64,000 nucleotides of DNA from Bacillus massiliglaciei. Its GTDB lineage: Bacteria; Bacillota; Bacilli; Bacillales; DSM-1321. How positions within the stretch are numbered: the first letter of the stretch is position 1; every line of letters begins with the position of its first letter. Under the pieces are notes generated by a model. That model was not told the origin of the DNA. It searched no databases and saw only the letters and a program-made list of their open reading frames with translations. Location of the stretch: positions 232,384 to 296,383 of the forward strand of contig NZ_LT622360.1 of NCBI RefSeq assembly GCF_900098925.1, in the 5' to 3' direction. Made by a program: the position numbers and the translations under genes. Shown piece by piece: positions 1 through 64,000 of this stretch.

Positions 1-447
1 ATCTGGCAAAACGGACGCGATAATTCAAGAACTCCGATGCAGTGGGATGCCGGCGAACAAGGCGGTTTTACATCAGGAAAGCCTTGGATGAAGATAAATC
101 CGAACTATAAAAATATTAATGTGGAACAGCAAATGCAGGAAAAGGATTCCGTCTATCATTTTTATAAAACAATGATTCAGGTCAGAAAAAAATATCCAGT
201 ATTTATTTATGGAGAGTATAATCTACTATATCCGGACCATTCGAATATCTATGTGTATACAAGAAGTTTTCAAGATGATACAGCTTTTGTTATTTGCAAC
301 TTCAGCCAGACTTGCCAACACATCGCTATAGGTGAACTGAATGCAGAAAAAGCAGATCTGCTGCTGGCCAATTACCCGCCTGCCCCGATTCCTGCTGACC
401 AATCATTAGAACTGAGACCTTATGAAATCAGAGTTTATATGAACTGA
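1..447 (+). CDS. GH13 alpha-glucosidase / oligo-1,6-glucosidase, C-terminal end
   Basis: Partial gene entering from the left edge in frame 1. The visible 148 residues begin IWQNGRDNSRTPMQWD, the conserved segment following the catalytic barrel of oligo-1,6-glucosidases and related alpha-glucosidases, and continue into the beta-sandwich C-terminal domain. Such enzymes hydrolyse terminal alpha-1,6 or alpha-1,4 bonds of short malto-oligosaccharides in the cytoplasm. The catalytic residues lie outside the window, so the exact substrate cannot be judged. A LacI-type regulator follows, consistent with a maltose or isomaltose utilisation locus. A T-tailed hairpin ends the gene. Confidence 0.9.
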   Translation: MWQNGRDNSRTPMQWDAGEQGGFTSGKPWMKINPNYKNINVEQQMQEKDSVYHFYKTMIQVRKKYPVFIYGEYNLLYPDHSNIYVYTRSFQDDTAFVICNFSQTCQHIAIGELNAEKADLLLANYPPAPIPADQSLELRPYEIRVYMN

Positions 448-454
448 GCCAAAA

Positions 455-485
455 AGAAGCCGAAGGAAGCGCCGGCTTCTTTTTT
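455..485 (+). terminator. intrinsic terminator after glucosidase gene
   Basis: GAAGCCG and CGGCTTC arms are followed by a run of six T, seven bases after the glucosidase stop. Confidence 0.85.
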
Positions 486-496
486 ATCTCGGTGAA

Positions 497-524
497 TTGA
501 CGAAATACTTGAAATTTATATAAA
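497..524 (+). promoter_or_regulatory. candidate SigA promoter of the LacI regulator
   Basis: TTGACG (497-502) and TATAAA (519-524) are separated by 16 bases, about 80 bases before the regulator start. Assignment is by consensus only. Confidence 0.5.
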
Positions 525-605
525 ATTCTCTGGCATACTTTAACGGGTCAGTGTATGATAGAGTCATAAAATGTATATATATTATAAAAAGCCTGCAGGA
601 GGGGA

Positions 606-1658
606 GTGGGAAAACTGTCTATCACAATAAAGGATGTTGCACAGCTGGCAGAGGTAGCGCCTTCCACTGTTTCAAGAGTTATTGCTAACAATCCGCGAAT
701 AAGTGAAAAAACAAAGGTCCGAGTACGGGAGGCAATGGAAAAGCTGGGGTATCATCCGAACTTTATAGCGAGAAGCCTTGCGAATCAATCTACTAAGATC
801 TTAGGGCTGGTACTTCCCGGATCTGCGGATGTTTTTTATCAAAACCCCTTCTTTCCGACCGTATTAAGGGGTCTCAGTGAGGGTGCTCAAGAAAATCAAT
901 ATTCCCTGTTATTAAGCACCGGAAAGACAGAGGAAGAAATTTATGAAGGTGTCGTGAATATGGTACAGGGGGGAATGGTTGATGGGATTATTCTTCTTTA
1001 TTCCAGAGTGAATGATCATATTTTGTCCTATTTGCGCTCTAAGAAATTCCCTTTTGTCCTTATCGGAAAGCCGTTTGATTTCGATGATGAAATCACCTAT
1101 ATTGACAATGATAATTATACCGCTGCTAAAGAAGCGACGTCTTATTTAATAGAACTTGGACACGAAAAAATTGGATTCATTTCTGGTGATTCTGACTATA
1201 TGATGACGAAGGAACGGCTGAAAGGGTATGTGGATGCCCTCACAACCGAAGGAATTCCTATAAAAAAAGAATACATTATTGAAAATGGCGGGGTGGATGA
1301 AGGGGGAAAGCAGACAGCCAAACGGATTCTTTCCTTGGCTGAACCGCCGACAGCTTTGATTATTGGTGATGATCTGCTGGCGCTCGGGATGGCCAATTCA
1401 TTCAGAGAATTAGGAATCAGAGTTCCTGATCATCTTTCCATGATCAGTTTCAACAATGCCTTCTTCTCAGACTTTTCCAGTCCGCAGCTGACTTCTGTGG
1501 ATATTAATATATTTGATTTGGGCTATCAGGCATCACGCTCTTTGATTCACCATCTAAAACATCCGGGAAGCCCTGCAAGCAAAGTCATCATCCCGCATCA
1601 ATTTATAGAGAGATGTTCCTGCAAAGGGTTTGGGAAAATGGCCATGACGATATCATAA
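606..1658 (+). CDS. LacI/GalR family transcriptional regulator, MalR-like
   Basis: A DNA-binding repressor of about 350 residues. The N-terminus has the LacI helix-turn-helix (TIKDVAQLAEVAPSTVSRVI) and hinge helix (PNFIARSLA), followed by a periplasmic-binding-protein-like sugar sensor domain of about 280 residues. Its place after a GH13 glucosidase and its likeness to MalR suggest control of maltodextrin use by an effector sugar; the effector is inferred. The start is uncertain: GTG at 606 lies only about 3 bases after the AGGAGGGG site (597-604), whereas a CTG at 615 would have better spacing and give a typical MalR-like N-terminus. Confidence 0.9.
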   Translation: MGKLSITIKDVAQLAEVAPSTVSRVIANNPRISEKTKVRVREAMEKLGYHPNFIARSLANQSTKILGLVLPGSADVFYQNPFFPTVLRGLSEGAQENQYSLLLSTGKTEEEIYEGVVNMVQGGMVDGIILLYSRVNDHILSYLRSKKFPFVLIGKPFDFDDEITYIDNDNYTAAKEATSYLIELGHEKIGFISGDSDYMMTKERLKGYVDALTTEGIPIKKEYIIENGGVDEGGKQTAKRILSLAEPPTALIIGDDLLALGMANSFRELGIRVPDHLSMISFNNAFFSDFSSPQLTSVDINIFDLGYQASRSLIHHLKHPGSPASKVIIPHQFIERCSCKGFGKMAMTIS

Positions 1659-1660
1659 AA

Positions 1661-1693
1661 AAGGCAAGCCCATTTGAAAGAGGGGCTTGCCTT
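1661..1693 (-). terminator. terminator between LacI regulator and SDR gene
   Basis: AAGGCAAGCCC and GGGCTTGCCTT form an 11-bp stem. The T run is on the minus-strand exit side, so it mainly ends the SDR transcript; for the plus-strand gene there is no T tail. Confidence 0.8.
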
Positions 1694-1705
1694 GAGCAAA
1701 TAACT

Positions 1706-2575
1706 TTATCCATTAACGACTGTACCGCCATTAACATGTAAAACTTGGCCGCTGACATAAGAGGAATCATCACTTGCCAGATATACATAAGCCGGTGCAA
1801 GCTCTTCTGGCTGTCCGGCGCGGCCCATAGGGGTATTTGAACCAAATTTGGCTACATCTTCTTCACTGAAGGATGCTGGGATAAGCGGTGTCCAAATTGG
1901 ACCTGGAGCAACACCGTTGACGCGTATGCCGTCTTTAACGACAGAGTTGGACAGAGCCCGAGTAAAGGACAGAATCGCTCCTTTTGTAGATGAATAATCA
2001 ATCAGTTTAGGGTTGCCTTGATAGGCCGTAATGGAAGTAGTATTAATGATACTGCTTCCTTTTTTCAAATGAGGCATTGCAGCCTTCGTTAAATAGAACA
2101 TAGAGAAAATATTTGTACGGAATGTTTTTTCAAGCTGCTCGGCCGAAATATCCGTGATGCTTGTTTGGACATGCTGCTCGCCTGCATTATTGACAAGAAT
2201 ATCGAGCCCGCCAAATGTTTCGATGGTTTGCTTTACAACGTCTTGACAGAACGTTTCATCTCCAACATCTCCTGCAAGAAGCAAGCATTTCTGCCCTTCT
2301 TTTTCAATGGCCTCTTTAGTCGTTTGGGCATCAATTTCTTCATCTAAATAGACAACTGTAACATTGGCTCCTTCTTTTGCATAATAGATGGCAACAGATT
2401 TCCCGATACCGCTGTCACCGCCTGTGATGATGGCAGTTTTGCCGGCAAGCTTTCCGCTTCCTTTGTAAGTGGAACGTACTGAATCTGGTTCCGGTGTCAT
2501 TTTGGTTTCAGTTCCAGGCTGATGCTGCTGGTGCTGTGCGGGAAAGCTATTTTGGTTTTGTTCTTGATTACTCAT
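1706..2575 (-). CDS. SDR family oxidoreductase, general stress protein type
   Basis: A 289-residue short-chain dehydrogenase with a Q/N-rich N-terminal extension of about 45 residues, typical of the YhxC/YhxD/YdaD group. The Rossmann motif GGDSGIG (about residues 52-58), NNAG, the catalytic serine (NTTSIT) and the YSSTKGA motif with Tyr and Lys are all present. It should reduce or oxidise an unknown carbonyl or alcohol with NAD(P). Substrate is unknown. A strong AAGGAGG site precedes ATG 2575. It is monocistronic, with a terminator downstream and a possible SigB promoter upstream. Confidence 0.93.
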   Translation of the reverse strand: MSNQEQNQNSFPAQHQQHQPGTETKMTPEPDSVRSTYKGSGKLAGKTAIITGGDSGIGKSVAIYYAKEGANVTVVYLDEEIDAQTTKEAIEKEGQKCLLLAGDVGDETFCQDVVKQTIETFGGLDILVNNAGEQHVQTSITDISAEQLEKTFRTNIFSMFYLTKAAMPHLKKGSSIINTTSITAYQGNPKLIDYSSTKGAILSFTRALSNSVVKDGIRVNGVAPGPIWTPLIPASFSEEDVAKFGSNTPMGRAGQPEELAPAYVYLASDDSSYVSGQVLHVNGGTVVNG

Positions 2576-2610
2576 GGATAATTCCTCCTTTTTAATCTCT
2601 ACTCCTTTGT

Positions 2611-2637
2611 TATTCCTTAAGTTTATGAATGAAAAAC
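2611..2637 (-). promoter_or_regulatory. weak SigB-like promoter of the SDR gene
   Basis: On the minus strand GTTTTT (2637-2632) and GGAATA (2616-2611) are 15 bases apart, resembling GTTTAA/GGGTAT. Paralogues of this SDR are general stress proteins, which fits, but the -10 match is poor. Confidence 0.3.
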
Positions 2638-2707
2638 ATGGAAAAAATTTCTAGTGAATAGAGTGGGAGTGCTGGGCTAGTGAAGCTTGTATTGCTATAA
2701 GTATTAG

Positions 2708-2735
2708 AAAAGACCTGCCCGCCGGCAGGTCTTTT
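2708..2735 (-). terminator. terminator of yajQ
   Basis: AAAAGACCTGCC and GGCAGGTCTTTT are perfect arms with a 4-base loop, immediately downstream of the minus-strand YajQ stop. Confidence 0.9.
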
Positions 2736-2737
2736 CG

Positions 2738-3229
2738 TTATCTGTAATTAATAAATTGTACATCGATCGGAAGGTCGGCCCCTCTGATGATGGATATGAT
2801 TCCTTGCAGGTCATCTCGGCTTTTTCCAGTAACGCGGATTTGGTCATCCTGTACCTGGCTCTTAACTTTAAGGCCGCTGTTTTTAATAAGTGTATTGATC
2901 TTTTTAGCTGCTTCTTTATCGATGCCTTGGATCAATTTGGCGCGCTGGCGGACCGTTCCGCCGGAAGCACCTTCGATTTTTCCGTAATCCAGGTTTCTAA
3001 TTGGAACTTCTCTTTTTACGAGTTTGCTGATTAATACATCCTTCAATTGTTCCAGCTTATATTCATCATCGGAAACCAGTACAAGTTCTTCTTTATCTAA
3101 TGTGATGGTACTTTGGCTTCCTTTGAAGTCATACCTTGTTTTGATTTCCTTCATTGCCATTGTTACGGCATTGGTTACTTCCTGGAAATCAACTTTTGAA
3201 ACAATGTCAAATGAACTGTCTTTTGCCAT
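2738..3229 (-). CDS. yajQ: YajQ family nucleotide-binding protein
   Basis: A 163-residue cytoplasmic protein of the YajQ/DUF520 family (YitK in B. subtilis). The opening [18 protein letters not shown] and the RYDFKGSQS segment are hallmark family sequences; length is normal. Members fold as two ferredoxin-like domains; some proteobacterial members bind cyclic-di-GMP, others bind RNA, and the role in Bacillus is not known to me. ATG 3229 follows a GGAGGT site. It is a single-gene unit with a strong terminator. Confidence 0.95.
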
Positions 3230-3343
3230 CTCTTACCTCCAACAGGGTTTATTTCCCTTTATTATAGAGAAAGATAAGAGGGAAGACAACTGATCCGGAC
3301 TGTGCGTTTTCCTGAAAATAAGATATAAAAAGAGACTTCCGTC

Positions 3344-3475
3344 TTATTTATGATCTGTTTTTTTAGAGTAAGAATGCTTGCCCGCTTTTAGATTTTCCTG
3401 ATATTGTTCATTCTTTTGTGCGTTGCGGGCCTGGTTATCTTTCGGCCTTTTATTGTTGTCCGCAGTATGAGACAT
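3344..3475 (-). CDS. small DUF3941-like protein, 43 residues
   Basis: A very hydrophilic basic protein beginning MSHTADNNKRPKDNQ and ending GKHSYSKKTDHK. The pattern matches what I recall of the DUF3941 family of Bacillaceae small proteins; function is unknown. ATG 3475 is preceded by GAAGGGAG with an 8-base gap. That Shine-Dalgarno lies in the 3' arm of the degV terminator hairpin, so translation may be blocked unless the hairpin is opened. It sits in the same orientation as degV, 72 bases downstream. Confidence 0.75.
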   Translation of the reverse strand: MSHTADNNKRPKDNQARNAQKNEQYQENLKAGKHSYSKKTDHK

Positions 3476-3482
3476 CACAAAA

Positions 3483-3531
3483 ACTCCCTTCCGCTGTGTT
3501 AATGCTAGTTTGCACACTTGGAGAAGGGAGT
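3483..3531 (-). terminator. degV terminator overlapping the DUF3941 ribosome binding site
   Basis: Perfect 9-base arms (3523-3531 and 3483-3491) with an inner GTGT/ACAC pairing, followed on the minus strand by TTTTT. The 3' arm is also the Shine-Dalgarno of the 43-residue gene. Confidence 0.65.
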
Positions 3532-3547
3532 ATGTATGTTTTAATGG

Positions 3548-4411
3548 TTAAGAAGAAGGGCTGTCATTTAAGAAGAATATGGCAATTGTCCCTGGGCCGG
3601 TATGTGCCCCAATAGCGGCGCCAATCGTATTAATGAATACTTCTTGTGTTCCGAATTCCTGCTGGAAAGCTTCTTTCAGTTCAAGAGCAGTGTCTTCGGC
3701 TTCGCTGTGGCTGATCGCTATTGTTTGGGAAGCCAGATTTTTGCCGCGTTCCGACATAAGCTCCAAAATTCTTTTATGCAGTTTCTTTTTGCCGCGGACT
3801 TTTTCCAGCGGGGTTAATCTGCCATCCACGACATGGAGCAGAGGTTTAATGTTCAGCAATCCTCCGACGAGAGCTGCAGCCTTTGAAATCCTTCCGCCGC
3901 GGGCGAGATATTCAAGGTTATCGACGGTGAATAAATGCTCCATATGCGCCTTTTTGAATTCTATGTCTTTCAAAATTTCTTCTTTGGAAGCTCCTTGATT
4001 AGCAAGCATTGCTGCACTTTGGACAATGAGCCCTGCACCCAATGAAGCACATTTCGTATCAATAATTTCTAAATCGAGATCTGGGTACTCTTCTTTTACT
4101 TGGTTGCGCATCAGCACAGCTGTCTGATATGTGCCAGATAATTCAGAAGAAAATGCAATATAAATTCCCTGTTTCTTCTCCTTGGCCAATTTGGTAAAGT
4201 GTTCTAAGAAGCTTTCTGGCGAAGACTGAGAAGTTTTTGGTGCTTTCCCTTCCCGCATGGCCTGATATACTTCCTTCGGCTGAATGGTCTCCAAGTCTGT
4301 ATAAGTATGTTCATCCAGATGAACTTGTAATGGTATAAAGGCAACATTGTTTTCTTTATAGAAAGACAATGGCAAATCACATGCACTGTCAGCAAGGATT
4401 GTGATAGCCAT
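3548..4411 (-). CDS. yitS: DegV family fatty-acid-binding protein
   Basis: A 287-residue DegV-fold protein. The start MAITILADSACDLP contains the family signature DSACDL. The SSELSGTYQTA and GGLLNIKPLL segments are further family hallmarks. DegV proteins bind a long-chain fatty acid, and in some Firmicutes act as FakB partners presenting it to the FakA kinase for phosphorylation. No fakA is in this window. Start ATG 4411 follows AGCAGGTG. By synteny this corresponds to YitS. Confidence 0.93.
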   Translation of the reverse strand: MAITILADSACDLPLSFYKENNVAFIPLQVHLDEHTYTDLETIQPKEVYQAMREGKAPKTSQSSPESFLEHFTKLAKEKKQGIYIAFSSELSGTYQTAVLMRNQVKEEYPDLDLEIIDTKCASLGAGLIVQSAAMLANQGASKEEILKDIEFKKAHMEHLFTVDNLEYLARGGRISKAAALVGGLLNIKPLLHVVDGRLTPLEKVRGKKKLHKRILELMSERGKNLASQTIAISHSEAEDTALELKEAFQQEFGTQEVFINTIGAAIGAHTGPGTIAIFFLNDSPSS

Positions 4412-4501
4412 AGGTACACCTGCTTTCTTTCTAATTTTTATATTAATATGTAACGTACATATTGTAATTAGTTTAGCATGTCACAGAAAAAAAACAATCT
4501 A

Positions 4502-4524
4502 TTCCGGGATTGTGTCCGGAATAA
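4502..4524 (+). repeat. short inverted repeat in degV/yitT divergent region
   Basis: ATTCCGG and CCGGAAT arms around an 8-base loop, in the 166-base gap between the diverging degV and yitT genes. No T run follows; it may be an operator or just mRNA structure. Confidence 0.35.
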
Positions 4525-4577
4525 GATCATGAATTAGGCATTACCGCAGGGGGTGCCCGCTGAATGGAGGAAACATC

Positions 4578-5423
4578 ATGTATAGGACTGAATTAAAAAA
4601 GGCTGTGATTGTCATTATCGGTGCTTTGTTGAATGCCGTGGCGATGAATCTTTTTTTAATCCCCGCAAAAGTATATGCGAGCGGTTTTACAGGGCTTGCC
4701 CAGCTGCTCTCCAGTTTAATTGGCTCGTTTGCCCCGTTTAATATTTCAACAGGAATTTTATTATTTTTGCTGAATATTCCCGTTACAATCATTGCCTGGA
4801 AAAAAGTGGGTAAGTCTTTTACCTTTTACAGCTTTCTCAGTGTTGCACTGATGACGCTGTTTATGGAAATCATTCCGGTGACTGAGGTTTCTAAAGATAT
4901 ATTGCTGAACGCAGTATTTGGAGCGGTCATTGCCGCTGTCGGAGTTGGGATTACCTTGAAATACGGGGCATCAACAGGCGGAATGGATATCATTGCAATG
5001 CTTTTATCCCGGATGAAAGATCGTCCGGTAGGAACGTATTTATTTATATTGAATGGGGTTATTATTGTAACGGCAGGCATGATATATGGTGCTGAGAAGG
5101 CCTTATACACCTTAGTCACGCTTTATGCTTCGACAAGAGTAGTAGATGCCATTCATACACGTCATGAAAAATTGACCGCCATGATCATCACAAAAAAGAG
5201 TGAAGAATTAAGGGCGGCAATCCATGCAAAACTGGTACGGGGTATAACAGTAGTGCCTGCTAAAGGGGCATTCACGAATGAAGATAAAGATATGCTGCTC
5301 ATTGTCATCACGCGATATGAACTATATGACTTGGAGAAAATTATTCAGGAAGTTGATCCGCAGGCTTTTACAAATATTATGGAAACCACAGGGATTTTAG
5401 GCTTCTTCCGAAGAGATCATTAA
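4578..5423 (+). CDS. yitT: YitT family membrane protein with DUF2179 domain
   Basis: A 281-residue protein with about five hydrophobic transmembrane helices in residues 10-165 (including the glycine-rich AVIAAVGVGITLKYGASTGG), followed by a soluble C-terminal DUF2179 domain (about 200-280, ending EVDPQAFTNIMETTGILGFF). The family is widespread in Firmicutes and its transported substrate is unknown. ATG 4578 follows ATGGAGGAAAC. The gene stands alone between divergent degV and a terminator. Confidence 0.93.
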   Translation: MYRTELKKAVIVIIGALLNAVAMNLFLIPAKVYASGFTGLAQLLSSLIGSFAPFNISTGILLFLLNIPVTIIAWKKVGKSFTFYSFLSVALMTLFMEIIPVTEVSKDILLNAVFGAVIAAVGVGITLKYGASTGGMDIIAMLLSRMKDRPVGTYLFILNGVIIVTAGMIYGAEKALYTLVTLYASTRVVDAIHTRHEKLTAMIITKKSEELRAAIHAKLVRGITVVPAKGAFTNEDKDMLLIVITRYELYDLEKIIQEVDPQAFTNIMETTGILGFFRRDH

Positions 5424-5431
5424 GTTTATTA

Positions 5432-5464
5432 CGGCTCAATTACAAAAAAGAAATGAGCCGTTTC
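5432..5464 (+). terminator. terminator of yitT
   Basis: ACGGCTCA and TGAGCCGT arms followed by TTTCG; 9 bases after the yitT stop. Confidence 0.75.
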
Positions 5465-5468
5465 GTGT

Positions 5469-5493
5469 GTTTAATCTCCTGAAAAACGGATAT
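5469..5493 (+). promoter_or_regulatory. SigB promoter of the gsiB-like genes
   Basis: GTTTAA (5469-5474) and GGATAT (5488-5493) are 13 bases apart, one mismatch from the SigB consensus GTTTAA-N13/14-GGGTAT. It lies 53 bases before the first GsiB-like gene, matching the known SigB control of gsiB. Confidence 0.8.
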
Positions 5494-5545
5494 GTAATAG
5501 AGTGTACAGCACCTAGTACAAAAATCTTTTAAGGAGTGATTACAC

Positions 5546-5812
5546 ATGGCAAACAATAATAATGACAATAAAATGAGCAGAGAAGAAGCAGGACGCATGG
5601 GCGGCGAAGCAACTTCAAAAAATCACGACAAAGATTTTTACCAGGAAATTGGACAAAAAGGCGGCGAGACCACTTCCAAGAATCATGATAAGGAATTTTA
5701 TCAGGAAATCGGGAAGAAAGGCGGCGAAGCCACTTCCGAAAATCATGATGAAGAATTTTATCAAGAAATCGGTGAAAAAGGCGGAAGAGCCCGCAGCGAT
5801 AACAACGATTAA
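5546..5812 (+). CDS. gsiB: GsiB-like general stress protein, 3 repeats
   Basis: An 88-residue very hydrophilic protein: a 19-residue head (ending SREEAGRMG), three 20-residue repeats of the type GEATSKNHDKDFYQEIGQKG, and a short tail. This is the KGG-repeat, LEA-like architecture of GsiB, a strongly SigB-induced protein thought to protect against desiccation and other stress. ATG 5546 follows AAGGAGTG. It is the first of two tandem paralogues and has a near-consensus SigB promoter. Confidence 0.93.
   Translation: MANNNNDNKMSREEAGRMGGEATSKNHDKDFYQEIGQKGGETTSKNHDKEFYQEIGKKGGEATSENHDEEFYQEIGEKGGRARSDNND
5603..5782 (+). repeat. three 60-bp tandem units in first gsiB
   Basis: Units 5603-5662, 5663-5722 and 5723-5782 each encode one 20-residue KGG repeat with only a few changes. 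Confidence 0.9.
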
Positions 5813-5950
5813 TACCTTTTAATAGCCATAAGGACTGTGAAGCTTGAAATAGAAATGAGTATCAGACATTTATTTGGAAAAAGGGGAAAGTCCCGGTCTT
5901 TCTGTAATAAACAAAGAGGATTTTCAAAAAAGCTGAGGAGGAATTAAAAA

Positions 5951-6325
5951 ATGGCAAACAATAACGGCAAAATGAGCAGAGAAGAAGCAGGACGCATGGG
6001 CGGCGAAGCAACTTCTAAAAAACATGATAAAGAATTTTACCAAGAAATCGGACAAAAAGGCGGCGAAGCCACTTCTGAGAACCATGATAAAGAGTTTTAT
6101 CAGGAAATCGGACAAAAAGGCGGTGAAACCACTTCTGAAAACCACGATAAGGAATTCTATCAGGAGATCGGGCAAAAAGGCGGCGAAGCCACTTCCGACA
6201 GCCATGATAAGGAATTTTATCAGGAAATCGGACAAAAGGGCGGCGAAGCCACTTCCGAAAATCATGATAAAGAATTTTACCGGGAGATCGGTGAAAAAGG
6301 CGGCAACGCCCGAAATAACGATTAA
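5951..6325 (+). CDS. gsiB: second GsiB-like general stress protein, 5 repeats
   Basis: A 124-residue paralogue of the upstream gene, with a 17-residue head, five 20-residue repeats and a tail ending GNARNND. Heads and repeats are nearly identical between the two copies, so the pair arose by local duplication followed by change in repeat number. AGGAGG lies 8 bases before ATG 5951. No clear separate SigB site was found in the 138-base gap, so read-through from the first promoter is likely. Confidence 0.92.
   Translation: MANNNGKMSREEAGRMGGEATSKKHDKEFYQEIGQKGGEATSENHDKEFYQEIGQKGGETTSENHDKEFYQEIGQKGGEATSDSHDKEFYQEIGQKGGEATSENHDKEFYREIGEKGGNARNND
6002..6301 (+). repeat. five 60-bp tandem units in second gsiB
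   Basis: Five in-frame 60-bp units from 6002 to 6301, very similar to those at 5603-5782. This is a likely site of slippage or unequal recombination. Confidence 0.9.
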
Positions 6326-6332
6326 TATTAAG

Positions 6333-6364
6333 AAAGCCCTCCGGATTCCCGGAGGGCTTTTTTT
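6333..6364 (+). terminator. terminator of the gsiB pair
   Basis: AAAGCCCTCCGG and CCGGAGGGCTTT arms followed by a T run; a strong intrinsic terminator. Confidence 0.92.
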
Positions 6365-6500
6365 CTTTTGTGGAAAAGAAAACCCTAGGCTAGGCCTAGG
6401 GTTCCGAAAAGCTTTCAGCGTGGTATTAAAAAAACTCTTCCATGGTGCTAAAATATTTTTGGTTCGCCAACCAAAATATCAGCATCACGGAGGAGTTTTG

Positions 6501-6983
6501 ATGTCAAAAGACACTAATAGTTTAGCACACACCACCTGGAATTGTAAGTATCATATCGTATTTGCACCCAAGTACAGAAGACAAGTGATCTATGGAAAGA
6601 TAAAAAAAGATATCGGTCAAATACTGAGAACGCTATGTGAAAGGAAAGGCGTAGAAATCATTGAAGCCACGGCGTGTAAAGACCACGTACATATGCTGGT
6701 GAGTATTCCACCCAAAATAAGTGTCTCTTCATTTGTAGGGTATTTAAAAGGGAAAAGTAGCTTGATGATATTTGATCGTCACGCCCATTTGAAATACAAG
6801 TATGGAAATCGCAAGTTTTGGTGTACGGGATATTATGTAGATACAGTGGGAAGAAACAAAAAGGTAATCGAAGAATACATACGAAATCAGATACAAGATG
6901 ATATAGTCGCAGAACAATTAAGTATGATGGAATATATTGATCCGTTCACAGGTGAGGAGGTAAAGAAAAAGAAACGAAAGTAA
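6501..6983 (+). CDS. tnpA: IS200-family transposase TnpA (HUH, Y1)
   Basis: A 160-residue Y1 HUH single-strand transposase. The opening WNCKYHIVFAPKYRRQV is typical of the family. The HUH motif is HVH in CKDHVHMLVSIPP, and the catalytic tyrosine is probably in KKVIEEYIRNQ. It is full length with no frameshift, so the copy may be active. It acts on single-stranded element ends folded as hairpins, usually at replication forks. ATG 6501 follows CGGAGGAG with a good gap. Confidence 0.95.
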   Translation: MSKDTNSLAHTTWNCKYHIVFAPKYRRQVIYGKIKKDIGQILRTLCERKGVEIIEATACKDHVHMLVSIPPKISVSSFVGYLKGKSSLMIFDRHAHLKYKYGNRKFWCTGYYVDTVGRNKKVIEEYIRNQIQDDIVAEQLSMMEYIDPFTGEEVKKKKRK

Positions 6984-7088
6984 GTGAAAGACCTTTGAGG
7001 TCTGGCCAGTGGAAGTAGTACAGTTGGCGAACCATTCAGAGGCCCTTGAGGGCCTGGTCAGCAACAAAGGCTTTCAGCCGCAGAGAAA

Positions 7089-7110
7089 ACCACCCGTTAC
7101 CACGGGTGGT
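7089..7110. repeat. right-end hairpin of IS200, possible minus-strand terminator
   Basis: Perfect 9-bp stem. Seven bases separate it from the stop of the minus-strand gene at 7117, and TTTTC follows on that strand, so it could also serve as that gene's terminator. Confidence 0.6.
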
Positions 7111-7116
7111 CGTTAT

Positions 7117-7308
7117 TTACTTTAATTCCTGATCAAGTTTTTCCTGCAGTTCTCTGAGCTGCTCTTTTTCTGCATTTGTCGAATTGGCATAAGCAGAAGA
7201 AAGAGCGTTTTTAGCAATGGACGCAGTCTCATCTTTTTCATGGCTTCCTGATGAATGCAGGGCTTTTTCAACAAAGTGGCGGGCTTCCTGGAATAGTTTG
7301 TTTCCCAT
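7117..7308 (-). CDS. DUF3813 family small protein
   Basis: A 63-residue soluble helical protein with the core KNALSSAYANSTNAEKEQLRELQ, which I associate with DUF3813 of Bacillus. Function is unknown. Its ATG (7308-7306) overlaps the TAA of the upstream 49-residue gene by one base, implying translational coupling. The IS200 element abuts its 3' end without disrupting it. Confidence 0.75.
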   Translation of the reverse strand: MGNKLFQEARHFVEKALHSSGSHEKDETASIAKNALSSAYANSTNAEKEQLRELQEKLDQELK

Positions 7309-7457
7309 TACAGCCCTCCAAAGTTTTGTTCTGACATATTCATTTTTCTTTCCTCGGCTTCTGCATACGTCGAATGATAAGGGATCCGCTCAGCGTGTTT
7401 AGCAACACTGTCTTTGCCTTGCTGTATAAATCGCTTTGATTTTGTACGTTTTCCCAT
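7308..7457 (-). CDS. small basic protein, 49 residues, unrecognised
   Basis: Begins MGKRTKSKRFIQQGKDSVAK and ends MNMSEQNFGGL; hydrophilic and basic at the N-terminus. I do not recognise the family. Start ATG 7457 is chosen because GGAGGAG lies 7 bases upstream; a longer reading to 7508 has no ribosome site. It overlaps the DUF3813 gene by one base, so the two form a small operon. Confidence 0.7.
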   Translation of the reverse strand: MGKRTKSKRFIQQGKDSVAKHAERIPYHSTYAEAEERKMNMSEQNFGGL

Positions 7458-7558
7458 TATTATCTCCTCCGTTCTGAATTGGCCGCAGGCCCACAGGATG
7501 TGAGCCATTCATAGTTTGGCTCAGAACAGATTTTTTTAATAAGGAAATTTTTCACACT

Positions 7559-8371
7559 TTACTTCATATTAAACTTTTCTTCAAGGAATTCGGCAATGCC
7601 GTCTTCTTCATTCGTCAGAGTCACTTCGTCCGCCAAAGTCTTGAGCTGCGGGATGGCATTTCCCATCGCAACTCCGGTACCGGCATACTCAATCATCTCA
7701 AAATCATTGTCTTCATCTCCAAATGCAATGATTCGTTCTGGAGGAATATTCAGATCTTTTGAAATACGCTGAAGTCCAACCGCTTTACTAAGTCCGCTTC
7801 TCACAATTTCGATCACATGAAAAGGGTCTGCCCAACGGCGGTGATCAATAAGCTGTGCATGAATATCTGATAGGTAATCTCTGATTTGGCCGACAAACTC
7901 CGGATCCGTATCAATAAGCATGGAGGTTGGCTTTTCCTTCAGAAATTGACGCAAATCGCCGGTGGTGACTTTTGGATCTCCCATTTTAAGCATATCGATC
8001 AGTTTTTCATCATGATAATGAAAATATACGTCATCCCGCACTTCGGCAATAATATTATTGTATGTAAAGTGATCACAGGCATCAACGATCTCTTTGACCA
8101 CATTCATATCGAGAGGGGTATGATAGCTGCCCCAGCTTTTATTTCTTGGATGATGTACAAAAGCTCCGTTGAAATTGACAATCGGGGTAGTAAGGCCAAG
8201 TTCCTTATAATATGGCTCACTTGATCGATAAGGTCTTCCAGTTGCGATCATTACCTGGTGGCCATCTTCCTTTAATGTTAAAAGGGTATTTTTCGTTCGG
8301 TTTGAAATGGTTTTTTCCTTTGTTAATAAGGTTCCGTCGAGATCTAATACGATTAAATGTTTCTCTGCCAT
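7559..8371 (-). CDS. yitU: Cof-type HAD-IIB phosphatase
   Basis: A 270-residue haloacid-dehalogenase hydrolase. Motif I is VLDLDGTLL (nucleophile Asp about residue 9), motif II lies in MIATGRP, and motifs III-IV are SKAVGLQ and FGDEDNDFEM. The type IIB cap fits the length. These enzymes dephosphorylate small metabolites such as flavin or sugar phosphates; YitU of B. subtilis is reported to be an FMN or ARPP phosphatase. ATG 8371 is chosen over 8395 because AAGGTG lies 6 bases before it. Confidence 0.93.
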   Translation of the reverse strand: MAEKHLIVLDLDGTLLTKEKTISNRTKNTLLTLKEDGHQVMIATGRPYRSSEPYYKELGLTTPIVNFNGAFVHHPRNKSWGSYHTPLDMNVVKEIVDACDHFTYNNIIAEVRDDVYFHYHDEKLIDMLKMGDPKVTTGDLRQFLKEKPTSMLIDTDPEFVGQIRDYLSDIHAQLIDHRRWADPFHVIEIVRSGLSKAVGLQRISKDLNIPPERIIAFGDEDNDFEMIEYAGTGVAMGNAIPQLKTLADEVTLTNEEDGIAEFLEEKFNMK

Positions 8372-8402
8372 AAGCAACACCTTCAGTCTCATCAAATTTT
8401 AA

Positions 8403-8507
8403 TCATTGAAGCATACGCTCTCTTCTATAGCTGTTATACAAAATTTGCTGTAAATGAATAAGATGGTTCATTTCCTGCAGGACGCCCATATTATCTGTGT
8501 ATCTCAT
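8403..8507 (-). CDS. possible 34-codon peptide upstream of yitU
   Basis: An open frame MRYTDNMGVLQEMNHLIHLQ... ending RRERMLQ, in the 307-base gap between yitU and yitV. AAAAGG precedes it but with a gap of only 3 bases. It could form one amphipathic helix. No family is recognised; it may be chance. Confidence 0.25.
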   Translation of the reverse strand: MRYTDNMGVLQEMNHLIHLQQILYNSYRRERMLQ

Positions 8508-8678
8508 ATACCTTTTGAGAGTGCATCCTTTGTTCAGAAAGCCATTCTTACTAAACCCTTTTTCTAAGGAATTTAATCTTATTGTAAATCAATCTCAATT
8601 CTTTTTCATTCTTCAGCTATTCATGTATGATACATAGTAGAAGATCGGTTTGTTAAATTCAAATGCGGAGGGATAGAA

Positions 8679-9467
8679 TTGATTGCGATTGAAAAAGAAT
8701 ATATAAAAAATATCCCCGTTTTGCATATGGGAAAACAGGAAGTTTTTGGAGAAAAACTTCCATTGATTATATTTATCCATGGGTTTATGAGTGCAAAGGA
8801 ACATAATTTGCATTATGCCTATCTGCTTGCAGAAAAAGGATTCCGGGTAGTCCTGCCGGAAGCGGCTGGTCACGGTGAAAGAGGAACCGGGCTTTCGGAA
8901 CGACAAATGATGCCCCGTTTTTGGGAGATTGTTGTTCAGACCATTTCTGAATTGAATGAAGTGAAGGAAGATTTAACTTCAAGAGGCTTGGTCGATCAAG
9001 AACGTATTGGGGTGGCCGGTACTTCTATGGGCGGCATCATCACCAATGGGGCTCTCGCTGCTTATGACTGGATTTCAGCAGCTGTCAGCCTGATGGGCAA
9101 CCCTGCTTATGTGTCATTTGCGGAATACCAAATAGATGCGATTAAGCAGGCAGGTTTTAACTTAGACCTCTCAGATGAACAAGCTGCGAAGCAAATTGCC
9201 GGTCTCCGGCCATTCGATCTTACGTTAAATAAAGAGAAACTTGCCGGAAGGCCGCTTCTTTTCTGGCATGGAGCAAAAGATGCCACGGTGCCTTATGATT
9301 TCGCCTATCGTTTTTATCAAAATATTAAACCAAGTTATCGAGATGAGGATAAAATTTCTTTTATTCTGGATAAAAAAGCGGACCATAAAGTTTCAAGGAA
9401 AGGCGTGCTCGCTGCTGTTTCCTGGTTTGACCAGCATTTGAACCGTCCTGCAATGCAAAATATTTAA
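8679..9467 (+). CDS. yitV: alpha/beta hydrolase (YitV-like)
   Basis: A 262-residue serine hydrolase. It shows the oxyanion segment IFIHGFMS, the nucleophile elbow GTSMGG, an Asp in WHGAKDATVPY and a His near the end in KADHKV. Close relatives are carboxylesterases of unknown natural substrate. The start is TTG 8679, preceded by GCGGAGGG with a 6-base gap; no ATG fits. By synteny this is YitV. Confidence 0.92.
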   Translation: MIAIEKEYIKNIPVLHMGKQEVFGEKLPLIIFIHGFMSAKEHNLHYAYLLAEKGFRVVLPEAAGHGERGTGLSERQMMPRFWEIVVQTISELNEVKEDLTSRGLVDQERIGVAGTSMGGIITNGALAAYDWISAAVSLMGNPAYVSFAEYQIDAIKQAGFNLDLSDEQAAKQIAGLRPFDLTLNKEKLAGRPLLFWHGAKDATVPYDFAYRFYQNIKPSYRDEDKISFILDKKADHKVSRKGVLAAVSWFDQHLNRPAMQNI

Positions 9468-9527
9468 AGCTGACGGTCAACTTTGATATCATTAGATAAT
9501 TAAGAAGAATTTGAAGGAGTGTTGAAA

Positions 9528-9836
9528 ATGGATCAAGATTTAAAAGACAGCATATTAGGAGCCTTGGAACAGGTAATCGATCCTGAACTGGGCATTGATA
9601 TTGTAAATTTAGGGTTGGTATATGATGTGGATATGGACGATAATGGCTTGACGACAGTGACTATGACTCTTACTGCGATGGGATGCCCGCTTGCCGGTAC
9701 GATTGTTGACCAAGTGAAAATTGCTCTGGAAGATATTCCGGAAGTGAAAGAAACAGAAGTTAATATTGTCTGGTCGCCAGCCTGGTCGAAAGACCGTATG
9801 TCCCGATATGCAAAAATTGCTTTAGGGATCAAGTAA
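9528..9836 (+). CDS. yitW: MIP18/SufT-like iron-sulfur assembly protein
   Basis: A 102-residue DUF59 protein. Hallmarks are VIDPELGIDIVNLGLVYDV and the cysteine in LTAMGCPLAG. DUF59 proteins help mature iron-sulfur proteins; SufT in Staphylococcus is the nearest characterised relative. ATG 9528 is used because GAAGGAG ends 8 bases upstream; the in-frame GTG at 9519 overlaps that site. Confidence 0.92.
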   Translation: MDQDLKDSILGALEQVIDPELGIDIVNLGLVYDVDMDDNGLTTVTMTLTAMGCPLAGTIVDQVKIALEDIPEVKETEVNIVWSPAWSKDRMSRYAKIALGIK

Positions 9837-9838
9837 CG

Positions 9839-9876
9839 AAAAGGCTCTCTCCTGTAATGCAGAAGAGAGCCTTTTG
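9839..9876 (+). terminator. terminator of yitW
   Basis: AAAAGGCTCTCT and AGAGAGCCTTTT arms right after the yitW stop. Confidence 0.9.
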
Positions 9877-9905
9877 TTATAGTGACCAGCAAATGCAGCT
9901 GCTAA

Positions 9906-9944
9906 TAGGCTATTCCCTGTGATCAGGGGATGGCCTATTTTTGT
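9906..9944 (+). terminator. second hairpin with T tail after yitW
   Basis: ATAGGC..CCCT and AGGG..GCCTAT arms, then TTTTTG. It is a second T-tailed hairpin only 30 bases after the first, possibly a back-up terminator insulating the arg promoter. Confidence 0.65.
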
Positions 9945-10055
9945 TTATATTCATCTTTTTATTCATCTAACGAAAACGTACTTATGAAAAAAAGAGCGGA
10001 AGATTAGGAAAAACAGAAGAAATCTAAATTGTTTGTAAAACTTATAAAAATACAT

Positions 10056-10084
10056 TTGATTTTATTTTTATTCAGTCATATAAT
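10056..10084 (+). promoter_or_regulatory. SigA promoter of the arginine operon
   Basis: TTGATT (10056-10061), a 17-base spacer and a perfect TATAAT (10079-10084). Confidence 0.85.
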
Positions 10085-10117
10085 AGGATAATCATAGAAT
10101 AAATGGAATTATTCATT
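10064..10117 (+). promoter_or_regulatory. ArgR/AhrC operator region of argC
   Basis: An ARG-box-like ATTTTTATTCAG lies in the promoter spacer, reading TGAATAAAAAT on the other strand. A second pair, AGAATAAAT and AATTATTCAT (10097-10117), lies just after the start of transcription. Both match the ArgR consensus CATGAATAAAAATTCA in part, so arginine-dependent repression is expected. Confidence 0.7.
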
Positions 10118-10133
10118 TGGGAGTTGGTCGTTA

Positions 10134-11168
10134 ATGAAAGTTTCAATCGTTGGCGCCACCGGTTACGGGGGCTTGGAATTAATACGTTTCTTGGATAAAC
10201 ATCCGCACTTTGAAATTTCGTCTCTGCATACATCTTCTAAGTTTGACCAGTACATTTATGAAGAAAACCCTCAGCTTGCGCATATAAATATGCGGCTGGA
10301 AAAAATTGATCCAAAGAGGATTGCTGAACAATCGGATCTCGTTTTTCTGGCGACACCATCAGGAGTGTCTTCAGAGCTGATCGGGGCTTTTTCAGGGCTT
10401 GATATAAAAGTAATAGATTTGTCCGGAGACCTTCGGCTGAAAGAACCCGGCGTGTATGAAAAATGGTATGGAAAATCTCCTGCGCCACAGGCGGCCATTC
10501 AGGCGGCTGTCTACGGACTGGCTGAATGGAACAGAGAGGAAATCCAACAGGCACAGATCATCGCCAATCCTGGCTGCTATCCAACTGCTACGCTGTTAGG
10601 GCTTGCACCGCTGCTGACAGAAGGTTTTGCAACAGGCGAAGATATTGTGGTCGATGCAAAATCAGGCGTATCCGGGGCTGGGAAATCTCCTTCTGCTGAC
10701 ACTCATTACAGTGAAATGAACGAAAATTTCAAAATTTATAAAGTGAACCGGCATCAGCATATACCTGAAGTGGAACAGCAGCTGCGGCGCTGGTCACCGC
10801 AGGCGGGGCCCATCTCATTTAATACCCATCTCGTTCCGATGACGCGGGGGATAATGGCGACGATGTATATAAAAGCAAACAAGGAGACTGCAGCGGAAGA
10901 GTTAGCAAATCTATATGAATCGGTATATAAACAGCACCCTTTTGTTCGGATTTCGAAGCCGGGTCAATTTCCGTCCACTAAGCAGGTGTATGGCTCAAAC
11001 TTTTGTGACATTGGACTGGACTATGATGAAAGGACCAATAAAATCACGGTAGTTTCTGTGATTGATAATTTGGTAAAGGGAGCGGCCGGCCAGGCCATTC
11101 AAAATGCAAATATCATAATGGGATTAGACGAAACAGCCGGACTAATGAATAATCCTATTTATCCTTAA
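10134..11168 (+). CDS. argC: N-acetyl-gamma-glutamyl-phosphate reductase
   Basis: A 344-residue enzyme that reduces N-acetylglutamyl phosphate to the semialdehyde with NADPH, the third step to ornithine. The N-terminus has the nucleotide-binding GATGYGG; the catalytic Cys148 sits in NPGCYPT; the SGVSGAGKSP and HQHIPE segments are present. First gene of the argCJBD-carAB-argF operon, behind a SigA promoter with ARG boxes. Confidence 0.98.
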   Translation: MKVSIVGATGYGGLELIRFLDKHPHFEISSLHTSSKFDQYIYEENPQLAHINMRLEKIDPKRIAEQSDLVFLATPSGVSSELIGAFSGLDIKVIDLSGDLRLKEPGVYEKWYGKSPAPQAAIQAAVYGLAEWNREEIQQAQIIANPGCYPTATLLGLAPLLTEGFATGEDIVVDAKSGVSGAGKSPSADTHYSEMNENFKIYKVNRHQHIPEVEQQLRRWSPQAGPISFNTHLVPMTRGIMATMYIKANKETAAEELANLYESVYKQHPFVRISKPGQFPSTKQVYGSNFCDIGLDYDERTNKITVVSVIDNLVKGAAGQAIQNANIIMGLDETAGLMNNPIYP

Positions 11169-11185
11169 ATTTTTGGAGGAGAACA

Positions 11186-12418
11186 ATGAATATAATCGAG
11201 CAAGTACAGGAAATTAAGCAAGTAAACGAAGGCAGTATACTAAGTCCCATAGGATTTAAGGCAGCGGGAGTGCATGCCGGCCTGCGTTATTCTAAAAAGG
11301 ACTTGGGTGCCATTGTAAGCGAAACGCCGGCTTCAGCCGCCGCTGTTTATACACAAAATGTGGTTCAGGCTGCGCCGCTTGCTGTAACGAAAGACAGTAT
11401 AGCCAAGGAGGGAAAACTTCTCGGCGTGATTGTGAACAGCGCCTGCGCCAATGCCTGTACAGGACAGCGGGGATTATCAGACGCCTTTGAAATGCGAAAG
11501 CTTGCCTCGCAAAAGTTTGAAGCAGATGAGCACTTATTTGCAGTTGCTTCAACCGGCGTCATTGGAGAATATTTAGAAATGCCGAAGATTGAAAAAGGAA
11601 TCTCCCTGCTGGAGCCAATCAGTGAGCCGGCTGGGGCAGAAGGGTTTGAAAAGGCGATTTTGACAACAGATACAGTGACAAAGAACTGTGCTTATTCTGC
11701 TGATATCGATGGAGTGACAATAAAAATGGGGGGTGCTGCAAAGGGGTCCGGTATGATTCATCCCAATATGGCCACGATGCTTGGCTTTATCACGACGGAT
11801 GCTGCCATCGCACCGGTTGATCTTCAGACGGCCCTGTCGGCTGTCACGGATGATACGTTCAATCAGATTACCGTTGATGGAGACTGCTCCACAAATGATA
11901 TGGTGCTGGTGCTTGCTAATGGAGAAGCGGGGAATCAGCCGCTGCACCCTGAACATCCTGAGTGGGACGTATTCCTTAACATGCTGAGAGTGACATCGGA
12001 AAATTTGGCCAAACAGATTGCCAAGGATGGAGAAGGTGCGACTAAGCTGATAGAAGTGAACGTCCACGGAATGAAAACAAAAAAAGACGCTCAAATGATG
12101 GGAAAAACCGTAGTTGGATCCAATCTTGTCAAGACAGCAGCATTCGGAGCGGATGCGAACTGGGGCAGAATTATTGCCGCAATGGGGAGGAGCGGCGTTG
12201 ATTTTGATCCGGCGAATGTTACTATTTCGTTTGGTGACATTGTGGTCTTAAAGGATGGGGAGCCAACAGTTTTTTCGGAAGAGAATGCGAAACAATACCT
12301 TCAGGAGCCAAGTATCTCCATTACGATTCAGCTTCAAGAAGGCATCGGAGCAGGGACTGCCTGGGGCTGCGACCTGTCCTATGATTATGTGAAAATAAAT
12401 GGCAGTTATCGAACATAA
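11186..12418 (+). CDS. argJ: bifunctional ornithine acetyltransferase / N-acetylglutamate synthase
   Basis: A 410-residue protein that recycles the acetyl group from N-acetylornithine to glutamate, and in many bacilli can also use acetyl-CoA. The self-cleavage site is in HPNMATMLGF, with Thr197 as nucleophile and new N-terminus of the beta chain. NSACANACTG and the C-terminal CDLSYDYVKING are conserved. GGAGG precedes ATG 11186; argC ends 17 bases before. Confidence 0.98.
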   Translation: MNIIEQVQEIKQVNEGSILSPIGFKAAGVHAGLRYSKKDLGAIVSETPASAAAVYTQNVVQAAPLAVTKDSIAKEGKLLGVIVNSACANACTGQRGLSDAFEMRKLASQKFEADEHLFAVASTGVIGEYLEMPKIEKGISLLEPISEPAGAEGFEKAILTTDTVTKNCAYSADIDGVTIKMGGAAKGSGMIHPNMATMLGFITTDAAIAPVDLQTALSAVTDDTFNQITVDGDCSTNDMVLVLANGEAGNQPLHPEHPEWDVFLNMLRVTSENLAKQIAKDGEGATKLIEVNVHGMKTKKDAQMMGKTVVGSNLVKTAAFGADANWGRIIAAMGRSGVDFDPANVTISFGDIVVLKDGEPTVFSEENAKQYLQEPSISITIQLQEGIGAGTAWGCDLSYDYVKINGSYRT

Positions 12419-12432
12419 GGAGTGTGAAATAC

Positions 12433-13206
12433 GTGTCCGTTTTAGTAATCAAATGCGGCGGCAGTATAATTGATGAGCTTTCTGAATCCTTTTTCAGCAG
12501 TATAAAAACTCTTCAAAATGAAGGGCATCAAATCGTCTTTGTTCATGGCGGGGGACCCGACATTAATACGATGCTAAAAAAAGAAAAAATTGAACCGGTA
12601 TTTGAAAACGGGCTTAGGAAAACGACGGAAGAGGTTCTCGGTGTGGTAGAACTCATACTGTCAGGCAAATCAAACAGGAGTTTGTGTCATAAGCTGGAAA
12701 TGCACGGAATTAAATCGGTGGGCCTTAACGGTTCTGACGGAGGAATGCTTACTGGGGAATATATCGATAAGGCAATTCTGGGAGCTGTGGGAGAAATCAA
12801 GGAAGTAAAGCCAGATGTAGCCGGTATTCTTTTAGAAAATGGATACTGCCCAGTACTCACTCCAATTTCTGTTACGCCAGACGGTCAAAAGCTGAACGTG
12901 AATGCCGATATGGCTGCGGGTGCTGTTGCAAAGGCGCTTTCTGCTGAAAAGTGTCTGTTTGTAACCGATGTCCAAGGTGTCCTGGAGGAAAAAAAGGTGA
13001 TCCCTGAACTGACCAAACAGGAGACGGAAAAACTCATTTCAGAAGGGCAGATTTACGGCGGGATGATCCCGAAAGTCCGAACAGCTTTGAATGTCCTTGA
13101 AAAAGGAGTGGAAGAGGTAATGATCGTAAGCGGAAAATCCTCTTTCTATATGGATGGAGAATTTATCGGAACCAAGTTCTTGAAAAAAGAGGAGGCAATC
13201 CATTGA
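12433..13206 (+). CDS. argB: acetylglutamate kinase
   Basis: A 257-residue amino-acid kinase that phosphorylates N-acetylglutamate. KCGGSII at the start, FVHGGGPDIN and VNADMAAGAVA are the ATP- and substrate-binding motifs. Start GTG 12433 is preferred because AAGGAG ends about 10 bases before it; the GTG at 12424 is too close. The TGA overlaps the TTG start of argD by 4 bases. Confidence 0.96.
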   Translation: MSVLVIKCGGSIIDELSESFFSSIKTLQNEGHQIVFVHGGGPDINTMLKKEKIEPVFENGLRKTTEEVLGVVELILSGKSNRSLCHKLEMHGIKSVGLNGSDGGMLTGEYIDKAILGAVGEIKEVKPDVAGILLENGYCPVLTPISVTPDGQKLNVNADMAAGAVAKALSAEKCLFVTDVQGVLEEKKVIPELTKQETEKLISEGQIYGGMIPKVRTALNVLEKGVEEVMIVSGKSSFYMDGEFIGTKFLKKEEAIH

Positions 13207-14354
13207 CTGCACTATTTCAGACATATGCAAGATGGGATATTGAACCAAAAAAGGCAGAAGGGGCATGGATGACAAGTACAGAAGGAAAAAAGTATCTGGA
13301 TTTCACTTCAGGCATCGGGGTGCTGAATGTAGGGCATCAGCATCCGGCTGTGAAAAAAGCTGTGAAAGAACAGCTTGACAGCTTCTGGCATGTATCAAAT
13401 CTGTTCAAAAGTTCAGGGCAGGAGAGAGTGGCCAGACTGCTTGCTGATAAAACCGGACTAAGCAGGGTATTCTTCGCAAACAGCGGAGCAGAAGCCAATG
13501 AAGCAGCTATCAAGCTGGCAAGAAAGGCTACCGGCAGAAGTAAAATCATAACATGCACACAATCATTTCATGGAAGGACATTTGCAACAATGGGTGCAAC
13601 AGGCCAGGATAAAGTCAAACAAGGCTTCGGTCCGATGCTGTCTTCCTTTGAATATGTTCCTTTTAACGACGTGAATGCCATAAAGAAAGCGGTTGACACA
13701 CAAACGGCTGCAGTAATGCTTGAAATAGTTCAGGGTGAAGGCGGAATTTATGTTGTTCAGCAAGAATACCTGGATACCATTCAGACGATTTGCAGAGAAA
13801 CAGGAGCATTGCTGATCATTGATGAAATCCAGACGGGGATTGGCCGTACTGGCCAAGCATTTGCTTTTCAGCATTTTCAAGTAAAGCCGGATATTGTGAC
13901 ACTTGCCAAAGGGCTGGGAAATGGTCTCCCGATTGGTGCGATGCTTGGTTCAGAGGCGCTTGCTGATTATTTTGGTCCAGGAAGCCATGGATCCACTTTT
14001 GGCGGAAATCCGGTCAGTGTAGCAGCCGCCGAGGCGGTCTTACAAATTGTGTTTGAAGAGCAGTTTCTTCAAAAGGTTTCCGAGAAATCGGCTTATCTGT
14101 TTGAAAAGTTACATACTGCATTTAAGGAATCTAATGAAGTACAGGAAATCAGGGGAATTGGCTTGATGGTCGGCATAGAATGTACGAGTGAAGTATCTGG
14201 CTATGTAAAGGAGCTTCAAAACGTGGGAATACTTGTTTTAAATGCAGGACCTAAAGTTATACGGCTGCTTCCTCCGCTCACAGCTGAATTCACAGAAATC
14301 GATTTGGCCGTTGAAAAAATAAGCGAAATTTTAAAAATAAAAGAAACAGTCTGA
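13203..14354 (+). CDS. argD: acetylornithine aminotransferase
   Basis: A 383-residue class-III PLP aminotransferase converting N-acetylglutamate semialdehyde to N-acetylornithine. The PLP lysine is Lys236 in LAKGLGNGLPIGA; IIDEIQTGIGRTG and the FFANSGAEANEAA phosphate-binding segment are typical. It starts with TTG 13203, overlapping argB, behind AGAGGAGG. Confidence 0.97.
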   Translation: MTALFQTYARWDIEPKKAEGAWMTSTEGKKYLDFTSGIGVLNVGHQHPAVKKAVKEQLDSFWHVSNLFKSSGQERVARLLADKTGLSRVFFANSGAEANEAAIKLARKATGRSKIITCTQSFHGRTFATMGATGQDKVKQGFGPMLSSFEYVPFNDVNAIKKAVDTQTAAVMLEIVQGEGGIYVVQQEYLDTIQTICRETGALLIIDEIQTGIGRTGQAFAFQHFQVKPDIVTLAKGLGNGLPIGAMLGSEALADYFGPGSHGSTFGGNPVSVAAAEAVLQIVFEEQFLQKVSEKSAYLFEKLHTAFKESNEVQEIRGIGLMVGIECTSEVSGYVKELQNVGILVLNAGPKVIRLLPPLTAEFTEIDLAVEKISEILKIKETV

Positions 14355-14370
14355 ATTGGCTGTTTTTTAT
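14351..14370 (+). terminator. weak hairpin at the end of argD
   Basis: AAACAG and CTGTTT arms followed by TTTTA around the argD stop. The stem is only about 6 bp, so at most a partial terminator between argD and carA. Confidence 0.35.
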
Positions 14371-14376
14371 AGATAA

Positions 14377-14417
14377 AAATGAATAATTATGCTAAAGTAT
14401 ATATAAATATTCATCAT
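14377..14417 (+). promoter_or_regulatory. ARG-box-like inverted repeat before carA
   Basis: ATGAATAATTAT (14379-14390) and AATATTCATCAT (14406-14417) form an inverted pair of ARG-box half sites in the 79-base gap before carA. An internal, arginine-controlled promoter for carAB-argF is likely. Confidence 0.6.
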
Positions 14418-14433
14418 CTAAAGAGGTGGAAAG

Positions 14434-15519
14434 ATGAAAAGCTATCTTCATTTAGCAAACGGATCAACATTTGAAGGCAATTTATTAACGGAAACAACAG
14501 TACCTGCAACTGGAGAAATCGTATTTTATACAGGAATGACTGGGTATCAGGAAGTGCTGACTGATCCTTCATATAAAGACCAAATTGTCATCTTCACATA
14601 TCCGCTGATCGGCAATTATGGAATAAATAAAGTGGATTTTGAGAGCAAAAAGCCGCATGTTGCAGGCGTGATTGTGTATGAAGGGGGCATGGTGCATTCC
14701 CATTTCCAAGCGGAATATTCTTTAGCGGACTATCTGAATAAATGGGGAATTCCCTTGCTTAGCCATGTCGATACCAGAGCAGTTGTAAAAAAGATTCGGA
14801 AGGAAGGATCCATGCAGGCCGCTATTTCTGGTGATGAATCATTTCATATTGCAGGTTCGGGAAGCAATCCAAAACTGCAGCCGTACATTTCTCAGGTTTC
14901 CACTTCTGAAATCGTCTCATTTGGCAAAGAGGGTAAGCATGTAGTCTTAATGGATTTCGGGTATAAAAAATCGATTCTTGATTCCCTGCTTGCCCAAGGA
15001 TGCCGCGTAACGGTCGTGCCTTATGATACGTCATTTGATCAAGTCCAGGAGCTGAAGCCTGACGGCGTCCTCTTATCCAATGGACCTGGCGATCCAAAAC
15101 AGCTTCTTTATTTGCTGGATAATTTGAAGAAAATCATTTCACATTTTCCGTCCATGGGAATTTGTCTTGGCCATCAGCTGACGGCACTGGCCTTCGGAGG
15201 AAATACGAAAAAAATGCTGTTCGGGCATCGCGGCGCTAATCAGCCGGTCGTAGATTTGAAAACAAATAAGGTCTATATGAGCTCACAGAATCACAGCTAC
15301 GAAGTGGATGAACCGAGCCTTTCCAATACACCGCTTCAAGTGCGGTTCCGCAATGTAAACGATGGAACGGTAGAAGGACTTATGCATAAAGACCTGCCGG
15401 TGTTCACAACGCAATATCATCCGGAAGCCAATCCAGGCCCGGTTGAAAGTTCCTTATTGTTTAAAGATTTTATGCAAATGATAAATGACTATAGCGGGAG
15501 AGAGAAAGTTTATGCCTAA
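14434..15519 (+). CDS. carA: carbamoyl-phosphate synthase small subunit, arginine-type
   Basis: A 361-residue glutaminase subunit. The N-terminal domain carries GEIVFYTGMTGYQEVLTDPSY; the C-terminal class-I amidotransferase domain has the nucleophile Cys244 in MGICLGHQL and the His in TQYHPEA. It hydrolyses glutamine and passes ammonia to CarB. Location inside the arg operon marks it as the arginine-specific copy. It overlaps carB by 8 bases. Confidence 0.97.
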   Translation: MKSYLHLANGSTFEGNLLTETTVPATGEIVFYTGMTGYQEVLTDPSYKDQIVIFTYPLIGNYGINKVDFESKKPHVAGVIVYEGGMVHSHFQAEYSLADYLNKWGIPLLSHVDTRAVVKKIRKEGSMQAAISGDESFHIAGSGSNPKLQPYISQVSTSEIVSFGKEGKHVVLMDFGYKKSILDSLLAQGCRVTVVPYDTSFDQVQELKPDGVLLSNGPGDPKQLLYLLDNLKKIISHFPSMGICLGHQLTALAFGGNTKKMLFGHRGANQPVVDLKTNKVYMSSQNHSYEVDEPSLSNTPLQVRFRNVNDGTVEGLMHKDLPVFTTQYHPEANPGPVESSLLFKDFMQMINDYSGREKVYA

Positions 15520-18500
15520 AGACAGCACGATCAAAACCATACTAGTTATCGGGTCTGGCCCAATTGTCATTGGCCAGGCCGCTGAATTTGATTACGCGGG
15601 CACACAGGCCTGCTTGGCATTAAAAGAAGAAGGATACAGAGTGATATTGGTCAATAATAATCCGGCGACCATTATGACAGATGACATGAATGCTGATGCC
15701 GTTTATTTTGAACCGCTGACAGTAGAGACTCTGGAGAAGATTATCGCCAAAGAAAAACCGGAGGGCCTTCTGGCAACATTGGGAGGCCAGACGGGACTGA
15801 ACCTTGCTTATCAATTAGAGGAACACGGCATTCTCGAAAAGTATAAGGTGAGACTCCTTGGCACACCGATTGATTCCATTAAAAAGGGTGAAGACAGGGA
15901 ACTTTTCAGGCAATTAATGTTTGAGATAAATGAGCCCGTTCCTGACAGTGAAATCATTCATACATTAGATGAGGCATTGGAATTCTCCAAAAAAATCGGC
16001 TTTCCGATCATTGTCCGCCCTGCATATACACTTGGCGGAACAGGCGGCGGCATTGCTGATAATGAGAAAACCTTCAAAGAACTGGTCAGGGGGGGACTGC
16101 AGGAAAGTCCGATAACACAGTGTCTTGTTGAAAGAAGCATTGCCGGATATAAGGAAGTGGAATATGAAGTAATGCGTGATGGGAATAACACCTGTATTAC
16201 GATTTGTAATATGGAAAATATTGACCCAGTCGGGATACATACAGGGGATTCCATAGTTGTAGCCCCGTCCCAGACGCTGTCAGATGACGAATTCCATATG
16301 CTCCGTTCTGCTTCCATTAAAATTATTTCTGCTTTAGGCATCATTGGGGGCTGTAATATTCAGTTTGCTCTTGATCCGGAAAGCAAACAATATTTCCTTA
16401 TTGAAGTGAATCCAAGGGTCAGCCGCTCGTCCGCCCTTGCTTCTAAAGCAACAGGATACCCAATTGCCAGAATTGCGGCGAAATTGGCTGTCGGCTACCA
16501 TTTATCGGAGCTGATCAATCCGGTAACACAGAGCACGTATGCAAGTTTTGAACCGGCCTTAGATTATGTTGCCGTTAAATTTCCTCGCTGGCCTTTTGAT
16601 AAATTTAAAACAGCAAACCGTAAGCTCGGAACCCAAATGAAGGCAACAGGTGAAGTAATGGCTTTGCACCAAAGTTTTGAAGGCGGTCTTCAGAAGGCTG
16701 TGGATTCACTAGAGCTGAAGACAGTCGGTTTAGAACTCAAGTCATTGAAAAATGCACCGGTTGAACTGCTGTGGGAGAAGCTGGGGCAAAAAGATGATGA
16801 GCGGATTTTCGTCATTTTCGAAATGCTGCGTCAAGGTGTAACGGTTAAAGAGATTCATGAAGCAACGAAAATGGATTATTTCTTTTTGAAGGCATTTGCT
16901 TCGCTCATTGACATGGAGAACGAAATTAAAGCCGCTTCATTAAAAACGGCAGCTGCCGCAGATATAAGGAGATTTAAGGAAAAAGGGTTCTCGGACCGCT
17001 ACTTGGCAAGTGTATGGGGAGTGGCAGAAGAAGAAGTCAGAGGTATGAGGAAGAACTTTGGAGTAACCGCGGTTTATAAAACTGTTGATACATGCGCGGC
17101 AGAATTTGAATCCCATACGAACTACCACTACTCTACTTATTTTGGGGAAAATGAACAAGTGAAGTCGGAGAAACGGAAAGTGCTGATGATTGGAAGCGGC
17201 CCGATTCGAATCGGTCAGGGAATTGAATTTGATTACTGCTCCGTGCATGGTGTATATGCCCTCCAGCAGGAAAATATCGAGACTATTATGATTAATAACA
17301 ATCCGGAAACAGTCAGTACAGACTTTGCTACTGCTGACCGTCTTTATTTTGAACCATTGACGTTGGAGTATGTATTAAATGTTATTGAAGCGGAAGGAAT
17401 TGATGATGTCATTGTCCAGTTTGGAGGACAGACGGCTATTAATCTGGCCAAAGGACTGGAAGAGTATGGGGTGCGTTTATTAGGAACTTCTTTTGATTTA
17501 CTGGACCAATTGGAGGATCGAGACCGTTTTTATCAATTGCTTCAAAGGCTTGATATTCCGCATGTCCCAGGTTCCATGGCAGCCAATAGCCAGCAGCTCA
17601 TCGAGGACGCAGAATCGATTGGTTTTCCTGTACTCCTTCGACCGTCCTATGTTATAGGAGGACAGGGAATGGAAATTATTCCAACGATGAAGAAACTTAT
17701 TTCCCGTGCAGAAAGCGGCGAGTTAGTTTTTCCCGTACTGATTGACTCCTATATTCCTGGAAAAGAGGCCGAAATTGACCTGATTGCTGATGGAAAGGAG
17801 ATTTTTGTTCCAATCATTGCAGAGCATATCGAAAAAGCGGGTGTCCATTCCGGTGACAGTATGGCAATGCTGCCTGCAAGATCACTGACAGCCGCTCATA
17901 AAGAAAAAATGACAGAGTATGCCGGTAAAATTGTGAAGGAACTGGGATACAAAGGGCTGATGAACATCCAGTATGTGATAGAAGATTCAAATGTATACGT
18001 CTTAGAGGTGAACCCGCGCGCAAGCAGAACAATTCCAATTATCAGTAAGGTGACGGGGGTACCGATGGTCCAGCTGGCGACTAAGATCTTGCTTGGAGGA
18101 CAGAATGTTCACCAGCTTGCCGGCAAAACAGGATTGAATGAGAATATTCCATACACGGTCATTAAATATCCAGTCTTTTCTACTTTTGCATTAAGCGGAC
18201 TCGATTCAAAAGTGGGACCGGAAATGAAATCAACTGGTGAAGGCATTGCAATCGCGGAAACGCTGGAGGAGGCTTTATCCAAAGTATATCTTCCTGCAAA
18301 CAAGAAAAAGGCCAGTGGAATTTATCAATCCGATTCGGTTGATCTGTCTCCTGAAACGGCGGCTAACATTAAGACAGCCGGGATGAAAGCTGAAAGCGGG
18401 GATTTTGCCCAATGGCTTGAGAATGGGGACTGTGCTGCTGTTTTGGCCTTTGGCTCATCGGAGCAGGACAGGGAATTGCGTCTGAAAGCAGCGAAATACA

Positions 18501-18625
18501 GGATTCTTGCTTTCACAGAAGAAGAAACCTTTCATGCATATCTTGAATCTAAAAAAAATGCGGAAACAGGAGTGGCTTCTTTGCAGGAGTGGCTTGTACC
18601 TTATTCAAAAGGAGTGTCAGTATGA
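15512..18625 (+). CDS. carB: carbamoyl-phosphate synthase large subunit, arginine-type
   Basis: A 1037-residue synthase with two homologous ATP-grasp halves (about 1-550 and 560-920), each opening with a nucleotide motif (IGSGPIVIGQAAEFDYAG and IGSGPIRIGQGIEFDYCS), and a short C-terminal regulatory region. It makes carbamoyl phosphate from bicarbonate, ATP and CarA-derived ammonia. ATG 15512 gives the family N-terminus MPKDSTIKTILV; an upstream in-frame ATG lies inside carA. Confidence 0.97.
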   Translation: MPKDSTIKTILVIGSGPIVIGQAAEFDYAGTQACLALKEEGYRVILVNNNPATIMTDDMNADAVYFEPLTVETLEKIIAKEKPEGLLATLGGQTGLNLAYQLEEHGILEKYKVRLLGTPIDSIKKGEDRELFRQLMFEINEPVPDSEIIHTLDEALEFSKKIGFPIIVRPAYTLGGTGGGIADNEKTFKELVRGGLQESPITQCLVERSIAGYKEVEYEVMRDGNNTCITICNMENIDPVGIHTGDSIVVAPSQTLSDDEFHMLRSASIKIISALGIIGGCNIQFALDPESKQYFLIEVNPRVSRSSALASKATGYPIARIAAKLAVGYHLSELINPVTQSTYASFEPALDYVAVKFPRWPFDKFKTANRKLGTQMKATGEVMALHQSFEGGLQKAVDSLELKTVGLELKSLKNAPVELLWEKLGQKDDERIFVIFEMLRQGVTVKEIHEATKMDYFFLKAFASLIDMENEIKAASLKTAAAADIRRFKEKGFSDRYLASVWGVAEEEVRGMRKNFGVTAVYKTVDTCAAEFESHTNYHYSTYFGENEQVKSEKRKVLMIGSGPIRIGQGIEFDYCSVHGVYALQQENIETIMINNNPETVSTDFATADRLYFEPLTLEYVLNVIEAEGIDDVIVQFGGQTAINLAKGLEEYGVRLLGTSFDLLDQLEDRDRFYQLLQRLDIPHVPGSMAANSQQLIEDAESIGFPVLLRPSYVIGGQGMEIIPTMKKLISRAESGELVFPVLIDSYIPGKEAEIDLIADGKEIFVPIIAEHIEKAGVHSGDSMAMLPARSLTAAHKEKMTEYAGKIVKELGYKGLMNIQYVIEDSNVYVLEVNPRASRTIPIISKVTGVPMVQLATKILLGGQNVHQLAGKTGLNENIPYTVIKYPVFSTFALSGLDSKVGPEMKSTGEGIAIAETLEEALSKVYLPANKKKASGIYQSDSVDLSPETAANIKTAGMKAESGDFAQWLENGDCAAVLAFGSSEQDRELRLKAAKYRILAFTEEETFHAYLESKKNAETGVASLQEWLVPYSKGVSV

Positions 18626-19581
18626 ACCAGCTAGCTGAAAAAACCAATCACAAAATTCTGAAGTCCAAAGATTTTATTTCATTGACAGATCTTTCCCCGC
18701 TGCAGCTGACTGAGCTTCTGCAGCTGGCTCAGACTATTAAAACAAAATGGAAAGCGGGTGAAGAATATACACCGCTCAAAGGTAAAACATTGGGAATGAT
18801 CTTCGAAAAATCTTCAACAAGAACCCGTGTTTCTTTTGAAGTCGGTATGCTTCAATTGGGCGGGCATGCTCTGTTTTTAAGCAGTAATGATATACAGCTG
18901 GGCCGCGGCGAGACTGTTTCAGATACGGCGAAGGTATTGTCGGAATTCGTGGACGGCATTATGATTCGCACATTTGAGCATCAGAAAATTTTAGAACTGG
19001 CTGAAGCTGCTTCTATTCCTGTTATCAATGGGCTTACAGACCTTGAACATCCTTGCCAGGCTATGGCGGACTTGCTGACGATTCTTGAAGTGAAAGGTAA
19101 GCTGAAGGGATTGAAAGTCAGTTATATTGGGGACGGAAACAATGTGGCCCATTCACTGATGACAGCCTGTGCATTAGCGGGTATGGAATTTTCCATTGGC
19201 TGTCCGGAAGGCTATTTGCCGAATGAAGAAATTATAGCTCATGCCAAAGAACCGGCATTAAAAACTGGAGGGAAAGTGGAAGTATATACGTCAGCGGCGG
19301 AAGCTATTCAGAATGCCGATGTTGTCTATGCTGATGTTTGGACTTCAATGGGCCAGGAACAGGAGAATGCTGAAAGACTTACAGCATTCAAAGATTTTCA
19401 GATCAATTCTGAATTGACAAATCAGGCGAAGGAAGATTTTATCTTCCTGCATTGCCTTCCTGCCCACAGAGGAGAAGAGGTAACAGCCGATGTGATAGAC
19501 GGTTCGCACTCTGCTGTGTTTCAGCAGGCGGGCAACAGGCTTCATGCACAAAAAGCAATTTTAACCGATTTACTGTCTTAA
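18622..19581 (+). CDS. argF: ornithine carbamoyltransferase
   Basis: A 319-residue enzyme forming citrulline from ornithine and carbamoyl phosphate. The carbamoyl-phosphate loop SSTRTR, the HPCQ motif and the ornithine-site HCLPAHRGEE are all present. ATG 18622 overlaps the carB TGA by 3 bases and follows AAAGGAG. It closes the arg operon; argG/argH are not in the window. Confidence 0.97.
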   Translation: MNQLAEKTNHKILKSKDFISLTDLSPLQLTELLQLAQTIKTKWKAGEEYTPLKGKTLGMIFEKSSTRTRVSFEVGMLQLGGHALFLSSNDIQLGRGETVSDTAKVLSEFVDGIMIRTFEHQKILELAEAASIPVINGLTDLEHPCQAMADLLTILEVKGKLKGLKVSYIGDGNNVAHSLMTACALAGMEFSIGCPEGYLPNEEIIAHAKEPALKTGGKVEVYTSAAEAIQNADVVYADVWTSMGQEQENAERLTAFKDFQINSELTNQAKEDFIFLHCLPAHRGEEVTADVIDGSHSAVFQQAGNRLHAQKAILTDLLS

Positions 19582-19586
19582 TCTGC

Positions 19587-19628
19587 AAAAGGATCCGGAA
19601 CGAAGACGTTCGTTTCGGATCCTTTTTT
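19587..19628 (+). terminator. terminator of the arginine operon
   Basis: AAAAGGATCCG and CGGATCCTTTT outer arms with an inner AACGAAGACGTT segment, then a T run; very strong. Confidence 0.92.
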
Positions 19629-19711
19629 TGAAGGAGAAAGGTAAATATATTCAGACATGTTCCGCACTCTTCCGGAAATACTATGAAAGCAGCCGGAAGG
19701 AGGAATCTTTT

Positions 19712-19891
19712 TTGGGTCAGAGCAGACAGTTCCATGCAGGACAAAAGGCGCCGAATAATGGGATTTATGTAGAAATTGGAGAAACCGGGAGCATGGTTGC
19801 CGAGCCGAAGCAGGTCAAGCTGAGTGCAGGAGACACTTTTCCGGAGAATTCCAATCATAACCGGCTTTGGACATACAAAAGAAAACCGTAA
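19712..19891 (+). CDS. yjzC: YjzC family small protein
   Basis: A 59-residue protein beginning MGQSRQFHAGQKAPNNGIYV, recognised as YjzC, which follows argF in B. subtilis too. Function is unknown. Start TTG 19712 is supported by AAGGAGG with a 7-base gap; the longer frame upstream runs into the arg terminator. A terminator follows. Confidence 0.9.
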   Translation: MGQSRQFHAGQKAPNNGIYVEIGETGSMVAEPKQVKLSAGDTFPENSNHNRLWTYKRKP

Positions 19892-19895
19892 TAAG

Positions 19896-19933
19896 ATAAA
19901 ACAGCGCGGAACTGTAGTTTCCCGCTGTTTTAT
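19896..19933 (+). terminator. terminator of yjzC
   Basis: ATAAAACAGCG and CGCTGTTTTAT arms with inner GGAAACTAC pairing; T-rich tail. Confidence 0.8.
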
Positions 19934-20011
19934 TTAGTATGGAGTTTTAAAAAACAGATAGGGTAATACAGATAATAGGAAATTCAGAAGAAATCAAATG
20001 GAGTAAAATTC

Positions 20012-20039
20012 TTTACATAATTGGAAGAGGACGTATAAT
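20012..20039 (+). promoter_or_regulatory. SigA promoter of clpB
   Basis: TTTACA (20012-20017), 16-base spacer, perfect TATAAT (20034-20039). Confidence 0.8.
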
Positions 20040-20049
20040 AAAGATAAAA

Positions 20050-20066
20050 GGTCAAAAAAGGTCAAA
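20050..20066 (+). promoter_or_regulatory. CtsR operator of clpB
   Basis: GGTCAAAAAAGGTCAAA is an exact match to the CtsR heptad direct repeat (A/GGTCAAA-NAN-A/GGTCAAA). It lies about 10 bases after the -10 box, covering the transcription start, so CtsR would repress clpB until heat or thiol stress. Confidence 0.92.
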
Positions 20067-20086
20067 GGGAGGCGCAAACGTTTTTC

Positions 20087-22675
20087 ATGGATGTTAATAA
20101 AATGACGGAAAAGACGCGGCTTGCATTGTTCGAAGCGCAAAAGCTTGCAGCCGAACATAAGAACCCGGAAGTAAATGAATGGCATTTGCTTATGGTTCTG
20201 ATGAAACAGGAGGACAGCCTTTTATTGCGGATTTTATCAGAATCAGGACAGCCTGTATCCCTATTTATAGCTGAATTAGATAAACAGCTGAACCAGCTGC
20301 CGGAAGTGGCAGGAAATGATGTCCAGGTCTACTTGTCCTCTTCACTGCAGAAAATCCTGACTGCAGCCGAACGGCAGATGCTGGAATGGGAGGATGAGTA
20401 TCTTTCCGCAGAGCATGTATTACTCGCGATTTTGCAGCAGTCAAATGAGAAGCTGCAGAAACTTTTCGCATTGTATGACATAGATGAAGCTAAAGCGAAA
20501 CAAATCATAGAAGGAATCAGAGGGGGACAGAAGGTGACTAGTCCAAATCCGGAAAATACGTATGAAGTACTAAAAAAATATGGAAGGGACCTGGTGGAAG
20601 AGGTTAAATCAGGGAAGATTGATCCGGTCATCGGCCGTGACGCTGAAATACGGAATGTGATCCGGATTTTATCCAGGAAGACCAAAAACAATCCAGTGCT
20701 GATCGGAGAACCAGGCGTCGGAAAAACAGCCATTGTGGAAGGATTGGCACAGCGGATTGTCCGCAAGGATGTACCTGAAGGATTAAAAGATAAAAGTGTT
20801 TTTTCACTTGATATGAGCTCTCTTGTTGCGGGCGCCAAGTTTCGAGGGGAATTCGAAGAACGGCTGAAAGCAGTCCTGCTGGAAATCAAGAAAAGTGAGG
20901 GAAGAATCCTGCTGTTCATCGATGAGCTTCACACCATTGTGGGGGCTGGCCGCACGGACGGTGCATTAGACGCCGGCAATATGTTAAAGCCAATGCTTGC
21001 CAGAGGGGAGCTTCATTGTATAGGTGCGACGACACTGGATGAATACAGGCAGTATATTGAGAAAGATCCTGCACTTGAAAGAAGATTCCAGCAGGTTCTT
21101 GTCTCCGAACCCGATGTGGAAGATACTGTTTCCATTCTCCGGGGCCTGAAGGAACGGTTCGAAGTCCATCATGGGGTTAGGATTCATGACAGGGCTTTAG
21201 TGGCAGCATCTGTTCTGTCCAATCGGTATATTACGGAAAGGTTTCTGCCGGACAAGGCGATTGACCTTGTGGATGAGGCGTGTGCAATGGTCCGGATGGA
21301 GATTGATTCGATGCCAGCTGAACTGGATGAAATTACGAGAAAGGTCATGCAGCTTGAAATAGAGGAGGCAGCCCTCAGAAACGAAGAAGACGCTCAGAGT
21401 AAAGCAAGGCTTGAGGTTTTGCGGAATGAATTGGCCGAGCTGCGGGACAAGGCTGACAGGATGACAGCTGAATGGCAGATGGAGAAGGCTTCCCTGGAAA
21501 AAGTACAGGAGATGAGGGAGCAGCTTGAACGTCTCAGAAGAGAATTGGAACAAGCTGAAAACGACTATGACTTAAATAAAGCAGCAGAGCTTCGCCACGG
21601 CAGAATTCCTCAGCTTGAAAAAGACTTGGCCGAAGCGGAGGAAAAGGCGGAAAAGGACAAACAGGAGTCCAGATTGCTTAGAGAGGAAGTAACCGAAGAA
21701 GAAATCGCGGGCATTGTAGCTAGGTGGACAGGAATCCCGGTCAGCAAGCTGGTGGAAGGAGAAAGGGAGAAGCTTCTCCGTCTCCCGCATATTCTCCACG
21801 AAAGGGTAGTTGGACAGGAAGAGGCCGTAGAGCTCGTATCGGATGCTGTATTAAGAGCCCGTGCCGGAATTCAGGACCCTGGGCGTCCAATTGGATCTTT
21901 CATCTTCCTGGGACCGACCGGCGTCGGAAAGACAGAACTGGTTAAGGCACTGGCAGAAACACTGTTTGACACAGAGGAGCACATGATCCGTATTGATATG
22001 TCGGAATATATGGAGAAGCACAGTGTATCCAGACTGGTAGGAGCGCCTCCAGGCTATGTTGGATACGAAGAAGGCGGACAGCTGACAGAAGCCATTCGGC
22101 GAAACCCGTATTCGGTGGTATTGCTGGATGAAATCGAGAAGGCCCACCCGGATGTGTTTAATATTCTGCTTCAAATGCTCGATGACGGCCGGATAACGGA
22201 TGCCCAGGGAAGAACGGTTAACTGTAAAAATACAGTCATCATTATGACATCTAATATTGGTTCACAGCATCTTCTTCAGGCGGAGACAAAGAATGGTATT
22301 ATAGAGGATGACATCAAGGATCGTGTATTCAGTGAGCTTCGGGGGCATTTTCGTCCAGAATTTTTAAACAGGGTCGATGATATCATTCTGTTTAAGCCGC
22401 TGACTCAAAATGAAGTAATCCAGATTGTTGAGAAAATGGCAGAACAGCTGCAGAACAGGCTCGCAGACCAGAACATTAAGCTGGAATTAACCGATGCAGC
22501 TAAAACATTTATCGCAGAAGAAGGGTATGATCCAGTGTACGGAGCCAGGCCATTAAAGCGATTCATGCAAAAACATCTGGAAACAAAAATTGCCCGTGAA
22601 ATCATCAGCGGCAATATCCCTGAAACCAGGACTATTGAAGTGGATTACGCAGGTGGATCATTAATTTTTCATTAA
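20087..22675 (+). CDS. clpB: ATP-dependent disaggregase ClpB
   Basis: An 862-residue class-I AAA+ chaperone that, with DnaK, pulls proteins out of aggregates. It has the N-terminal double Clp repeat (about 1-145), first AAA domain with Walker [10 protein letters not shown], the long coiled-coil middle domain (about 400-520) that distinguishes ClpB from ClpC, the second AAA domain with GPTGVGKTE, and the C-terminal small domain. No ClpP-binding tripeptide was noted. The Shine-Dalgarno GGGAGG is 14 bases before ATG, rather far. B. subtilis lacks clpB at this locus. Confidence 0.95.
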
Positions 22676-22705
22676 AGGTTTGCCTGTGTAAAAGCGGGAT
22701 AAAAC

Positions 22706-22738
22706 AAAAAGGACATCCATTTAAGGGGATGTCCTTTT
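22706..22738. terminator. bidirectional terminator between clpB and yjzD
   Basis: AAAAAGGACATCC and GGATGTCCTTTT arms serve both converging genes. Confidence 0.9.
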
Positions 22739-22744
22739 GACTTC

Positions 22745-22936
22745 TTAATGATGGTGTGCATCTTGAGAAGGAGCTTTAGGAAGGATGGCAGGGATAATCA
22801 ATACAAGCACTGTTACAGCAATCCCAAGAATCGTTCCTTGTGTAAAACTATACGAAGATCCGCTCATTGAAGCCACTACATATACCATCATATGCATTAA
22901 TAAAAATGTCCAGAAAAATGTTAAGACATAACGCAT
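22745..22936 (-). CDS. yjzD: YjzD family membrane protein (DUF2929)
   Basis: A 63-residue protein with two transmembrane helices (about 3-22 and 33-52) and a C-terminal tail ending DAHHH. The opening MRYVLTFFWTFLLMHMMVYV is that of YjzD/DUF2929. Function unknown. ATG 22936 is chosen because GAGGTG lies 6 bases upstream. It is convergent with clpB. Confidence 0.85.
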   Translation of the reverse strand: MRYVLTFFWTFLLMHMMVYVVASMSGSSYSFTQGTILGIAVTVLVLIIPAILPKAPSQDAHHH

Positions 22937-23206
22937 GAATTTCACCTCATTCCAGTTCAATCTTTTTTATCTTAACATAATTAATATACAGATAAAAAGC
23001 ATTTTTAATAAGCGAGGTCAAAACTTACTGAAAGCCTATTAAAACGCCTCAGAAAATGGGATAATAAGAGGAAATTAATCTTCAAATACTAGCAGTCTCT
23101 TTTAAATCTTATTTTTCTAATGCAGAAATTAGGCATAGCCCCATTCGTCTTACCTTGTTGCAACATACATTATTGGAGGTAATTTTCCTTAAAGGAGTTA
23201 AAGCAG

Positions 23207-23932
23207 ATGGAACAGCGAACCTTTCAAATCGATGAACAATGGAGTGCCATTTATTATCCTGAACAGCCAAGCGGCTTTTCTGTAATGGTAATTGGCGATC
23301 GCGGCCATTTTGTCGGAAAAGATACCAGCTTTTGGCTCCAGAACCCTGGGAGGTTACGTATCATAGAACATTTGAAAGGCTATGGCTACACATTATTTAC
23401 TTCAAATTACGGAGCGAACTGGGGAAGCCCAAAGGCTGTTGAGTTAGCAGAGAAACTATATATCTATTTTATGAAAAATGAGATCTCTAATCAAAGGTTC
23501 CATATTTTAGCTGAAGGAACGGGAGCTCTTACCGCTCTAAAGCTGGCAGAGGAACTTGGAGATCAAGTCAGGTCCATTGTCTTTGTAAACCCTTGCCTGT
23601 CTTTAAAGGAGCAGCTGAATAAAGAGAAAAACAACAAATTTTTTTATGAAAAATGGCTGGAAGAAGTAGCGCTCGAATATGGAATGGAATCAAAAGAGTG
23701 CGAGAAATTTATTATAGAGTCAAAGAAAATGCCGGATATCCCAAAGGAAATTCCAGTGAAAATCATTCACATCCTCGGCAGTCTGCGGGACAATCAATCT
23801 TCGTTTTACCGAAAGCTTCAGCAAAAGCTAGGCAGCAGTTCATTACATTTATCTTATTTACTTCCTGAAAAACGATATAAAATTCCATATCTGATTAATA
23901 AGTTTTTTAAAGAACATGAAAAACCGCTGTAG
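23207..23932 (+). CDS. yjaU: alpha/beta-hydrolase-like protein YjaU
   Basis: A 241-residue protein with an alpha/beta hydrolase-like layout. The position of the nucleophile elbow reads LAEGTGAL, with no serine, and no convincing acid or histidine was found, so it may be non-catalytic. It precedes yjaV and comZ, matching yjaU in B. subtilis. Start ATG 23207 follows AAAGGAG. Function is unknown; assignment rests mainly on synteny. Confidence 0.7.
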   Translation: MEQRTFQIDEQWSAIYYPEQPSGFSVMVIGDRGHFVGKDTSFWLQNPGRLRIIEHLKGYGYTLFTSNYGANWGSPKAVELAEKLYIYFMKNEISNQRFHILAEGTGALTALKLAEELGDQVRSIVFVNPCLSLKEQLNKEKNNKFFYEKWLEEVALEYGMESKECEKFIIESKKMPDIPKEIPVKIIHILGSLRDNQSSFYRKLQQKLGSSSLHLSYLLPEKRYKIPYLINKFFKEHEKPL

Positions 23933-23942
23933 ATAGTCATCT

Positions 23943-24017
23943 CTCCTTCGGTTCTGCATACTATACAGCAAAGCGCCATTCTTTTTTATAAAGAATAGCT
24001 GTACTGAACCGGAGGAG
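23943..24017 (+). promoter_or_regulatory. long hairpin covering the yjaV ribosome binding site
   Basis: The 12-base arm 23943-23954 pairs fully (one G-U) with 24006-24017, which contains the GGAGGAG Shine-Dalgarno of yjaV. Inside lie TACAGC/GCTGTA (23964-23969 with 23998-24003) and ATTCTTT/AAAGAAT (23978-23984 with 23990-23996). The whole yjaU-yjaV gap folds as one nested stem. No T tail follows, so this is not a terminator. Confidence 0.7.
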
Positions 24018-24023
24018 GAAAAG

Positions 24024-24830
24024 ATGCATACTTCAATCGTGATGGGATCATATTCTTTCATCGGTTACTATGTGACCAAGCATTTGCTTGAAAGAGGAGA
24101 AGCGGTAATTGGATTGGACTGGGATGAATGCCAAGATTCTTTCAAAGAAGAAAAAGAGCTTGAAATTGGACGCAACAGTAATTTTTCGTATGTTTCCAAA
24201 AAGGAAATGTCCGGGTGTCTTCAGAATTTCAACGGGGACATTTATATATCAGGATATGAGCTGTATCACTCAGGCAGTGAGAGCGAAGCTCATGAAAAGA
24301 TAATGCAGATTGAGGAGATAATAGAAGAAACGGGAAAGCAATGCCCTATTATCATGATTCTGCCTGCGTGGACAGAAAGAATGAACTACATAGACAAATT
24401 TCCTTTTTGGGGGAACCGGGATCGGAAGATAATTTTTCTGCCGACTGTTTATGGACCTTGGCAGCCGGAATACATGAGTTTTCAGGCGGCTATTTCAGGG
24501 AAAACGAATCAGGAAGTGACAGAGATTTTATCGAAGGAATATTGCCGGGAAGCTCTGTATATTGAAGATATTATGTGTGAATTTGCCGAACTGCTTAAGA
24601 CAGAGGCTAAAGTGATATATGTTTCGGGGAAACAGGAGAACAGCTGGAGAGAATGCGCAAAACTTGTAATGGAAGAAGCCGTGTATTCCAATCTTATCAA
24701 CAGATCTGATGCAGGAATATCGGGGCAAGCCCATTTCTGTCTGAAATCGTCTACTACTCCCCGGGAAGGAATTGATCGGCAAACCGAGCATTACCATAAA
24801 ATCCAACAAATATTGAAGTGGAAGCAATAA
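24024..24830 (+). CDS. yjaV: NAD-dependent epimerase-like protein YjaV
   Basis: A 268-residue protein resembling extended short-chain dehydrogenases/epimerases: the N-terminus SIVMGSYSFIGYYVTKHLLE is a degenerate Rossmann motif (usual GxxGxxG weakened), and FLPTVYGPWQPE is a typical epimerase segment. The YxxxK catalytic pair is not evident, so it may be inactive. It follows yjaU by 91 bases, with its ribosome site buried in a hairpin. Confidence 0.72.
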   Translation: MHTSIVMGSYSFIGYYVTKHLLERGEAVIGLDWDECQDSFKEEKELEIGRNSNFSYVSKKEMSGCLQNFNGDIYISGYELYHSGSESEAHEKIMQIEEIIEETGKQCPIIMILPAWTERMNYIDKFPFWGNRDRKIIFLPTVYGPWQPEYMSFQAAISGKTNQEVTEILSKEYCREALYIEDIMCEFAELLKTEAKVIYVSGKQENSWRECAKLVMEEAVYSNLINRSDAGISGQAHFCLKSSTTPREGIDRQTEHYHKIQQILKWKQ

Positions 24831-24921
24831 ATCTGCTCACTTAAGTGCTTTTCTGAAACAGGATTCTTTACGGATGAGCCGGCTGGAATTATGATAGGGA
24901 GGACATAAACCTATTAGAGGG

Positions 24922-24963
24922 ATGTCAGTCATGATAAAGAAAGATGAGGAGGATAAAAAATGA
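24922..24963 (+). CDS. possible 13-codon leader peptide coupled to comZ
   Basis: ATG 24922 opens a frame MSVMIKKDEEDKK whose TGA (24961-24963) overlaps the comZ ATG (24960-24962) as ATGA. TAGAGGG lies close upstream and there is a second in-frame ATG at 24931. It also contains the GAGGAGG ribosome site of comZ. Either a coupling leader or chance. Confidence 0.4.
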   Translation: MSVMIKKDEEDKK

Positions 24964-25142
24964 GTGAAGACAAAACACTGGAATTCATGGGAATTGCGAT
25001 GAAATATTTCCCTGAAGCGAAAGAGAAATTAGAAGCGGCGGGAATTCCATTTTCAATGGAAATGGCTGAACCATTTATGGATTTATTTAAAAAAGTCATG
25101 CAGGAAGCTTATGAGCTTGGGAAAAAGGATGCAGGCCAATAA
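24960..25142 (+). CDS. comZ: ComZ, negative regulator of the comG operon
   Basis: A 60-residue protein, MSEDKTLEFMGIAMKYFPEAKEKLEAAGIPFSMEM..., which is ComZ at normal length. In B. subtilis it lowers transcription of the comG DNA-uptake operon and is cotranscribed with med. Here no med gene lies before it; only 129 bases separate it from yjaV. GAGGAGG is 7 bases before the ATG. Confidence 0.93.
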   Translation: MSEDKTLEFMGIAMKYFPEAKEKLEAAGIPFSMEMAEPFMDLFKKVMQEAYELGKKDAGQ

Positions 25143-25150
25143 AGGATAAT

Positions 25151-25179
25151 GGCGGCTGCCGTGATATGGCAGCCTTTCT
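25151..25179 (+). terminator. terminator of comZ
   Basis: GGCTGCC and GGCAGCC arms with a TTTCTT tail. Confidence 0.75.
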
Positions 25180-25276
25180 TGCGGGCATATGATTCAAGGA
25201 TGCCTGGTTTACATAAGCGGTGCAAATCGCTGCATTATATTTTACCTATTGCATGATGGCTGGTTTTTATATAAAA

Positions 25277-25293
25277 TTAGTACCAGGTAATAA
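25277..25293 (+). promoter_or_regulatory. FapR operator of fabH-fabF
   Basis: TTAGTACCAGGTAATAA closely matches the FapR palindrome (TTAGTACC-core-ACTAA). FapR is released by malonyl-CoA, so fabHF rises when fatty-acid precursor is abundant. It lies 57 bases before fabH. Confidence 0.85.
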
Positions 25294-25350
25294 TATTTGA
25301 TATCAAATCTAAATCATAATAGTTCATAAATAGATTAAGGGGTTGGGAGA

Positions 25351-26286
25351 ATGAATGCTGGAATACTGGGTCTTGGCCGTTATTTGCCCGAGAAGGTCGT
25401 GACCAATGCAGATTTAGAAAAAATCATGGATACTTCCGATGAATGGATTAGAACGAGGACCGGAATTGAAGAAAGAAGAATCGCCGGAGATGATATGGAT
25501 ACTTCTGATATGGCTTTTGAAGCAGCGAAGGAAGCGATCAATCATGCTGGAGTATCAGCGGAAGATATCGATTTAATCTTAGTGGCAACTGTCACTCCTG
25601 ATCGTCCCTTCCCTTCAGTATCCTGCATGCTTCAGGAACGCCTTGGTGCAAAGAAGGCAGCAGCAATGGATATCAGTGCGGCCTGTGCCGGCTTCATGTA
25701 TGGAATGATCACGGCAAAGCAATTTATTGAAACAGGTGCCTATAAGCATATTCTCATTGTCGGAGTAGAAAAACTATCGAAAATTACGGACTGGAACGAT
25801 AGAAACACCGCTGTCTTATTCGGAGATGGAGCCGGTGCAGCGGTTATGGGTCCAGTATCGGACGGCAGAGGCGTGCTTTCATTTGAATTGGGAGCCGACG
25901 GATCTGGCGGAAAGTATTTGCTGCAGGAAGGCGATTTTATTTCCATGAATGGAAGAGAGGTATTTAAGTTTGCGGTTCGCCAAATGGGAGAATCCAGCTT
26001 AAATGTTTTAGAAAAAGCCGGCTTGACAAAAGAGGATGTAGATCTTTTAGTTCCGCATCAGGCAAATATCCGAATTATGGAGGCTTCCAGGGAAAGATTG
26101 AATCTGCCTCCTGAGAAAATGACGAAAACGGTTCATAAATATGGAAATACATCAGCAGCTTCAATACCGATTGCGATTGTAGAGGAATTGGAGGCCGGAA
26201 GAATCAAAGACGGAGACCTATTAGTTATGGTAGGCTTCGGCGGCGGTTTAACTTGGGGAGCTATCGCGCTTCGCTGGGGAAAATAG
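25351..26286 (+). CDS. fabH: 3-oxoacyl-ACP synthase III
   Basis: A 311-residue KAS III that condenses an acyl-CoA primer with malonyl-ACP to start fatty-acid synthesis; in bacilli branched primers are favoured. The catalytic triad is Cys112 in [11 protein letters not shown], His in LVPHQANIR and Asn in YGNTSAAS. It forms an operon with fabF, 23 bases downstream, behind a FapR site. Confidence 0.97.
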
Positions 26287-26309
26287 CATAAACGGAGGGT
26301 GAAAGAAGA

Positions 26310-27548
26310 ATGATGAATAGACGTGTAGTTGTAACGGGGATTGGAGCTATTACACCTGTAGGGAATGATGCGGAAACAGCTTGGAGCAGCATCCTAGAAG
26401 GAAAATCAGGAATCGGCCCGCTCACTCGTCAAAATGCGGATGAATATCCGGCAAAAGTGGCAGCAGAAGTTAAGGACTTTGATATAGAGGAATATGTTAA
26501 CAAAAAAGAAGCCAGAAAGATGGACCGTTTTACACATTATGCAATTGCGGCATCAGTCATGGCACTTAAAGATTCCAACCTTGAAATCACCGATGAAAAT
26601 GCCGGTCGCATCGGAGTTTGGATCGGTTCTGGAATAGGCGGAATGGAAACATTTGAACAGCAGCATGAAACCTTTTTGAATAGAGGGTACAAAAGGGTCA
26701 GCCCGTTCTTTGTACCGATGATGATTCCGGACATGGCTTCCGGACAAGTTTCAATCTTGCTCGGGGCAAAAGGGATCAACTCCTGCACGGTAACTGCCTG
26801 TGCTTCAGGAACTAACTCGATCGGCGACTCCTTTAAAGCGATCCAGCGTGGAGATGCTGATGCCATGATTACCGGCGGAGCAGAAGCGCCTATTACAAAA
26901 ATGGCAATGGCAGGATTTTCAGCCAATACGGCACTCTCTACCAATCCAGATCCGCTGACAGCAAGCCGCCCATTTGACATGAACCGGGATGGATTTGTCA
27001 TTGGTGAAGGCTCAGGAATTCTTATTCTTGAGGAATTGGAGCATGCGTTAGCTCGCGGTGCGAAAATTTATGCTGAGATTGTAGGCTACGGTTCTACAGG
27101 GGATGCTTATCATATTACTGCTCCGGCGCCGGGAGGAGAAGGCGGTGCACGTGCCATGCAAATGGCATTGGATGACGCCGGCCTCAAACCGGAAGAAGTT
27201 CAATATATTAATGCCCATGGTACAAGCACACCTTATAATGATAAGTATGAAACAATGGCAATCAAGGAAGTATTTGGTGAGCATGCAGCAAAAATTGGCA
27301 TTAGCTCAACAAAATCCATGACAGGACATTTGCTTGGAGCAGCGGGAGGAGTCGAAGCCGTATTTACGATTCTCTCTATCCGGGATGCCATCATGCCTCC
27401 GACCATCAACCTTGCAGATCCTGATCCGGAATGTGACTTGGATTATATTCCGAACAAAGCCAGAAAAGGTGAAATTCAGGCAGCTGTCAGCAATTCACTT
27501 GGTTTTGGCGGACATAACGCAACGATCGTATTTACAAAATATCAATAA
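26310..27548 (+). CDS. fabF: 3-oxoacyl-ACP synthase II
   Basis: A 412-residue KAS II that elongates acyl-ACP chains. It has the thiolase fold with active-site Cys in [10 protein letters not shown] (about residue 164), and His residues in [11 protein letters not shown] and [18 protein letters not shown] precedes ATG 26310 by 10 bases; the ATG at 26313 is equally possible. Confidence 0.97.
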
Positions 27549-27551
27549 TGT

Positions 27552-27584
27552 TTGGAGGCTTCCGTTTTTTCGGAGGCCTTTTGT
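27552..27584 (+). terminator. terminator of fabHF
   Basis: GGAGGCTTCCG and CGGAGGCCTTTT arms with a T6 loop, directly after the fabF stop. Confidence 0.75.
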
Positions 27585-27605
27585 CATGGCTAGGCACAAT
27601 TTCAT

Positions 27606-28424
27606 GTGGGCACACGTATGATGAACCAGGTGATGTTTATGGGGATAATCAACACATATGACTGGTTTGAAAAAGGCGGAGGACCATCGCGGATCACGGA
27701 AAAACTCAATAGCTTTTTCAAAGAGGAGGAAAAGCCGGAAACAATTATTCCCTATCTAAAGCAGCATGGTCTCTATTTACCAGGATCTCTCTTGAGGACA
27801 AAGCGGTGGCTGGATCATTCTGTGTGGGGAAAACTGGAGGATATATTCAGCAGGTACAAAGGGTTGTGGCGGGGACCTGATATTCCGATCTTCATTCTTC
27901 CATTTTCTCCTGGCCAAAAAGCGGCTAATAAATCAGGGGTTGCTTTTGCTGATAAGCTTTTTTTATTTTTGAGTCCAAGTGTATCAGAGAAGCAGATGGA
28001 GGCAATTTTTATTCATGAGTATCATCATGTCTGCAGACTGAACAGAGCCATGAATCGAAAGAGGCAGGAAGAATTGAACTTTCTTGATTCGATTGTGATG
28101 GAAGGGCTTGCGGAACAAATGGTGAAGAGATTTTTAGGAGAGAGTTATACAGCAGGATGGACTTCTCTTTATGAAGAAACGGAAATGCGGAAGCAATGGA
28201 AAAAATATGTGGAGCCGAATCTATTTCTTAAACGTTCAGATCCAAAGCATGACGAGTTGCTGTTTGGAAAGGGGAAATATCCTAGGATGCTTGGGTATGC
28301 GGCAGGATATTATTTAATCGGACAGTCCGGCAGGCTGCGGGTGAAGGAGTCCTTCGAACTGCCTTCAGAAGCTTTCTTACAAGGGGAGCATGAAAATGAA
28401 AAACCCTTGTATAAAGAGGAATAA
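27606..28424 (+). CDS. yjaZ: YjaZ, predicted Zn-dependent protease (DUF2268)
   Basis: A protein of up to 272 residues with a zinc metalloprotease signature HEYHHVC (HExxH, about residue 142) and a downstream EGLAEQ that could give the third ligand. This is the DUF2268/YjaZ family, next to fabF in B. subtilis as well. Substrate unknown. Start is unsure: GTG 27606, ATG 27618 and ATG 27639 are all in frame and none has a strong ribosome site; AGGTG before 27639 gives MGIINTYDWF. Confidence 0.85.
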   Translation: MGTRMMNQVMFMGIINTYDWFEKGGGPSRITEKLNSFFKEEEKPETIIPYLKQHGLYLPGSLLRTKRWLDHSVWGKLEDIFSRYKGLWRGPDIPIFILPFSPGQKAANKSGVAFADKLFLFLSPSVSEKQMEAIFIHEYHHVCRLNRAMNRKRQEELNFLDSIVMEGLAEQMVKRFLGESYTAGWTSLYEETEMRKQWKKYVEPNLFLKRSDPKHDELLFGKGKYPRMLGYAAGYYLIGQSGRLRVKESFELPSEAFLQGEHENEKPLYKEE

Positions 28425-28483
28425 TTTGACTCTTGTTTGCCTATACTGATGGACAAACATTATTTCAGAAGTGAGGGAAAAGG

Positions 28484-29239
28484 ATGCTATATCTTCATGA
28501 TGTTTGGGTGAATTGGTTTGAAGGAGAAGAAAACGGCTACAATATATGCCATTTCCATGAATGGCGGAAAGATGACGGCATTGAACTTCTGGATCAAGTC
28601 CCATTATTGTATATTTCAGCAGCTTTGTTCCACTACATAGAGAATGATTTATCGGAATTGCCAAAGACTTTATTAAATGATGTATACCAAAAAGCCTATG
28701 CAAGAAAGAACCACGAACGGACTCAGCTTGATTATTGCTTTGTGGTAACAGACGGCAAAGGGATACTGGCAGTAGACACAATCGGCTATCATATCCCAAT
28801 CAGGAAAAGCCGGTTAATTCCGCGCCAAGAGCAAATTGTCTATGATATGATTGAGAATCAGAAAGAAATGGATTTTCCGTTTACAGTCAAGTCTCAAGAC
28901 GAAAAAGAATACCATATTCTTTCCCCGTCTCCTTTGTTCATGAACGGGCTGACAAGAAAGGAAAGACAGCTGAAGCAGCTTTTGTTCATGGCGATGGATC
29001 AATTGTTTACAGCAAAGAATACGGCGGAAATTCGTTATTGGTATACAGAATGGTCACCGGAAAAATATCGGGCCATCCAGCAAATGGACTTTGAGCCAGC
29101 CTGGAGGGAACTGTATGAAGCTCTTAAAGAGGGCTGGTCAGAAAAGCATTTGCAGCTTTGCGGGAACTTAGTGAAAGGGCAGCCTTTCTTTGAAAAGCTT
29201 TGGGAAATGGAGATTGGAGACAGCCCATCTATGCTTTAA
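28484..29239 (+). CDS. yjbA: YjbA family protein (DUF3603)
   Basis: A 251-residue soluble protein beginning [20 protein letters not shown], identified as YjbA by sequence look and by its place before trpS. No catalytic motif is evident and function is unknown. GTGAGGGAAAAGG precedes ATG 28484. Confidence 0.82.
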
Positions 29240-29272
29240 TAATACGAGAGGAAACAGGACGTAATATAGTGT

Positions 29273-29307
29273 CAACTACCCCGACGGGATACCGATTGGG
29301 GTGGTTG
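29273..29307. repeat. unexplained strong inverted repeat
   Basis: CAACTACCCC and GGGGTGGTTG form a 10-bp stem (one G-U), with an inner GG/CC pair. There is no T tail. It lies 33 bases after yjbA in a 231-base gap before the trpS terminator; it may be a decayed mobile-element end or mRNA-stability structure. Confidence 0.5.
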
Positions 29308-29412
29308 GCTGTATGCAGATATTTGGACGGCATAGGGATATAATTTGGGAGAAGGAGTCTTTTTTTTCAAATCGTAAGAGCCATTTTAGGAAAGCGGAAA
29401 GTATGATGATTG

Positions 29413-29454
29413 AAAAAGGCATGAGACCGGTGATACGGACTCATGCCTTTTTTA
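29413..29454. terminator. bidirectional terminator between yjbA and trpS
   Basis: AAAAAGGCATGAG and CTCATGCCTTTTTT arms, immediately downstream of minus-strand trpS. Confidence 0.9.
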
Positions 29455-29470
29455 AATAAATCTTGGGAGC

Positions 29471-30472
<1,002 letters not shown>

Positions 30473-30558
30473 CTAAAAACGATAAAATAGGTTCTTTCAT
30501 TATTGTAAGTATTATTGCGCAAGTAATCCACACATTTTATAAAGGATCAAAACAACGA

Positions 30559-30912
30559 TTATAAGTAATAAATATATAACGCGACAACGACAATGACCAG
30601 CATCGCAATACATGTTCCAAAAGCGGCTGCTGTCGGAAGAGAAATAAGCTCAGACAGGCTTCTCGGATCTGCTTCTTCATCATCTGAAAGCTTTTTCTCT
30701 GAATGAGCAAAAATCCTGAAACTTTCAAAGATGCGGTCAAAGAACCCTTTTTGGATGACAAAGGTTAACAGACTATAAATAAAAAGGGCTCCCGCTATAT
30801 AAAAGGACAAGTCGATAAAGTGCAATAAAGAAATTTTCTTATAACAGATGAAAGATAGCAAAACGGAAAGCAAAAGACAAATAATAGTATAAACTGTAAT
30901 TCGTTTTGTCAT
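30559..30912 (-). CDS. membrane protein, DUF3899-like
   Basis: A 117-residue protein with an N-terminal helix pair (about 5-23 and 30-55), a charged central loop (SEKKLSDDEEADPRS) and a C-terminal helix (about 95-116). This fits DUF3899, found near trpS/opp in other bacilli; the family label is from memory. AGAGAGGTT lies before ATG 30912. Function unknown. Confidence 0.7.
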   Translation of the reverse strand: MTKRITVYTIICLLLSVLLSFICYKKISLLHFIDLSFYIAGALFIYSLLTFVIQKGFFDRIFESFRIFAHSEKKLSDDEEADPRSLSELISLPTAAAFGTCIAMLVIVVVALYIYYL

Positions 30913-31286
30913 AAGGAACCTCTCTCAGTTTCCGGATATCCTTAAGTATAACAAAAAATAGGGCATAAAGCATGGTCGGGGAATCATTATATAGGTATAT
31001 GAATGAAAAAGATTCAACTATAAAAACTAATGGCTAAAAGTTATATAAATGAAATATATTACTATGTGAGAAAAAATAAATATGTCGCAAAATTAAAAAT
31101 ATGTTGAAAAATCGACAATATTCAATTAAATTAGAAGTAGGACAAACGGATGCACAAAAAAACAAGACATTTTAAATTTTTCTAGTAATATTTTTGAAAT
31201 AATTTTTAGAAAAATATATATACAACGAAAAAACTAAATTGTATAATAATTTTTGTGCATTAATATGAGAAAGGGAGTCAGACTAA
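30913..31286. other. AT-rich regulatory gap before oppA
   Basis: This 374-base gap has no credible gene. It holds the inverted repeat ATTTTTCTA/TAGAAAAAT (31176-31214 region), a candidate promoter TTGAAA-N17-TATATA (from about 31193) and a second, TATACA-N17-TATAAT, nearer the gene. A sharply AT-rich run of about 200 bases precedes them, as is usual for highly expressed promoters. Confidence 0.5.
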
Positions 31287-32945
31287 ATGAAAAATTCTAA
31301 ATATTCATTGCTTTTGGTTCTTACTCTTGCAATCAGCGTATTCCTGGCTGCTTGCGGTGGAAAAGATAACGGAAGTGAAGATGGATCAAATCCAAAGCAA
31401 GAAATTACGATATTGAATAAATCAGAAATCCCGACAATGGATTCTGCCAAAGTTACAGACCAATACGGTATCATCTACTTGAGCAATGTGAATGAGGGGC
31501 TTTATACCCTTGATAAAGAAGGAAATGCAGTTCCCGGCCTTGTAGACGGAGAGCCGGAAGTAAACGATGACCAAACAGTCTATACGTTCAAGCTAAAAGA
31601 AACGAAATGGTCAAATGGCGAGCCTGTAACGGCAAACGATTTCGTATTTGCCTGGCAGCGTGCCATGGATCCTGATACAGCATCTGAATACGGCCCTTAC
31701 ATGATGAATGGCAAGATTAAAGGTGCACAGGAAATTACAGATGCAGCTGCAGCAAAGAAAGAGTATGATTTAAATTCTCTTGGCGTGAAGGCAATCGATG
31801 ATAAAACATTGGAAGTTACTTTTGAGAAGCCATTGAAATTTTGGAAGGACTTCTTAGCATTCCCTACATTCCTTCCGCAAAATGAAAAGTTCGTTAAAGA
31901 AAAAGGCTCTAAATATGCAACAAGTGCGGATAACCTTTTATACAATGGTCCTTTCGTTATGACAAAATGGGACGGCCCTACTGCCCAGAACTGGGAGTTG
32001 GCTAAAAACCCGGATTACCGTGAAGCTGACCAAGTGAAACTGGAGAAAATTTCAGTCAATGTCGTAAAAGATGACCAAGGTCAAGTGAATGCGTTTGAAT
32101 CAGGCGAAGCAGATATCACAGACGTATTGGCATCAGATCTTGTCCCTCAATATGAAGGAGACGACCGTATGCTTAGCCAACTTGACGCTTCTGTTTACTG
32201 GCTGAAAATGAATCAAAAAACGGATGCATTGGCAAACGTCCACATTCGTGAAGCGATTGCAAAAGGCTTTAATAAAGAAGATTTAGTTGCAAGCATATTA
32301 AACAATGGTTCTGTTGCCGCTAACTACTTTGTTCCGAAGGATTTCGTAGAATATGACGGAAAAGATTTCCGTGACAAATATCCTGACTTAGTTACATTCA
32401 ATGAGAAGGAAGCAAAAGCGGCTTGGGAAAAAGGGTTAAAAGAATTGGGAGTGAAAGAACTGACGCTTCGTTACTTGGGCGGAGATACTGAATCTTCTAA
32501 AAAGATGGACGAGTATTTGAAAAATCAATTAGAAAAGAATCTTCCTGGGTTGACAGTAAAACTTGAGAGTGTGCCATTCTCTGTGCGCCTTGACCGTACA
32601 ACAAAAGGAAATTACGACTTAGTTGCAGCGGGATGGGGACCAGATTATAAAGATGCGATTTCATTCACTGACCTTTGGCTGACAGGAAGCCCGAATAATG
32701 AAATGAGCTATTCAAATAAGAAATATGATGATTTGATCAAAAAAGCCACAACAGAATATACAGACAATGACGCTAAATATGCTGAAACAATGCAAGAAGC
32801 GGAAAAACTATTCTTGACTGAGGATTTCGGTGTTGCCCCTATTTACCAGCGTGCTAACAATATCCTTGTGAATACGAATGTTAAAGGGTTAGTTTCAAGC
32901 AGTGTGGGTGCTGACTATCTGTATAGATGGGTAACAGTAGAATAA
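31287..32945 (+). CDS. oppA: oligopeptide-binding lipoprotein OppA
   Basis: A 552-residue extracellular lipoprotein of solute-binding family 5. The signal sequence has lipobox LAAC with Cys23 as the lipidation site. The mature protein binds peptides and hands them to OppBC; in Bacillus the system imports signalling peptides (Phr, PapR types) needed for sporulation and competence. GGGAG precedes ATG. It is followed by a strong hairpin before oppB, which probably raises OppA over the other subunits. Confidence 0.97.
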   Translation: MKNSKYSLLLVLTLAISVFLAACGGKDNGSEDGSNPKQEITILNKSEIPTMDSAKVTDQYGIIYLSNVNEGLYTLDKEGNAVPGLVDGEPEVNDDQTVYTFKLKETKWSNGEPVTANDFVFAWQRAMDPDTASEYGPYMMNGKIKGAQEITDAAAAKKEYDLNSLGVKAIDDKTLEVTFEKPLKFWKDFLAFPTFLPQNEKFVKEKGSKYATSADNLLYNGPFVMTKWDGPTAQNWELAKNPDYREADQVKLEKISVNVVKDDQGQVNAFESGEADITDVLASDLVPQYEGDDRMLSQLDASVYWLKMNQKTDALANVHIREAIAKGFNKEDLVASILNNGSVAANYFVPKDFVEYDGKDFRDKYPDLVTFNEKEAKAAWEKGLKELGVKELTLRYLGGDTESSKKMDEYLKNQLEKNLPGLTVKLESVPFSVRLDRTTKGNYDLVAAGWGPDYKDAISFTDLWLTGSPNNEMSYSNKKYDDLIKKATTEYTDNDAKYAETMQEAEKLFLTEDFGVAPIYQRANNILVNTNVKGLVSSSVGADYLYRWVTVE

Positions 32946-32981
32946 GAAAGACGATTTCATTTCTGATAACTGATTAGAATG

Positions 32982-33017
32982 AGAAAAGAGAGTATATTCT
33001 GATATACTCTCTTTTCC
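32982..33017 (+). terminator. oppA-oppB intergenic hairpin (partial terminator or RNA stabiliser)
   Basis: GAAAAGAGAGTATA and TATACTCTCTTTTC perfect 14-base arms with a 6-base loop; no long T run, so transcription probably continues to oppB. Confidence 0.8.
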
Positions 33018-33072
33018 CTATTAGAATTTTGTCGGATTAACACGAATTATATGTAAATAGGAGGTGGCAGAG

Positions 33073-34002
33073 ATGGCAAGATATATTCTAAAGCGTGTGA
33101 TTTATATGTTAATCACGATGTTTGTTATTGCCAGCTTGACTTTTTTCTTAATGAAATTAATTCCTGGTTCGCCATTTGCCAATGCAGGAAAGCTAACCGA
33201 AGCACAGCTGCAGGTTATGAATGATAAATATGGCCTTAATGAGCCTGTACCTGTCCAATATGCCAAATATATGGGGAATTTATTGCAGGGTGATTTAGGT
33301 ACTTCTTTTCAATTCAATAATGCGCCAGTTACCCAGTTATTAATGGAACGCATTCAGCCTTCTTTAGTATTAGGGTTCCAAGCGATGTTTTTTGGAACGC
33401 TGATCGGGATTGTACTTGGCGTATTAGGAGCATTAAGACAAAACAGCTGGGTGGATTATGGGACAACGTTTATTGCAGTTCTTGGTAAATCGATTCCAAG
33501 TTTCGTTTTTGCCGGTCTTTTACAATATTATATTGGGGTGAAAATGGGATGGCTTCCGGTCTTGTTCTGGAAAGGCTGGGAATATACAATCATGCCAACG
33601 ATTGCGCTTGCGATGTTCCCAATCTCGATTGCTGCCCGTTTTATGAGAACGGAAATGATCGATGTCCTTGGTTCAGATTATATAACGCTTGCCAGAGCGA
33701 AAGGTGCAAGCGGATTTGAAGTAGCCTTCAAACACGGTCTTCGAAATGCGCTGATTCCAGTTATTACGGTGCTGGGACCGTTAGCTGTCTCACTGATGAC
33801 AGGTTCCTTGGTTATTGAACAAATCTTTGCGATTCCGGGAATTGGAGAACAGTTTGTGAAATCCATCCAGGTCAATGACTATTCCGTTATTATGGGAACA
33901 ACTCTATTATTCTCGTTTTTATTTATCGTTATTATCCTAGTGGTTGATATTCTGTATGGAGTAATCGATCCAAGAATCAGGCTGGCAGGAGGTAAAAAAT
34001 AA
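33073..34002 (+). CDS. oppB: oligopeptide ABC transporter permease OppB
   Basis: A 309-residue inner-membrane permease with six predicted helices and the ABC-coupling EAA-type loop GASGFEVAFKHGLRNALIPV. ATG 33073 is chosen because GGAGGTGG is about 6 bases upstream; the GTG at 33064 overlaps that site. The stop shares its last base with the oppC start. Confidence 0.96.
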   Translation: MARYILKRVIYMLITMFVIASLTFFLMKLIPGSPFANAGKLTEAQLQVMNDKYGLNEPVPVQYAKYMGNLLQGDLGTSFQFNNAPVTQLLMERIQPSLVLGFQAMFFGTLIGIVLGVLGALRQNSWVDYGTTFIAVLGKSIPSFVFAGLLQYYIGVKMGWLPVLFWKGWEYTIMPTIALAMFPISIAARFMRTEMIDVLGSDYITLARAKGASGFEVAFKHGLRNALIPVITVLGPLAVSLMTGSLVIEQIFAIPGIGEQFVKSIQVNDYSVIMGTTLLFSFLFIVIILVVDILYGVIDPRIRLAGGKK

Positions 34003-35030
34003 TGGCAACTGAAAAGATTAAATTAAGTAAAGATAAATTTATGCCTGCTGTCCTTGATGCTGCTATGGGAGAAGTAATTAATAAACCAAGTATCAGTTTC
34101 TGGCAGGATGCCTGGATGAGGGTTCGCAAAAACAAAGCGGCCCTGGCGAGCATTGTCATCATGGCTCTGATTATTATCCTTGCTTTTACAGGACCTGCAA
34201 TCAGCGGTTACAAAGCAGATGCGCAAGATTTAAAAAGAACCAATCTGCCGGCCAAAATGCCCGTTCTTGAAAATGTAAGCTGGCTGCCGTTTGACGGTAC
34301 GAAGACACTTCCTAACGGTACGGAGGTTGATGTGTATAAGCAAAAAAACATTGATGAGTATCACTGGTTTGGGACAGACGGACTTGGAAGAGATTTATTC
34401 ACTCGTGTGTCAAAAGGAATACAGATCTCTCTTTATATTGCCTTCCTTGCAGCTTTGCTTGATATGGCAATAGGAGTCACGTACGGTGCTGTATCTGGAT
34501 ATTTTGGCGGCAGGCTTGATAATATCATGCAGCGTATTGTCGAAGTCATTTCAGGTATCCCAAACTTGGTTGTTGTGATTTTGATGATTTTAGTCTTTGA
34601 ACCGGGCATTATGTCGATTACCATTGCACTTGCCATTACAGGCTGGACAAGTATGTCCCGAGTAGTGAGGGCCCAGGTGCTTAAACTTAAAGAACAGGAA
34701 TACGTATTGGCATCGAGAACTCTTGGCAGCTCGAATGCGAAGATTATCTTTAAACACCTTCTGCCGAACCTTGCAGGGGTTATTATTATCAATACAATGT
34801 TCACTATACCCAATGCGATCTTCTTTGAAGCATTCCTGAGCTTTATCGGTCTGGGTCTTCAGGCACCGCTTGCTTCATTAGGCACACTGATTGATGATGG
34901 ATTTAAGACTCTGAAACTGTATCCTCATTTAATGATCTTCCCGGCGTTTTTCATCAGTTTGATCATGATTTGCTTCAATATGATGGCCGACGGGCTTCGT
35001 GATGCACTCGATCCAAAAATGCGCGATTAA
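34002..35030 (+). CDS. oppC: oligopeptide ABC transporter permease OppC
   Basis: A 342-residue permease with a cytoplasmic N-terminal stretch of about 40 residues, a first helix, an extracytoplasmic loop (about 70-130) and a BPD_transp_1 domain with coupling loop TLGSSNAKIIFKHLLPN. It pairs with OppB in the membrane. TAATG overlap with oppB implies translational coupling. Confidence 0.96.
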   Translation: MATEKIKLSKDKFMPAVLDAAMGEVINKPSISFWQDAWMRVRKNKAALASIVIMALIIILAFTGPAISGYKADAQDLKRTNLPAKMPVLENVSWLPFDGTKTLPNGTEVDVYKQKNIDEYHWFGTDGLGRDLFTRVSKGIQISLYIAFLAALLDMAIGVTYGAVSGYFGGRLDNIMQRIVEVISGIPNLVVVILMILVFEPGIMSITIALAITGWTSMSRVVRAQVLKLKEQEYVLASRTLGSSNAKIIFKHLLPNLAGVIIINTMFTIPNAIFFEAFLSFIGLGLQAPLASLGTLIDDGFKTLKLYPHLMIFPAFFISLIMICFNMMADGLRDALDPKMRD

Positions 35031-35047
35031 AGAAAGGTGAATGAAAA

Positions 35048-36091
35048 GTGACCAACATTTTAGAAGTAAAAGATTTAAATATTTCATTTCACACTTTTTC
35101 AGGCGAAGTCCAGGCTATCCGAGGAGTCAATTTCGAGCTGAAGAAAGGTGAAACACTGGCAATTGTAGGAGAATCGGGTTCAGGGAAGTCGGTTACCTCT
35201 AAAGCGATTATGAGACTTCTTCCAAAAGGAAATTCTGAAATTAAAAGAGGCGCCATTCGTTTTGACGGAAAAGATTTAACGAAAGTCAGCGAAAAAAGTA
35301 TGCAAAAAATCCGCGGTAAAGATATCTCGATGATCTTTCAGGATCCGATGACTTCGCTCAATCCTACCATTAAAGTCGGCAAACAGATCATGGAGCCGAT
35401 TATCAAACATCAGGATATGAGTAAGGATCAGGCAAAGAAGCGGGCAATCGAAATTTTAAACCTGGTCGGTATTCCAAATGCGGAACAAAGATTTGAACAG
35501 TATCCGCACCAGTTTTCCGGAGGAATGAGGCAGCGGGTGGTTATTGCTATAGCCCTTGCCTGCAATCCGAAGGTCCTGATTGCAGATGAACCGACTACTG
35601 CCTTAGATGTAACGATACAGGCACAGATTTTGGAATTGATGAAAGATATTCAAAAGAAAATGGATACCTCAATTATCTTTATTACCCATGATTTAGGCGT
35701 AGTGGCAAATGTAGCAGACCGGGTCGCTGTTATGTATGCGGGGAAAATTGTTGAAATCGGGACAGTCGATGAAATTTTCTATAATCCGAAGCATCCGTAT
35801 ACATGGGGCTTGATCAGTTCAATGCCAAGCCTTGATGATGATAATGGTCAGGAACTGTACGCAATCCCGGGCACACCGCCGAATTTGCTGCACCCGCCAA
35901 AAGGAGATGCTTTTGCGGCAAGAAATGAATATGTGATGCAGATTGATCTGGAAGAGCAGCCGCCGATGTTTAAAGTTTCTGATACGCATTATGCGGCAAC
36001 CTGGCTTTTGCATCCTGATGCACCAAAGGTGGAGCCGCCTCTTGCTGTCCAAAAAAGAATGCAGCAATACAGCGGAGGGGAGGAAAGGTAA
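35048..36091 (+). CDS. oppD: oligopeptide transporter ATPase OppD
   Basis: A 347-residue ABC ATPase: Walker A GESGSGKS, signature FSGGMRQR, Walker B IADEPTTALDV, and the C-terminal oligopeptide-family extension, though a full four-cysteine cluster is not seen here. Start GTG 35048 follows AAAGGTG. It overlaps oppF by one base. Confidence 0.96.
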   Translation: MTNILEVKDLNISFHTFSGEVQAIRGVNFELKKGETLAIVGESGSGKSVTSKAIMRLLPKGNSEIKRGAIRFDGKDLTKVSEKSMQKIRGKDISMIFQDPMTSLNPTIKVGKQIMEPIIKHQDMSKDQAKKRAIEILNLVGIPNAEQRFEQYPHQFSGGMRQRVVIAIALACNPKVLIADEPTTALDVTIQAQILELMKDIQKKMDTSIIFITHDLGVVANVADRVAVMYAGKIVEIGTVDEIFYNPKHPYTWGLISSMPSLDDDNGQELYAIPGTPPNLLHPPKGDAFAARNEYVMQIDLEEQPPMFKVSDTHYAATWLLHPDAPKVEPPLAVQKRMQQYSGGEER

Positions 36092-37026
36092 TGGAAACTA
36101 GGGAAAAACTTTTAGAGATTAAAAACTTAAAGCAGCATTTTAATGTCGGAAAACCTAATATGGTTAAAGCAGTGGATGATATCTCCTTTGATATTTATAA
36201 AGGAGAGACACTGGGACTGGTAGGAGAGTCCGGCTGCGGAAAATCGACGACGGGAAGAACGATCATCCGTCTTTATGATGCAACAGACGGAGAGGTTCTT
36301 TTCAACGGCGAAAACGTCCATGGCAAAAAGTCGAAAGCTCAATTAAAGGATTTTAACCGAAAAATGCAAATGATTTTCCAGGATCCATATGCCTCTTTAA
36401 ATCCTAAGATGAAGGTAGCAGACATTATTGCGGAAGGCATTGATATCCACGGCCTTGCGAAAAATAAAGAAGAGCGCAATGAAAGGGTGTATTCCCTTTT
36501 GGAAACAGTCGGACTGAATCGAGAGCATGCAAACCGCTACCCGCATGAATTTTCCGGCGGTCAGCGTCAGCGGATTGGCATTGCCCGGGCACTGGCGGTA
36601 AAGCCGGAATTCATTATTGCCGATGAACCGATTTCGGCTCTGGATGTTTCTATTCAGGCTCAAGTGGTTAATTTGCTGAAAAAGCTTCAGATCGAGCATG
36701 GTTTAACCTATTTGTTTATTGCACATGATCTTTCCATGGTGAAATATATCAGTGACCGTATCGGGGTTATGTATTTTGGGAAATTGGTCGAGCTTGCGTC
36801 AAGCGATGAACTGTATAATAACCCGCTACATCCTTACACACAATCGCTTTTATCCGCGATCCCGCTTCCTGATCCTGAGTCAGAACGGAAGAGAGTCCGA
36901 AAAATGTATAACCCAGCTGTGCACCATTATGCTGAAGGAGAGGAAGTCAAGATGCGCGAAGTGAAACCAGGGCATTTTGTCCTCTGTTCAGCGAAAGAAA
37001 TGGAGCTTTATCAGCAGCAAAATTAA
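36091..37026 (+). CDS. oppF: oligopeptide transporter ATPase OppF
   Basis: A 311-residue partner ATPase: Walker A GESGCGKS, signature FSGGQRQR, Walker B IADEPISALDV, and the C-terminal oligo_HPY-type region. OppD and OppF form the heterodimeric motor. AGGGGAGGAAAGG precedes the ATG, which overlaps the oppD stop. Last gene of the operon. Confidence 0.96.
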   Translation: METREKLLEIKNLKQHFNVGKPNMVKAVDDISFDIYKGETLGLVGESGCGKSTTGRTIIRLYDATDGEVLFNGENVHGKKSKAQLKDFNRKMQMIFQDPYASLNPKMKVADIIAEGIDIHGLAKNKEERNERVYSLLETVGLNREHANRYPHEFSGGQRQRIGIARALAVKPEFIIADEPISALDVSIQAQVVNLLKKLQIEHGLTYLFIAHDLSMVKYISDRIGVMYFGKLVELASSDELYNNPLHPYTQSLLSAIPLPDPESERKRVRKMYNPAVHHYAEGEEVKMREVKPGHFVLCSAKEMELYQQQN

Positions 37027-37049
37027 TAAGAACTTATGATTTCCTCAAT

Positions 37050-37088
37050 AAAGGCGGCTGTTCCAATTCGGAACAAGCCGCCTTTTTT
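37050..37088 (+). terminator. terminator of the opp operon
   Basis: AAAGGCGGCTGTTCC and GGAACAAGCCGCCTTTTTT arms; very strong. Confidence 0.92.
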
Positions 37089-37243
37089 ATATAATCCGAA
37101 TGTTCATTGGCATGCAAAGACTTGCAGAATTAATGATTAGGGGTAAAAAAACAGGGTATGAGAAGATAGGGATGTCTGTAGTCAGTTGATGTTATATGAT
37201 TTAAATGAATAAGAATTTAAATTATGACTTTTGGGGGGAGAGA

Positions 37244-38434
37244 ATGAAGACAAAAAAGGTCCTGCTGGCGGGGGCGATCCTGTTATCAGGAGTATGTGGA
37301 AATGCAGCGGCTGAAGCGGCCGGGAATTCGGACAGTCAGAAGAGGGTATTGGCATTAGAAGAGAAGAAAATGGAATCAGTGCCGCCAAGGTTTATGTATG
37401 ATTCTGGCCGTAAGTTCGAATATCCGGATTCTGTGCGGGGGATTTATGTAACAGGCCACAGCGCCGGCGGCAGCAAATTGAATGAACTCGTCCAATATGT
37501 CGATCAGACGGAATTAAATGCAATGGTGATTGATATAAAAGATGATTACGGGAATATTACCTATCAGCCGGAAGAATCAGATTCACCTTATAAAGGAATT
37601 GGTAAGGATTACATAAAGGATCCATCAAAAATGCTTGACCAGCTGGAAAAAAAGAAGATTTATCCGATTGCAAGGATTGTTGTATTTAAGGACACGGTGT
37701 TAGCTAAAGAAAAACCTGAATGGTCCTTTCAAGAAGGGGATGAGCTATGGAAAAATGGCAGGGGAGAATCTTTTGTCAATCCATTTATCAAGGACGTCTG
37801 GGACTATAATGTAGGAATCGCTATTGAAGCCGCAAAAATGGGATTCCAGGAAATCCAATTTGACTATGTGCGGTTCCCGGAAGGATTTGAAAATAAAGAT
37901 GAAGAGCTGAAATACGGAATGGGTGAATACGAAGAATCAAAAATGGATAATGTTCAAAAAAGAGTCCAGGCAGTCACTGATTTTGTATCCTATGCAAAAG
38001 AAAAGCTTGAGCCTTACGGGGTAAAAGTTTCAGTTGATATTTTTGGATATACGGCAACGCTTCCGGAGGCACCGGGGATTGGCCAGAATTTCACGAAGAT
38101 CTCAGAAAATGTTGATGTCATTTCATCGATGATCTATCCAAGCCATTGGACTTCATATTTTGGAATAGACAAACCGGATTTAGAACCGTACAAAATCACA
38201 GCAGAATATGCCAAATTGGAGAACAAGAAAAGGGATGAGATGGAGTCTGCCCCAATTTCCCGTCCGTGGCTCCAGGATTTTACTGCCGCATATTTAGGTA
38301 CAGGCAATTACAAACGATATGGCAAAAATGAAGTCGAGGATCAAATCAAAGCGCTGAACGATAACGGAATAAAGGAATATTTACTGTGGAATGCGGCAAA
38401 CCGATATACAAAAGGCGTTGACTACACTCCATGA
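37244..38434 (+). CDS. secreted putative glycoside hydrolase (DUF4015)
   Basis: A 396-residue exported protein. Signal peptide MKTKKVLLAGAILLSGVC... with a probable signal peptidase I site after AAAEAA. The rest is a TIM-barrel-like DUF4015 domain: VRGIYVTGHSAGG at the start, VIDIKDDYGNITY, and IQFDYVRFPEG, the last typical of putative glycosidases with an acidic pair. The polysaccharide target is unknown. ATG 37244 is preceded by GGGGGGAG, better than an ATG at 37205. Confidence 0.85.
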   Translation: MKTKKVLLAGAILLSGVCGNAAAEAAGNSDSQKRVLALEEKKMESVPPRFMYDSGRKFEYPDSVRGIYVTGHSAGGSKLNELVQYVDQTELNAMVIDIKDDYGNITYQPEESDSPYKGIGKDYIKDPSKMLDQLEKKKIYPIARIVVFKDTVLAKEKPEWSFQEGDELWKNGRGESFVNPFIKDVWDYNVGIAIEAAKMGFQEIQFDYVRFPEGFENKDEELKYGMGEYEESKMDNVQKRVQAVTDFVSYAKEKLEPYGVKVSVDIFGYTATLPEAPGIGQNFTKISENVDVISSMIYPSHWTSYFGIDKPDLEPYKITAEYAKLENKKRDEMESAPISRPWLQDFTAAYLGTGNYKRYGKNEVEDQIKALNDNGIKEYLLWNAANRYTKGVDYTP

Positions 38435-38463
38435 TCTGAAGGTAACTTTTAAGCTGCAGGCGG

Positions 38464-38577
38464 TTAATTGTTTCTGTTTTTGCGCACTGACCGGATCTTG
38501 ATAAGTTTAATTACCTGGGTTGTGATGTAATCTGTTAGATAGGGAAATGTAAGGATAAGGCCGATCTTGTTACTCAT
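38464..38577 (-). CDS. small 37-residue protein, unrecognised
   Basis: MSNKIGLILTFPYLTDYITT... ending RSVRKNRNN. A hydrophobic first half (a short membrane-associated helix at most) and a basic tail. The ATG is preceded by AGGAGGGGG with a good gap, the main evidence. It lies on the strand opposite to its neighbours, filling the 182-base gap before yjbC. Confidence 0.5.
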   Translation of the reverse strand: MSNKIGLILTFPYLTDYITTQVIKLIKIRSVRKNRNN

Positions 38578-38616
38578 GAGGCCCCCTCCTGATTAAAATG
38601 TGAGAGGAGCACATCT

Positions 38617-39195
38617 ATGAACTGGTATGAAAAATTAAAGCAGTATTTTCCGATAGAAGAAATGAAATCGAAGGAGCATATGGAATTACTGCTCAAGGAT
38701 AAAGAGGAATTTTATAAAAAAGATGAAAGCAAACATCATGTGTTAATGTATGTAGAAGATCCTGAATTTATTTTTGTTGATTATCTCTTTGTAGCAGAAA
38801 CGGCAAGGGGACAAGGATTAGGGAAACAATTAATTCAAAAGCTTCAGCAAAAAGGGAAACCCATTTTGCTTGAGGTGGAGCCTGTGCTGGAAGAAGATGA
38901 TGATACAAGAAACCGTCTCAGGTTTTATAAAAGGGAAGGTTTTGTCCATGCCTCCAATATTTCGTATTACCGAAATTCACTGGCAACCAAAGAAATTAAC
39001 AAAATGGAAATTTTGTACTGGTCTCCCAAGCCGGTGCCTGAAGAATCCATTTTTCGATATATGAAAAAAGTGTATGAACAAATTCATACGTACCAGGATG
39101 TTCAATTGTATGGCGGTGCATACGATGCTTCAGATAAAGCAATTCGTTACAGCGAAAGCGGACAAACAGAGGATATACTAGAAGAGGTCCGATAA
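38617..39195 (+). CDS. yjbC: GNAT family N-acetyltransferase YjbC
   Basis: A 192-residue protein with an N-terminal GNAT fold; the acetyl-CoA loop is ARGQGLGKQLIQ (about residues 68-79). The C-terminal 60 residues have no recognised domain. In B. subtilis yjbC lies just upstream of spx and the two are partly cotranscribed. Here a terminator and 660 bases separate them. GAGAGGAG precedes ATG 38617. Confidence 0.9.
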   Translation: MNWYEKLKQYFPIEEMKSKEHMELLLKDKEEFYKKDESKHHVLMYVEDPEFIFVDYLFVAETARGQGLGKQLIQKLQQKGKPILLEVEPVLEEDDDTRNRLRFYKREGFVHASNISYYRNSLATKEINKMEILYWSPKPVPEESIFRYMKKVYEQIHTYQDVQLYGGAYDASDKAIRYSESGQTEDILEEVR

Positions 39196-39242
39196 AATTC
39201 TTAGCCAGCCTGACTAACAATCAGTCTGCAGCTGTCGATAAA

Positions 39243-39278
39243 AGGTATTGAGAGAAGGTGACTCTCAATACCTTTTTC
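39243..39278 (+). terminator. terminator of yjbC
   Basis: AGGTATTGAGAG and CTCTCAATACCT arms followed by TTTTTC. Confidence 0.88.
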
Positions 39279-39548
39279 TGTTTTGGGGGATTCCTATACA
39301 GCAGAGGAAGCTTCTTGTTTTTTTCTTACCATTATCAATCGCTCATCAGCTGGACGGAGCCATTGCGGCAAAATACAAGAGCTAAAATGATCTTTTTCTG
39401 TCTAAGAGATCTGTAAAATGAGATTTACAACAGAATTGGTTGGAATATATCCAAGGGAAAAGATGTAAATAGAACCATTTTTAGAATATGGAGAAGGATT
39501 AAAAGAAAATATCCAGAATGAAAAGGGAATAGGAACGATTACATAATT

Positions 39549-39573
39549 GTTTACATTTCTGAACAGGGGGTAT
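39549..39573 (+). promoter_or_regulatory. SigB promoter in the spx upstream region
   Basis: GTTTAC (39549-39554), 13-base spacer, perfect GGGTAT (39568-39573). It would give a 5' leader of about 280 bases for spx. Confidence 0.7.
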
Positions 39574-39755
39574 TAAAGAAAAGAATGATAAAAATCAACT
39601 TACCAATTGAGAATGCAATCAATATTTTTTCAATTAGATGAGGACACAGAGTGATGTATTATAGATCACTGAGAACTTATATAATACAGTTTTTCTCTAG
39701 TTGCGAAAGGTTTTTAAGAAGTTTAAAAAAGGTGTTCAATTCTAATGTAATAGTG

Positions 39756-39761
39756 TATAAT
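39756..39761 (+). promoter_or_regulatory. probable SigA promoter of spx
   Basis: Perfect TATAAT with a weak TGTTCA -35 17 bases upstream, 97 bases before the gene. In B. subtilis the corresponding spx promoter is repressed by PerR and YodB; no exact site for either was confirmed here. Confidence 0.5.
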
Positions 39762-39858
39762 ATGAATTAAAGATAATTTATTTAAAATTATTTCAAATTA
39801 GAATGGTAGATGTCCCATAATAGATCACCGATTCTATAATTAGGGAGTGTGAATAAAC

Positions 39859-40254
39859 ATGGTAACATTATATACATCACCGAGCTGTACTTCTTGCAGA
39901 AAAGCAAAAGCGTGGTTAGAAGAGCATGAAATTGCTTATTCAGAAAGAAACATTTTTTCCGAACCTCTATCCATTGAAGAAATAAAAGAAATACTGAGAA
40001 TGACAGAAGACGGTACAGATGAAATCATCTCTACCCGTTCAAAAACATTCCAGAAGTTAAATGTTAACTTAGAAGCGCTGCCTCTTCAAGAACTATATAA
40101 ATTAGTTAAAGAAAATCCAGGCTTGCTTAGAAGGCCGATTATCTTAGATGAGAAAAGGCTTCAAGTAGGATATAACGAAGATGAAATACGTCGTTTTCTT
40201 CCAAGAAAAGTACGGACATTCCAACTTCGTGAAGCACGCCGCATGGTTAATTAA
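39859..40254 (+). CDS. spx: Spx, redox-sensing RNA polymerase-binding regulator
   Basis: A 131-residue ArsC-fold protein that binds the RNA polymerase alpha subunit under disulfide stress and reprograms transcription. The redox CxxC is Cys10-Thr-Ser-Cys13, and Gly52 needed for the alpha contact is present in EDGTDEI. The C-terminus is that targeted by ClpXP with SpxH, whose gene is also in this window. GGGAGTG precedes ATG. Confidence 0.98.
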
Positions 40255-40270
40255 TACGCTTTAAGCAAGT

Positions 40271-40304
40271 GAAAGCCCTGCAGAGAACGGCGCAGGGCTT
40301 TTCT
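40271..40304 (+). terminator. terminator of spx
   Basis: AAAGCCCTGC and GCAGGGCTTT arms with TCTTT tail. Confidence 0.88.
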
Positions 40305-40636
40305 TTATCTAAAATAGGCAATTTGCCATAAACTTTTTTATCATAAAAAGTATATAATAAATAATCCATTTTTGCAGAAACTGAAGCTATATAATAGTTG
40401 CATGTGCTGCAATTTTTTTATAAAATAAACGAAATATTAGGCAAACAATTGATTTTAGCTTATATAAGAGCATATTTGTTTCCCTTATACCATTTTTATC
40501 ATAAAATAAGTGTAAGTGAAGGTCCTGCCGTCACAAATTGTTTTTCATGTCGTTCAAGAACAGTATTCTTGTAAGGGCAGTCACTGCCCGGGGGTTTTTA
40601 TCCCTTCAAAATGGATAGAGGAAGGGAGAGGGAAGT
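40305..40636. other. mecA upstream region with tandem hairpins
   Basis: No gene was seen in these 332 bases. The first half is AT-rich. Near the end are CAAGAA/TTCTTG (40556-40572) and GGGCAG/CTGCCC (40574-40588), the latter followed by GGGGGTTTTTATCCC. They look like a leader structure but the T run is separated from the stem by five G. Confidence 0.5.
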
Positions 40637-41311
40637 ATGGAAATTGAACGCATTAACGAAGATACAGTAAAATTTTATATATCATATATAGATATCGAAG
40701 AGCGAGGATTTGACCGAGAAGAAATCTGGTACAGCCGAGAACGCAGTGAGGAACTATTTTGGGAAATGATGGACGAGGTTCATCAAGAAGAAGAGTTTAT
40801 GATTGAAGGCCCCCTGTGGATTCAGGTCCAGGCATTAGAAAAAGGGCTTGAAATTCTTGTTACCAAAGCACAATTGACAAAGGACGGTCAAAAACTCGAA
40901 CTTACTCTTTCTGAAGATAAATTAAAAGAACTGACTGATTTGACCAGTATCGATAAATCTGATTCACTCTTAGATCAAGACCAGCTTCCTAAAGAGTATG
41001 GCACCATTTCTTTGGAAGAAGGCGTTATTGAGTTTGTGACAGAATTTGCAGATTTTGAAGATGTGATTTCGTTAAGTAAAAGATGGGGACTGGATCATTT
41101 AAAATCCAAGCTGTATTCTTATAATGATAAATATTATTTATATATGGAATTTCATGAGGGCGAAACAGAGGAAGAGGAAATTGATAATGTGCTGAGTCTC
41201 TTGCTTGAATATAGTCATGAGTCGCCTGTAACTGTCCATCTTTTACAGGAATACGGTAAAGTTGTGATTGAAGAGGATGTCTTTTTGACCATTGATAAAT
41301 ATTTTAATTAA
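40637..41311 (+). CDS. mecA: adaptor protein MecA
   Basis: A 224-residue adaptor that delivers ComK and other substrates to ClpC/ClpP. The N-terminal substrate-binding domain begins MEIERINEDTVKFYISYIDIEERGFDREEIWY; an acidic linker (about 95-125) leads to the C-terminal ClpC-binding domain. Length is normal. GAAGGGAG precedes ATG. Confidence 0.97.
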   Translation: MEIERINEDTVKFYISYIDIEERGFDREEIWYSRERSEELFWEMMDEVHQEEEFMIEGPLWIQVQALEKGLEILVTKAQLTKDGQKLELTLSEDKLKELTDLTSIDKSDSLLDQDQLPKEYGTISLEEGVIEFVTEFADFEDVISLSKRWGLDHLKSKLYSYNDKYYLYMEFHEGETEEEEIDNVLSLLLEYSHESPVTVHLLQEYGKVVIEEDVFLTIDKYFN

Positions 41312-41312
41312 T

Positions 41313-41349
41313 GAATCGATTCTATTTTAGGATCGGTTTTTTTTTTTGC
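41313..41349 (+). terminator. terminator of mecA
   Basis: AATCGATTC and GGATCGGTT arms (wobble-containing), followed by a run of more than ten T. Confidence 0.8.
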
Positions 41350-41497
41350 CCATTTATTTTCTTTGTATAGAAAAGAGGGAGGTTCATTTATTTGCTTAAA
41401 AAAGGAACGATTGAAATTAAGAGAAGGAATATCATAAAACACGGAGAAACAGTAAAAGAATCATTGAAAATGATGAAAAAGGATGTGATGGAATTTC

Positions 41498-42679
41498 ATG
41501 CTGACAGCCAAGAGAAAGGATGGGAGTCTTTTTATGCTCCCGGAATCTCTTACAGAACAAAAAAAGACAGGATTAAAGGAAGAAAACTTTTACTGTCCCT
41601 GCTGCAATCATTCGCTCATTTTGAAAGCAGGATCAACGAAAATTCCACATTTTGCTCATAAAAGTAATTTTGACTGCAGTGCTTTTTCAGAGCCGGAATC
41701 GATCTATCATTTAAAAGGAAAACGGGTGCTGTATAATTGGTTTCGAAAGTTTGGTTATAAAACAGAGATGGAGGCGTTTCTTCCGGAAATCGGGAGACGG
41801 GCAGATCTGCTGGTTACTGCAGGAACTGCACGATATGCAATAGAATTCCAATGCTCTGTCATTCCGGAAGCAAAGTTTCAAGAGCGCACGAAAGCCTATC
41901 GTTCAATAGGCATACATCCTCTCTGGATTCTGAGTGCCAAAGATTTGAAAGAGAAGAGGCAATATGAATATTCTGTCTCGGATTTTCAGTGGCTGTTTGT
42001 GTACGGAACAATGAAACATCCTTATCTGCTATTTCACTGTCCTGAACGCAAGCTTTTCTTTTGCCTCAAAAATTTAACTCCATTTTCTCCCCGGCATGTC
42101 ATCTGCGAGTGTACATCAGCCCCTTTAAGTATGCTTCATCCTTCAAAGATGGTCCCTTCTTTATCAAAAAATCTCCCTTTTCTCCATCAATGGAGGGCGA
42201 AACGGCACAGGTGGATGTTATATGGCTCCAGGTTTGCTTCCCCTTCTAATCCGTTTCACAGCGCTTTATATAACTGCAGACTTGTCCCTGCCTATTTGCC
42301 TTTAGAAATAGGCATCCCTGTTGCAGGAATGTTCTTTATCAAGACACCGGCAATTGAATGGCAGGGCTGGCTCTATATGGACTTATTCGCCCGTAAATGC
42401 ATAGGGAGGACGATTACAGAAAAGGAAGCTGCTGCTTCATACCTTCGAAGGATGAAAAACGGAGATATCCGAGTGAGGGAATTTCCATTAATCATCGATC
42501 CGGATATATACGTGCCTCTGTATGAGTATTTGCATTTTCTGGAGGAGGCTGGTTATTTAAGCAGGCTGGGAAAGGGGATTTATAAAATAGAAAAAAGGTT
42601 TACGGTCCTGATGGACTTTGAAGAATATAAGAAGCTGGAAGAATTATTCTATACGAAGCATAAATGGGTGATAGAATAG
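41498..42679 (+). CDS. coiA: competence protein CoiA
   Basis: A 393-residue CoiA family protein. N-terminal zinc-finger-like pattern Cys33-Pro-Cys-Cys36 ... His51-Phe-Ala-His54 ... Cys60, then a nuclease-like core with EAFLPEIGRRADLLV and AIEFQCS (PD-(D/E)xK style). In B. subtilis and streptococci CoiA is needed for DNA integration during transformation. The ribosome site is unclear; AAAGGA lies 15 bases before ATG. It follows mecA, as in B. subtilis (yjbF). Confidence 0.92.
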   Translation: MLTAKRKDGSLFMLPESLTEQKKTGLKEENFYCPCCNHSLILKAGSTKIPHFAHKSNFDCSAFSEPESIYHLKGKRVLYNWFRKFGYKTEMEAFLPEIGRRADLLVTAGTARYAIEFQCSVIPEAKFQERTKAYRSIGIHPLWILSAKDLKEKRQYEYSVSDFQWLFVYGTMKHPYLLFHCPERKLFFCLKNLTPFSPRHVICECTSAPLSMLHPSKMVPSLSKNLPFLHQWRAKRHRWMLYGSRFASPSNPFHSALYNCRLVPAYLPLEIGIPVAGMFFIKTPAIEWQGWLYMDLFARKCIGRTITEKEAAASYLRRMKNGDIRVREFPLIIDPDIYVPLYEYLHFLEEAGYLSRLGKGIYKIEKRFTVLMDFEEYKKLEELFYTKHKWVIE

Positions 42680-42763
42680 TGGGAAATCTTATATAATGAG
42701 GATAGTCATTGAATTAAGAGCCATAAATAAGAGAATCAGAATTTTTTGATAGGAGGAATCAGA

Positions 42764-44581
42764 ATGTCTAAAGATACATCTGTCAATACTCTGCCGGCCC
42801 GCAGTGAAATCCCGGCGGAGGATACTTGGAGGCTGGAAGATATTTTTGCGACTGAGGAAGACTGGGAAGCTGCTTATGCAGAAGTCAAAGAGAGTCTGAA
42901 AAAAGCAGCTGCTTTTAAAGGGACACTCGGAGAGAGTGCTGAAAAGCTATTCGCAGCACTTCAATATCAAGATGAAGTATTTGAAAAACTGGGAAAGGTC
43001 TATGCGTATTCTCATATGCGCTATGACCAGGATACGACCAACTCCTTTTACCAGGGGATGGATGACAGAGCAAAGAATTTATATGCCCAGGCATCCAGTG
43101 CATTCTCTTATCTTACACCTGAAATCCTTTCTATTGAGGAAAGCAAGATTGCCGGCTTCTTGGAGGAAAAGGAAGAATTGCAGCTGTACCGTCATTCCCT
43201 GGAGGAAATAAACCTGCAGCGCCCGCATGTATTGACAGCGGATCAAGAAGCACTGCTGGCCCAGGCGGCAGAAGTATTTGATGCATCAGGCAACACATTT
43301 GGGATGCTGAACAATGCGGATCTTACATTCCCGGTTATTAAAGATGAAGACGGCAATGAAACAGAAATCACCCATGGACGTTACATACGCTTTCTTGAAA
43401 GTGATGACCGCCGTGTGCGGGAAGAGGCCTTTAAAGGGGTATACAGTACGTATAAGGCTTTCCGAAATACATTCGCAAGCACACTGTCAGGACAGGTGAA
43501 GACACAAAACTTTAATGCGACTGTCCGTAAATATACCTCAGCGAGAGAAGCGGCACTAAGCAACAATCATATTCCGGAAACGGTTTATGATAATTTGGTG
43601 AAGACAGTTAATGAACATCTCCCTCTTTTACACCGGTATATTGAATTGCGTAAGCAGGTGCTGGGTTTGGATGAACTTCATATGTATGATTTGTTTACAC
43701 CGCTTGTCAAGGATGTCAAAATGGAGATTACGTATGAAGAAGCGAAGGAACTGGTATTAAAAGGTTTGGCTCCTATGGGAGAAGACTACTTAAATGTCTT
43801 GAAAGAGGGTTTTGAAAACCGCTGGGTAGACGTGCATGAAAATAAGGGGAAACGAAGCGGCGCCTATTCTTCAGGCATGTACGGCACCAACCCGTATATC
43901 TTAATGAACTGGCAGAATAACGTGAATAACCTCTTTACATTGGTTCATGAATTTGGCCATTCTGCCCACAGCTACTATACGAGAAAATATCAGCCATATC
44001 CTTACGGAGATTATTCAATCTTTGTGGCTGAAGTAGCCTCTACCTGCAACGAGAACCTGCTGAATGATTATCTCTTGAAAACAATTGATGATGAGAAAAA
44101 GAAAATATATTTGTTAAATCATTATCTTGAGGGGATTCGTTCTACTTTGTTCCGTCAAACGATGTTTGCGGAATTCGAACATCTCATTCATGTAAAAGCT
44201 CAAAATGGAGAAGCTCTGACAGCCGATATGCTTACAGAGGAATATTATGCACTTAATAAGAAATATTTTGGCGAAAATATGGTGATTGATGAAGAAATCG
44301 GCATGGAATGGGCACGGATTCCGCATTTCTATTACAACTATTATGTGTATCAATACGCAACCGGCATAAGTGCGGCCACTGCGTTAAGCAAGCAGATTTT
44401 AGAGGAAGGGGAGCCGGCAGTTGAGCGATATATTGGATTCCTGAAATCAGGAAGCTCTGATTATCCAATTGAAGTGCTTAAAAAAGCAGGCGTAGATATG
44501 ACCCATCCAGATCCAATTCGGGAAGCGTTGGAAGTATTTGAAGAAAAGCTTGGAGAATTGGAAGGCTTGCTGTTAAAATAA
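42764..44581 (+). CDS. pepF: oligoendopeptidase F
   Basis: A 605-residue cytoplasmic M3 zinc metallopeptidase. The active site HEFGHSAHSYY (HExxH, about residue 388) with the downstream EVASTCNE glutamate ligand is intact. It trims peptides of roughly 7-17 residues, which fits with Opp import upstream. ATG 42764 follows AGGAGG by 7 bases; an in-frame ATG at 42746 precedes that site. Confidence 0.96.
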   Translation: MSKDTSVNTLPARSEIPAEDTWRLEDIFATEEDWEAAYAEVKESLKKAAAFKGTLGESAEKLFAALQYQDEVFEKLGKVYAYSHMRYDQDTTNSFYQGMDDRAKNLYAQASSAFSYLTPEILSIEESKIAGFLEEKEELQLYRHSLEEINLQRPHVLTADQEALLAQAAEVFDASGNTFGMLNNADLTFPVIKDEDGNETEITHGRYIRFLESDDRRVREEAFKGVYSTYKAFRNTFASTLSGQVKTQNFNATVRKYTSAREAALSNNHIPETVYDNLVKTVNEHLPLLHRYIELRKQVLGLDELHMYDLFTPLVKDVKMEITYEEAKELVLKGLAPMGEDYLNVLKEGFENRWVDVHENKGKRSGAYSSGMYGTNPYILMNWQNNVNNLFTLVHEFGHSAHSYYTRKYQPYPYGDYSIFVAEVASTCNENLLNDYLLKTIDDEKKKIYLLNHYLEGIRSTLFRQTMFAEFEHLIHVKAQNGEALTADMLTEEYYALNKKYFGENMVIDEEIGMEWARIPHFYYNYYVYQYATGISAATALSKQILEEGEPAVERYIGFLKSGSSDYPIEVLKKAGVDMTHPDPIREALEVFEEKLGELEGLLLK

Positions 44582-44658
44582 GATGAAAATCCGCTGTCCT
44601 GTTTAAGATTGCTGAAAGCGGAGAAGCGCAGGTTAAAATGAATAGTGAGGCAGACAGT

Positions 44659-44691
44659 AAAGCAGGCGGAGACTTTCCCGCCTGCTTTTTT
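44659..44691 (+). terminator. terminator of pepF
   Basis: AAAGCAGGCGG and CCGCCTGCTTT arms with T tail. Confidence 0.9.
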
Positions 44692-44767
44692 ATGGGTCTC
44701 AAAAGTCCTTTATATTTTTGGAAATTTCACGAGAAGTCCGCTGTTTTATCTGCAGCTTTTGATAGAG

Positions 44768-44932
44768 TTATATGCCTTTAAATCGTTTTCGGCCGTATAA
44801 GCTATAGACAATAATAAATAAGGTGATGAACAAGATAATGGAACTAAAGGTCAGAGACAGTAATTTTAAGAAGCCCAGGAGCTGCAGGAAGAGAGCGACA
44901 CACAGAAAAATAAGAAGAAGGATAGATTTCAT
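44768..44932 (-). CDS. yizD: small membrane protein YizD-like
   Basis: A 54-residue protein made of two hydrophobic helices (about 2-22 and 26-46) and a basic tail YGRKRFKGI. Named by position: in B. subtilis yizD lies between pepF (yjbG) and roxS/yjbH. Function unknown. ATG 44932 follows GGGAGG with a 9-base gap. Confidence 0.65.
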   Translation of the reverse strand: MKSILLLIFLCVALFLQLLGFLKLLSLTFSSIILFITLFIIVYSLYGRKRFKGI

Positions 44933-44998
44933 TTTCTTGGCCTCCCAAATCCAGTGTTTGTACAAATATATGGGGCAAATCGAGAAATTATGACCATT

Positions 44999-45016
44999 TT
45001 GTGAAATAGTGCACAA
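44999..45016 (+). promoter_or_regulatory. Rex-like operator
   Basis: TTGTGAAATAGTGCACAA has the TTGTG-N8-CACAA arms of Rex sites (TTGTGAA-N4-TTCACAA). It sits just before the promoter of the first RoxS-like RNA and 67 bases before the yizD start on the other strand. Rex senses NADH/NAD. Confidence 0.65.
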
Positions 45017-45021
45017 AACTA

Positions 45022-45050
45022 TTGAATAATCATCCTATATTTAATAAGAT
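45022..45050 (+). promoter_or_regulatory. promoter of first RoxS-like RNA
   Basis: TTGAAT (45022-45027), 17-base spacer, TAAGAT (45045-45050). Confidence 0.5.
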
Positions 45051-45056
45051 TATAAA

Positions 45057-45172
45057 TGTGAAATGAGTCACAAGTGAAACCCCCTTTTATTCAGATGTGA
45101 AAAATTTCTCTCAACCCCAAACCCCAAATTCGTATAAATAAAAACCCCTTGCCAGAAGGCAGGGGTTTTTCA
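45057..45172 (+). ncRNA. RoxS/RsaE-like small RNA, diverged copy
   Basis: About 116 bases ending in a T-tailed hairpin (45141-45171). It keeps the family layout: GTGAAA...TCACA at the 5' side, a C-rich loop (GAAACCCCC), the GTGAAAAATTTCTC block, and further C-rich segments (ACCCC twice) before the terminator. The order and spacing follow the downstream copy at 45317. C-rich segments of RoxS pair with ribosome binding sites. Ends are predicted. Confidence 0.65.
45141..45171 (+). terminator. terminator of first RoxS-like RNA
   Basis: AAAACCCCTTGCC and GGCAGGGGTTTTT arms (one bulge) around AGAA. Confidence 0.88.
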
Positions 45173-45212
45173 TTTTCCAGCAGAAAAGGAGCCTAAAAGG
45201 GAAAAAACTCGC

Positions 45213-45263
45213 AAAAGTGACAGAAATGTGACTAAAGAAAAAGTAAAAGTGACAATTATGTGA
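45213..45263 (+). promoter_or_regulatory. direct repeats upstream of second RoxS-like RNA, possible ResD sites
   Basis: AAAAGTGACA-N3-ATGTGA occurs twice (45213-45232 and 45245-45263), exactly 32 bases or three helical turns apart, ending 18 bases before the -35 box. B. subtilis roxS is activated by ResD; the site assignment is inference. Confidence 0.45.
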
Positions 45264-45280
45264 AATCATGAACAAGGATA

Positions 45281-45310
45281 TTGAAAGGGGGGTGCTTCAT
45301 TTGATATATT
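45281..45310 (+). promoter_or_regulatory. promoter of second RoxS-like RNA
   Basis: TTGAAA (45281-45286), 18-base spacer, TATATT (45305-45310). Confidence 0.7.
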
Positions 45311-45316
45311 CTATGT

Positions 45317-45427
45317 GTGAAGGAAATCACATAAATCAAACTTATACCCCTTTGTTTGTTTCGTGAAAATTTCTCCATTCCCTTATCCCTTAAAATCCCT
45401 GCAGTTCAAAGCTGCAGGGATTTTTTA
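45317..45427 (+). ncRNA. roxS: small regulatory RNA RoxS (RsaE family)
   Basis: About 111 bases, matching the RoxS/RsaE layout I recall: AATCACATAA, then a CAAAC/GTTTG stem displaying TACCCC, the block GTGAAAATTTCTCC, and C-rich segments before a strong terminator (45393-45426). In B. subtilis roxS lies in the same place, between yizD and yjbH. RoxS blocks translation of central-metabolism mRNAs to adjust NAD/NADH balance and is controlled by ResD and Rex. The 5' end is predicted from the -10 box. Confidence 0.82.
45393..45426 (+). terminator. terminator of roxS
   Basis: AAATCCCTGCAG and CTGCAGGGATTT perfect arms with T6 tail. Confidence 0.92.
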
Positions 45428-45512
45428 TGGTCATTTTTTTCTGAAACAGACCAACAGGGTTTCTCCAAGAATATTCGTTTGTGAAATAACCGTAAAATAA
45501 AAAAACAGCCGA

Positions 45513-46409
45513 TTATTTCGGCTGATCTCCAATATACTTCCAAAATGATCCGTATTTAGCTGGGATCTTTTGAGCAATTTGTTTTAAGACCAATTTTTTC
45601 ATTTCAAGCTCAACAGCATTTTTGGAAAGATTATAAACTAATTCAATTTCCTTCGTAGCTACAAGCCTGAATGCTTTCAAAAATTGTTCCAAAGAAGGCG
45701 GGGGTGTCGGTTCCGGCAGTTCATCCAGCATGTCTTCCAAGATATGGACATACACTTCATACGGATAAACACCAGACAGCTTAATCCCTTCTTCCTCAAT
45801 ATTTTGATTGAAGAAGACCAGTGATGGACTTTCTGTGACCTCCATTTCTGAGGTGATTTTCATATCGCATTGAAAACCTTTGGCCGCACTGGTTGACTCC
45901 ATGTCATTCAAGAATTCCGCCACATCAAGACCGGTGTTTTCTGCACATTCCGTGAGAACTTCAAGAGAAGAGATATCTTTCTTTTTAATAAATACATATT
46001 CCTGAAGTATTCTTAAAAAACGGATAGCCAGCTTCCGTCCCTGCAGTTCAGCTGCTTTAACAGCTATGGATGCAATATGTGGGGAGGTGATAGGATTTTC
46101 AAGCCACAGACTCCCGTCACAAGACATGCCCGAACGGCTGGCAGTCTTTTCCCAGCCTTGTGCAATATTTTCATAATTTTTTATTTTTGATAGATTCAAG
46201 GAAGTCAACTTCCCGCTTAATACATGGCGCAGGGAAAATAATTGTCCATATTCCATTTGTAATTTTTTAATGATTGGTTCCAAGCCCCAGCATTCTGGAC
46301 AAAGAGGATCAATAAAAACATAAATCTCCAGAGGTTTCTTGCCAATATCATAACACTGCTGTGTCTTGATCCAATCGGATACATCAAAAACTGGTTTTTG
46401 TGCGCTCAA
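45513..46409 (-). CDS. spxH: ClpXP adaptor protein SpxH (YjbH)
   Basis: A 298-residue DsbA/thioredoxin-fold protein that binds Spx and speeds its degradation by ClpXP. The CxxC-like site is in FIDPLCPECWGLEP (about residues 35-38). Start is TTG 46409, with AAAGGAG upstream, overlapping the yjbI stop by 4 bases. Spx, its target, is encoded 5 kb away in the same window. Confidence 0.95.
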   Translation of the reverse strand: MSAQKPVFDVSDWIKTQQCYDIGKKPLEIYVFIDPLCPECWGLEPIIKKLQMEYGQLFSLRHVLSGKLTSLNLSKIKNYENIAQGWEKTASRSGMSCDGSLWLENPITSPHIASIAVKAAELQGRKLAIRFLRILQEYVFIKKKDISSLEVLTECAENTGLDVAEFLNDMESTSAAKGFQCDMKITSEMEVTESPSLVFFNQNIEEEGIKLSGVYPYEVYVHILEDMLDELPEPTPPPSLEQFLKAFRLVATKEIELVYNLSKNAVELEMKKLVLKQIAQKIPAKYGSFWKYIGDQPK

Positions 46410-46810
46410 CTGTCTTCTCCTTTCCCGGTTTCAGAAGCTGTGTTGACCATATGATGTGCTGTCATATATAACCGGCGGTAGAAATATTCACGTAGCTCGC
46501 CCTGAAGGCCGACTTCATCCATGGCTTCCTCCATACAGGCGAGCCATGCACTGGCACGCTGTTCAGTAATTTCAAATGGTATATGTCTTGCCCGCAGCAT
46601 TGGGTGGCCATGCTCCTCTGTATAAAGAGGGGGACCGCCCAGGAATTGGGTCATGAACTGTTTTTGTTTACGAGCCGTTTCAGATAAATCGTCAGGAAAA
46701 ATCTTCTGCAGATCAGAATGATTTTTTACTTTGGAGTAAAAAGTATCAATTAGCTTGTGTAATTGCCCTTCTCCAATCAATTCATATGGTGTAGGGTTCC
46801 CTTGCTCCAT
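46406..46810 (-). CDS. yjbI: group II truncated hemoglobin YjbI
   Basis: A 134-residue 2/2 hemoglobin with YELIGEGQLHKLIDTFY at the start, LGGPPLYTEEHGHPMLRARH carrying the proximal-histidine region, and WLACMEEAMDEVGL. It binds oxygen or NO; its link to SpxH in one operon is conserved in bacilli and the protein has been tied to protection of the YjbH-Spx axis. AAAAGGAG precedes ATG 46810. Confidence 0.95.
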   Translation of the reverse strand: MEQGNPTPYELIGEGQLHKLIDTFYSKVKNHSDLQKIFPDDLSETARKQKQFMTQFLGGPPLYTEEHGHPMLRARHIPFEITEQRASAWLACMEEAMDEVGLQGELREYFYRRLYMTAHHMVNTASETGKGEDS

Positions 46811-46931
46811 GCTGATTACTCCTTTTAAGATAAGATGTTTACTTTATTAATATTATTTTAACAATGACACTTGCAGATAACAAATTTCTAGCTCTGTCCG
46901 AGGCGACTATAGTGATTGATCAGGAGGACAT

Positions 46932-46964
46932 AAAAAGATCCCTTTCAATAATGGAAAGGGATCT
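46932..46964 (-). terminator. terminator of cwlQ
   Basis: AGATCCCTTTC and GAAAGGGATCT arms, with TTTTTA on the minus-strand exit side. Confidence 0.9.
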
Positions 46965-46972
46965 GCAGCGGG

Positions 46973-47620
46973 TTAAGCTAAGAAATGATTCATAATTTTC
47001 TCTACATAATTTTGTGTTTCTTTAAAGGGCGGCACACCATTGTATTTATCAACGTTTCCTGGACCTGCATTATAGGCTGCGAGAGCCGTTTTAATATCGC
47101 CGTCATATTTCTTGAGCATTTGGCTCAAGTATTTTACTCCGCCCATTACATTGTCTTCAGGATCAAAAACATTCTCAACACCAAGGCTTTTGGCTGTTGC
47201 CGGCATTAGCTGCATAAGTCCGGAAGCGCCTGCATAGCTTTTCGCTTCTGGGTTGAAATTCGATTCCTGTCTAATAACAGACTTGATCAATTTTTCAGGT
47301 ACATTATACTGACTGGAAGCCTTGCTGATAATTGAATCGATGTCAGTTGCCTTGGCTGTTGCCGGGCTTGCAGATTCAATGGCCTGGGCCACGACCGGTG
47401 TTGTATAATTTGTAAAACCTGCCTGCTGATCGAGCAGAGCGGCTATTGAGCCGGAAACAGACCCGAGTGTTTGCAGGGAGGAATTGGCTGTATCTTGCTG
47501 GATAACTTCAGAAAGCAGTTCGGTAAACCCTGAACCGGAAGTGATGGAAGAATTGCTGCTGGCATTAAGCGATTCCATACTTTGAAGCTGTATCAGGGTT
47601 TTAAAATCTTGGATTCTCAT
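46973..47620 (-). CDS. cwlQ: lytic transglycosylase CwlQ (YjbJ)
   Basis: A 215-residue peptidoglycan hydrolase. A low-complexity Ser/Thr-rich N-terminal 100 residues is followed by an SLT domain: catalytic Glu in SVIRQESNFNPEA, then AGASGLMQLMPATA and TALAAYNAGPGNV. No clear signal peptide is seen, as for its B. subtilis relative. ATG 47620 follows GGAGGTG; the gene starts 20 bases inside the end of yjbK. Confidence 0.92.
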   Translation of the reverse strand: MRIQDFKTLIQLQSMESLNASSNSSITSGSGFTELLSEVIQQDTANSSLQTLGSVSGSIAALLDQQAGFTNYTTPVVAQAIESASPATAKATDIDSIISKASSQYNVPEKLIKSVIRQESNFNPEAKSYAGASGLMQLMPATAKSLGVENVFDPEDNVMGGVKYLSQMLKKYDGDIKTALAAYNAGPGNVDKYNGVPPFKETQNYVEKIMNHFLA

Positions 47621-48206
47621 CCGCTTCACCTCCGCCAAATTTGGCACGATAAAATCTTCTAACTTTATTTTCGGTCGGCCTAAGCGGAATGTTAAGTGTT
47701 TTTAATAATTGGAAAAATATACCTTCTCCTGTTTGTCGGTCACTTACTTCATATTCAAGCTCAAAATCTTCTTTCCCCTCATACATACTGCGGTCAAAAA
47801 CAAGCAAGCCTCCCTTAAAAGGAATTTCTGCCCGTTCGGTTTTTAATGATCCGAAGCAAATGATCTCCTCTGGATTTATTCCTTGCTGCAGAAGGAGGCT
47901 TTCGATCTGGCCTTTTGGAAATTGTTCATGTTGTAAAAATAAGTCTGCTTCTTGCCGGTTTATCTGCTGGTTGCTTTCCAAAAGCCCTTCATCAGCCGGC
48001 TGTTTGAGTGTCAATTCAAATGTTCCGTCTTTTTCCCTGATTCGCAATGCAGACTGCTGCTCTTTTAGGTGAAAAGAGGGTGTATCAAAGTAATAATTGG
48101 TTTGGACTGCGAAATCGGATGGGGCTATATTAAAATCGTCAGTGATTTGTATGAATTCTTCCTTGGTTATTAAATTTTTACATTCAATTTCTATGTGCTG
48201 ATCCAT
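47601..48206 (-). CDS. yjbK: CYTH domain protein YjbK
   Basis: A 201-residue CYTH-fold protein with the diagnostic ExExK signature in IEIECKN at the start, and alternating acidic/basic tunnel residues (RIREKDGTFELTLKQP, DFELEYEVSD). CYTH enzymes hydrolyse triphosphates or make cAMP; substrate here is unknown. It lies just upstream of cwlQ in one operon. A weak AAAGGACGG precedes ATG 48206. Confidence 0.9.
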   Translation of the reverse strand: MDQHIEIECKNLITKEEFIQITDDFNIAPSDFAVQTNYYFDTPSFHLKEQQSALRIREKDGTFELTLKQPADEGLLESNQQINRQEADLFLQHEQFPKGQIESLLLQQGINPEEIICFGSLKTERAEIPFKGGLLVFDRSMYEGKEDFELEYEVSDRQTGEGIFFQLLKTLNIPLRPTENKVRRFYRAKFGGGEADENPRF

Positions 48207-48522
48207 TACAGCCGTCCTTTCCTGTTTGCTAGCTTAATCATATAAAAATCATGTGTGTTGTCAATAGCGGTATTTTTGATAAAATCTATTGGATTCTTAG
48301 GAATCAATTGCGCAATATGATAAAATAAAGGGAAGGAAACATATGGCTGTAACAAGAGAAGGTCCTTATTTTTTTGAATCGTACATACAAGAATACGGCC
48401 TCTTACTCTAACTGCACACAGGGGAATAATGGGGAGACATTGGCCGGATGTTATTTAGAGGCTCTAATTACCTTTCGTTGTGAAAAGCAATGAATATATA
48501 GATAGAAATAGGTGGTGCAGCA
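48207..48522. other. divergent region between yjbK and relQ
   Basis: 316 bases with outward promoters expected. It holds a palindrome TTGGATTC/GAATCAA (48289-48306) and a 22-codon open frame. In B. subtilis yjbL lies here; no intact counterpart is seen. Confidence 0.45.
48343..48411 (+). CDS. possible 22-residue peptide before relQ
   Basis: MAVTREGPYFFESYIQEYGLLL, with GGAAGG 6 bases before ATG. It ends 111 bases before relQ. Unrecognised; it could be a leader, a remnant, or chance. Confidence 0.3.
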   Translation: MAVTREGPYFFESYIQEYGLLL

Positions 48523-49152
48523 ATGGAGCATTGGGAGGATTTTTTAGCGCCTTATAAACAGGCGGTTGAAGAACTGAAGGTGAAATTAAAAGGACTCAGA
48601 AATCAATTTGAACGGGATAATACCCACTCGCCCATTGAATTTGTCACCGGACGGGTTAAACCGATTGTCAGTATTTTGGATAAAGCAGCGCACAAAAATA
48701 TTTCATTGGACAGACTCGGAAACGAAATGCAGGATATAGCCGGGCTGCGGATGATGTGTCAATTTGTGGATGACATTAAGCAAGTGGTCCTCCTTTTAAG
48801 AAACCGGAATGATTTTGAAATTGTGGAAGAACGTGATTATATTTCCCATAAGAAGGACAGCGGTTATCGTTCTTATCATGTGGTGATTCGGTATCCGGTT
48901 CAGACCATTCATGGAGAAAAAAAGATTCTTGCTGAAATCCAAATCAGAACATTGGCGATGAACTTTTGGGCGACAATCGAGCATTCACTGAATTATAAGT
49001 ATAAAGGGGATTTTCCAAAGGATATCCAGATGAAGCTGCAGCGTGCAGCAGAAGCCGCTTTTTTACTCGATGAAGAAATGTCTCTCATTCGGACGGAAAT
49101 TCAGGAGGCACAGAGACTTTTTTCAAGAAAGAAAGAATCACAGGATCGTTAA
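48523..49152 (+). CDS. relQ: small alarmone synthetase RelQ/SasB (YjbM)
   Basis: A 209-residue single-domain (p)ppGpp synthetase that transfers pyrophosphate from ATP to GDP/GTP. Synthetase motifs: [67 protein letters not shown]. No hydrolase or C-terminal regulatory domains, as expected for RelQ. It leads a group with nadK and an RluA-type gene. AGGTGG precedes ATG. Confidence 0.96.
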
Positions 49153-49184
49153 ACGGAAGAAAAAAATGGAGTAGGTGGGATCGT

Positions 49185-49979
49185 ATGAAATTTGCCATAA
49201 CATCTAAGGGAGATACAAAATCAAATACCCTCATGCACAGAATGAGGACCTATTTACAGGATTTTAATTTGGAATATGATGAAGATCAGCCGGACATCGT
49301 CATATCTGTAGGCGGGGATGGCACTCTTTTGTATGCTTTCCACCGCTATAAAAATCGCTTGGATAAAACGGCTTTTGTCGGTGTTCATACGGGACATCTT
49401 GGCTTTTATGCAGATTGGACACCCGATGAAATCGAAAAGCTTGTCATTGCATTGGCTAAGACTCCTTTCCAGGTTGTCGAGTATCCTCTGCTTGAAACCA
49501 TTGTCCGCTATCAGCATGGCGGCCGGGAAGCGAGATTTCTGGCGCTGAATGAATCAACGGTCAAAAGTGTAGAAGGTACGTTGGTCATCGATGTCGAGAT
49601 CAGAGGACAGCATTTTGAAACTTTTCGGGGCGACGGACTGTGTGTAGCCACACCATCCGGAAGCACTGCTTATAATAAAGCACTTGGAGGGGCAATCATC
49701 CATCCTTCGATTGACGCTATCCAGCTGACTGAATTGGCATCCATCAATAATCGGGTCTTTCGGACAGTAGGATCGCCTTTATTGCTGCCGGCGCATCATA
49801 CCTGTATGCTCCGTCCGGTCAATGATGTGAACTTTCAAATCACTGTCGATCATTTAACACTGCTGCAGGAAAATGTGAAATCGATCCAGTTCCGCGTGGC
49901 AGATGAAAAGATACGTTTTGCGAGGTTCAGGCCATTTCCTTTTTGGAAAAGGGTGCATGATTCGTTTATTGCAAATTAA
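49185..49979 (+). CDS. nadK: NAD kinase
   Basis: A 264-residue enzyme phosphorylating NAD to NADP. The nucleotide site [12 protein letters not shown] contains the catalytic GGDG; NEST and [13 protein letters not shown] are further family motifs. It is the short NadK type (NadF/YjbN). Start ATG 49185 follows GTAGGTGGG. Downstream pseudouridine synthase is 8 bases away. Confidence 0.96.
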
Positions 49980-49987
49980 GGAGCAGG

Positions 49988-50914
49988 ATGGCTATGAGCG
50001 ATCAACAGTTGAAAAAGCGTTTCAAATTGAATTGGACGGTGGAAGAGAAAGAGAATGAAATGCTCCTGAGGGACTTTTTATCTGCTAACTCCATTTCAAG
50101 GCGGGCTTTGACAGATATAAAGTTTAAAGGCGGGCTGATTACACTGAATGGTTCAGTTGTAAATGTGAGGGAGCGTCTTCGGACGGGAGATAGGATCGAA
50201 TTGATTTTCCCAAGGGAAATACCAAGTGAGGGACTCCTTGCAGAAGATCTTCCGATCGAAATTCTATTCGAAGATTCGAATCTGCTTGTGATTCATAAAC
50301 CTGCAGGCATGACCACGATTCCGTCCAGAGAACATCCGTCCGGAAGCCTTGCCAATGCTTTGGCGGGTTATTATAAACAGTCGGGTTTAGAAGCTACGAT
50401 TCATATTGTGACAAGGCTTGACAGGGATACATCAGGACTGATCCTCGTCGCCAAGCACCGCCATATCCATCATTTGCTAAGTCAGCAGCAAAAGACAGGC
50501 CTGGTCAAAAGAAGGTATCAGGCGATTGCTGAAGGAATCATGATGACGGATCAGGGAAAGATTGAAGAACCAATAGGCCGGAAGCCGACAAGTATTATTG
50601 AGCGGGAAGTCCGGAATGACGGCCAATATGCTTGTACATATTATTCAGTTGCCGCTCGGACAATGAAGCATACACATTTGGAAATACGGCTGAAAACAGG
50701 CAGGACCCACCAAATCAGGGTTCATATGTCGCATGCAGGGCATCCTTTGGCAGGAGATGATTTATATGGGGGGCATACAGACTGTATCAAACGTCAGGCC
50801 CTCCATTGCTGCTGTCTTGATTTTATACATCCCGTCACACATCAGAAAATGCAGTTTACACAGGAAATTCCGGAGGATATGCGGAAGCTGCTTGTTACGG
50901 ATAGGCAGGTATGA
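49988..50914 (+). CDS. yjbO: RluA family RNA pseudouridine synthase YjbO
   Basis: A 308-residue enzyme with an N-terminal S4-like part (about 20-80) and the RluA catalytic domain. The catalytic Asp is in HIVTRLDRDTSGL, and GRTHQIRVHMSHAGHPLAGDDLYGG is the RluA signature. Target position in rRNA or tRNA is unknown. ATG 49988 is 4 bases after AAGGAG; ATG 49994 has better spacing and may be the real start. Confidence 0.94.
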   Translation: MAMSDQQLKKRFKLNWTVEEKENEMLLRDFLSANSISRRALTDIKFKGGLITLNGSVVNVRERLRTGDRIELIFPREIPSEGLLAEDLPIEILFEDSNLLVIHKPAGMTTIPSREHPSGSLANALAGYYKQSGLEATIHIVTRLDRDTSGLILVAKHRHIHHLLSQQQKTGLVKRRYQAIAEGIMMTDQGKIEEPIGRKPTSIIEREVRNDGQYACTYYSVAARTMKHTHLEIRLKTGRTHQIRVHMSHAGHPLAGDDLYGGHTDCIKRQALHCCCLDFIHPVTHQKMQFTQEIPEDMRKLLVTDRQV

Positions 50915-50975
50915 GCCAGCTTTTTTAGGTGAAAGGCTGTCTGTTACAACAATAAAAAATAAATGTTGTAAATAA

Positions 50976-51000
50976 AAACTCGCTGAAAAGCGAGTTTTTA
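50976..51000. terminator. bidirectional terminator between yjbO and prpE
   Basis: AAAAACTCGC and GCGAGTTTTT arms; T runs both ways. Confidence 0.9.
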
Positions 51001-51011
51001 CCATGTTTTGT

Positions 51012-51758
51012 TCAGTCATCAAAGGAAGTCCTGAATTTATCTTTAATGAACGGCATCGAAGAAGGAATAGAGACCAGCTCTATTTCGGGATAACGGAGTG
51101 CGGTCAATTTTCCGCCGAATACACATCCAGTATCAATATTATATGTTTGGTTTACCTGGCGGGCTTCTAAAACTGGAGTATGCCCGTACACAATCCAGGC
51201 AGAGCCATGGTAGTGTTTGGCCCAATCGTGGCGGACGGGGGAACCGTCGGCATGCTTGGCCCCTGTAATATCCCCGTAGAGTACAAAGGTTTTTACCTTT
51301 TTTCCATACTGGCCGATGTATTCCTGCTTAATGCCGGCATGGGCAATAAGCAGCCTGCCGCCGTCAGTCATATGATAGAGCGGAGATGTTTCGTACAGTT
51401 CCATGAATTTATGTTTTATACTCTTTTTTTCTCTCGGTGTCAGCTGGCCGTATTCAGCTGCGGTCGTTTCCAATCCATGCATCAGCTGGACATTGTTTCC
51501 CTGAAAAAAACGATACAGTTTATTACAATGATTGCCGGGTGAATAGAGACCCTTTTTCTCTTTCACTACGAGTTCATAGACGGCTTCAATCACTTTCAAG
51601 GATTGAGGACCGCGGTCTGTCAGATCCCCGACAAAACCGAGAGTTCTTCCATCAGGATGGACAGGGATCCCTGAATCCCATCTATAATCAAGTTCTTCAG
51701 TAAGCTTGCGGAACTCATCGTAACACCCGTGAATATCTCCAATGATATCAATATTCAT
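51012..51758 (-). CDS. prpE: bis(5'-nucleosyl)-tetraphosphatase PrpE
   Basis: A 248-residue calcineurin-like metallophosphatase. The metal-binding blocks are GDIHGC (about residues 6-11), [14 protein letters not shown] and the late [10 protein letters not shown]. PrpE of B. subtilis hydrolyses Ap4A asymmetrically and affects spore germination. ATG 51758 ([16 protein letters not shown]) is preferred over 51794 on family N-terminus; the ribosome site AAAGGGTG is fair. Confidence 0.93.
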
Positions 51759-51875
51759 TTGCCACACCCTTTGTTTGTTATATGAAGGTTTCATGGTATT
51801 AGTATAGTATGTTTTCGAAAAAATATAAAAAGCAAAGAAGGCATGTTGTGCACAAAAGAAAGAAGGTAGGGCATT

Positions 51876-53252
51876 ATGGCTGATTACCCAAATAAGGAAG
51901 AACAGGCTGAATTAGATTACGATATTTTGACAGAAGCCCTTGCATCAGAGAATATCGATCAATTCCGCTTAGTATTCATGGACCTGCATTCCTATGATCA
52001 AGGGCAATATTATGCAGGTCTCACAAAAGAACAAAGAAAAGTTTTTTATCGGTTCCTTTCACCTGAGGAAATGGCGTTAGTTTTTGAAAGCCTTGATATT
52101 GATGAGGAGCGATATGAGCATTTGCTCGCTGAAATGGATCCTGCCTATGTGGCGGATATGCTTTCCCATATGTATGCAGATGATGCAGCAGATGTCCTGT
52201 ATGAACTGGATGAAGAGCAGGCGGTTAGCTACCTCACCATTATGGAAGATGAATCTGCTCAGGAAATCCAGAAATTGATGGATTATGAAGAATATACAGC
52301 CGGAAGCATCATGACCACCGAATTTATTGCGATTGAAGCGGCTGAAACGGCCAAGTCGGCCCTGCAAATCTTGAAACGCGAGGCTCCGGATGCCGAAATG
52401 ATCTATTATCTTTTTGTTACAGACGAAGATAAAAAGCTGTTAGGTGTTGTTTCACTTAGGACCCTGATCGTTGCAGCAGATGATGCCTTGATTATGGATC
52501 TGATGGATGAAAGGGTCGTTTCGGTTACTGTCAATGAAGATCAGGAAGAGGTAGCTCACAAAATCCAAGATTATAATTTCCTGGCAATGCCTGTCGTTGA
52601 TTTTCAAAATCACCTCCTCGGCATTATAACAGTCGATGATATCCTGGATGTTATCGAGGAAGAAGCCGCTGATGACTATTCGAAGCTTGCCGGTGTTTCC
52701 GATTTGGACCGGGCAGACACGAGTCCTTTCCAAGCCGCCAAAAAAAGGCTTCCATGGCTGATCATTCTTTTGTTTCTTGGCATTTTGACAGCGAGTCTTA
52801 TTGGAAGGTTTGAAGATACATTAAGCCAGAAAGCCATTCTTGCCGTCTTTATTCCGTTAATCGGAGGAATGGCAGGAAATACGGGAACACAGGCACTGGC
52901 TGTGGCGGTCAGAGGGATCGCTACAGGAGATTTAAGAAAAGAAAGCAAATGGAAATTGATTTTGCGGGAAGCGGGGACTGGACTGATTACGGGAGCCTCC
53001 TGCGGCCTGGCTGTCATTCTTATTGTGTATATTTGGAAAGGTGATTTAATGCTGGGATTGCTCGTCGGCATTTCTATTTTCATTACCCTGATATTTGCTA
53101 CACTTGCCGGCTCATTCGTTCCGATTTTAATGGATAAAATGAAAATAGATCCGGCTGTGGCCTCCGGTCCATTTATTACAACTATTAACGATATTATCAG
53201 CATTCTGATCTATTTTGGACTGGCTACAATGTTTATGAATTATTTACTATAA
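51876..53252 (+). CDS. mgtE: magnesium transporter MgtE
   Basis: A 458-residue Mg2+ channel: N-terminal helical MgtE_N domain (about 25-135), two CBS domains (about 140-265) that sense Mg2+, a plug helix and five transmembrane helices (about 290-458), with the pore segment [19 protein letters not shown]. No Mg2+ (M-box) leader is visible; only 81 bases precede it. GAAGGTAGGG lies before ATG. Confidence 0.96.
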
Positions 53253-53261
53253 GAATGAAAT

Positions 53262-53298
53262 CAAAAGGGCTTGCCGTCGTGGCGGAGAGTCCTTTTGT
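53262..53298 (+). terminator. terminator of mgtE
   Basis: CAAAAGG..GCC and GGC..CCTTTTG imperfect arms with T tail. Confidence 0.65.
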
Positions 53299-53365
53299 TT
53301 TTAGAGAAGGCAGGGGATGCCATTTCAGAAAACAGAATTTGATTCAGTTCCTGTATCATTTTTGT

Positions 53366-53393
53366 TATACTAGGTTTAGTATCAGGTACTAAT
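53366..53393 (+). promoter_or_regulatory. FapR operator and -10 box of fabI
   Basis: TATACT (53366-53371) is followed at once by TTAGTATCAGGTACTAAT (53376-53393), a near-perfect FapR palindrome over the expected transcription start. Confidence 0.88.
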
Positions 53394-53427
53394 AACTTGT
53401 TATAAAATTAGGAGGAATTTATTTTAT

Positions 53428-54201
53428 ATGACGCTTTCATTAAAAGGCAAGACATATGTCGTTATGGGAATTGCAAATAAAAGGAGTATTGCTTGGGGCG
53501 TAGCTCGGTCTTTACATGAAGCGGGCGCGAGTCTAATCTTTACATACGGAAAAGAGAGAACAGGAAAGAGTGTCCGTGAGTTAGCCGCTGCACTGGAAGG
53601 GGCTGAGCCGCTGATTATTCAATGTGATGTGACTAAAGATGAGGATATTGAACGTTGCTTCCAGGAAATTAAAGAGCAGGCTGGCACCATTGACGGTATA
53701 GCGCACAGTATTGCTTTTGCTAACAAAGAAGAATTGGACGGAGAGTTTGTGAATACCAGCAGAGAGGGCTTCTTGTTGGCACATAATATCAGTTCTTTTT
53801 CTTTGACTGCTGTTTCAAAAGCAGCTAAAGAATTAATGCCTAATGGGGGAAGCATTGTGACCATGACCTATTTGGGCGGAGAAAGGGTTATGCAGAACTA
53901 TAACATCATGGGTGTGGCAAAAGCTTCATTGGAAGCCAGTGTCAAATACTTGGCCAATGATCTCGGCAAACACAATATCCGGGTAAATGCAGTTTCTGCA
54001 GGTCCAATCCGAACATTGTCTGCGAAAGGCGTGCGCGGCTTTAACTCTATTTTGAAGAAAATTGAAGAAGAGGCACCGCTGCGCAGGACAACAACACCTG
54101 AAGAAGTAGGGGATACAACTGTTTTTCTTCTAAGTGATATGTCCAGAGGAGTTACTGGAGAAAACATTCACGTGGATTCCGGATACCATATCATGGGATG
54201 A
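53428..54201 (+). CDS. fabI: enoyl-ACP reductase FabI
   Basis: A 257-residue SDR-type reductase for the last step of each fatty-acid elongation cycle, and the target of triclosan. The N-terminal KTYVVMGIANKRSIAWGVA is the FabI NAD(P) motif, and the YNIMGVAKAS segment holds the catalytic Tyr and Lys. It carries the second FapR operator of the window. GGAGG precedes ATG. Confidence 0.97.
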   Translation: MTLSLKGKTYVVMGIANKRSIAWGVARSLHEAGASLIFTYGKERTGKSVRELAAALEGAEPLIIQCDVTKDEDIERCFQEIKEQAGTIDGIAHSIAFANKEELDGEFVNTSREGFLLAHNISSFSLTAVSKAAKELMPNGGSIVTMTYLGGERVMQNYNIMGVAKASLEASVKYLANDLGKHNIRVNAVSAGPIRTLSAKGVRGFNSILKKIEEEAPLRRTTTPEEVGDTTVFLLSDMSRGVTGENIHVDSGYHIMG

Positions 54202-54213
54202 GTGTGAATGTAT

Positions 54214-54278
54214 AAAATAGGCTGACGTGGATCGTTTCATTTGAAATATGAGGCGATGCAAAGTCAGCCTATTTTTTT
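54214..54278 (+). terminator. terminator of fabI
   Basis: AAAATAGGCTGAC and GTCAGCCTATTTT outer arms around an inner structured loop, then a T run. Confidence 0.85.
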
Positions 54279-54306
54279 CTGCTCTTTTGTCAGCATTCCG
54301 AAATAA

Positions 54307-54334
54307 TCATATTCATTTCTTCGTTACATATATT
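54307..54334 (+). promoter_or_regulatory. candidate SigE promoter of the coat gene cluster
   Basis: TCATATT (54307-54313), 13-base spacer, CATATATT (54327-54334), resembling the SigE pattern (KMATATT / CATACANT). Spacing is one base short. Confidence 0.35.
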
Positions 54335-54425
54335 TGATACATAGATGAGAAAGCATGGGGAAAAGGGCTGTCAGTCAGTTGACAACTGTCTGCTTGAAGT
54401 AACGATCATCGAGGAGGGGCGTGCA

Positions 54426-54716
54426 ATGGACGGTAAAAAGGATGATTCATTTACCGGGGGAACGCAAATAGCTGCAGATTGTCAAAAAAAGGAAAAGGAA
54501 AGAAAATTTTCAAAAGATACCTTGCTTGAGCTGATGGAGAGACTTCCTCCTTTTGCGAGGAAGCCGTTATGCCGGTTTGAGTTAGAAAATAGAAGGGTCA
54601 TCGGCAGGCTTGAATCGAGAAAGGGGCCTTACGTTTTCATTCGCCATCAATTTGGGAAAAAGGCAGTTCCATATGAGTGGAGCAAGATTCAAGATATTCA
54701 AATTATAAAAAATTGA
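54426..54716 (+). CDS. CotO C-terminal-domain-like spore protein
   Basis: A 96-residue protein. The last 65 residues (TLLELMERLPPFARKPLCRF... to SKIQDIQIIKN) resemble the C-terminal domain of spore coat protein CotO, as does the end of the next gene. The N-terminal 30 residues are polar. ATG 54426 is used because GAGGAGGGG lies 6 bases upstream. A role in coat assembly is inferred from likeness and neighbours. Confidence 0.65.
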   Translation: MDGKKDDSFTGGTQIAADCQKKEKERKFSKDTLLELMERLPPFARKPLCRFELENRRVIGRLESRKGPYVFIRHQFGKKAVPYEWSKIQDIQIIKN

Positions 54717-54729
54717 GGGAGGCGGCACC

Positions 54730-55332
54730 TTGTCTGATGAGAAGAAAAATCAAGAATCCAAACCCCTTTTATACATCGTTCAGCCTGACAAAGTAAAAGA
54801 AGAACCAAGTGTACGCACGGATATGCAATCCGTTTACAGGACGCCAAAAAAGAAAAAAAAGTTGCAGAAGGAAGTTCCTGAAAAGGAGTCTTCTAATAAA
54901 GAAGAGAAGAAAGAAGGAGACAATGAGCAGCTGGAAACGATAAAAAAGGAATTTGGCGTTTATGAAGTCATGAAGGAAATCGAAACAGAGAAGCAAAAAG
55001 TCAGGGCTATTACCAACCCATATACACAGAATCAGCCGGCTGAGGAGACTTTTGAAAATAAGGAAGCGTTTGAAGAAACCGAAGTGAAGCCAGTAAAAAA
55101 GAAGGCACTCTCAAGGCCTGTGAACAAAGAAACAGCTGAACAAATCGTCACCAGGCTGGCAGCGGAAGGTGATGAAACGGAATGTGAAGCAGTGGTTTAC
55201 GGTGAAAAGATAAAATTTCAAATTTTGGGAAAAAGAGGAGAGTCAGTCAAGATTAAGGGCGGTAACAGGATTCGTTATGTCAATATTTCCGATATTGAAA
55301 ACCTGAAAATTAATCCGGAAAACGGAGAATAA
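54730..55332 (+). CDS. cotO: spore coat protein CotO-like
   Basis: A 200-residue protein starting MSDEKKNQESKPLLYIVQPD, the CotO-type N-terminus, followed by a very Lys/Glu-rich middle (about 35-130) and a small C-terminal domain (ECEAVVYGEKIKFQILG... SDIENLKI). CotO is an outer-coat morphogenetic protein encoded beside fabI in B. subtilis as well. Start TTG 54730 follows GGGAGGCGG. Confidence 0.8.
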   Translation: MSDEKKNQESKPLLYIVQPDKVKEEPSVRTDMQSVYRTPKKKKKLQKEVPEKESSNKEEKKEGDNEQLETIKKEFGVYEVMKEIETEKQKVRAITNPYTQNQPAEETFENKEAFEETEVKPVKKKALSRPVNKETAEQIVTRLAAEGDETECEAVVYGEKIKFQILGKRGESVKIKGGNRIRYVNISDIENLKINPENGE

Positions 55333-55336
55333 GCAA

Positions 55337-55702
55337 ATGCTGATTTCTGAAACTGGATGGGTTGCTTTCCTTATGCTGGGTCTGGCCTCATTTCGTCTTA
55401 CCCGATTAATTGTATTCGATAAAATAACCGAGCGATTCAGGCGCCCCTTTTTTGACGAGATTGAGGAAACGGATTCTTCAGGTGAAAAAGAAATTTTCCT
55501 TGTTCCGAAAAGAAGCGGCATAAAGGGCTGGATTGGGGAATTATTATCCTGTTATTGGTGTACAGGGGTTTGGGTAAGTCTATTTCTTCTACTTCTGTAC
55601 GTGAACGGATGGTTTCTGGGGGAATGCCTAATCCTTTTATTTTCAATTGCTGCGGTGGGCTCCTTATTAGAAACGTTAAATACGAAGTGGCTGGGCGATT
55701 GA
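55337..55702 (+). CDS. DUF1360 family membrane protein
   Basis: A 121-residue protein with helices at about 8-28 and 75-115 and the family mark SCYWCTGVW between them. DUF1360 proteins occur in spore-coat loci of bacilli; function unknown. ATG 55337 lies 5 bases after the cotO-like stop, with AACGGAG before it, so the two are cotranscribed. Confidence 0.8.
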   Translation: MLISETGWVAFLMLGLASFRLTRLIVFDKITERFRRPFFDEIEETDSSGEKEIFLVPKRSGIKGWIGELLSCYWCTGVWVSLFLLLLYVNGWFLGECLILLFSIAAVGSLLETLNTKWLGD

Positions 55703-55755
55703 AAGATACAACTTGTCTTTTTTTTTCATATCTTATAAATAGAAAAGGAGGGCAT

Positions 55756-55881
55756 ATGATGATGAACTATAAGCAAAATCAGTGGAATACGAAGAAAGCG
55801 GTTAAAAAACCTATCCCTCAGACCAAAGTAAAGAAAAACTGCGGATGTAACAGTCCGAAAAAGAGTTATGGATATTATTAA
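55756..55881 (+). CDS. small Lys/Tyr-rich coat-like protein, 41 residues
   Basis: MMMNYKQNQWNTKKAVKKPIP... ending CGCNSPKKSYGYY. Basic, with a CGC motif and a Tyr-rich end, features of cross-linked spore coat proteins. GGAGGG lies upstream of ATG. It follows the DUF1360 gene and a terminator comes next. Exact family not recognised. Confidence 0.65.
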   Translation: MMMNYKQNQWNTKKAVKKPIPQTKVKKNCGCNSPKKSYGYY

Positions 55882-55956
55882 AGTTGGACTGATATCAGGC
55901 AGGAAACAAAAAAGCTTGAAGAGGAACTCTGTAGCTCAAACATTTTTAAGTCAGGA

Positions 55957-55986
55957 ACCTCCCATCGACTGGGAGGTTTTTTTGTA
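55957..55986 (+). terminator. terminator of the coat gene cluster
   Basis: AACCTCCC and GGGAGGTT arms followed by T7. Confidence 0.88.
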
Positions 55987-56000
55987 TGCTGAAATACGAT

Positions 56001-56028
56001 GAATTGCCAATTAATCCCACTTATAATA
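56001..56028 (+). promoter_or_regulatory. candidate SigG promoter of the spoVA operon
   Basis: GAATT (56001-56005), 16-base spacer, TATAATA (56022-56028), resembling GNATR/CATNNTA. spoVA operons are SigG-dependent, which supports it; spacing is slightly short. Confidence 0.35.
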
Positions 56029-56082
56029 TGTTCGGTCCTTTAGAAAAATAAAAGAGACAAAAGCTGAAAGTGAGGCATGCGG

Positions 56083-56574
56083 ATGGCTCGGAAATTAATC
56101 GTTATGATGATAGTATCTTTAATTGTTGCAGGCTGTGCAAGCAAGGATGACGGCAAGTCAGAGAATATGGCATTTATAAAGAAGGTTGATCCAAAGCCAA
56201 TGGATATCATCTATGGGATGGATGGAGATGATTACAGAGAAAATCCCCATGAAGGCTTAATCACAGACATCAAACGTACAGTTAATCAAGATAAAAACCT
56301 GTATGATGCAATCGTCGTGAAAAAGGACAAAGAAGTGCTCGTTGCCTATAAGGTGAAGCATATGGAGCGCTTTAGAATGAAGCAGATTGAAAAGAATTTA
56401 ACAAAAAAGCTGGAAAAGAATTATCCGGACCTGAATTTTAAGGTCTCTAGTGATTACAAAATATTTCTTGAGGCGATGAGGCTGAATCGAATGCTGAAAG
56501 AAAAAGATGTGTCTGATAAGAAAGCCAGGAAAAAATTTGATGAAATTATTGAACTGAAAGATGCGATGACGTAA
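56083..56574 (+). CDS. YhcN/YlaJ-like sporulation lipoprotein
   Basis: A 163-residue lipoprotein. Signal MARKLIVMMIVSLIVAGC with a LIVAGC lipobox; the mature part resembles YhcN/YlaJ sporulation lipoproteins (LYDAIVVKKDKEVLVAYKV, then KNLTKKLEKNYPDLNFKVSSD). Such lipoproteins sit in the spore inner membrane. It lies 15 bases before spoVAC. ATG 56083 has better spacing to GAGG than ATG 56077. Confidence 0.82.
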   Translation: MARKLIVMMIVSLIVAGCASKDDGKSENMAFIKKVDPKPMDIIYGMDGDDYRENPHEGLITDIKRTVNQDKNLYDAIVVKKDKEVLVAYKVKHMERFRMKQIEKNLTKKLEKNYPDLNFKVSSDYKIFLEAMRLNRMLKEKDVSDKKARKKFDEIIELKDAMT

Positions 56575-56589
56575 AGGAGGCAGAAGGGA

Positions 56590-57063
56590 ATGGACAATCA
56601 GGATCAAAAGCAAGCTAAACAGGAAGAATATAAGAAGTTTCAAGGAAAGCATGAAACGAAGCGTCCGGTTTTATGGAATTGTGTAAAAGCATTTTTAGTT
56701 GGCGGTCATTTCTGTTTAGTCGGACAGGCTATCTCTTATTTTTATATTTATTTTTTCAATTTTACCGAGCAGACAGTCGGAAATCCGACAAGTGCCACAA
56801 TGATCTTTCTGGCCCTGCTGCTGACTGGCTTCGGTGTGTATGATCATATTGGCCAGTTTGCCGGAGCGGGCAGTGCGGTGCCTGTAACGGGGTTCGGAAA
56901 TGCGGTCATTTCTGCAGCTATTGAGCATCGTACAGAAGGCTTTGTACTGGGAGTCGGGAGTAACATGTTTAAGCTGGCGGGTTCTGTCATTCTTTTTGGA
57001 GTCTTTTCCGCCTTTGTCGTTTCCTTAATCAAAACCATTTATCTTATGCTGACAGGAGGCTGA
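56590..57063 (+). CDS. spoVAC: stage V sporulation protein AC
   Basis: A 157-residue inner-membrane protein of the dipicolinate channel, with four helices and the family segment IGQFAGAGSAVPVTGFGNA. SpoVAC can act as a mechanosensitive channel releasing Ca-dipicolinate at germination. AAAGGAGG precedes ATG 56590. Followed 3 bases later by spoVAD. Confidence 0.96.
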   Translation: MDNQDQKQAKQEEYKKFQGKHETKRPVLWNCVKAFLVGGHFCLVGQAISYFYIYFFNFTEQTVGNPTSATMIFLALLLTGFGVYDHIGQFAGAGSAVPVTGFGNAVISAAIEHRTEGFVLGVGSNMFKLAGSVILFGVFSAFVVSLIKTIYLMLTGG

Positions 57064-57066
57064 AAC

Positions 57067-58098
57067 ATGTTAAAGGGAAAACAGTCCTGGACGTTCAAAA
57101 ATAAGCCTATCATAATCGGCACTGGTGTTTCAGGGGGACCGTTTGAAGCAAACGGAAAGCTTTCAGAAGACTTTGACGTTCTGTATGATGATCTGTGGAT
57201 AAAGCAGGAAAGTTATGAAAAGGCACATCGGAAATTACTGGAGGATGCTGTACAGCATGCTTTGAAAAAAAGCAAATTAAAAGAAGAGAATATCCAATTC
57301 TTCATGGCGGGAGATTTGATCAACCAGATAACCCCATCCAGTTTTGCAGCCAGGACGAACGGAATTCCTTATATGGGCTTGTTTGGTGCCTGTTCAACCT
57401 CCATGGAAGGACTGGCTCTGGCTGCTTTTATTGTGAATAATGGGGGTGCCCACCATATATTGACTGGTGCATCGAGCCATAATGCAGCAGTGGAGAAACA
57501 GTTCCGCTATCCAACTGAATACGGCGGGCAAAAGCCGCCGACTGCTCAATGGACAATCACAGGCGCTGGAGTGGGCATTGTGGCGCAAGCTGATTCCAGA
57601 ACGGGAAGTTATCCCGAGGTTACGGCAGCTACAATTGGAAAAGTGATCGATATGGGGCTGAAGGACCCTTTTAATATGGGGGGAGCAATGGCTCCGGCTG
57701 CGGTTGATACGATTATGGCCCACTTTGAAGATACCGGCCAATCTGCTGATGATTATGATCTGATCATAACGGGAGACCTCGGCCGAATCGGCCGTGAAAC
57801 TGCATTGGATTTATTGAAGGAAAAAGGAAACCGGATCAATCAGGAAAAATTTCAGGATTGCGGTCTTATGCTTTTTAAGGAGGATCAGCCTGTTCTGGCG
57901 GGAGGAAGCGGTGCGGGATGTTCAGCTGTCGTGCTGTATGGACATCTGTTGAATCAGATGAGGCAGGGAGTCTATAAAAAAATTCTGCTGGTGGCAACCG
58001 GTGCTTTGCTTTCGCCGTTATCTATACAGCAAAAGGACAGTATCCCATGTATTGCCCATGCTGTTTCTATTGAATACAGAGGGACGGAACTCACATAA
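57067..58098 (+). CDS. spoVAD: stage V sporulation protein AD
   Basis: A 343-residue protein with a thiolase-like fold that binds dipicolinic acid for uptake into the forespore. [17 protein letters not shown] is the counterpart of the thiolase cysteine segment and [15 protein letters not shown] is typical near the end. Peripheral on the inner membrane. It overlaps no neighbour; spoVAE begins 16 bases after its stop. Confidence 0.96.
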
Positions 58099-58114
58099 GA
58101 AAGGAGTAGAGAGT

Positions 58115-58471
58115 ATGCTCGCAATGTTCTTTTGGTCCTTTGTCATCGGGGGATTGATCTGTGTCATCGGTCAGCTCTGTTTTGACATTGCAAAATTGAC
58201 ACCCGCACACACATTAAGTTTGTTCGTAGTCCTTGGCGCTGTCATATCTGGTTTTGGCTGGTATGAGCCCTTTATTAGTTTTGCCGGGGCAGGAGCCACC
58301 ATTCCGATTTCCTCATTCGGCAATTCATTGGTCGAAGGAGCCATGTACGAATCGGAAAAACACGGTCTGATCGGTGTGCTGACAGGGATGTTTGAAGTAA
58401 CCAGCTCTGGAATTTCAGCCGCGATTGTGTTCAGCTTTATCGGCGCTCTGATCTTTAAGCCGAAAGGCTGA
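58115..58471 (+). CDS. spoVAE: stage V sporulation protein AE (SpoVAEb)
   Basis: A 118-residue membrane protein of the SpoVAC/AE family, with [23 protein letters not shown] matching the SpoVAC segment. It forms part of the dipicolinate channel. ATG 58115 follows AAAGGAG; a longer reading into spoVAD is not supported. Together with the lipoprotein it forms a compact second-type spoVA operon lacking AA, AB, AEa and AF. Confidence 0.93.
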
Positions 58472-58492
58472 GAACTTTGTTCTTGGGCCGTG

Positions 58493-58520
58493 CACCTTTT
58501 GGGATGTATTTCATAGGATG
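58493..58520 (+). promoter_or_regulatory. candidate SigK promoter of spoVIF
   Basis: CACC (58493-58496), 15-base spacer, CATAGGATG (58512-58520), near CATANNNTA. Weak but in place. Confidence 0.3.
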
Positions 58521-58544
58521 GATACAGAACAGGAGGGGTAACGG

Positions 58545-58802
58545 ATGGATAATAATTTTTTTAAAAATGTAGAAAGCAAAACAGGCGTGAATATGAAAGA
58601 TGTGTTTGACTTAGCAGCCTCTTTGCAGGGAGCGAATTTTAAAGACGAGGCTACAGTCCGCAATATCATTAAAAGGGTTTCCCAAATTGCCAATAAGCCC
58701 GTCAATAAGGAAACAGAAGAGCAAATCGTAAAGTCCATTATAAAGGACGGACAGAAAATTGATTTTGGAACATTGACACAGATGATTAATCAAAAAAGGT
58801 AA
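58545..58802 (+). CDS. spoVIF: stage VI sporulation protein F
   Basis: An 85-residue protein, MDNNFFKNVESKTGVNMKDVFDLAASLQGANFKDE..., that is SpoVIF (YjcC). In B. subtilis it works with GerE/SafA-class proteins in late coat assembly. GGAGGGG precedes ATG. Notably NKPVNKETEEQIVKSI resembles SRPVNKETAEQIVTRL of the cotO-like protein. Confidence 0.93.
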   Translation: MDNNFFKNVESKTGVNMKDVFDLAASLQGANFKDEATVRNIIKRVSQIANKPVNKETEEQIVKSIIKDGQKIDFGTLTQMINQKR

Positions 58803-58806
58803 TGTA

Positions 58807-58845
58807 AGAAAAGGACTGTCCAAAAGTAAGGACAGTCCGTTTTCT
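58807..58845. terminator. bidirectional terminator between spoVIF and yjcD
   Basis: AAAAGGACTGTCC and GGACAGTCCGTTTT arms serve both converging genes. Confidence 0.9.
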
Positions 58846-61115
58846 TACATTTTCAGAAATCTGGAAGGATACGCTGTTTTTCCTCGGCGTGTCTGAAGGA
58901 TGGACAAGTATAGTTCATGCTTTGCCCGTGTCGCTGCCACATAAAAGAGCCTGCGTTCCTCTTCCAGAGGATCCAGATTGCCTTTTCTGTACGATTCAAG
59001 GGCAAAGTCATGAGGAAGGCTTCCGTCTACAGCTGCTAATACATACACACAGTTGAATTCCAAACCTTTGGCTCTATGCACCGTTGTCAGCTGGATGGCA
59101 TTGGTATAGCGCTTTGAAAGCTGCTTCATTTCCTGCACCATAGCAACCATGTGATCTGCATGCTCCATGAATTTCTTTACAGTGGAAAAACGTTTGGCCG
59201 CCACCCGCAAATCGCGGATATCATCGGAGCCTTTCTCCGTGGAAGCTTCATTCCCTCTTTTTTTTATAAACTCCTGATATCCCAGATCTTTTTCAATGAC
59301 TTCAAGTGCTGCCAGCGGAGACAGTGTCTTCAGTTGCCGGATTAAACCTGGCAGTGTTTTTAATTTCTTTTCCTGGAAGGCATGTCCGGTTTTGACATAT
59401 TGAAAGGCATCAATAAAATCGCAGTCCTGAAGGATGGTCTGTGCTTTTAAATCCTGAAGGACGTTTTGTCTTAGGAACAAGGAGGAAAGTATATCGCTGG
59501 CTGCCTTAGCATCATGAGGCTGAAGGCTTAATCGCAAGAAAGCGAGCATGCCGCGCACGACCCTGCGCTGGTAGAAGGATTCCGCATCATTTTCTATGAT
59601 AAAAGGAAGGTTGGAGGAAGCAAGCCTCTCAAAAACAGCCCTTGACATAGAATGAGTTCTGTATAAAATGGCAAAAGCGCCGGGATTGGCACCCTTGGCT
59701 ATCTTTTCCTGGATGTCTGATACAATCATTGTCGCTTCCAGTTCTTCGTCAAATGGATAGAAAAGAACGGGGGACGGACCTTTGTCATGCTGAGCCTTCA
59801 TTATTTTATCCATCCGTTTTGTATTCCGTTTGATGATTCGGTTGGCAGCAGATACGATTTCATGGGAAGAACGGTAATTCTCGGTTAGTTTAATCATCTT
59901 AGCCCCCGGAAAGTCCAAGCTGAAGTTGAGTATATAGTGAGGATCGCTCCCTCGAAAGGAGTAGATAGATTGATCATCATCTCCCACAGCGCATATATTT
60001 TTATTCTTTTTAGACAGGAGTTTAATTAATTCATATTGAACTTTATTAATATCCTGGAACTCATCTACCAAGAAATATTGGAAGCGCTGCTGGTACTTCT
60101 GAAGAAGATCCGGACGGGATTGAAAGAGTACATAACATCCGACGAGCATATCATCGAAATCATATTTTCCCGACTGTAATTTATATTCTTCATAATATTT
60201 ATATAGATGCTGACAGGATTTTTCAAAATCATCAGCCGGTTTAATATCATCAGGGAATTTTAATGAGTTCTTCCATAATCCGATTTGGCCGAGTGCCTGA
60301 TCGTAAGCGAACTGCTTTTCATCCAGTCCAAGTTCCCGGCCGGCCTGCTTAAGGACCCGTTCCTTTTCCCATTCCCACTTTATCAGCAATTCGCGTCTCC
60401 ATTTTTCAGGTTCATGAAAGATAAGGAGCTTATAAAAAATGCTGTGGAAGGTGCCGCTCACAATGCGGGAGACAAGGGATGCGTTTATGGATGGATAATT
60501 CAGCAGCCTTTGCTTCATTTCTTTTGCTGCTTTGGAGGTGAAAGTGACAAGCATGATACTTCCCGGATCTATCTGTTTCACGGACAGCATATAGGCTGTC
60601 CGGACAGTCAGGACCCTGGTTTTGCCGCTTCCTGCTCCGGAAAGGACAAGCAAAGGTCCGTCTGTGCAGGTGACCGCTTTTTTTTGTTCCGGGTCAAGAC
60701 GGATGCCCTGTTCCTCAAGTTCAATAAAATAAGGTTCTTTGGAAATCCCAGATTCTTTTTTCTCTAAACGGAAGGCAGGGGCGCCGGCAATCGTCCGCGC
60801 TTTTAAAAAGGGTACGGCCTCTTGTTTATCACTTGAAATGGCTCTTATTTGCGGAAGTCTGTAGCCGCCATGCTCCAAAAATTGAGTATCCTCTTGATCT
60901 AATGCAGCTTTTAATGTCGGGCCTTCGCAGTGAGATGAGGCCGCTGAATGATAAAAATGCGGCTGTTCATGGATGCCGACATATAATTTTACCTGCTCTT
61001 GACAGCTTGGACATGTAAGCAATCCCTGTTTTCCCTGTTCATAAAGTGCTTGCAGTTCACCGGCAGAAACATTGGGAAGCTCGATCAATTTTTCACCTGC
61101 TATAGCTTGTTTCAT
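58845..61115 (-). CDS. yjcD: UvrD/Rep family DNA helicase YjcD with CoiA-like zinc finger
   Basis: A 756-residue SF1A 3'-5' helicase. Walker A is GAGSGKTRVL, Walker B DEFQDIN, then GDDDQSIYSFRGSD, TVHRAKGLEF and YVAATRAKHEL. The N-terminal 110 residues are unusual: Cys35-Pro-Ser-Cys38 ... His53-Phe-Tyr-His56 ... Cys63 has nearly the same spacing as in CoiA of this window. It is shorter than PcrA and probably acts in repair or recombination; the exact role is unknown. AGAGG precedes ATG 61115. Confidence 0.93.
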   Translation of the reverse strand: MKQAIAGEKLIELPNVSAGELQALYEQGKQGLLTCPSCQEQVKLYVGIHEQPHFYHSAASSHCEGPTLKAALDQEDTQFLEHGGYRLPQIRAISSDKQEAVPFLKARTIAGAPAFRLEKKESGISKEPYFIELEEQGIRLDPEQKKAVTCTDGPLLVLSGAGSGKTRVLTVRTAYMLSVKQIDPGSIMLVTFTSKAAKEMKQRLLNYPSINASLVSRIVSGTFHSIFYKLLIFHEPEKWRRELLIKWEWEKERVLKQAGRELGLDEKQFAYDQALGQIGLWKNSLKFPDDIKPADDFEKSCQHLYKYYEEYKLQSGKYDFDDMLVGCYVLFQSRPDLLQKYQQRFQYFLVDEFQDINKVQYELIKLLSKKNKNICAVGDDDQSIYSFRGSDPHYILNFSLDFPGAKMIKLTENYRSSHEIVSAANRIIKRNTKRMDKIMKAQHDKGPSPVLFYPFDEELEATMIVSDIQEKIAKGANPGAFAILYRTHSMSRAVFERLASSNLPFIIENDAESFYQRRVVRGMLAFLRLSLQPHDAKAASDILSSLFLRQNVLQDLKAQTILQDCDFIDAFQYVKTGHAFQEKKLKTLPGLIRQLKTLSPLAALEVIEKDLGYQEFIKKRGNEASTEKGSDDIRDLRVAAKRFSTVKKFMEHADHMVAMVQEMKQLSKRYTNAIQLTTVHRAKGLEFNCVYVLAAVDGSLPHDFALESYRKGNLDPLEEERRLFYVAATRAKHELYLSILQTRRGKTAYPSRFLKM

Positions 61116-61255
61116 CTTGTAAACCTCTAATCTTTAAAAATATCGGCATCTCCCATCATATCAAAACAAATCATGAACAAAAAGACTAAAGAAGGTTTTA
61201 ATCGGAAGGAATGAGGGTAAAGGTATATAAAAAGAGCCGAAAAGAGGCGGTTTCA

Positions 61256-61549
61256 ATGGGATATATCGCACCAGTAACCAATTTTTCATACATACATTAT
61301 GCAAACAGAACAGAAGAGGCAGGCTTGAAAAAAAGACAAGTGGATGAAACGGCGCCCATTTTCCAGGCCTATCTGCTAAAAAAGGAAGAAGAGTTATTTG
61401 GGAAGGCACATGCATGGGCAGATCAATTGCGGAAGAAAGAAAAGAAACGGGCTGCTTATTCATGGACTAAAAAGAATAAGGTTTATGTGTCGGAAGAAAC
61501 TGTCGCTGCAGTAACGGGCAAAGGCTTAAACTTCAACGATGCAATTTAA
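61256..61549 (+). CDS. conserved hypothetical protein, 97 residues
   Basis: MGYIAPVTNFSYIHYANRTEEAG..., with a charged helical middle (FQAYLLKKEEELFG to RKKEKKRAA). I do not recognise a function. ATG 61256 is preferred to 61211 because AGAGGCGG lies 8 bases upstream. It diverges from yjcD and is followed by a terminator. Confidence 0.75.
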   Translation: MGYIAPVTNFSYIHYANRTEEAGLKKRQVDETAPIFQAYLLKKEEELFGKAHAWADQLRKKEKKRAAYSWTKKNKVYVSEETVAAVTGKGLNFNDAI

Positions 61550-61562
61550 TGGATTCAAAATA

Positions 61563-61589
61563 AAAAGGACACGGCTGTGTCCTTTTTTG
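61563..61589. terminator. terminator between hypothetical gene and cotX
   Basis: AAAAAGGACAC and GTGTCCTTTTTT arms; usable by both converging genes. Confidence 0.9.
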
Positions 61590-61597
61590 AAATGCTC

Positions 61598-62101
61598 TTA
61601 TAAAATGTCTAGTTCTACAATCAATGCAAGCAATAACTGAAGCAGAAGCTGGATGTTCAATGCGATTTGAGCATCAGTAGTTGTGATATCGATGTCACGG
61701 CTGTTTTCTACGATTGTTTTTTGACGAGTGATTTGTTTGATTTTAGAAGATTGGATCAACTCTTGTGTGATTCTTTCTGCATTGTCGCTGTCCGCAATAG
61801 AAATGCTGATGATGACAGCGATGGCGGCCTGCAGTGCAGCTTGCAGGGATAATGCAGCTTTTACGTCTGTGGATGTAACATTGACATTGCAGGAATCCTT
61901 GATATAAACAAGTTCTTCAGAAATTTGTACTTCTACATTTTCTTGTCTGCCCTCCTGGTCAATAGAGGTATCATCATTCCCGCAGAAATCGGTTAATGGA
62001 TGTTTGCAATTATCATCCAATGCGGACCAGGTTCTTTCGTGTGTATCGCAATGGCTGGAAGAATGACAGTTGCTGCGATATACATTTTGGTTATTACCCA
62101 T
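61598..62101 (-). CDS. cotX: spore coat protein X
   Basis: A 167-residue insoluble-fraction coat protein. A Cys/His/Ser-rich N-terminus (YRSNCHSSSHCDTHERTW) is followed by two related CotX/CotV-type segments: SCNVNVTSTDVKAALSLQAALQAA (about 70-93) and SRDIDITTTDAQIALNIQLLLQLL (about 132-155). It belongs to the outer coat/crust. AAGGAGG precedes ATG 62101 and a good SigK promoter lies upstream. Confidence 0.93.
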   Translation of the reverse strand: MGNNQNVYRSNCHSSSHCDTHERTWSALDDNCKHPLTDFCGNDDTSIDQEGRQENVEVQISEELVYIKDSCNVNVTSTDVKAALSLQAALQAAIAVIISISIADSDNAERITQELIQSSKIKQITRQKTIVENSRDIDITTTDAQIALNIQLLLQLLLALIVELDIL

Positions 62102-62133
62102 GCTTATTTCCTCCTTAGGATTTTATTCCCTAT

Positions 62134-62162
62134 TAAAATATGCGCTCAGGACCAATCTGGTT
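62134..62162 (-). promoter_or_regulatory. SigK promoter of cotX
   Basis: On the minus strand AACC (62162-62159), 16 bases, then CATATTTTA (62142-62134), fitting mACm-N16-CATAnnnTA. Late mother-cell expression is expected. Confidence 0.75.
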
Positions 62163-62225
62163 GGACGAATTTCTCAATCTATGCATCTATTTTTTAGGGG
62201 AATTCATTATTTTCCTGGAACACTT

Positions 62226-62468
62226 CTAGCGGTCTTCAAACTTTTTGGTGACCGGGTTCACATCATGTTCTGTAATTTTTGTCTTTTGATTGATGATCAA
62301 TTCCGATTGCTGTTTTAATAGCTCAACTGTCTCCCGTAAATTTCTTTTTTCTTTTTCAGAGAGGTCAAGCTTATCTGTTTTGACACCGTGCTTGCGAAGT
62401 GTCCTGGACACCAGCAGCTCCATCAGCCGTTTTTGCGATTCCTCCAAATTGAACCCATTTAAATCCAT
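62226..62468 (-). CDS. cotW: spore coat protein W-like
   Basis: An 80-residue charged helical protein. LRKHGVKTDKLDLSEKEKRNLRETVELLKQQSELIINQK aligns well with what I recall of CotW (KHGV..DK...S.EEK..L..LV..L...S..LI.NQ). CotW is required for outer coat/crust with CotX, encoded 124 bases downstream. ATG 62468 follows AAAGGAGGG. No cotV is seen. Confidence 0.78.
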   Translation of the reverse strand: MDLNGFNLEESQKRLMELLVSRTLRKHGVKTDKLDLSEKEKRNLRETVELLKQQSELIINQKTKITEHDVNPVTKKFEDR

Positions 62469-62499
62469 GATTTTACCCTCCTTTTTTTCCCTATATGGA

Positions 62500-62508
62500 T
62501 AGACTATG
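62500..62508 (-). promoter_or_regulatory. candidate SigK -10 box of cotW
   Basis: CATAGTCTA on the minus strand fits CATAnnnTA, 32 bases before the cotW start; the -35 is weak. Confidence 0.5.
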
Positions 62509-62636
62509 AACAAATGCGGAGATTGGCATTGGTTAACTGCGGAAATTTATCGGTGTGACCGTTTTTTTTGTGAGTTTTATCTAATTTGATGTGAGTTATG
62601 CTCATTTAGAAAAGGAAAAAAGACGTCAGCAAAAAT

Positions 62637-62677
62637 AAAAAGCATTAAATTTCTCTGTGAGAAATTTAATGCTTTTG
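62637..62677. terminator. strong terminator upstream of cotW / after yjcF
   Basis: AAAAGCATTAAATTTCTC and GAGAAATTTAATGCTTTT, perfect 18-base arms with a 3-base loop. It ends the minus-strand yjcF-yjcG-yjcH transcript and insulates cotW. Confidence 0.88.
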
Positions 62678-62790
62678 CTTGCTGCAGGGTTTTCTGTATC
62701 GGAAACGGGCCGTGCATAGAGCCACCCCCAAAGAGGCGCTCCTCCCAATCCATTATGATTCATTCTGAGAATCTATAAGTATGCATTTTT

Positions 62791-63216
62791 CTATAAGTTT
62801 TTTACCATTGTTTTATGAGGAATGCCGGCATCCATAAATTCTTTTGAAACGATGTGATACCCTAATTTTTCATAAAAGGGAATGGCAGTGACCTGGGCGT
62901 TTAATTTTAACTGGGAGACAGGGTGCTGTTTAGCGAATTCCTCAATCTTTCCCATGATGGCGGCTCCTGCTCCTTTTTCCCGTTTATCGGCAAGAACACA
63001 GATTCTCTCCACCTTGCCGATACCGTCCAAAATTCGGAATCGACCGGCTCCTGATGGACTTCCTTGGTCATCTAACAGAAGGAAGTGGGTCGCTTCATCT
63101 TCATATTGGTCAATTTCTTCTTCGAGCGGCACACGCTGTTCCTCAACGAATACTTTTTTTCTGATGGAGTATGCCTGAGTGCGTTCTTCTGGTGTAGCAG
63201 CAATCGTAACTAACAT
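62791..63216 (-). CDS. yjcF: GNAT family N-acetyltransferase YjcF
   Basis: A 141-residue GNAT enzyme of the ElaA-like group. The N-terminus has RTQAYSIRKKVFVEEQRVPLEEEID; the acetyl-CoA loop is in ADKREKGAGAAIMGKIEEFA. The substrate is unknown. ATG 63216 comes one base after the yjcG stop triplet, so the two are cotranscribed and coupled. Confidence 0.92.
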   Translation of the reverse strand: MLVTIAATPEERTQAYSIRKKVFVEEQRVPLEEEIDQYEDEATHFLLLDDQGSPSGAGRFRILDGIGKVERICVLADKREKGAGAAIMGKIEEFAKQHPVSQLKLNAQVTAIPFYEKLGYHIVSKEFMDAGIPHKTMVKNL

Positions 63217-63217
63217 T

Positions 63218-63739
63218 CTATTCTTCAGCTCCTAGGCGAAATGTTTCATATACGGACCAAGGGCCATCCTCCAGCTGATAAAGCAGGTGAACCCGGTTCG
63301 CTTTTTCTTCATGTGTTAAATCAAGCATGCTCAGCTGGCCAAGTACATCTGAATGCTCATTATCATTCAGGTCTTGAGCAATAGTAATATGAGGGACGAA
63401 TGCATAACTTTCAGCTTTATCGATTTTGAAAAAGCGTTCACTGCGAAGGGCCTCATACAGCGCTTCCAATTCTTCAGTCGGCTCCACTTTAAAGAATATC
63501 GTGTTGCTGACAGGCTGGAAAGATTTTACCTTTGTCACTTTCAAGTCAAATGGATGGATTTCTTTGGCGATCTTTTTAAGTTTATCAGCCAGCTCGGAAG
63601 CTTCGATGTCAGCTTCAAAAGAAGGTTTCAATGTAATATGCGGCGGTATAAGCGCATATTTGGTATCATAACGCTTCCGATAGGAATTTGCGATATCCTG
63701 TAATTTTTTCGATGGGAAAATAACAACACCGTATTTCAT
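63218..63739 (-). CDS. yjcG: 2'-5' RNA ligase / phosphodiesterase family protein YjcG
   Basis: A 173-residue 2H phosphoesterase fold protein with the two catalytic HxT motifs in [10 protein letters not shown] (about residue 34) and [11 protein letters not shown] (about residue 115). The natural substrate in bacilli is unknown. ATG 63739 is preceded by AGGAGG with a good gap; a longer frame to 63772 has none. Confidence 0.93.
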
Positions 63740-63845
63740 AATTTGACCTCCTAAAAATAAAAAATGTGGCAATCATCTAAATATTTAGTATGGCTTCATT
63801 TTACCTGATGCGCCTTTATTGCGCCAGTTTAGGCTGAGTTCAAGC

Positions 63846-64000
63846 TTAAAACATTTCAGAGAGCGCCCGTTTTATATCTGCCTGCCAAAATTTCCAGGTA
63901 TGTTTTCCATCGAATTCATCATAGAAATAGGTAAAGGATTTCTTCTTTAATAAATCATGAAGTTCCCTGTTTGGTTCAATGAAATTCGATGTAGACCCAT
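63846..64000 (-). CDS. yjcH: esterase-like protein YjcH, C-terminal end
   Basis: Partial gene entering from the right edge on the minus strand; 50 codons plus stop are visible. The end YFYDEFDGKHTWKFWQADIKRAL is typical of the putative-esterase (D) family, where the catalytic histidine lies in DGKHTW. By synteny this is YjcH, last gene before the yjcG-yjcF pair. Confidence 0.8.
   Translation of the reverse strand, partial: GSTSNFIEPNRELHDLLKKKSFTYFYDEFDGKHTWKFWQADIKRALSEMF

Follow-up and report, generated by a model that had tools for sequence, protein, structure and literature searches.

A tandem pair of RoxS/RsaE-like small RNAs next to spxH in Bacillus massiliglaciei and related genomes

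RoxS is an RNA of approximately 115 nt that adjusts central metabolism to the redox state and is induced by NO or malate, and Bacillus subtilis has been described with one roxS gene. The locus considered here, part of a 64,000-nucleotide stretch of the Bacillus massiliglaciei genome (hereafter the window), presents what looks like two such genes in succession, and raises the question of whether both belong to this family and, if so, whether they differ in the signals they answer to or the mRNAs they pair with. The original prediction placed two terminator-ended units between yizD and spxH, an arrangement that is confirmed by terminator prediction and by the Pfam match of the spxH product (Table 1). 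Both units are encoded on the plus strand, 145 bases apart, and are flanked by minus-strand genes: spxH on one side and, on the other, a small ORF in what is presumably the yizD position, which has no Pfam match above cut-off. Adjacent, on the same strand, and each equipped with its own predicted upstream elements and terminator, copy 1 (upstream, A) and copy 2 (downstream, B) are on these features predicted sibling small RNAs (sRNAs).

Table 1. Features of the tandem sRNA locus, in window coordinates.
Feature	Position	Strand	Basis or detail
Small ORF in yizD position	44768..45016	-	82 aa from TTG; 54 aa from inner ATG
Upstream box of copy 1, TTGTGAA..GCACAA, at -59, ResD-like position	44999..45016	+	11/12 to Rex palindrome
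Putative promoter of copy 1, TTGAAT-17-TAAGAT, weak -10, no TGn	45022..45050	+	Read by eye and alignment
Rex-operator-like palindrome at +1 of copy 1	45056..45073	+	11/12 consensus positions
Copy 1 (upstream, A), RoxS/RsaE-like sRNA	45058..45172	+	RF01820, model R1, fold
Intrinsic terminator of copy 1	45140..45170	+	Pattern scan and fold
Upstream box of copy 2, ATGTGAA..GAACAA, at -59	45258..45275	+	9/12 to Rex palindrome
Putative promoter of copy 2, TTGAAA-18-TATATT with TGn	45281..45310	+	Consensus scan
Rex-operator-like palindrome at +1 of copy 2	45315..45332	+	10/12 consensus positions
Copy 2 (downstream, B), RoxS/RsaE-like sRNA	45317..45427	+	RF01820, model R1, fold
Intrinsic terminator of copy 2	45392..45424	+	Fold; absent from the pattern scan's list
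spxH (yjbH) family gene, downstream, convergent	45513..46409	-	Pfam PF13743 Thioredoxin_5, 248 bits

Read directly from the sequence, copy 1 consists in order of GTGAAATGAGTCACA, a loop AACCCCCTTTTATTC, GTGAAAAATTTCTCTC and CAACCCCAAACCCC ahead of its terminator, and copy 2 of GTGAAGGAAATCACA, a loop TATACCCCTTTGTTTG, GTGAAAATTTCTCC and ATTCCCTTATCCC, again followed by a terminator. The DNA elements common to both are a TTGTGAA-type box, -35 and -10 hexamers and a TGTGA-N6-TCACA palindrome at +1, and the RNAs share a 5' stem-loop with a C-rich apical loop, a GTGAAA/TTTCTC block, further C-rich stretches and the terminator, so that the first unit does, as had been proposed, repeat the plan of the second in order. 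Both fold to the RoxS plan, with z of -4.2 for copy 1 and -6.3 for copy 2 and none of 200 dinucleotide shuffles as good in either case. The predicted folds comprise a bipartite 5' stem-loop (GAA..UUC and UCAC/GUGA) carrying CRR1 in its apical loop, free C-rich regions and a terminator; the C-runs outside the terminators are unpaired with a probability of 0.91-1.00 (0.99-1.00 in copy 1). When the RoxS stem pairs were counted on 37 copies from other genomes, 86.3% of cells were paired, compared with 80.0% after shuffling and at most 45.8% after sliding.

In a search of 901 bases against 4227 Rfam families, the RsaE model (RF01820) matched both copies at full length (1-112), copy 1 with 49.0 bits (E 8e-7) and copy 2 with 53.9 bits (E 7.5e-8). 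Neither reaches the gathering score of 79 bits, and a scan of the window at Rfam gathering scores reported neither; the covariance check of region 45000-45450 is therefore positive for both copies on E-value and negative for both on the curated threshold. Searched over all 4.14 Mb of the genome, the RsaE model gave no other match with an E-value below 2.7. A second covariance model, R1, was built from 37 copies of other genomes out of 39 dereplicated copies, the window genome's own two being left out on purpose and G003 having been removed earlier by a motif filter. R1 gives copy 1 60.5 bits and copy 2 71.8 bits in the window, corresponding to whole-genome E-values of 5.2e-7 and 5.2e-9, with no third match in the genome at E<=1. 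A weak third match within the window (25288-25387, minus strand, 20.1 bits, E 0.11) is probably due to chance. Elsewhere, RF01820 scores the downstream copies of 24 of 27 other genomes at 83-99 bits, and other single copies at spxH-bearing loci also fall under 79 bits (G058 71.5, G049 52.8).

Taken together, copies 1 and 2 are almost certainly RoxS/RsaE homologues. Since both score under the gathering threshold, they are best termed RoxS-like homologues, outside formal membership of RF01820 on present sequence evidence. The RF01820 and R1 scores bear out the claim of a tandem pair with a diverged upstream member, and the description of the second unit as a clear RoxS is half right, copy 2 being nearly as diverged as copy 1 by RF01820. 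That the likeness of the upstream unit reflects convergence or chance is extremely improbable. Copy 1 does lie under the Rfam cut-off, and C-rich sRNAs such as FsrA and CsfG of B. subtilis are alike in predicted structure, as far as the consulted part of PMC8216469 describes them, but copy 1 reaches only 15.7 bits with the FsrA model, against 49 with RsaE, and convergence was rejected on the strength of R1, which detects copy 1 despite excluding the window genome, and of the pairs that 27 other genomes carry at this locus.

Turning to control, operators were scored against the Rex palindrome, which we take to be TTGTGA-N6-TCACAA, at +1 and at the upstream box in all 28 genomes of the genus that carry the tandem pair. 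In B. subtilis, a predicted Rex site lies directly 3' of the roxS start and Rex binding is reported by EMSA (PMC5419742, consulted in part), and a putative ResD site lies at about -65, with ResDE activating roxS (PMC4409812, likewise in part). The window genome contains a Rex-type gene (PF06971, 75.1 bits). As copies 1 and 2 share one plan of box, promoter and +1 operator, they should, judging by these sites, answer to the same regulators. The different promoter that had been ascribed to the upstream unit is consequently not seen in the set of sites, both copies keeping box and operator; it is seen in the quality of the -10, which is TAAGAT without TGn in copy 1 and TATATT with TGn in copy 2. 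Copy 1's promoter was absent from the output of the promoter consensus scan.

The upstream box is retained at 9-12 of 12 positions in all 56 units of the 28 tandem genomes. It occupies the putative ResD position of B. subtilis, approximately 57 bases from the +1 operator and at the same place in the 28 genomes, and its resemblance to the Rex palindrome makes two-site Rex binding or looping conceivable. The +1 operator is well kept in the B copies (11-12/12 in 26 genomes, 10 in the window genome and 7 in G019). The A copies fall into three classes: 11-12/12 in the window genome, G009, G010, G019 and G029; 9/12 in G012 and G021, of the P. asahii group; and 6-7/12, the commonest values in shuffled sequence, in the other 21. 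A divided inducing signal, as originally envisaged, thus has more support in these 21 relatives, where the A copy has lost its +1 operator, than in the window genome, where both copies keep it. In all 21 A copies without the left half-operator, the stem bases GAAGTT/AATTTC and TCAC/GTGA are kept. The 5' RNA stem and the Rex operator share bases, and control and structure are therefore tied together in RoxS; the duplicated copy shows a way to cut this tie, the half-operator having gone while the stem was kept.

Among the mRNAs that RoxS is known to target are sucC and ppnKB. A proven target in B. subtilis is citZ, whose mRNA half-life is 3.3 min in the wild type and 9.6 min without roxS, and whose protein falls 5-fold on roxS overexpression (PMC10433868, consulted in part). 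In the window genome, copy 2 is predicted to pair with the citZ leader at -44.0 kcal/mol, a value that none of 500 shuffles reached, whichever partner was shuffled. For copy 1 the energy is -26.9 kcal/mol, and 167 of 500 shuffles of the sRNA and 103 of 500 of the leader did at least as well. That citZ ranks first among 59 gene starts for copy 1 was dropped as evidence, given how many shuffled sRNAs did as well. The sucC start ranks 59th of 59 for copy 1 and 34th for copy 2, leaving it unsupported as a shared target. A NAD-kinase search for ppnKB returned four matches, two of them above cut-off; one of these two lies in the window, and the other (L166) is diacylglycerol-kinase-like by reading of its start. 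All of these pairing energies ignore accessibility, the gene starts were called mechanically, and citZ is the one target studied in depth. The proposed division of targets has in silico support for one target, citZ, with sucC unremarkable for both copies.

The comparison with citZ was extended to 27 of the 28 tandem genomes, G024 having no citZ match, and in 23 of these 27 one copy is clearly the stronger. In the P. simplex and P. asahii groups, 22 genomes in all, the A copy is the better partner (z -3.1 to -4.5, against -0.8 to -2.7 for B). The window genome shows the reverse order (A -0.3, B -4.2). In G009, G010 and G019 both copies pair with citZ, as they do less strongly in G029.

These observations bear on another reading of the pair, namely that the siblings are redundant and serve only dosage, providing more RNA or a steeper induction in the manner of PrrF1/PrrF2. 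The copies follow the same promoter plan and, in the window genome, have the same operators; moreover, those of G009, G010, G019 and G029 pair about equally with citZ and carry the operator in every case except the B copy of G019. However, copies 1 and 2 differ strongly in their seeds, and in 21 relatives the operator differs between copies that are each conserved in their own form. We consider a dosage role on its own rather unlikely.

How widespread is the arrangement? The nearest named SpxH loci, among the best 80 of 425 in a set that may omit records very close to the window genome, belong to Peribacillus or Bacillus sp. at 81% identity, and from these relatives we infer that Peribacillus is the genus of the window genome. 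All 36 genomes of the genus contain the RNA, 28 as a tandem pair and 8 as a single copy; a profile search of the RoxS loci in all 8 revealed no buried second copy (nothing better than E 0.39). A tblastn search located spxH at the RoxS locus of each of the 28 tandem genomes, the gene being fragmented in G024 and truncated by a contig end in G008. Conversely, among the best 80 of 425 named spxH loci, every one has an R1 match. Two matches occur in 12 of the 80, of which 11 are named Peribacillus or Bacillus sp. and the twelfth is deposited as Paenibacillus sp. FJAT-29882. A single match is present in the remaining 68 (single-copy Peribacillus, Neobacillus, Cytobacillus, Mesobacillus and others), although contig ends cut a few of these loci near the RNA. 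The named genomes overlap with the 36 of the genus. L097, L119, L120, L129 and L142 are Bacillaceae-like spxH-roxS loci labelled Paenibacillus, Chryseobacterium or Pseudomonas, and are probably from mislabelled genomes.

Wider scans used stricter filters, which can miss weak second copies. On this footing, 126 of 199 sampled genomes of the order match and five have two copies, namely four of the five genus genomes sampled and G183, from another family; of 200 genomes of the class, 48 match and the window genome alone has two. The copies of the G183 pair (L160) are nearly alike in sequence, which indicates that a duplication happened there too, probably independently of the Peribacillus one. 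A further RoxS copy lies approximately 77 kb away in 6 of the 28 tandem genomes. These third copies, on the opposite strand (L059, L060, L061, L062, L064 and L161, in G007, G013, G026, G030, G024 and G033), score from 109 down to 41 bits with R1, as if some were decaying, and the four of them included in the sRNA tree group with B copies.

An SpxH tree of 35 of the 36 genus genomes (G008, with its cut locus, was left out) and four from outside joins 27 of the 28 tandem genomes and single-copy G027 as a group (support 81/74). The distribution of the tandem pair could be explained by a single gain and a single loss, and more gains may have occurred; at the G027 locus no remnant of a second copy was seen. 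The midpoint-rooted sRNA tree used 85 of 90 matches, five under 36 bits being dropped, including the third copy of G024. In it, one group (94/92) unites the A copies of 23 genomes, and another (80/80) the B copies of 24, copy 2 among them, with the four third copies included; the copies of G009, G010, G029 and G019 belong to neither.

The placement of copy 1, which sits on a long branch (0.89), is less settled. In a second sRNA tree, with four more long rows dropped, the best tree places it among the B copies (82/21), and a grouping with the A copies is also compatible with the data (p-AU 0.40). Forcing copies 1 and 2 to be sisters improves the likelihood slightly, by 0.79 units over the free search (p 0.55), so the window genome may have undergone a duplication of its own or gene conversion. 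By eye, the linker of copy 1 (TTCGTATAAATA) is of the type found in A copies and that of copy 2 (CCCTTAT) of the type found in B copies. Because the two copies carry the respective linkers of their relatives, a recent duplication within the window genome is not favoured on the sequence; the upstream position of copy 1 is also that of the A copies.

Constraint was gauged from an alignment of 21 of the 28 tandem genomes, all from the P. simplex/frigoritolerans group. Averaged over positions, the major base has a frequency of 0.97 for the A RNA and 0.96 for the B RNA, compared with 0.67 in the spacer between them; the A and B promoters reach 0.94 and 0.91, the stretch preceding the A promoter 0.92 and that following B 0.82. 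Because the sequence ahead of the A promoter is conserved as well, the 0.94 of that promoter is no evidence alone, and the 21 genomes are close kin, so that counts over them represent few independent events. By these frequencies, both RNAs are kept in the P. simplex/frigoritolerans group. The spacer also bears on whether read-through of the first terminator might yield a third RNA of approximately 370 nt with a function of its own, for which PrrH of Pseudomonas aeruginosa provides a precedent in the part of PMC4211561 consulted. The tandem order and the short distance between the units would allow it, but both units have strong predicted terminators and upstream elements of their own, and the spacer is conserved neither in sequence nor in length, ranging from 82 to 524 bases across the 28 genomes. 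Such an RNA seems very unlikely.

In our model, which we regard as probable, a tandem duplication gave rise to sibling sRNAs that are partly specialised by operator and seed. A whole roxS/rsaE transcription unit (promoter, operator, RNA and terminator) would have been duplicated in tandem, plausibly in a single old event in an ancestor of most Peribacillus, and both copies retained as sibling antisense sRNAs. If transcribed, each would repress central-metabolism mRNAs by covering their G-rich ribosome-binding regions with its single-stranded C-rich segments, under activation by ResD and repression by Rex as extrapolated from B. subtilis. In the window genome, copy 2 would hold the classical role, with its strong predicted citZ pairing, sound promoter and Rex operator, and copy 1, in which fold, operator and terminator are retained while the C-rich seeds are new, would probably act on other or narrower targets. 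In the P. simplex/frigoritolerans group the roles would be reversed, the upstream copy pairing with citZ and having lost the Rex operator; on account of that loss, its response should follow ResD-type signals and be free of NADH/Rex control.

The chief challenge to this account concerns copy 1 itself, which in the window genome could be a decaying paralogue, its promoter and seeds already lost and the copy on its way to a pseudogene, with copy 2 doing all of the work. Its weak -10, its long branch and a citZ pairing at the level of shuffled sequence all fit this reading, and single-copy G027, which falls within the tandem group, hints that loss of a copy can occur. Nevertheless, operator and upstream box are each kept at 11 of 12 positions despite only 65-71% identity to four intact A copies, a retention with a probability of approximately 0.07 for each by a simple binomial and 0.005 for both by squaring, and the bipartite 5' stem, the strong terminator and the unpaired C-runs are all kept. 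We therefore judge decay unlikely, slightly more so than a pure dosage role, and it seems likely that copy 1 is functional. Decay of copy 1 overlaps with the duplication model, which is about the pair, and the likelihoods given for these readings are not meant to add up to a whole.

A more far-reaching version of the specialised-sibling model, which we put forward tentatively as possible rather than probable, is that Peribacillus has split RoxS by signal and by target, and that the split is flipped between the P. simplex/frigoritolerans group and the window species. If true, the citZ-silencing A copy of the P. simplex group has shed its Rex operator and kept the stem that the operator DNA encodes, freeing TCA-cycle silencing in that group from NADH sensing, and the window species keeps citZ under Rex through its B copy, copy 1 having moved to new targets. 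Peribacillus offers a natural experiment on the subdivision of a conserved redox sRNA, with the window species as a swapped control.

Compared with known systems, the locus resembles RoxS of B. subtilis and RsaE of Staphylococcus aureus in fold plan, C-rich regions, spxH/yjbH locus, the box at the ResD position, the Rex-type operator at +1 and, for copy 2, the predicted citZ pairing. It differs in having tandem copies, both diverged below the curated score, and in the C-rich seeds and poor -10 of copy 1. As side-by-side homologous units the pair is comparable to PrrF1/PrrF2, OmrA/OmrB and AbcR1/AbcR2, but it is a pair of the RsaE family in Bacillaceae, and its +1 operator lies within the bases that form the 5' stem of the RNA. 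Tandem siblings are described as redundant in some pairs, largely so for PrrF1/PrrF2, and as having private targets in others, and the tandem-sRNA table of the same review, in the part available, contains no RsaE-family pair (PMC4211561). Nor did the mainly open-access literature, some of it available in part, yield a description of two RoxS/RsaE copies. A practical consequence is that curated Rfam thresholds can hide siblings, as annotation at gathering cut-offs would leave the window genome without any RoxS.

A related case may exist in Listeria. The rli61 model (RF01485), a family of its own typed as cis-regulatory, scores 31.4 bits on copy 2 and 45.4 on canonical RoxS (one of five RoxS loci), both under its cut-off of 50. 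Apparently a related RNA, rli61 may be the Listeria RoxS/RsaE filed under another name and as a cis-regulator; our literature search found no paper linking the two.

Two further features of the window deserve mention. Its sole Rfam match at gathering scores is to STnc490 (6381-6493, plus strand, 60.1 bits), directly followed by an IS200/IS605-type transposase ORF (6501-6983; NF033573, 161.9 bits), and this match to a "Salmonella sRNA" apparently reflects the 5' portion of an IS200-like element. At 5951-6325 on the plus strand is a gene for a small protein of repeated HDKEFYQEIGQKGGEATSEN units, by appearance a KGG-type stress repeat.
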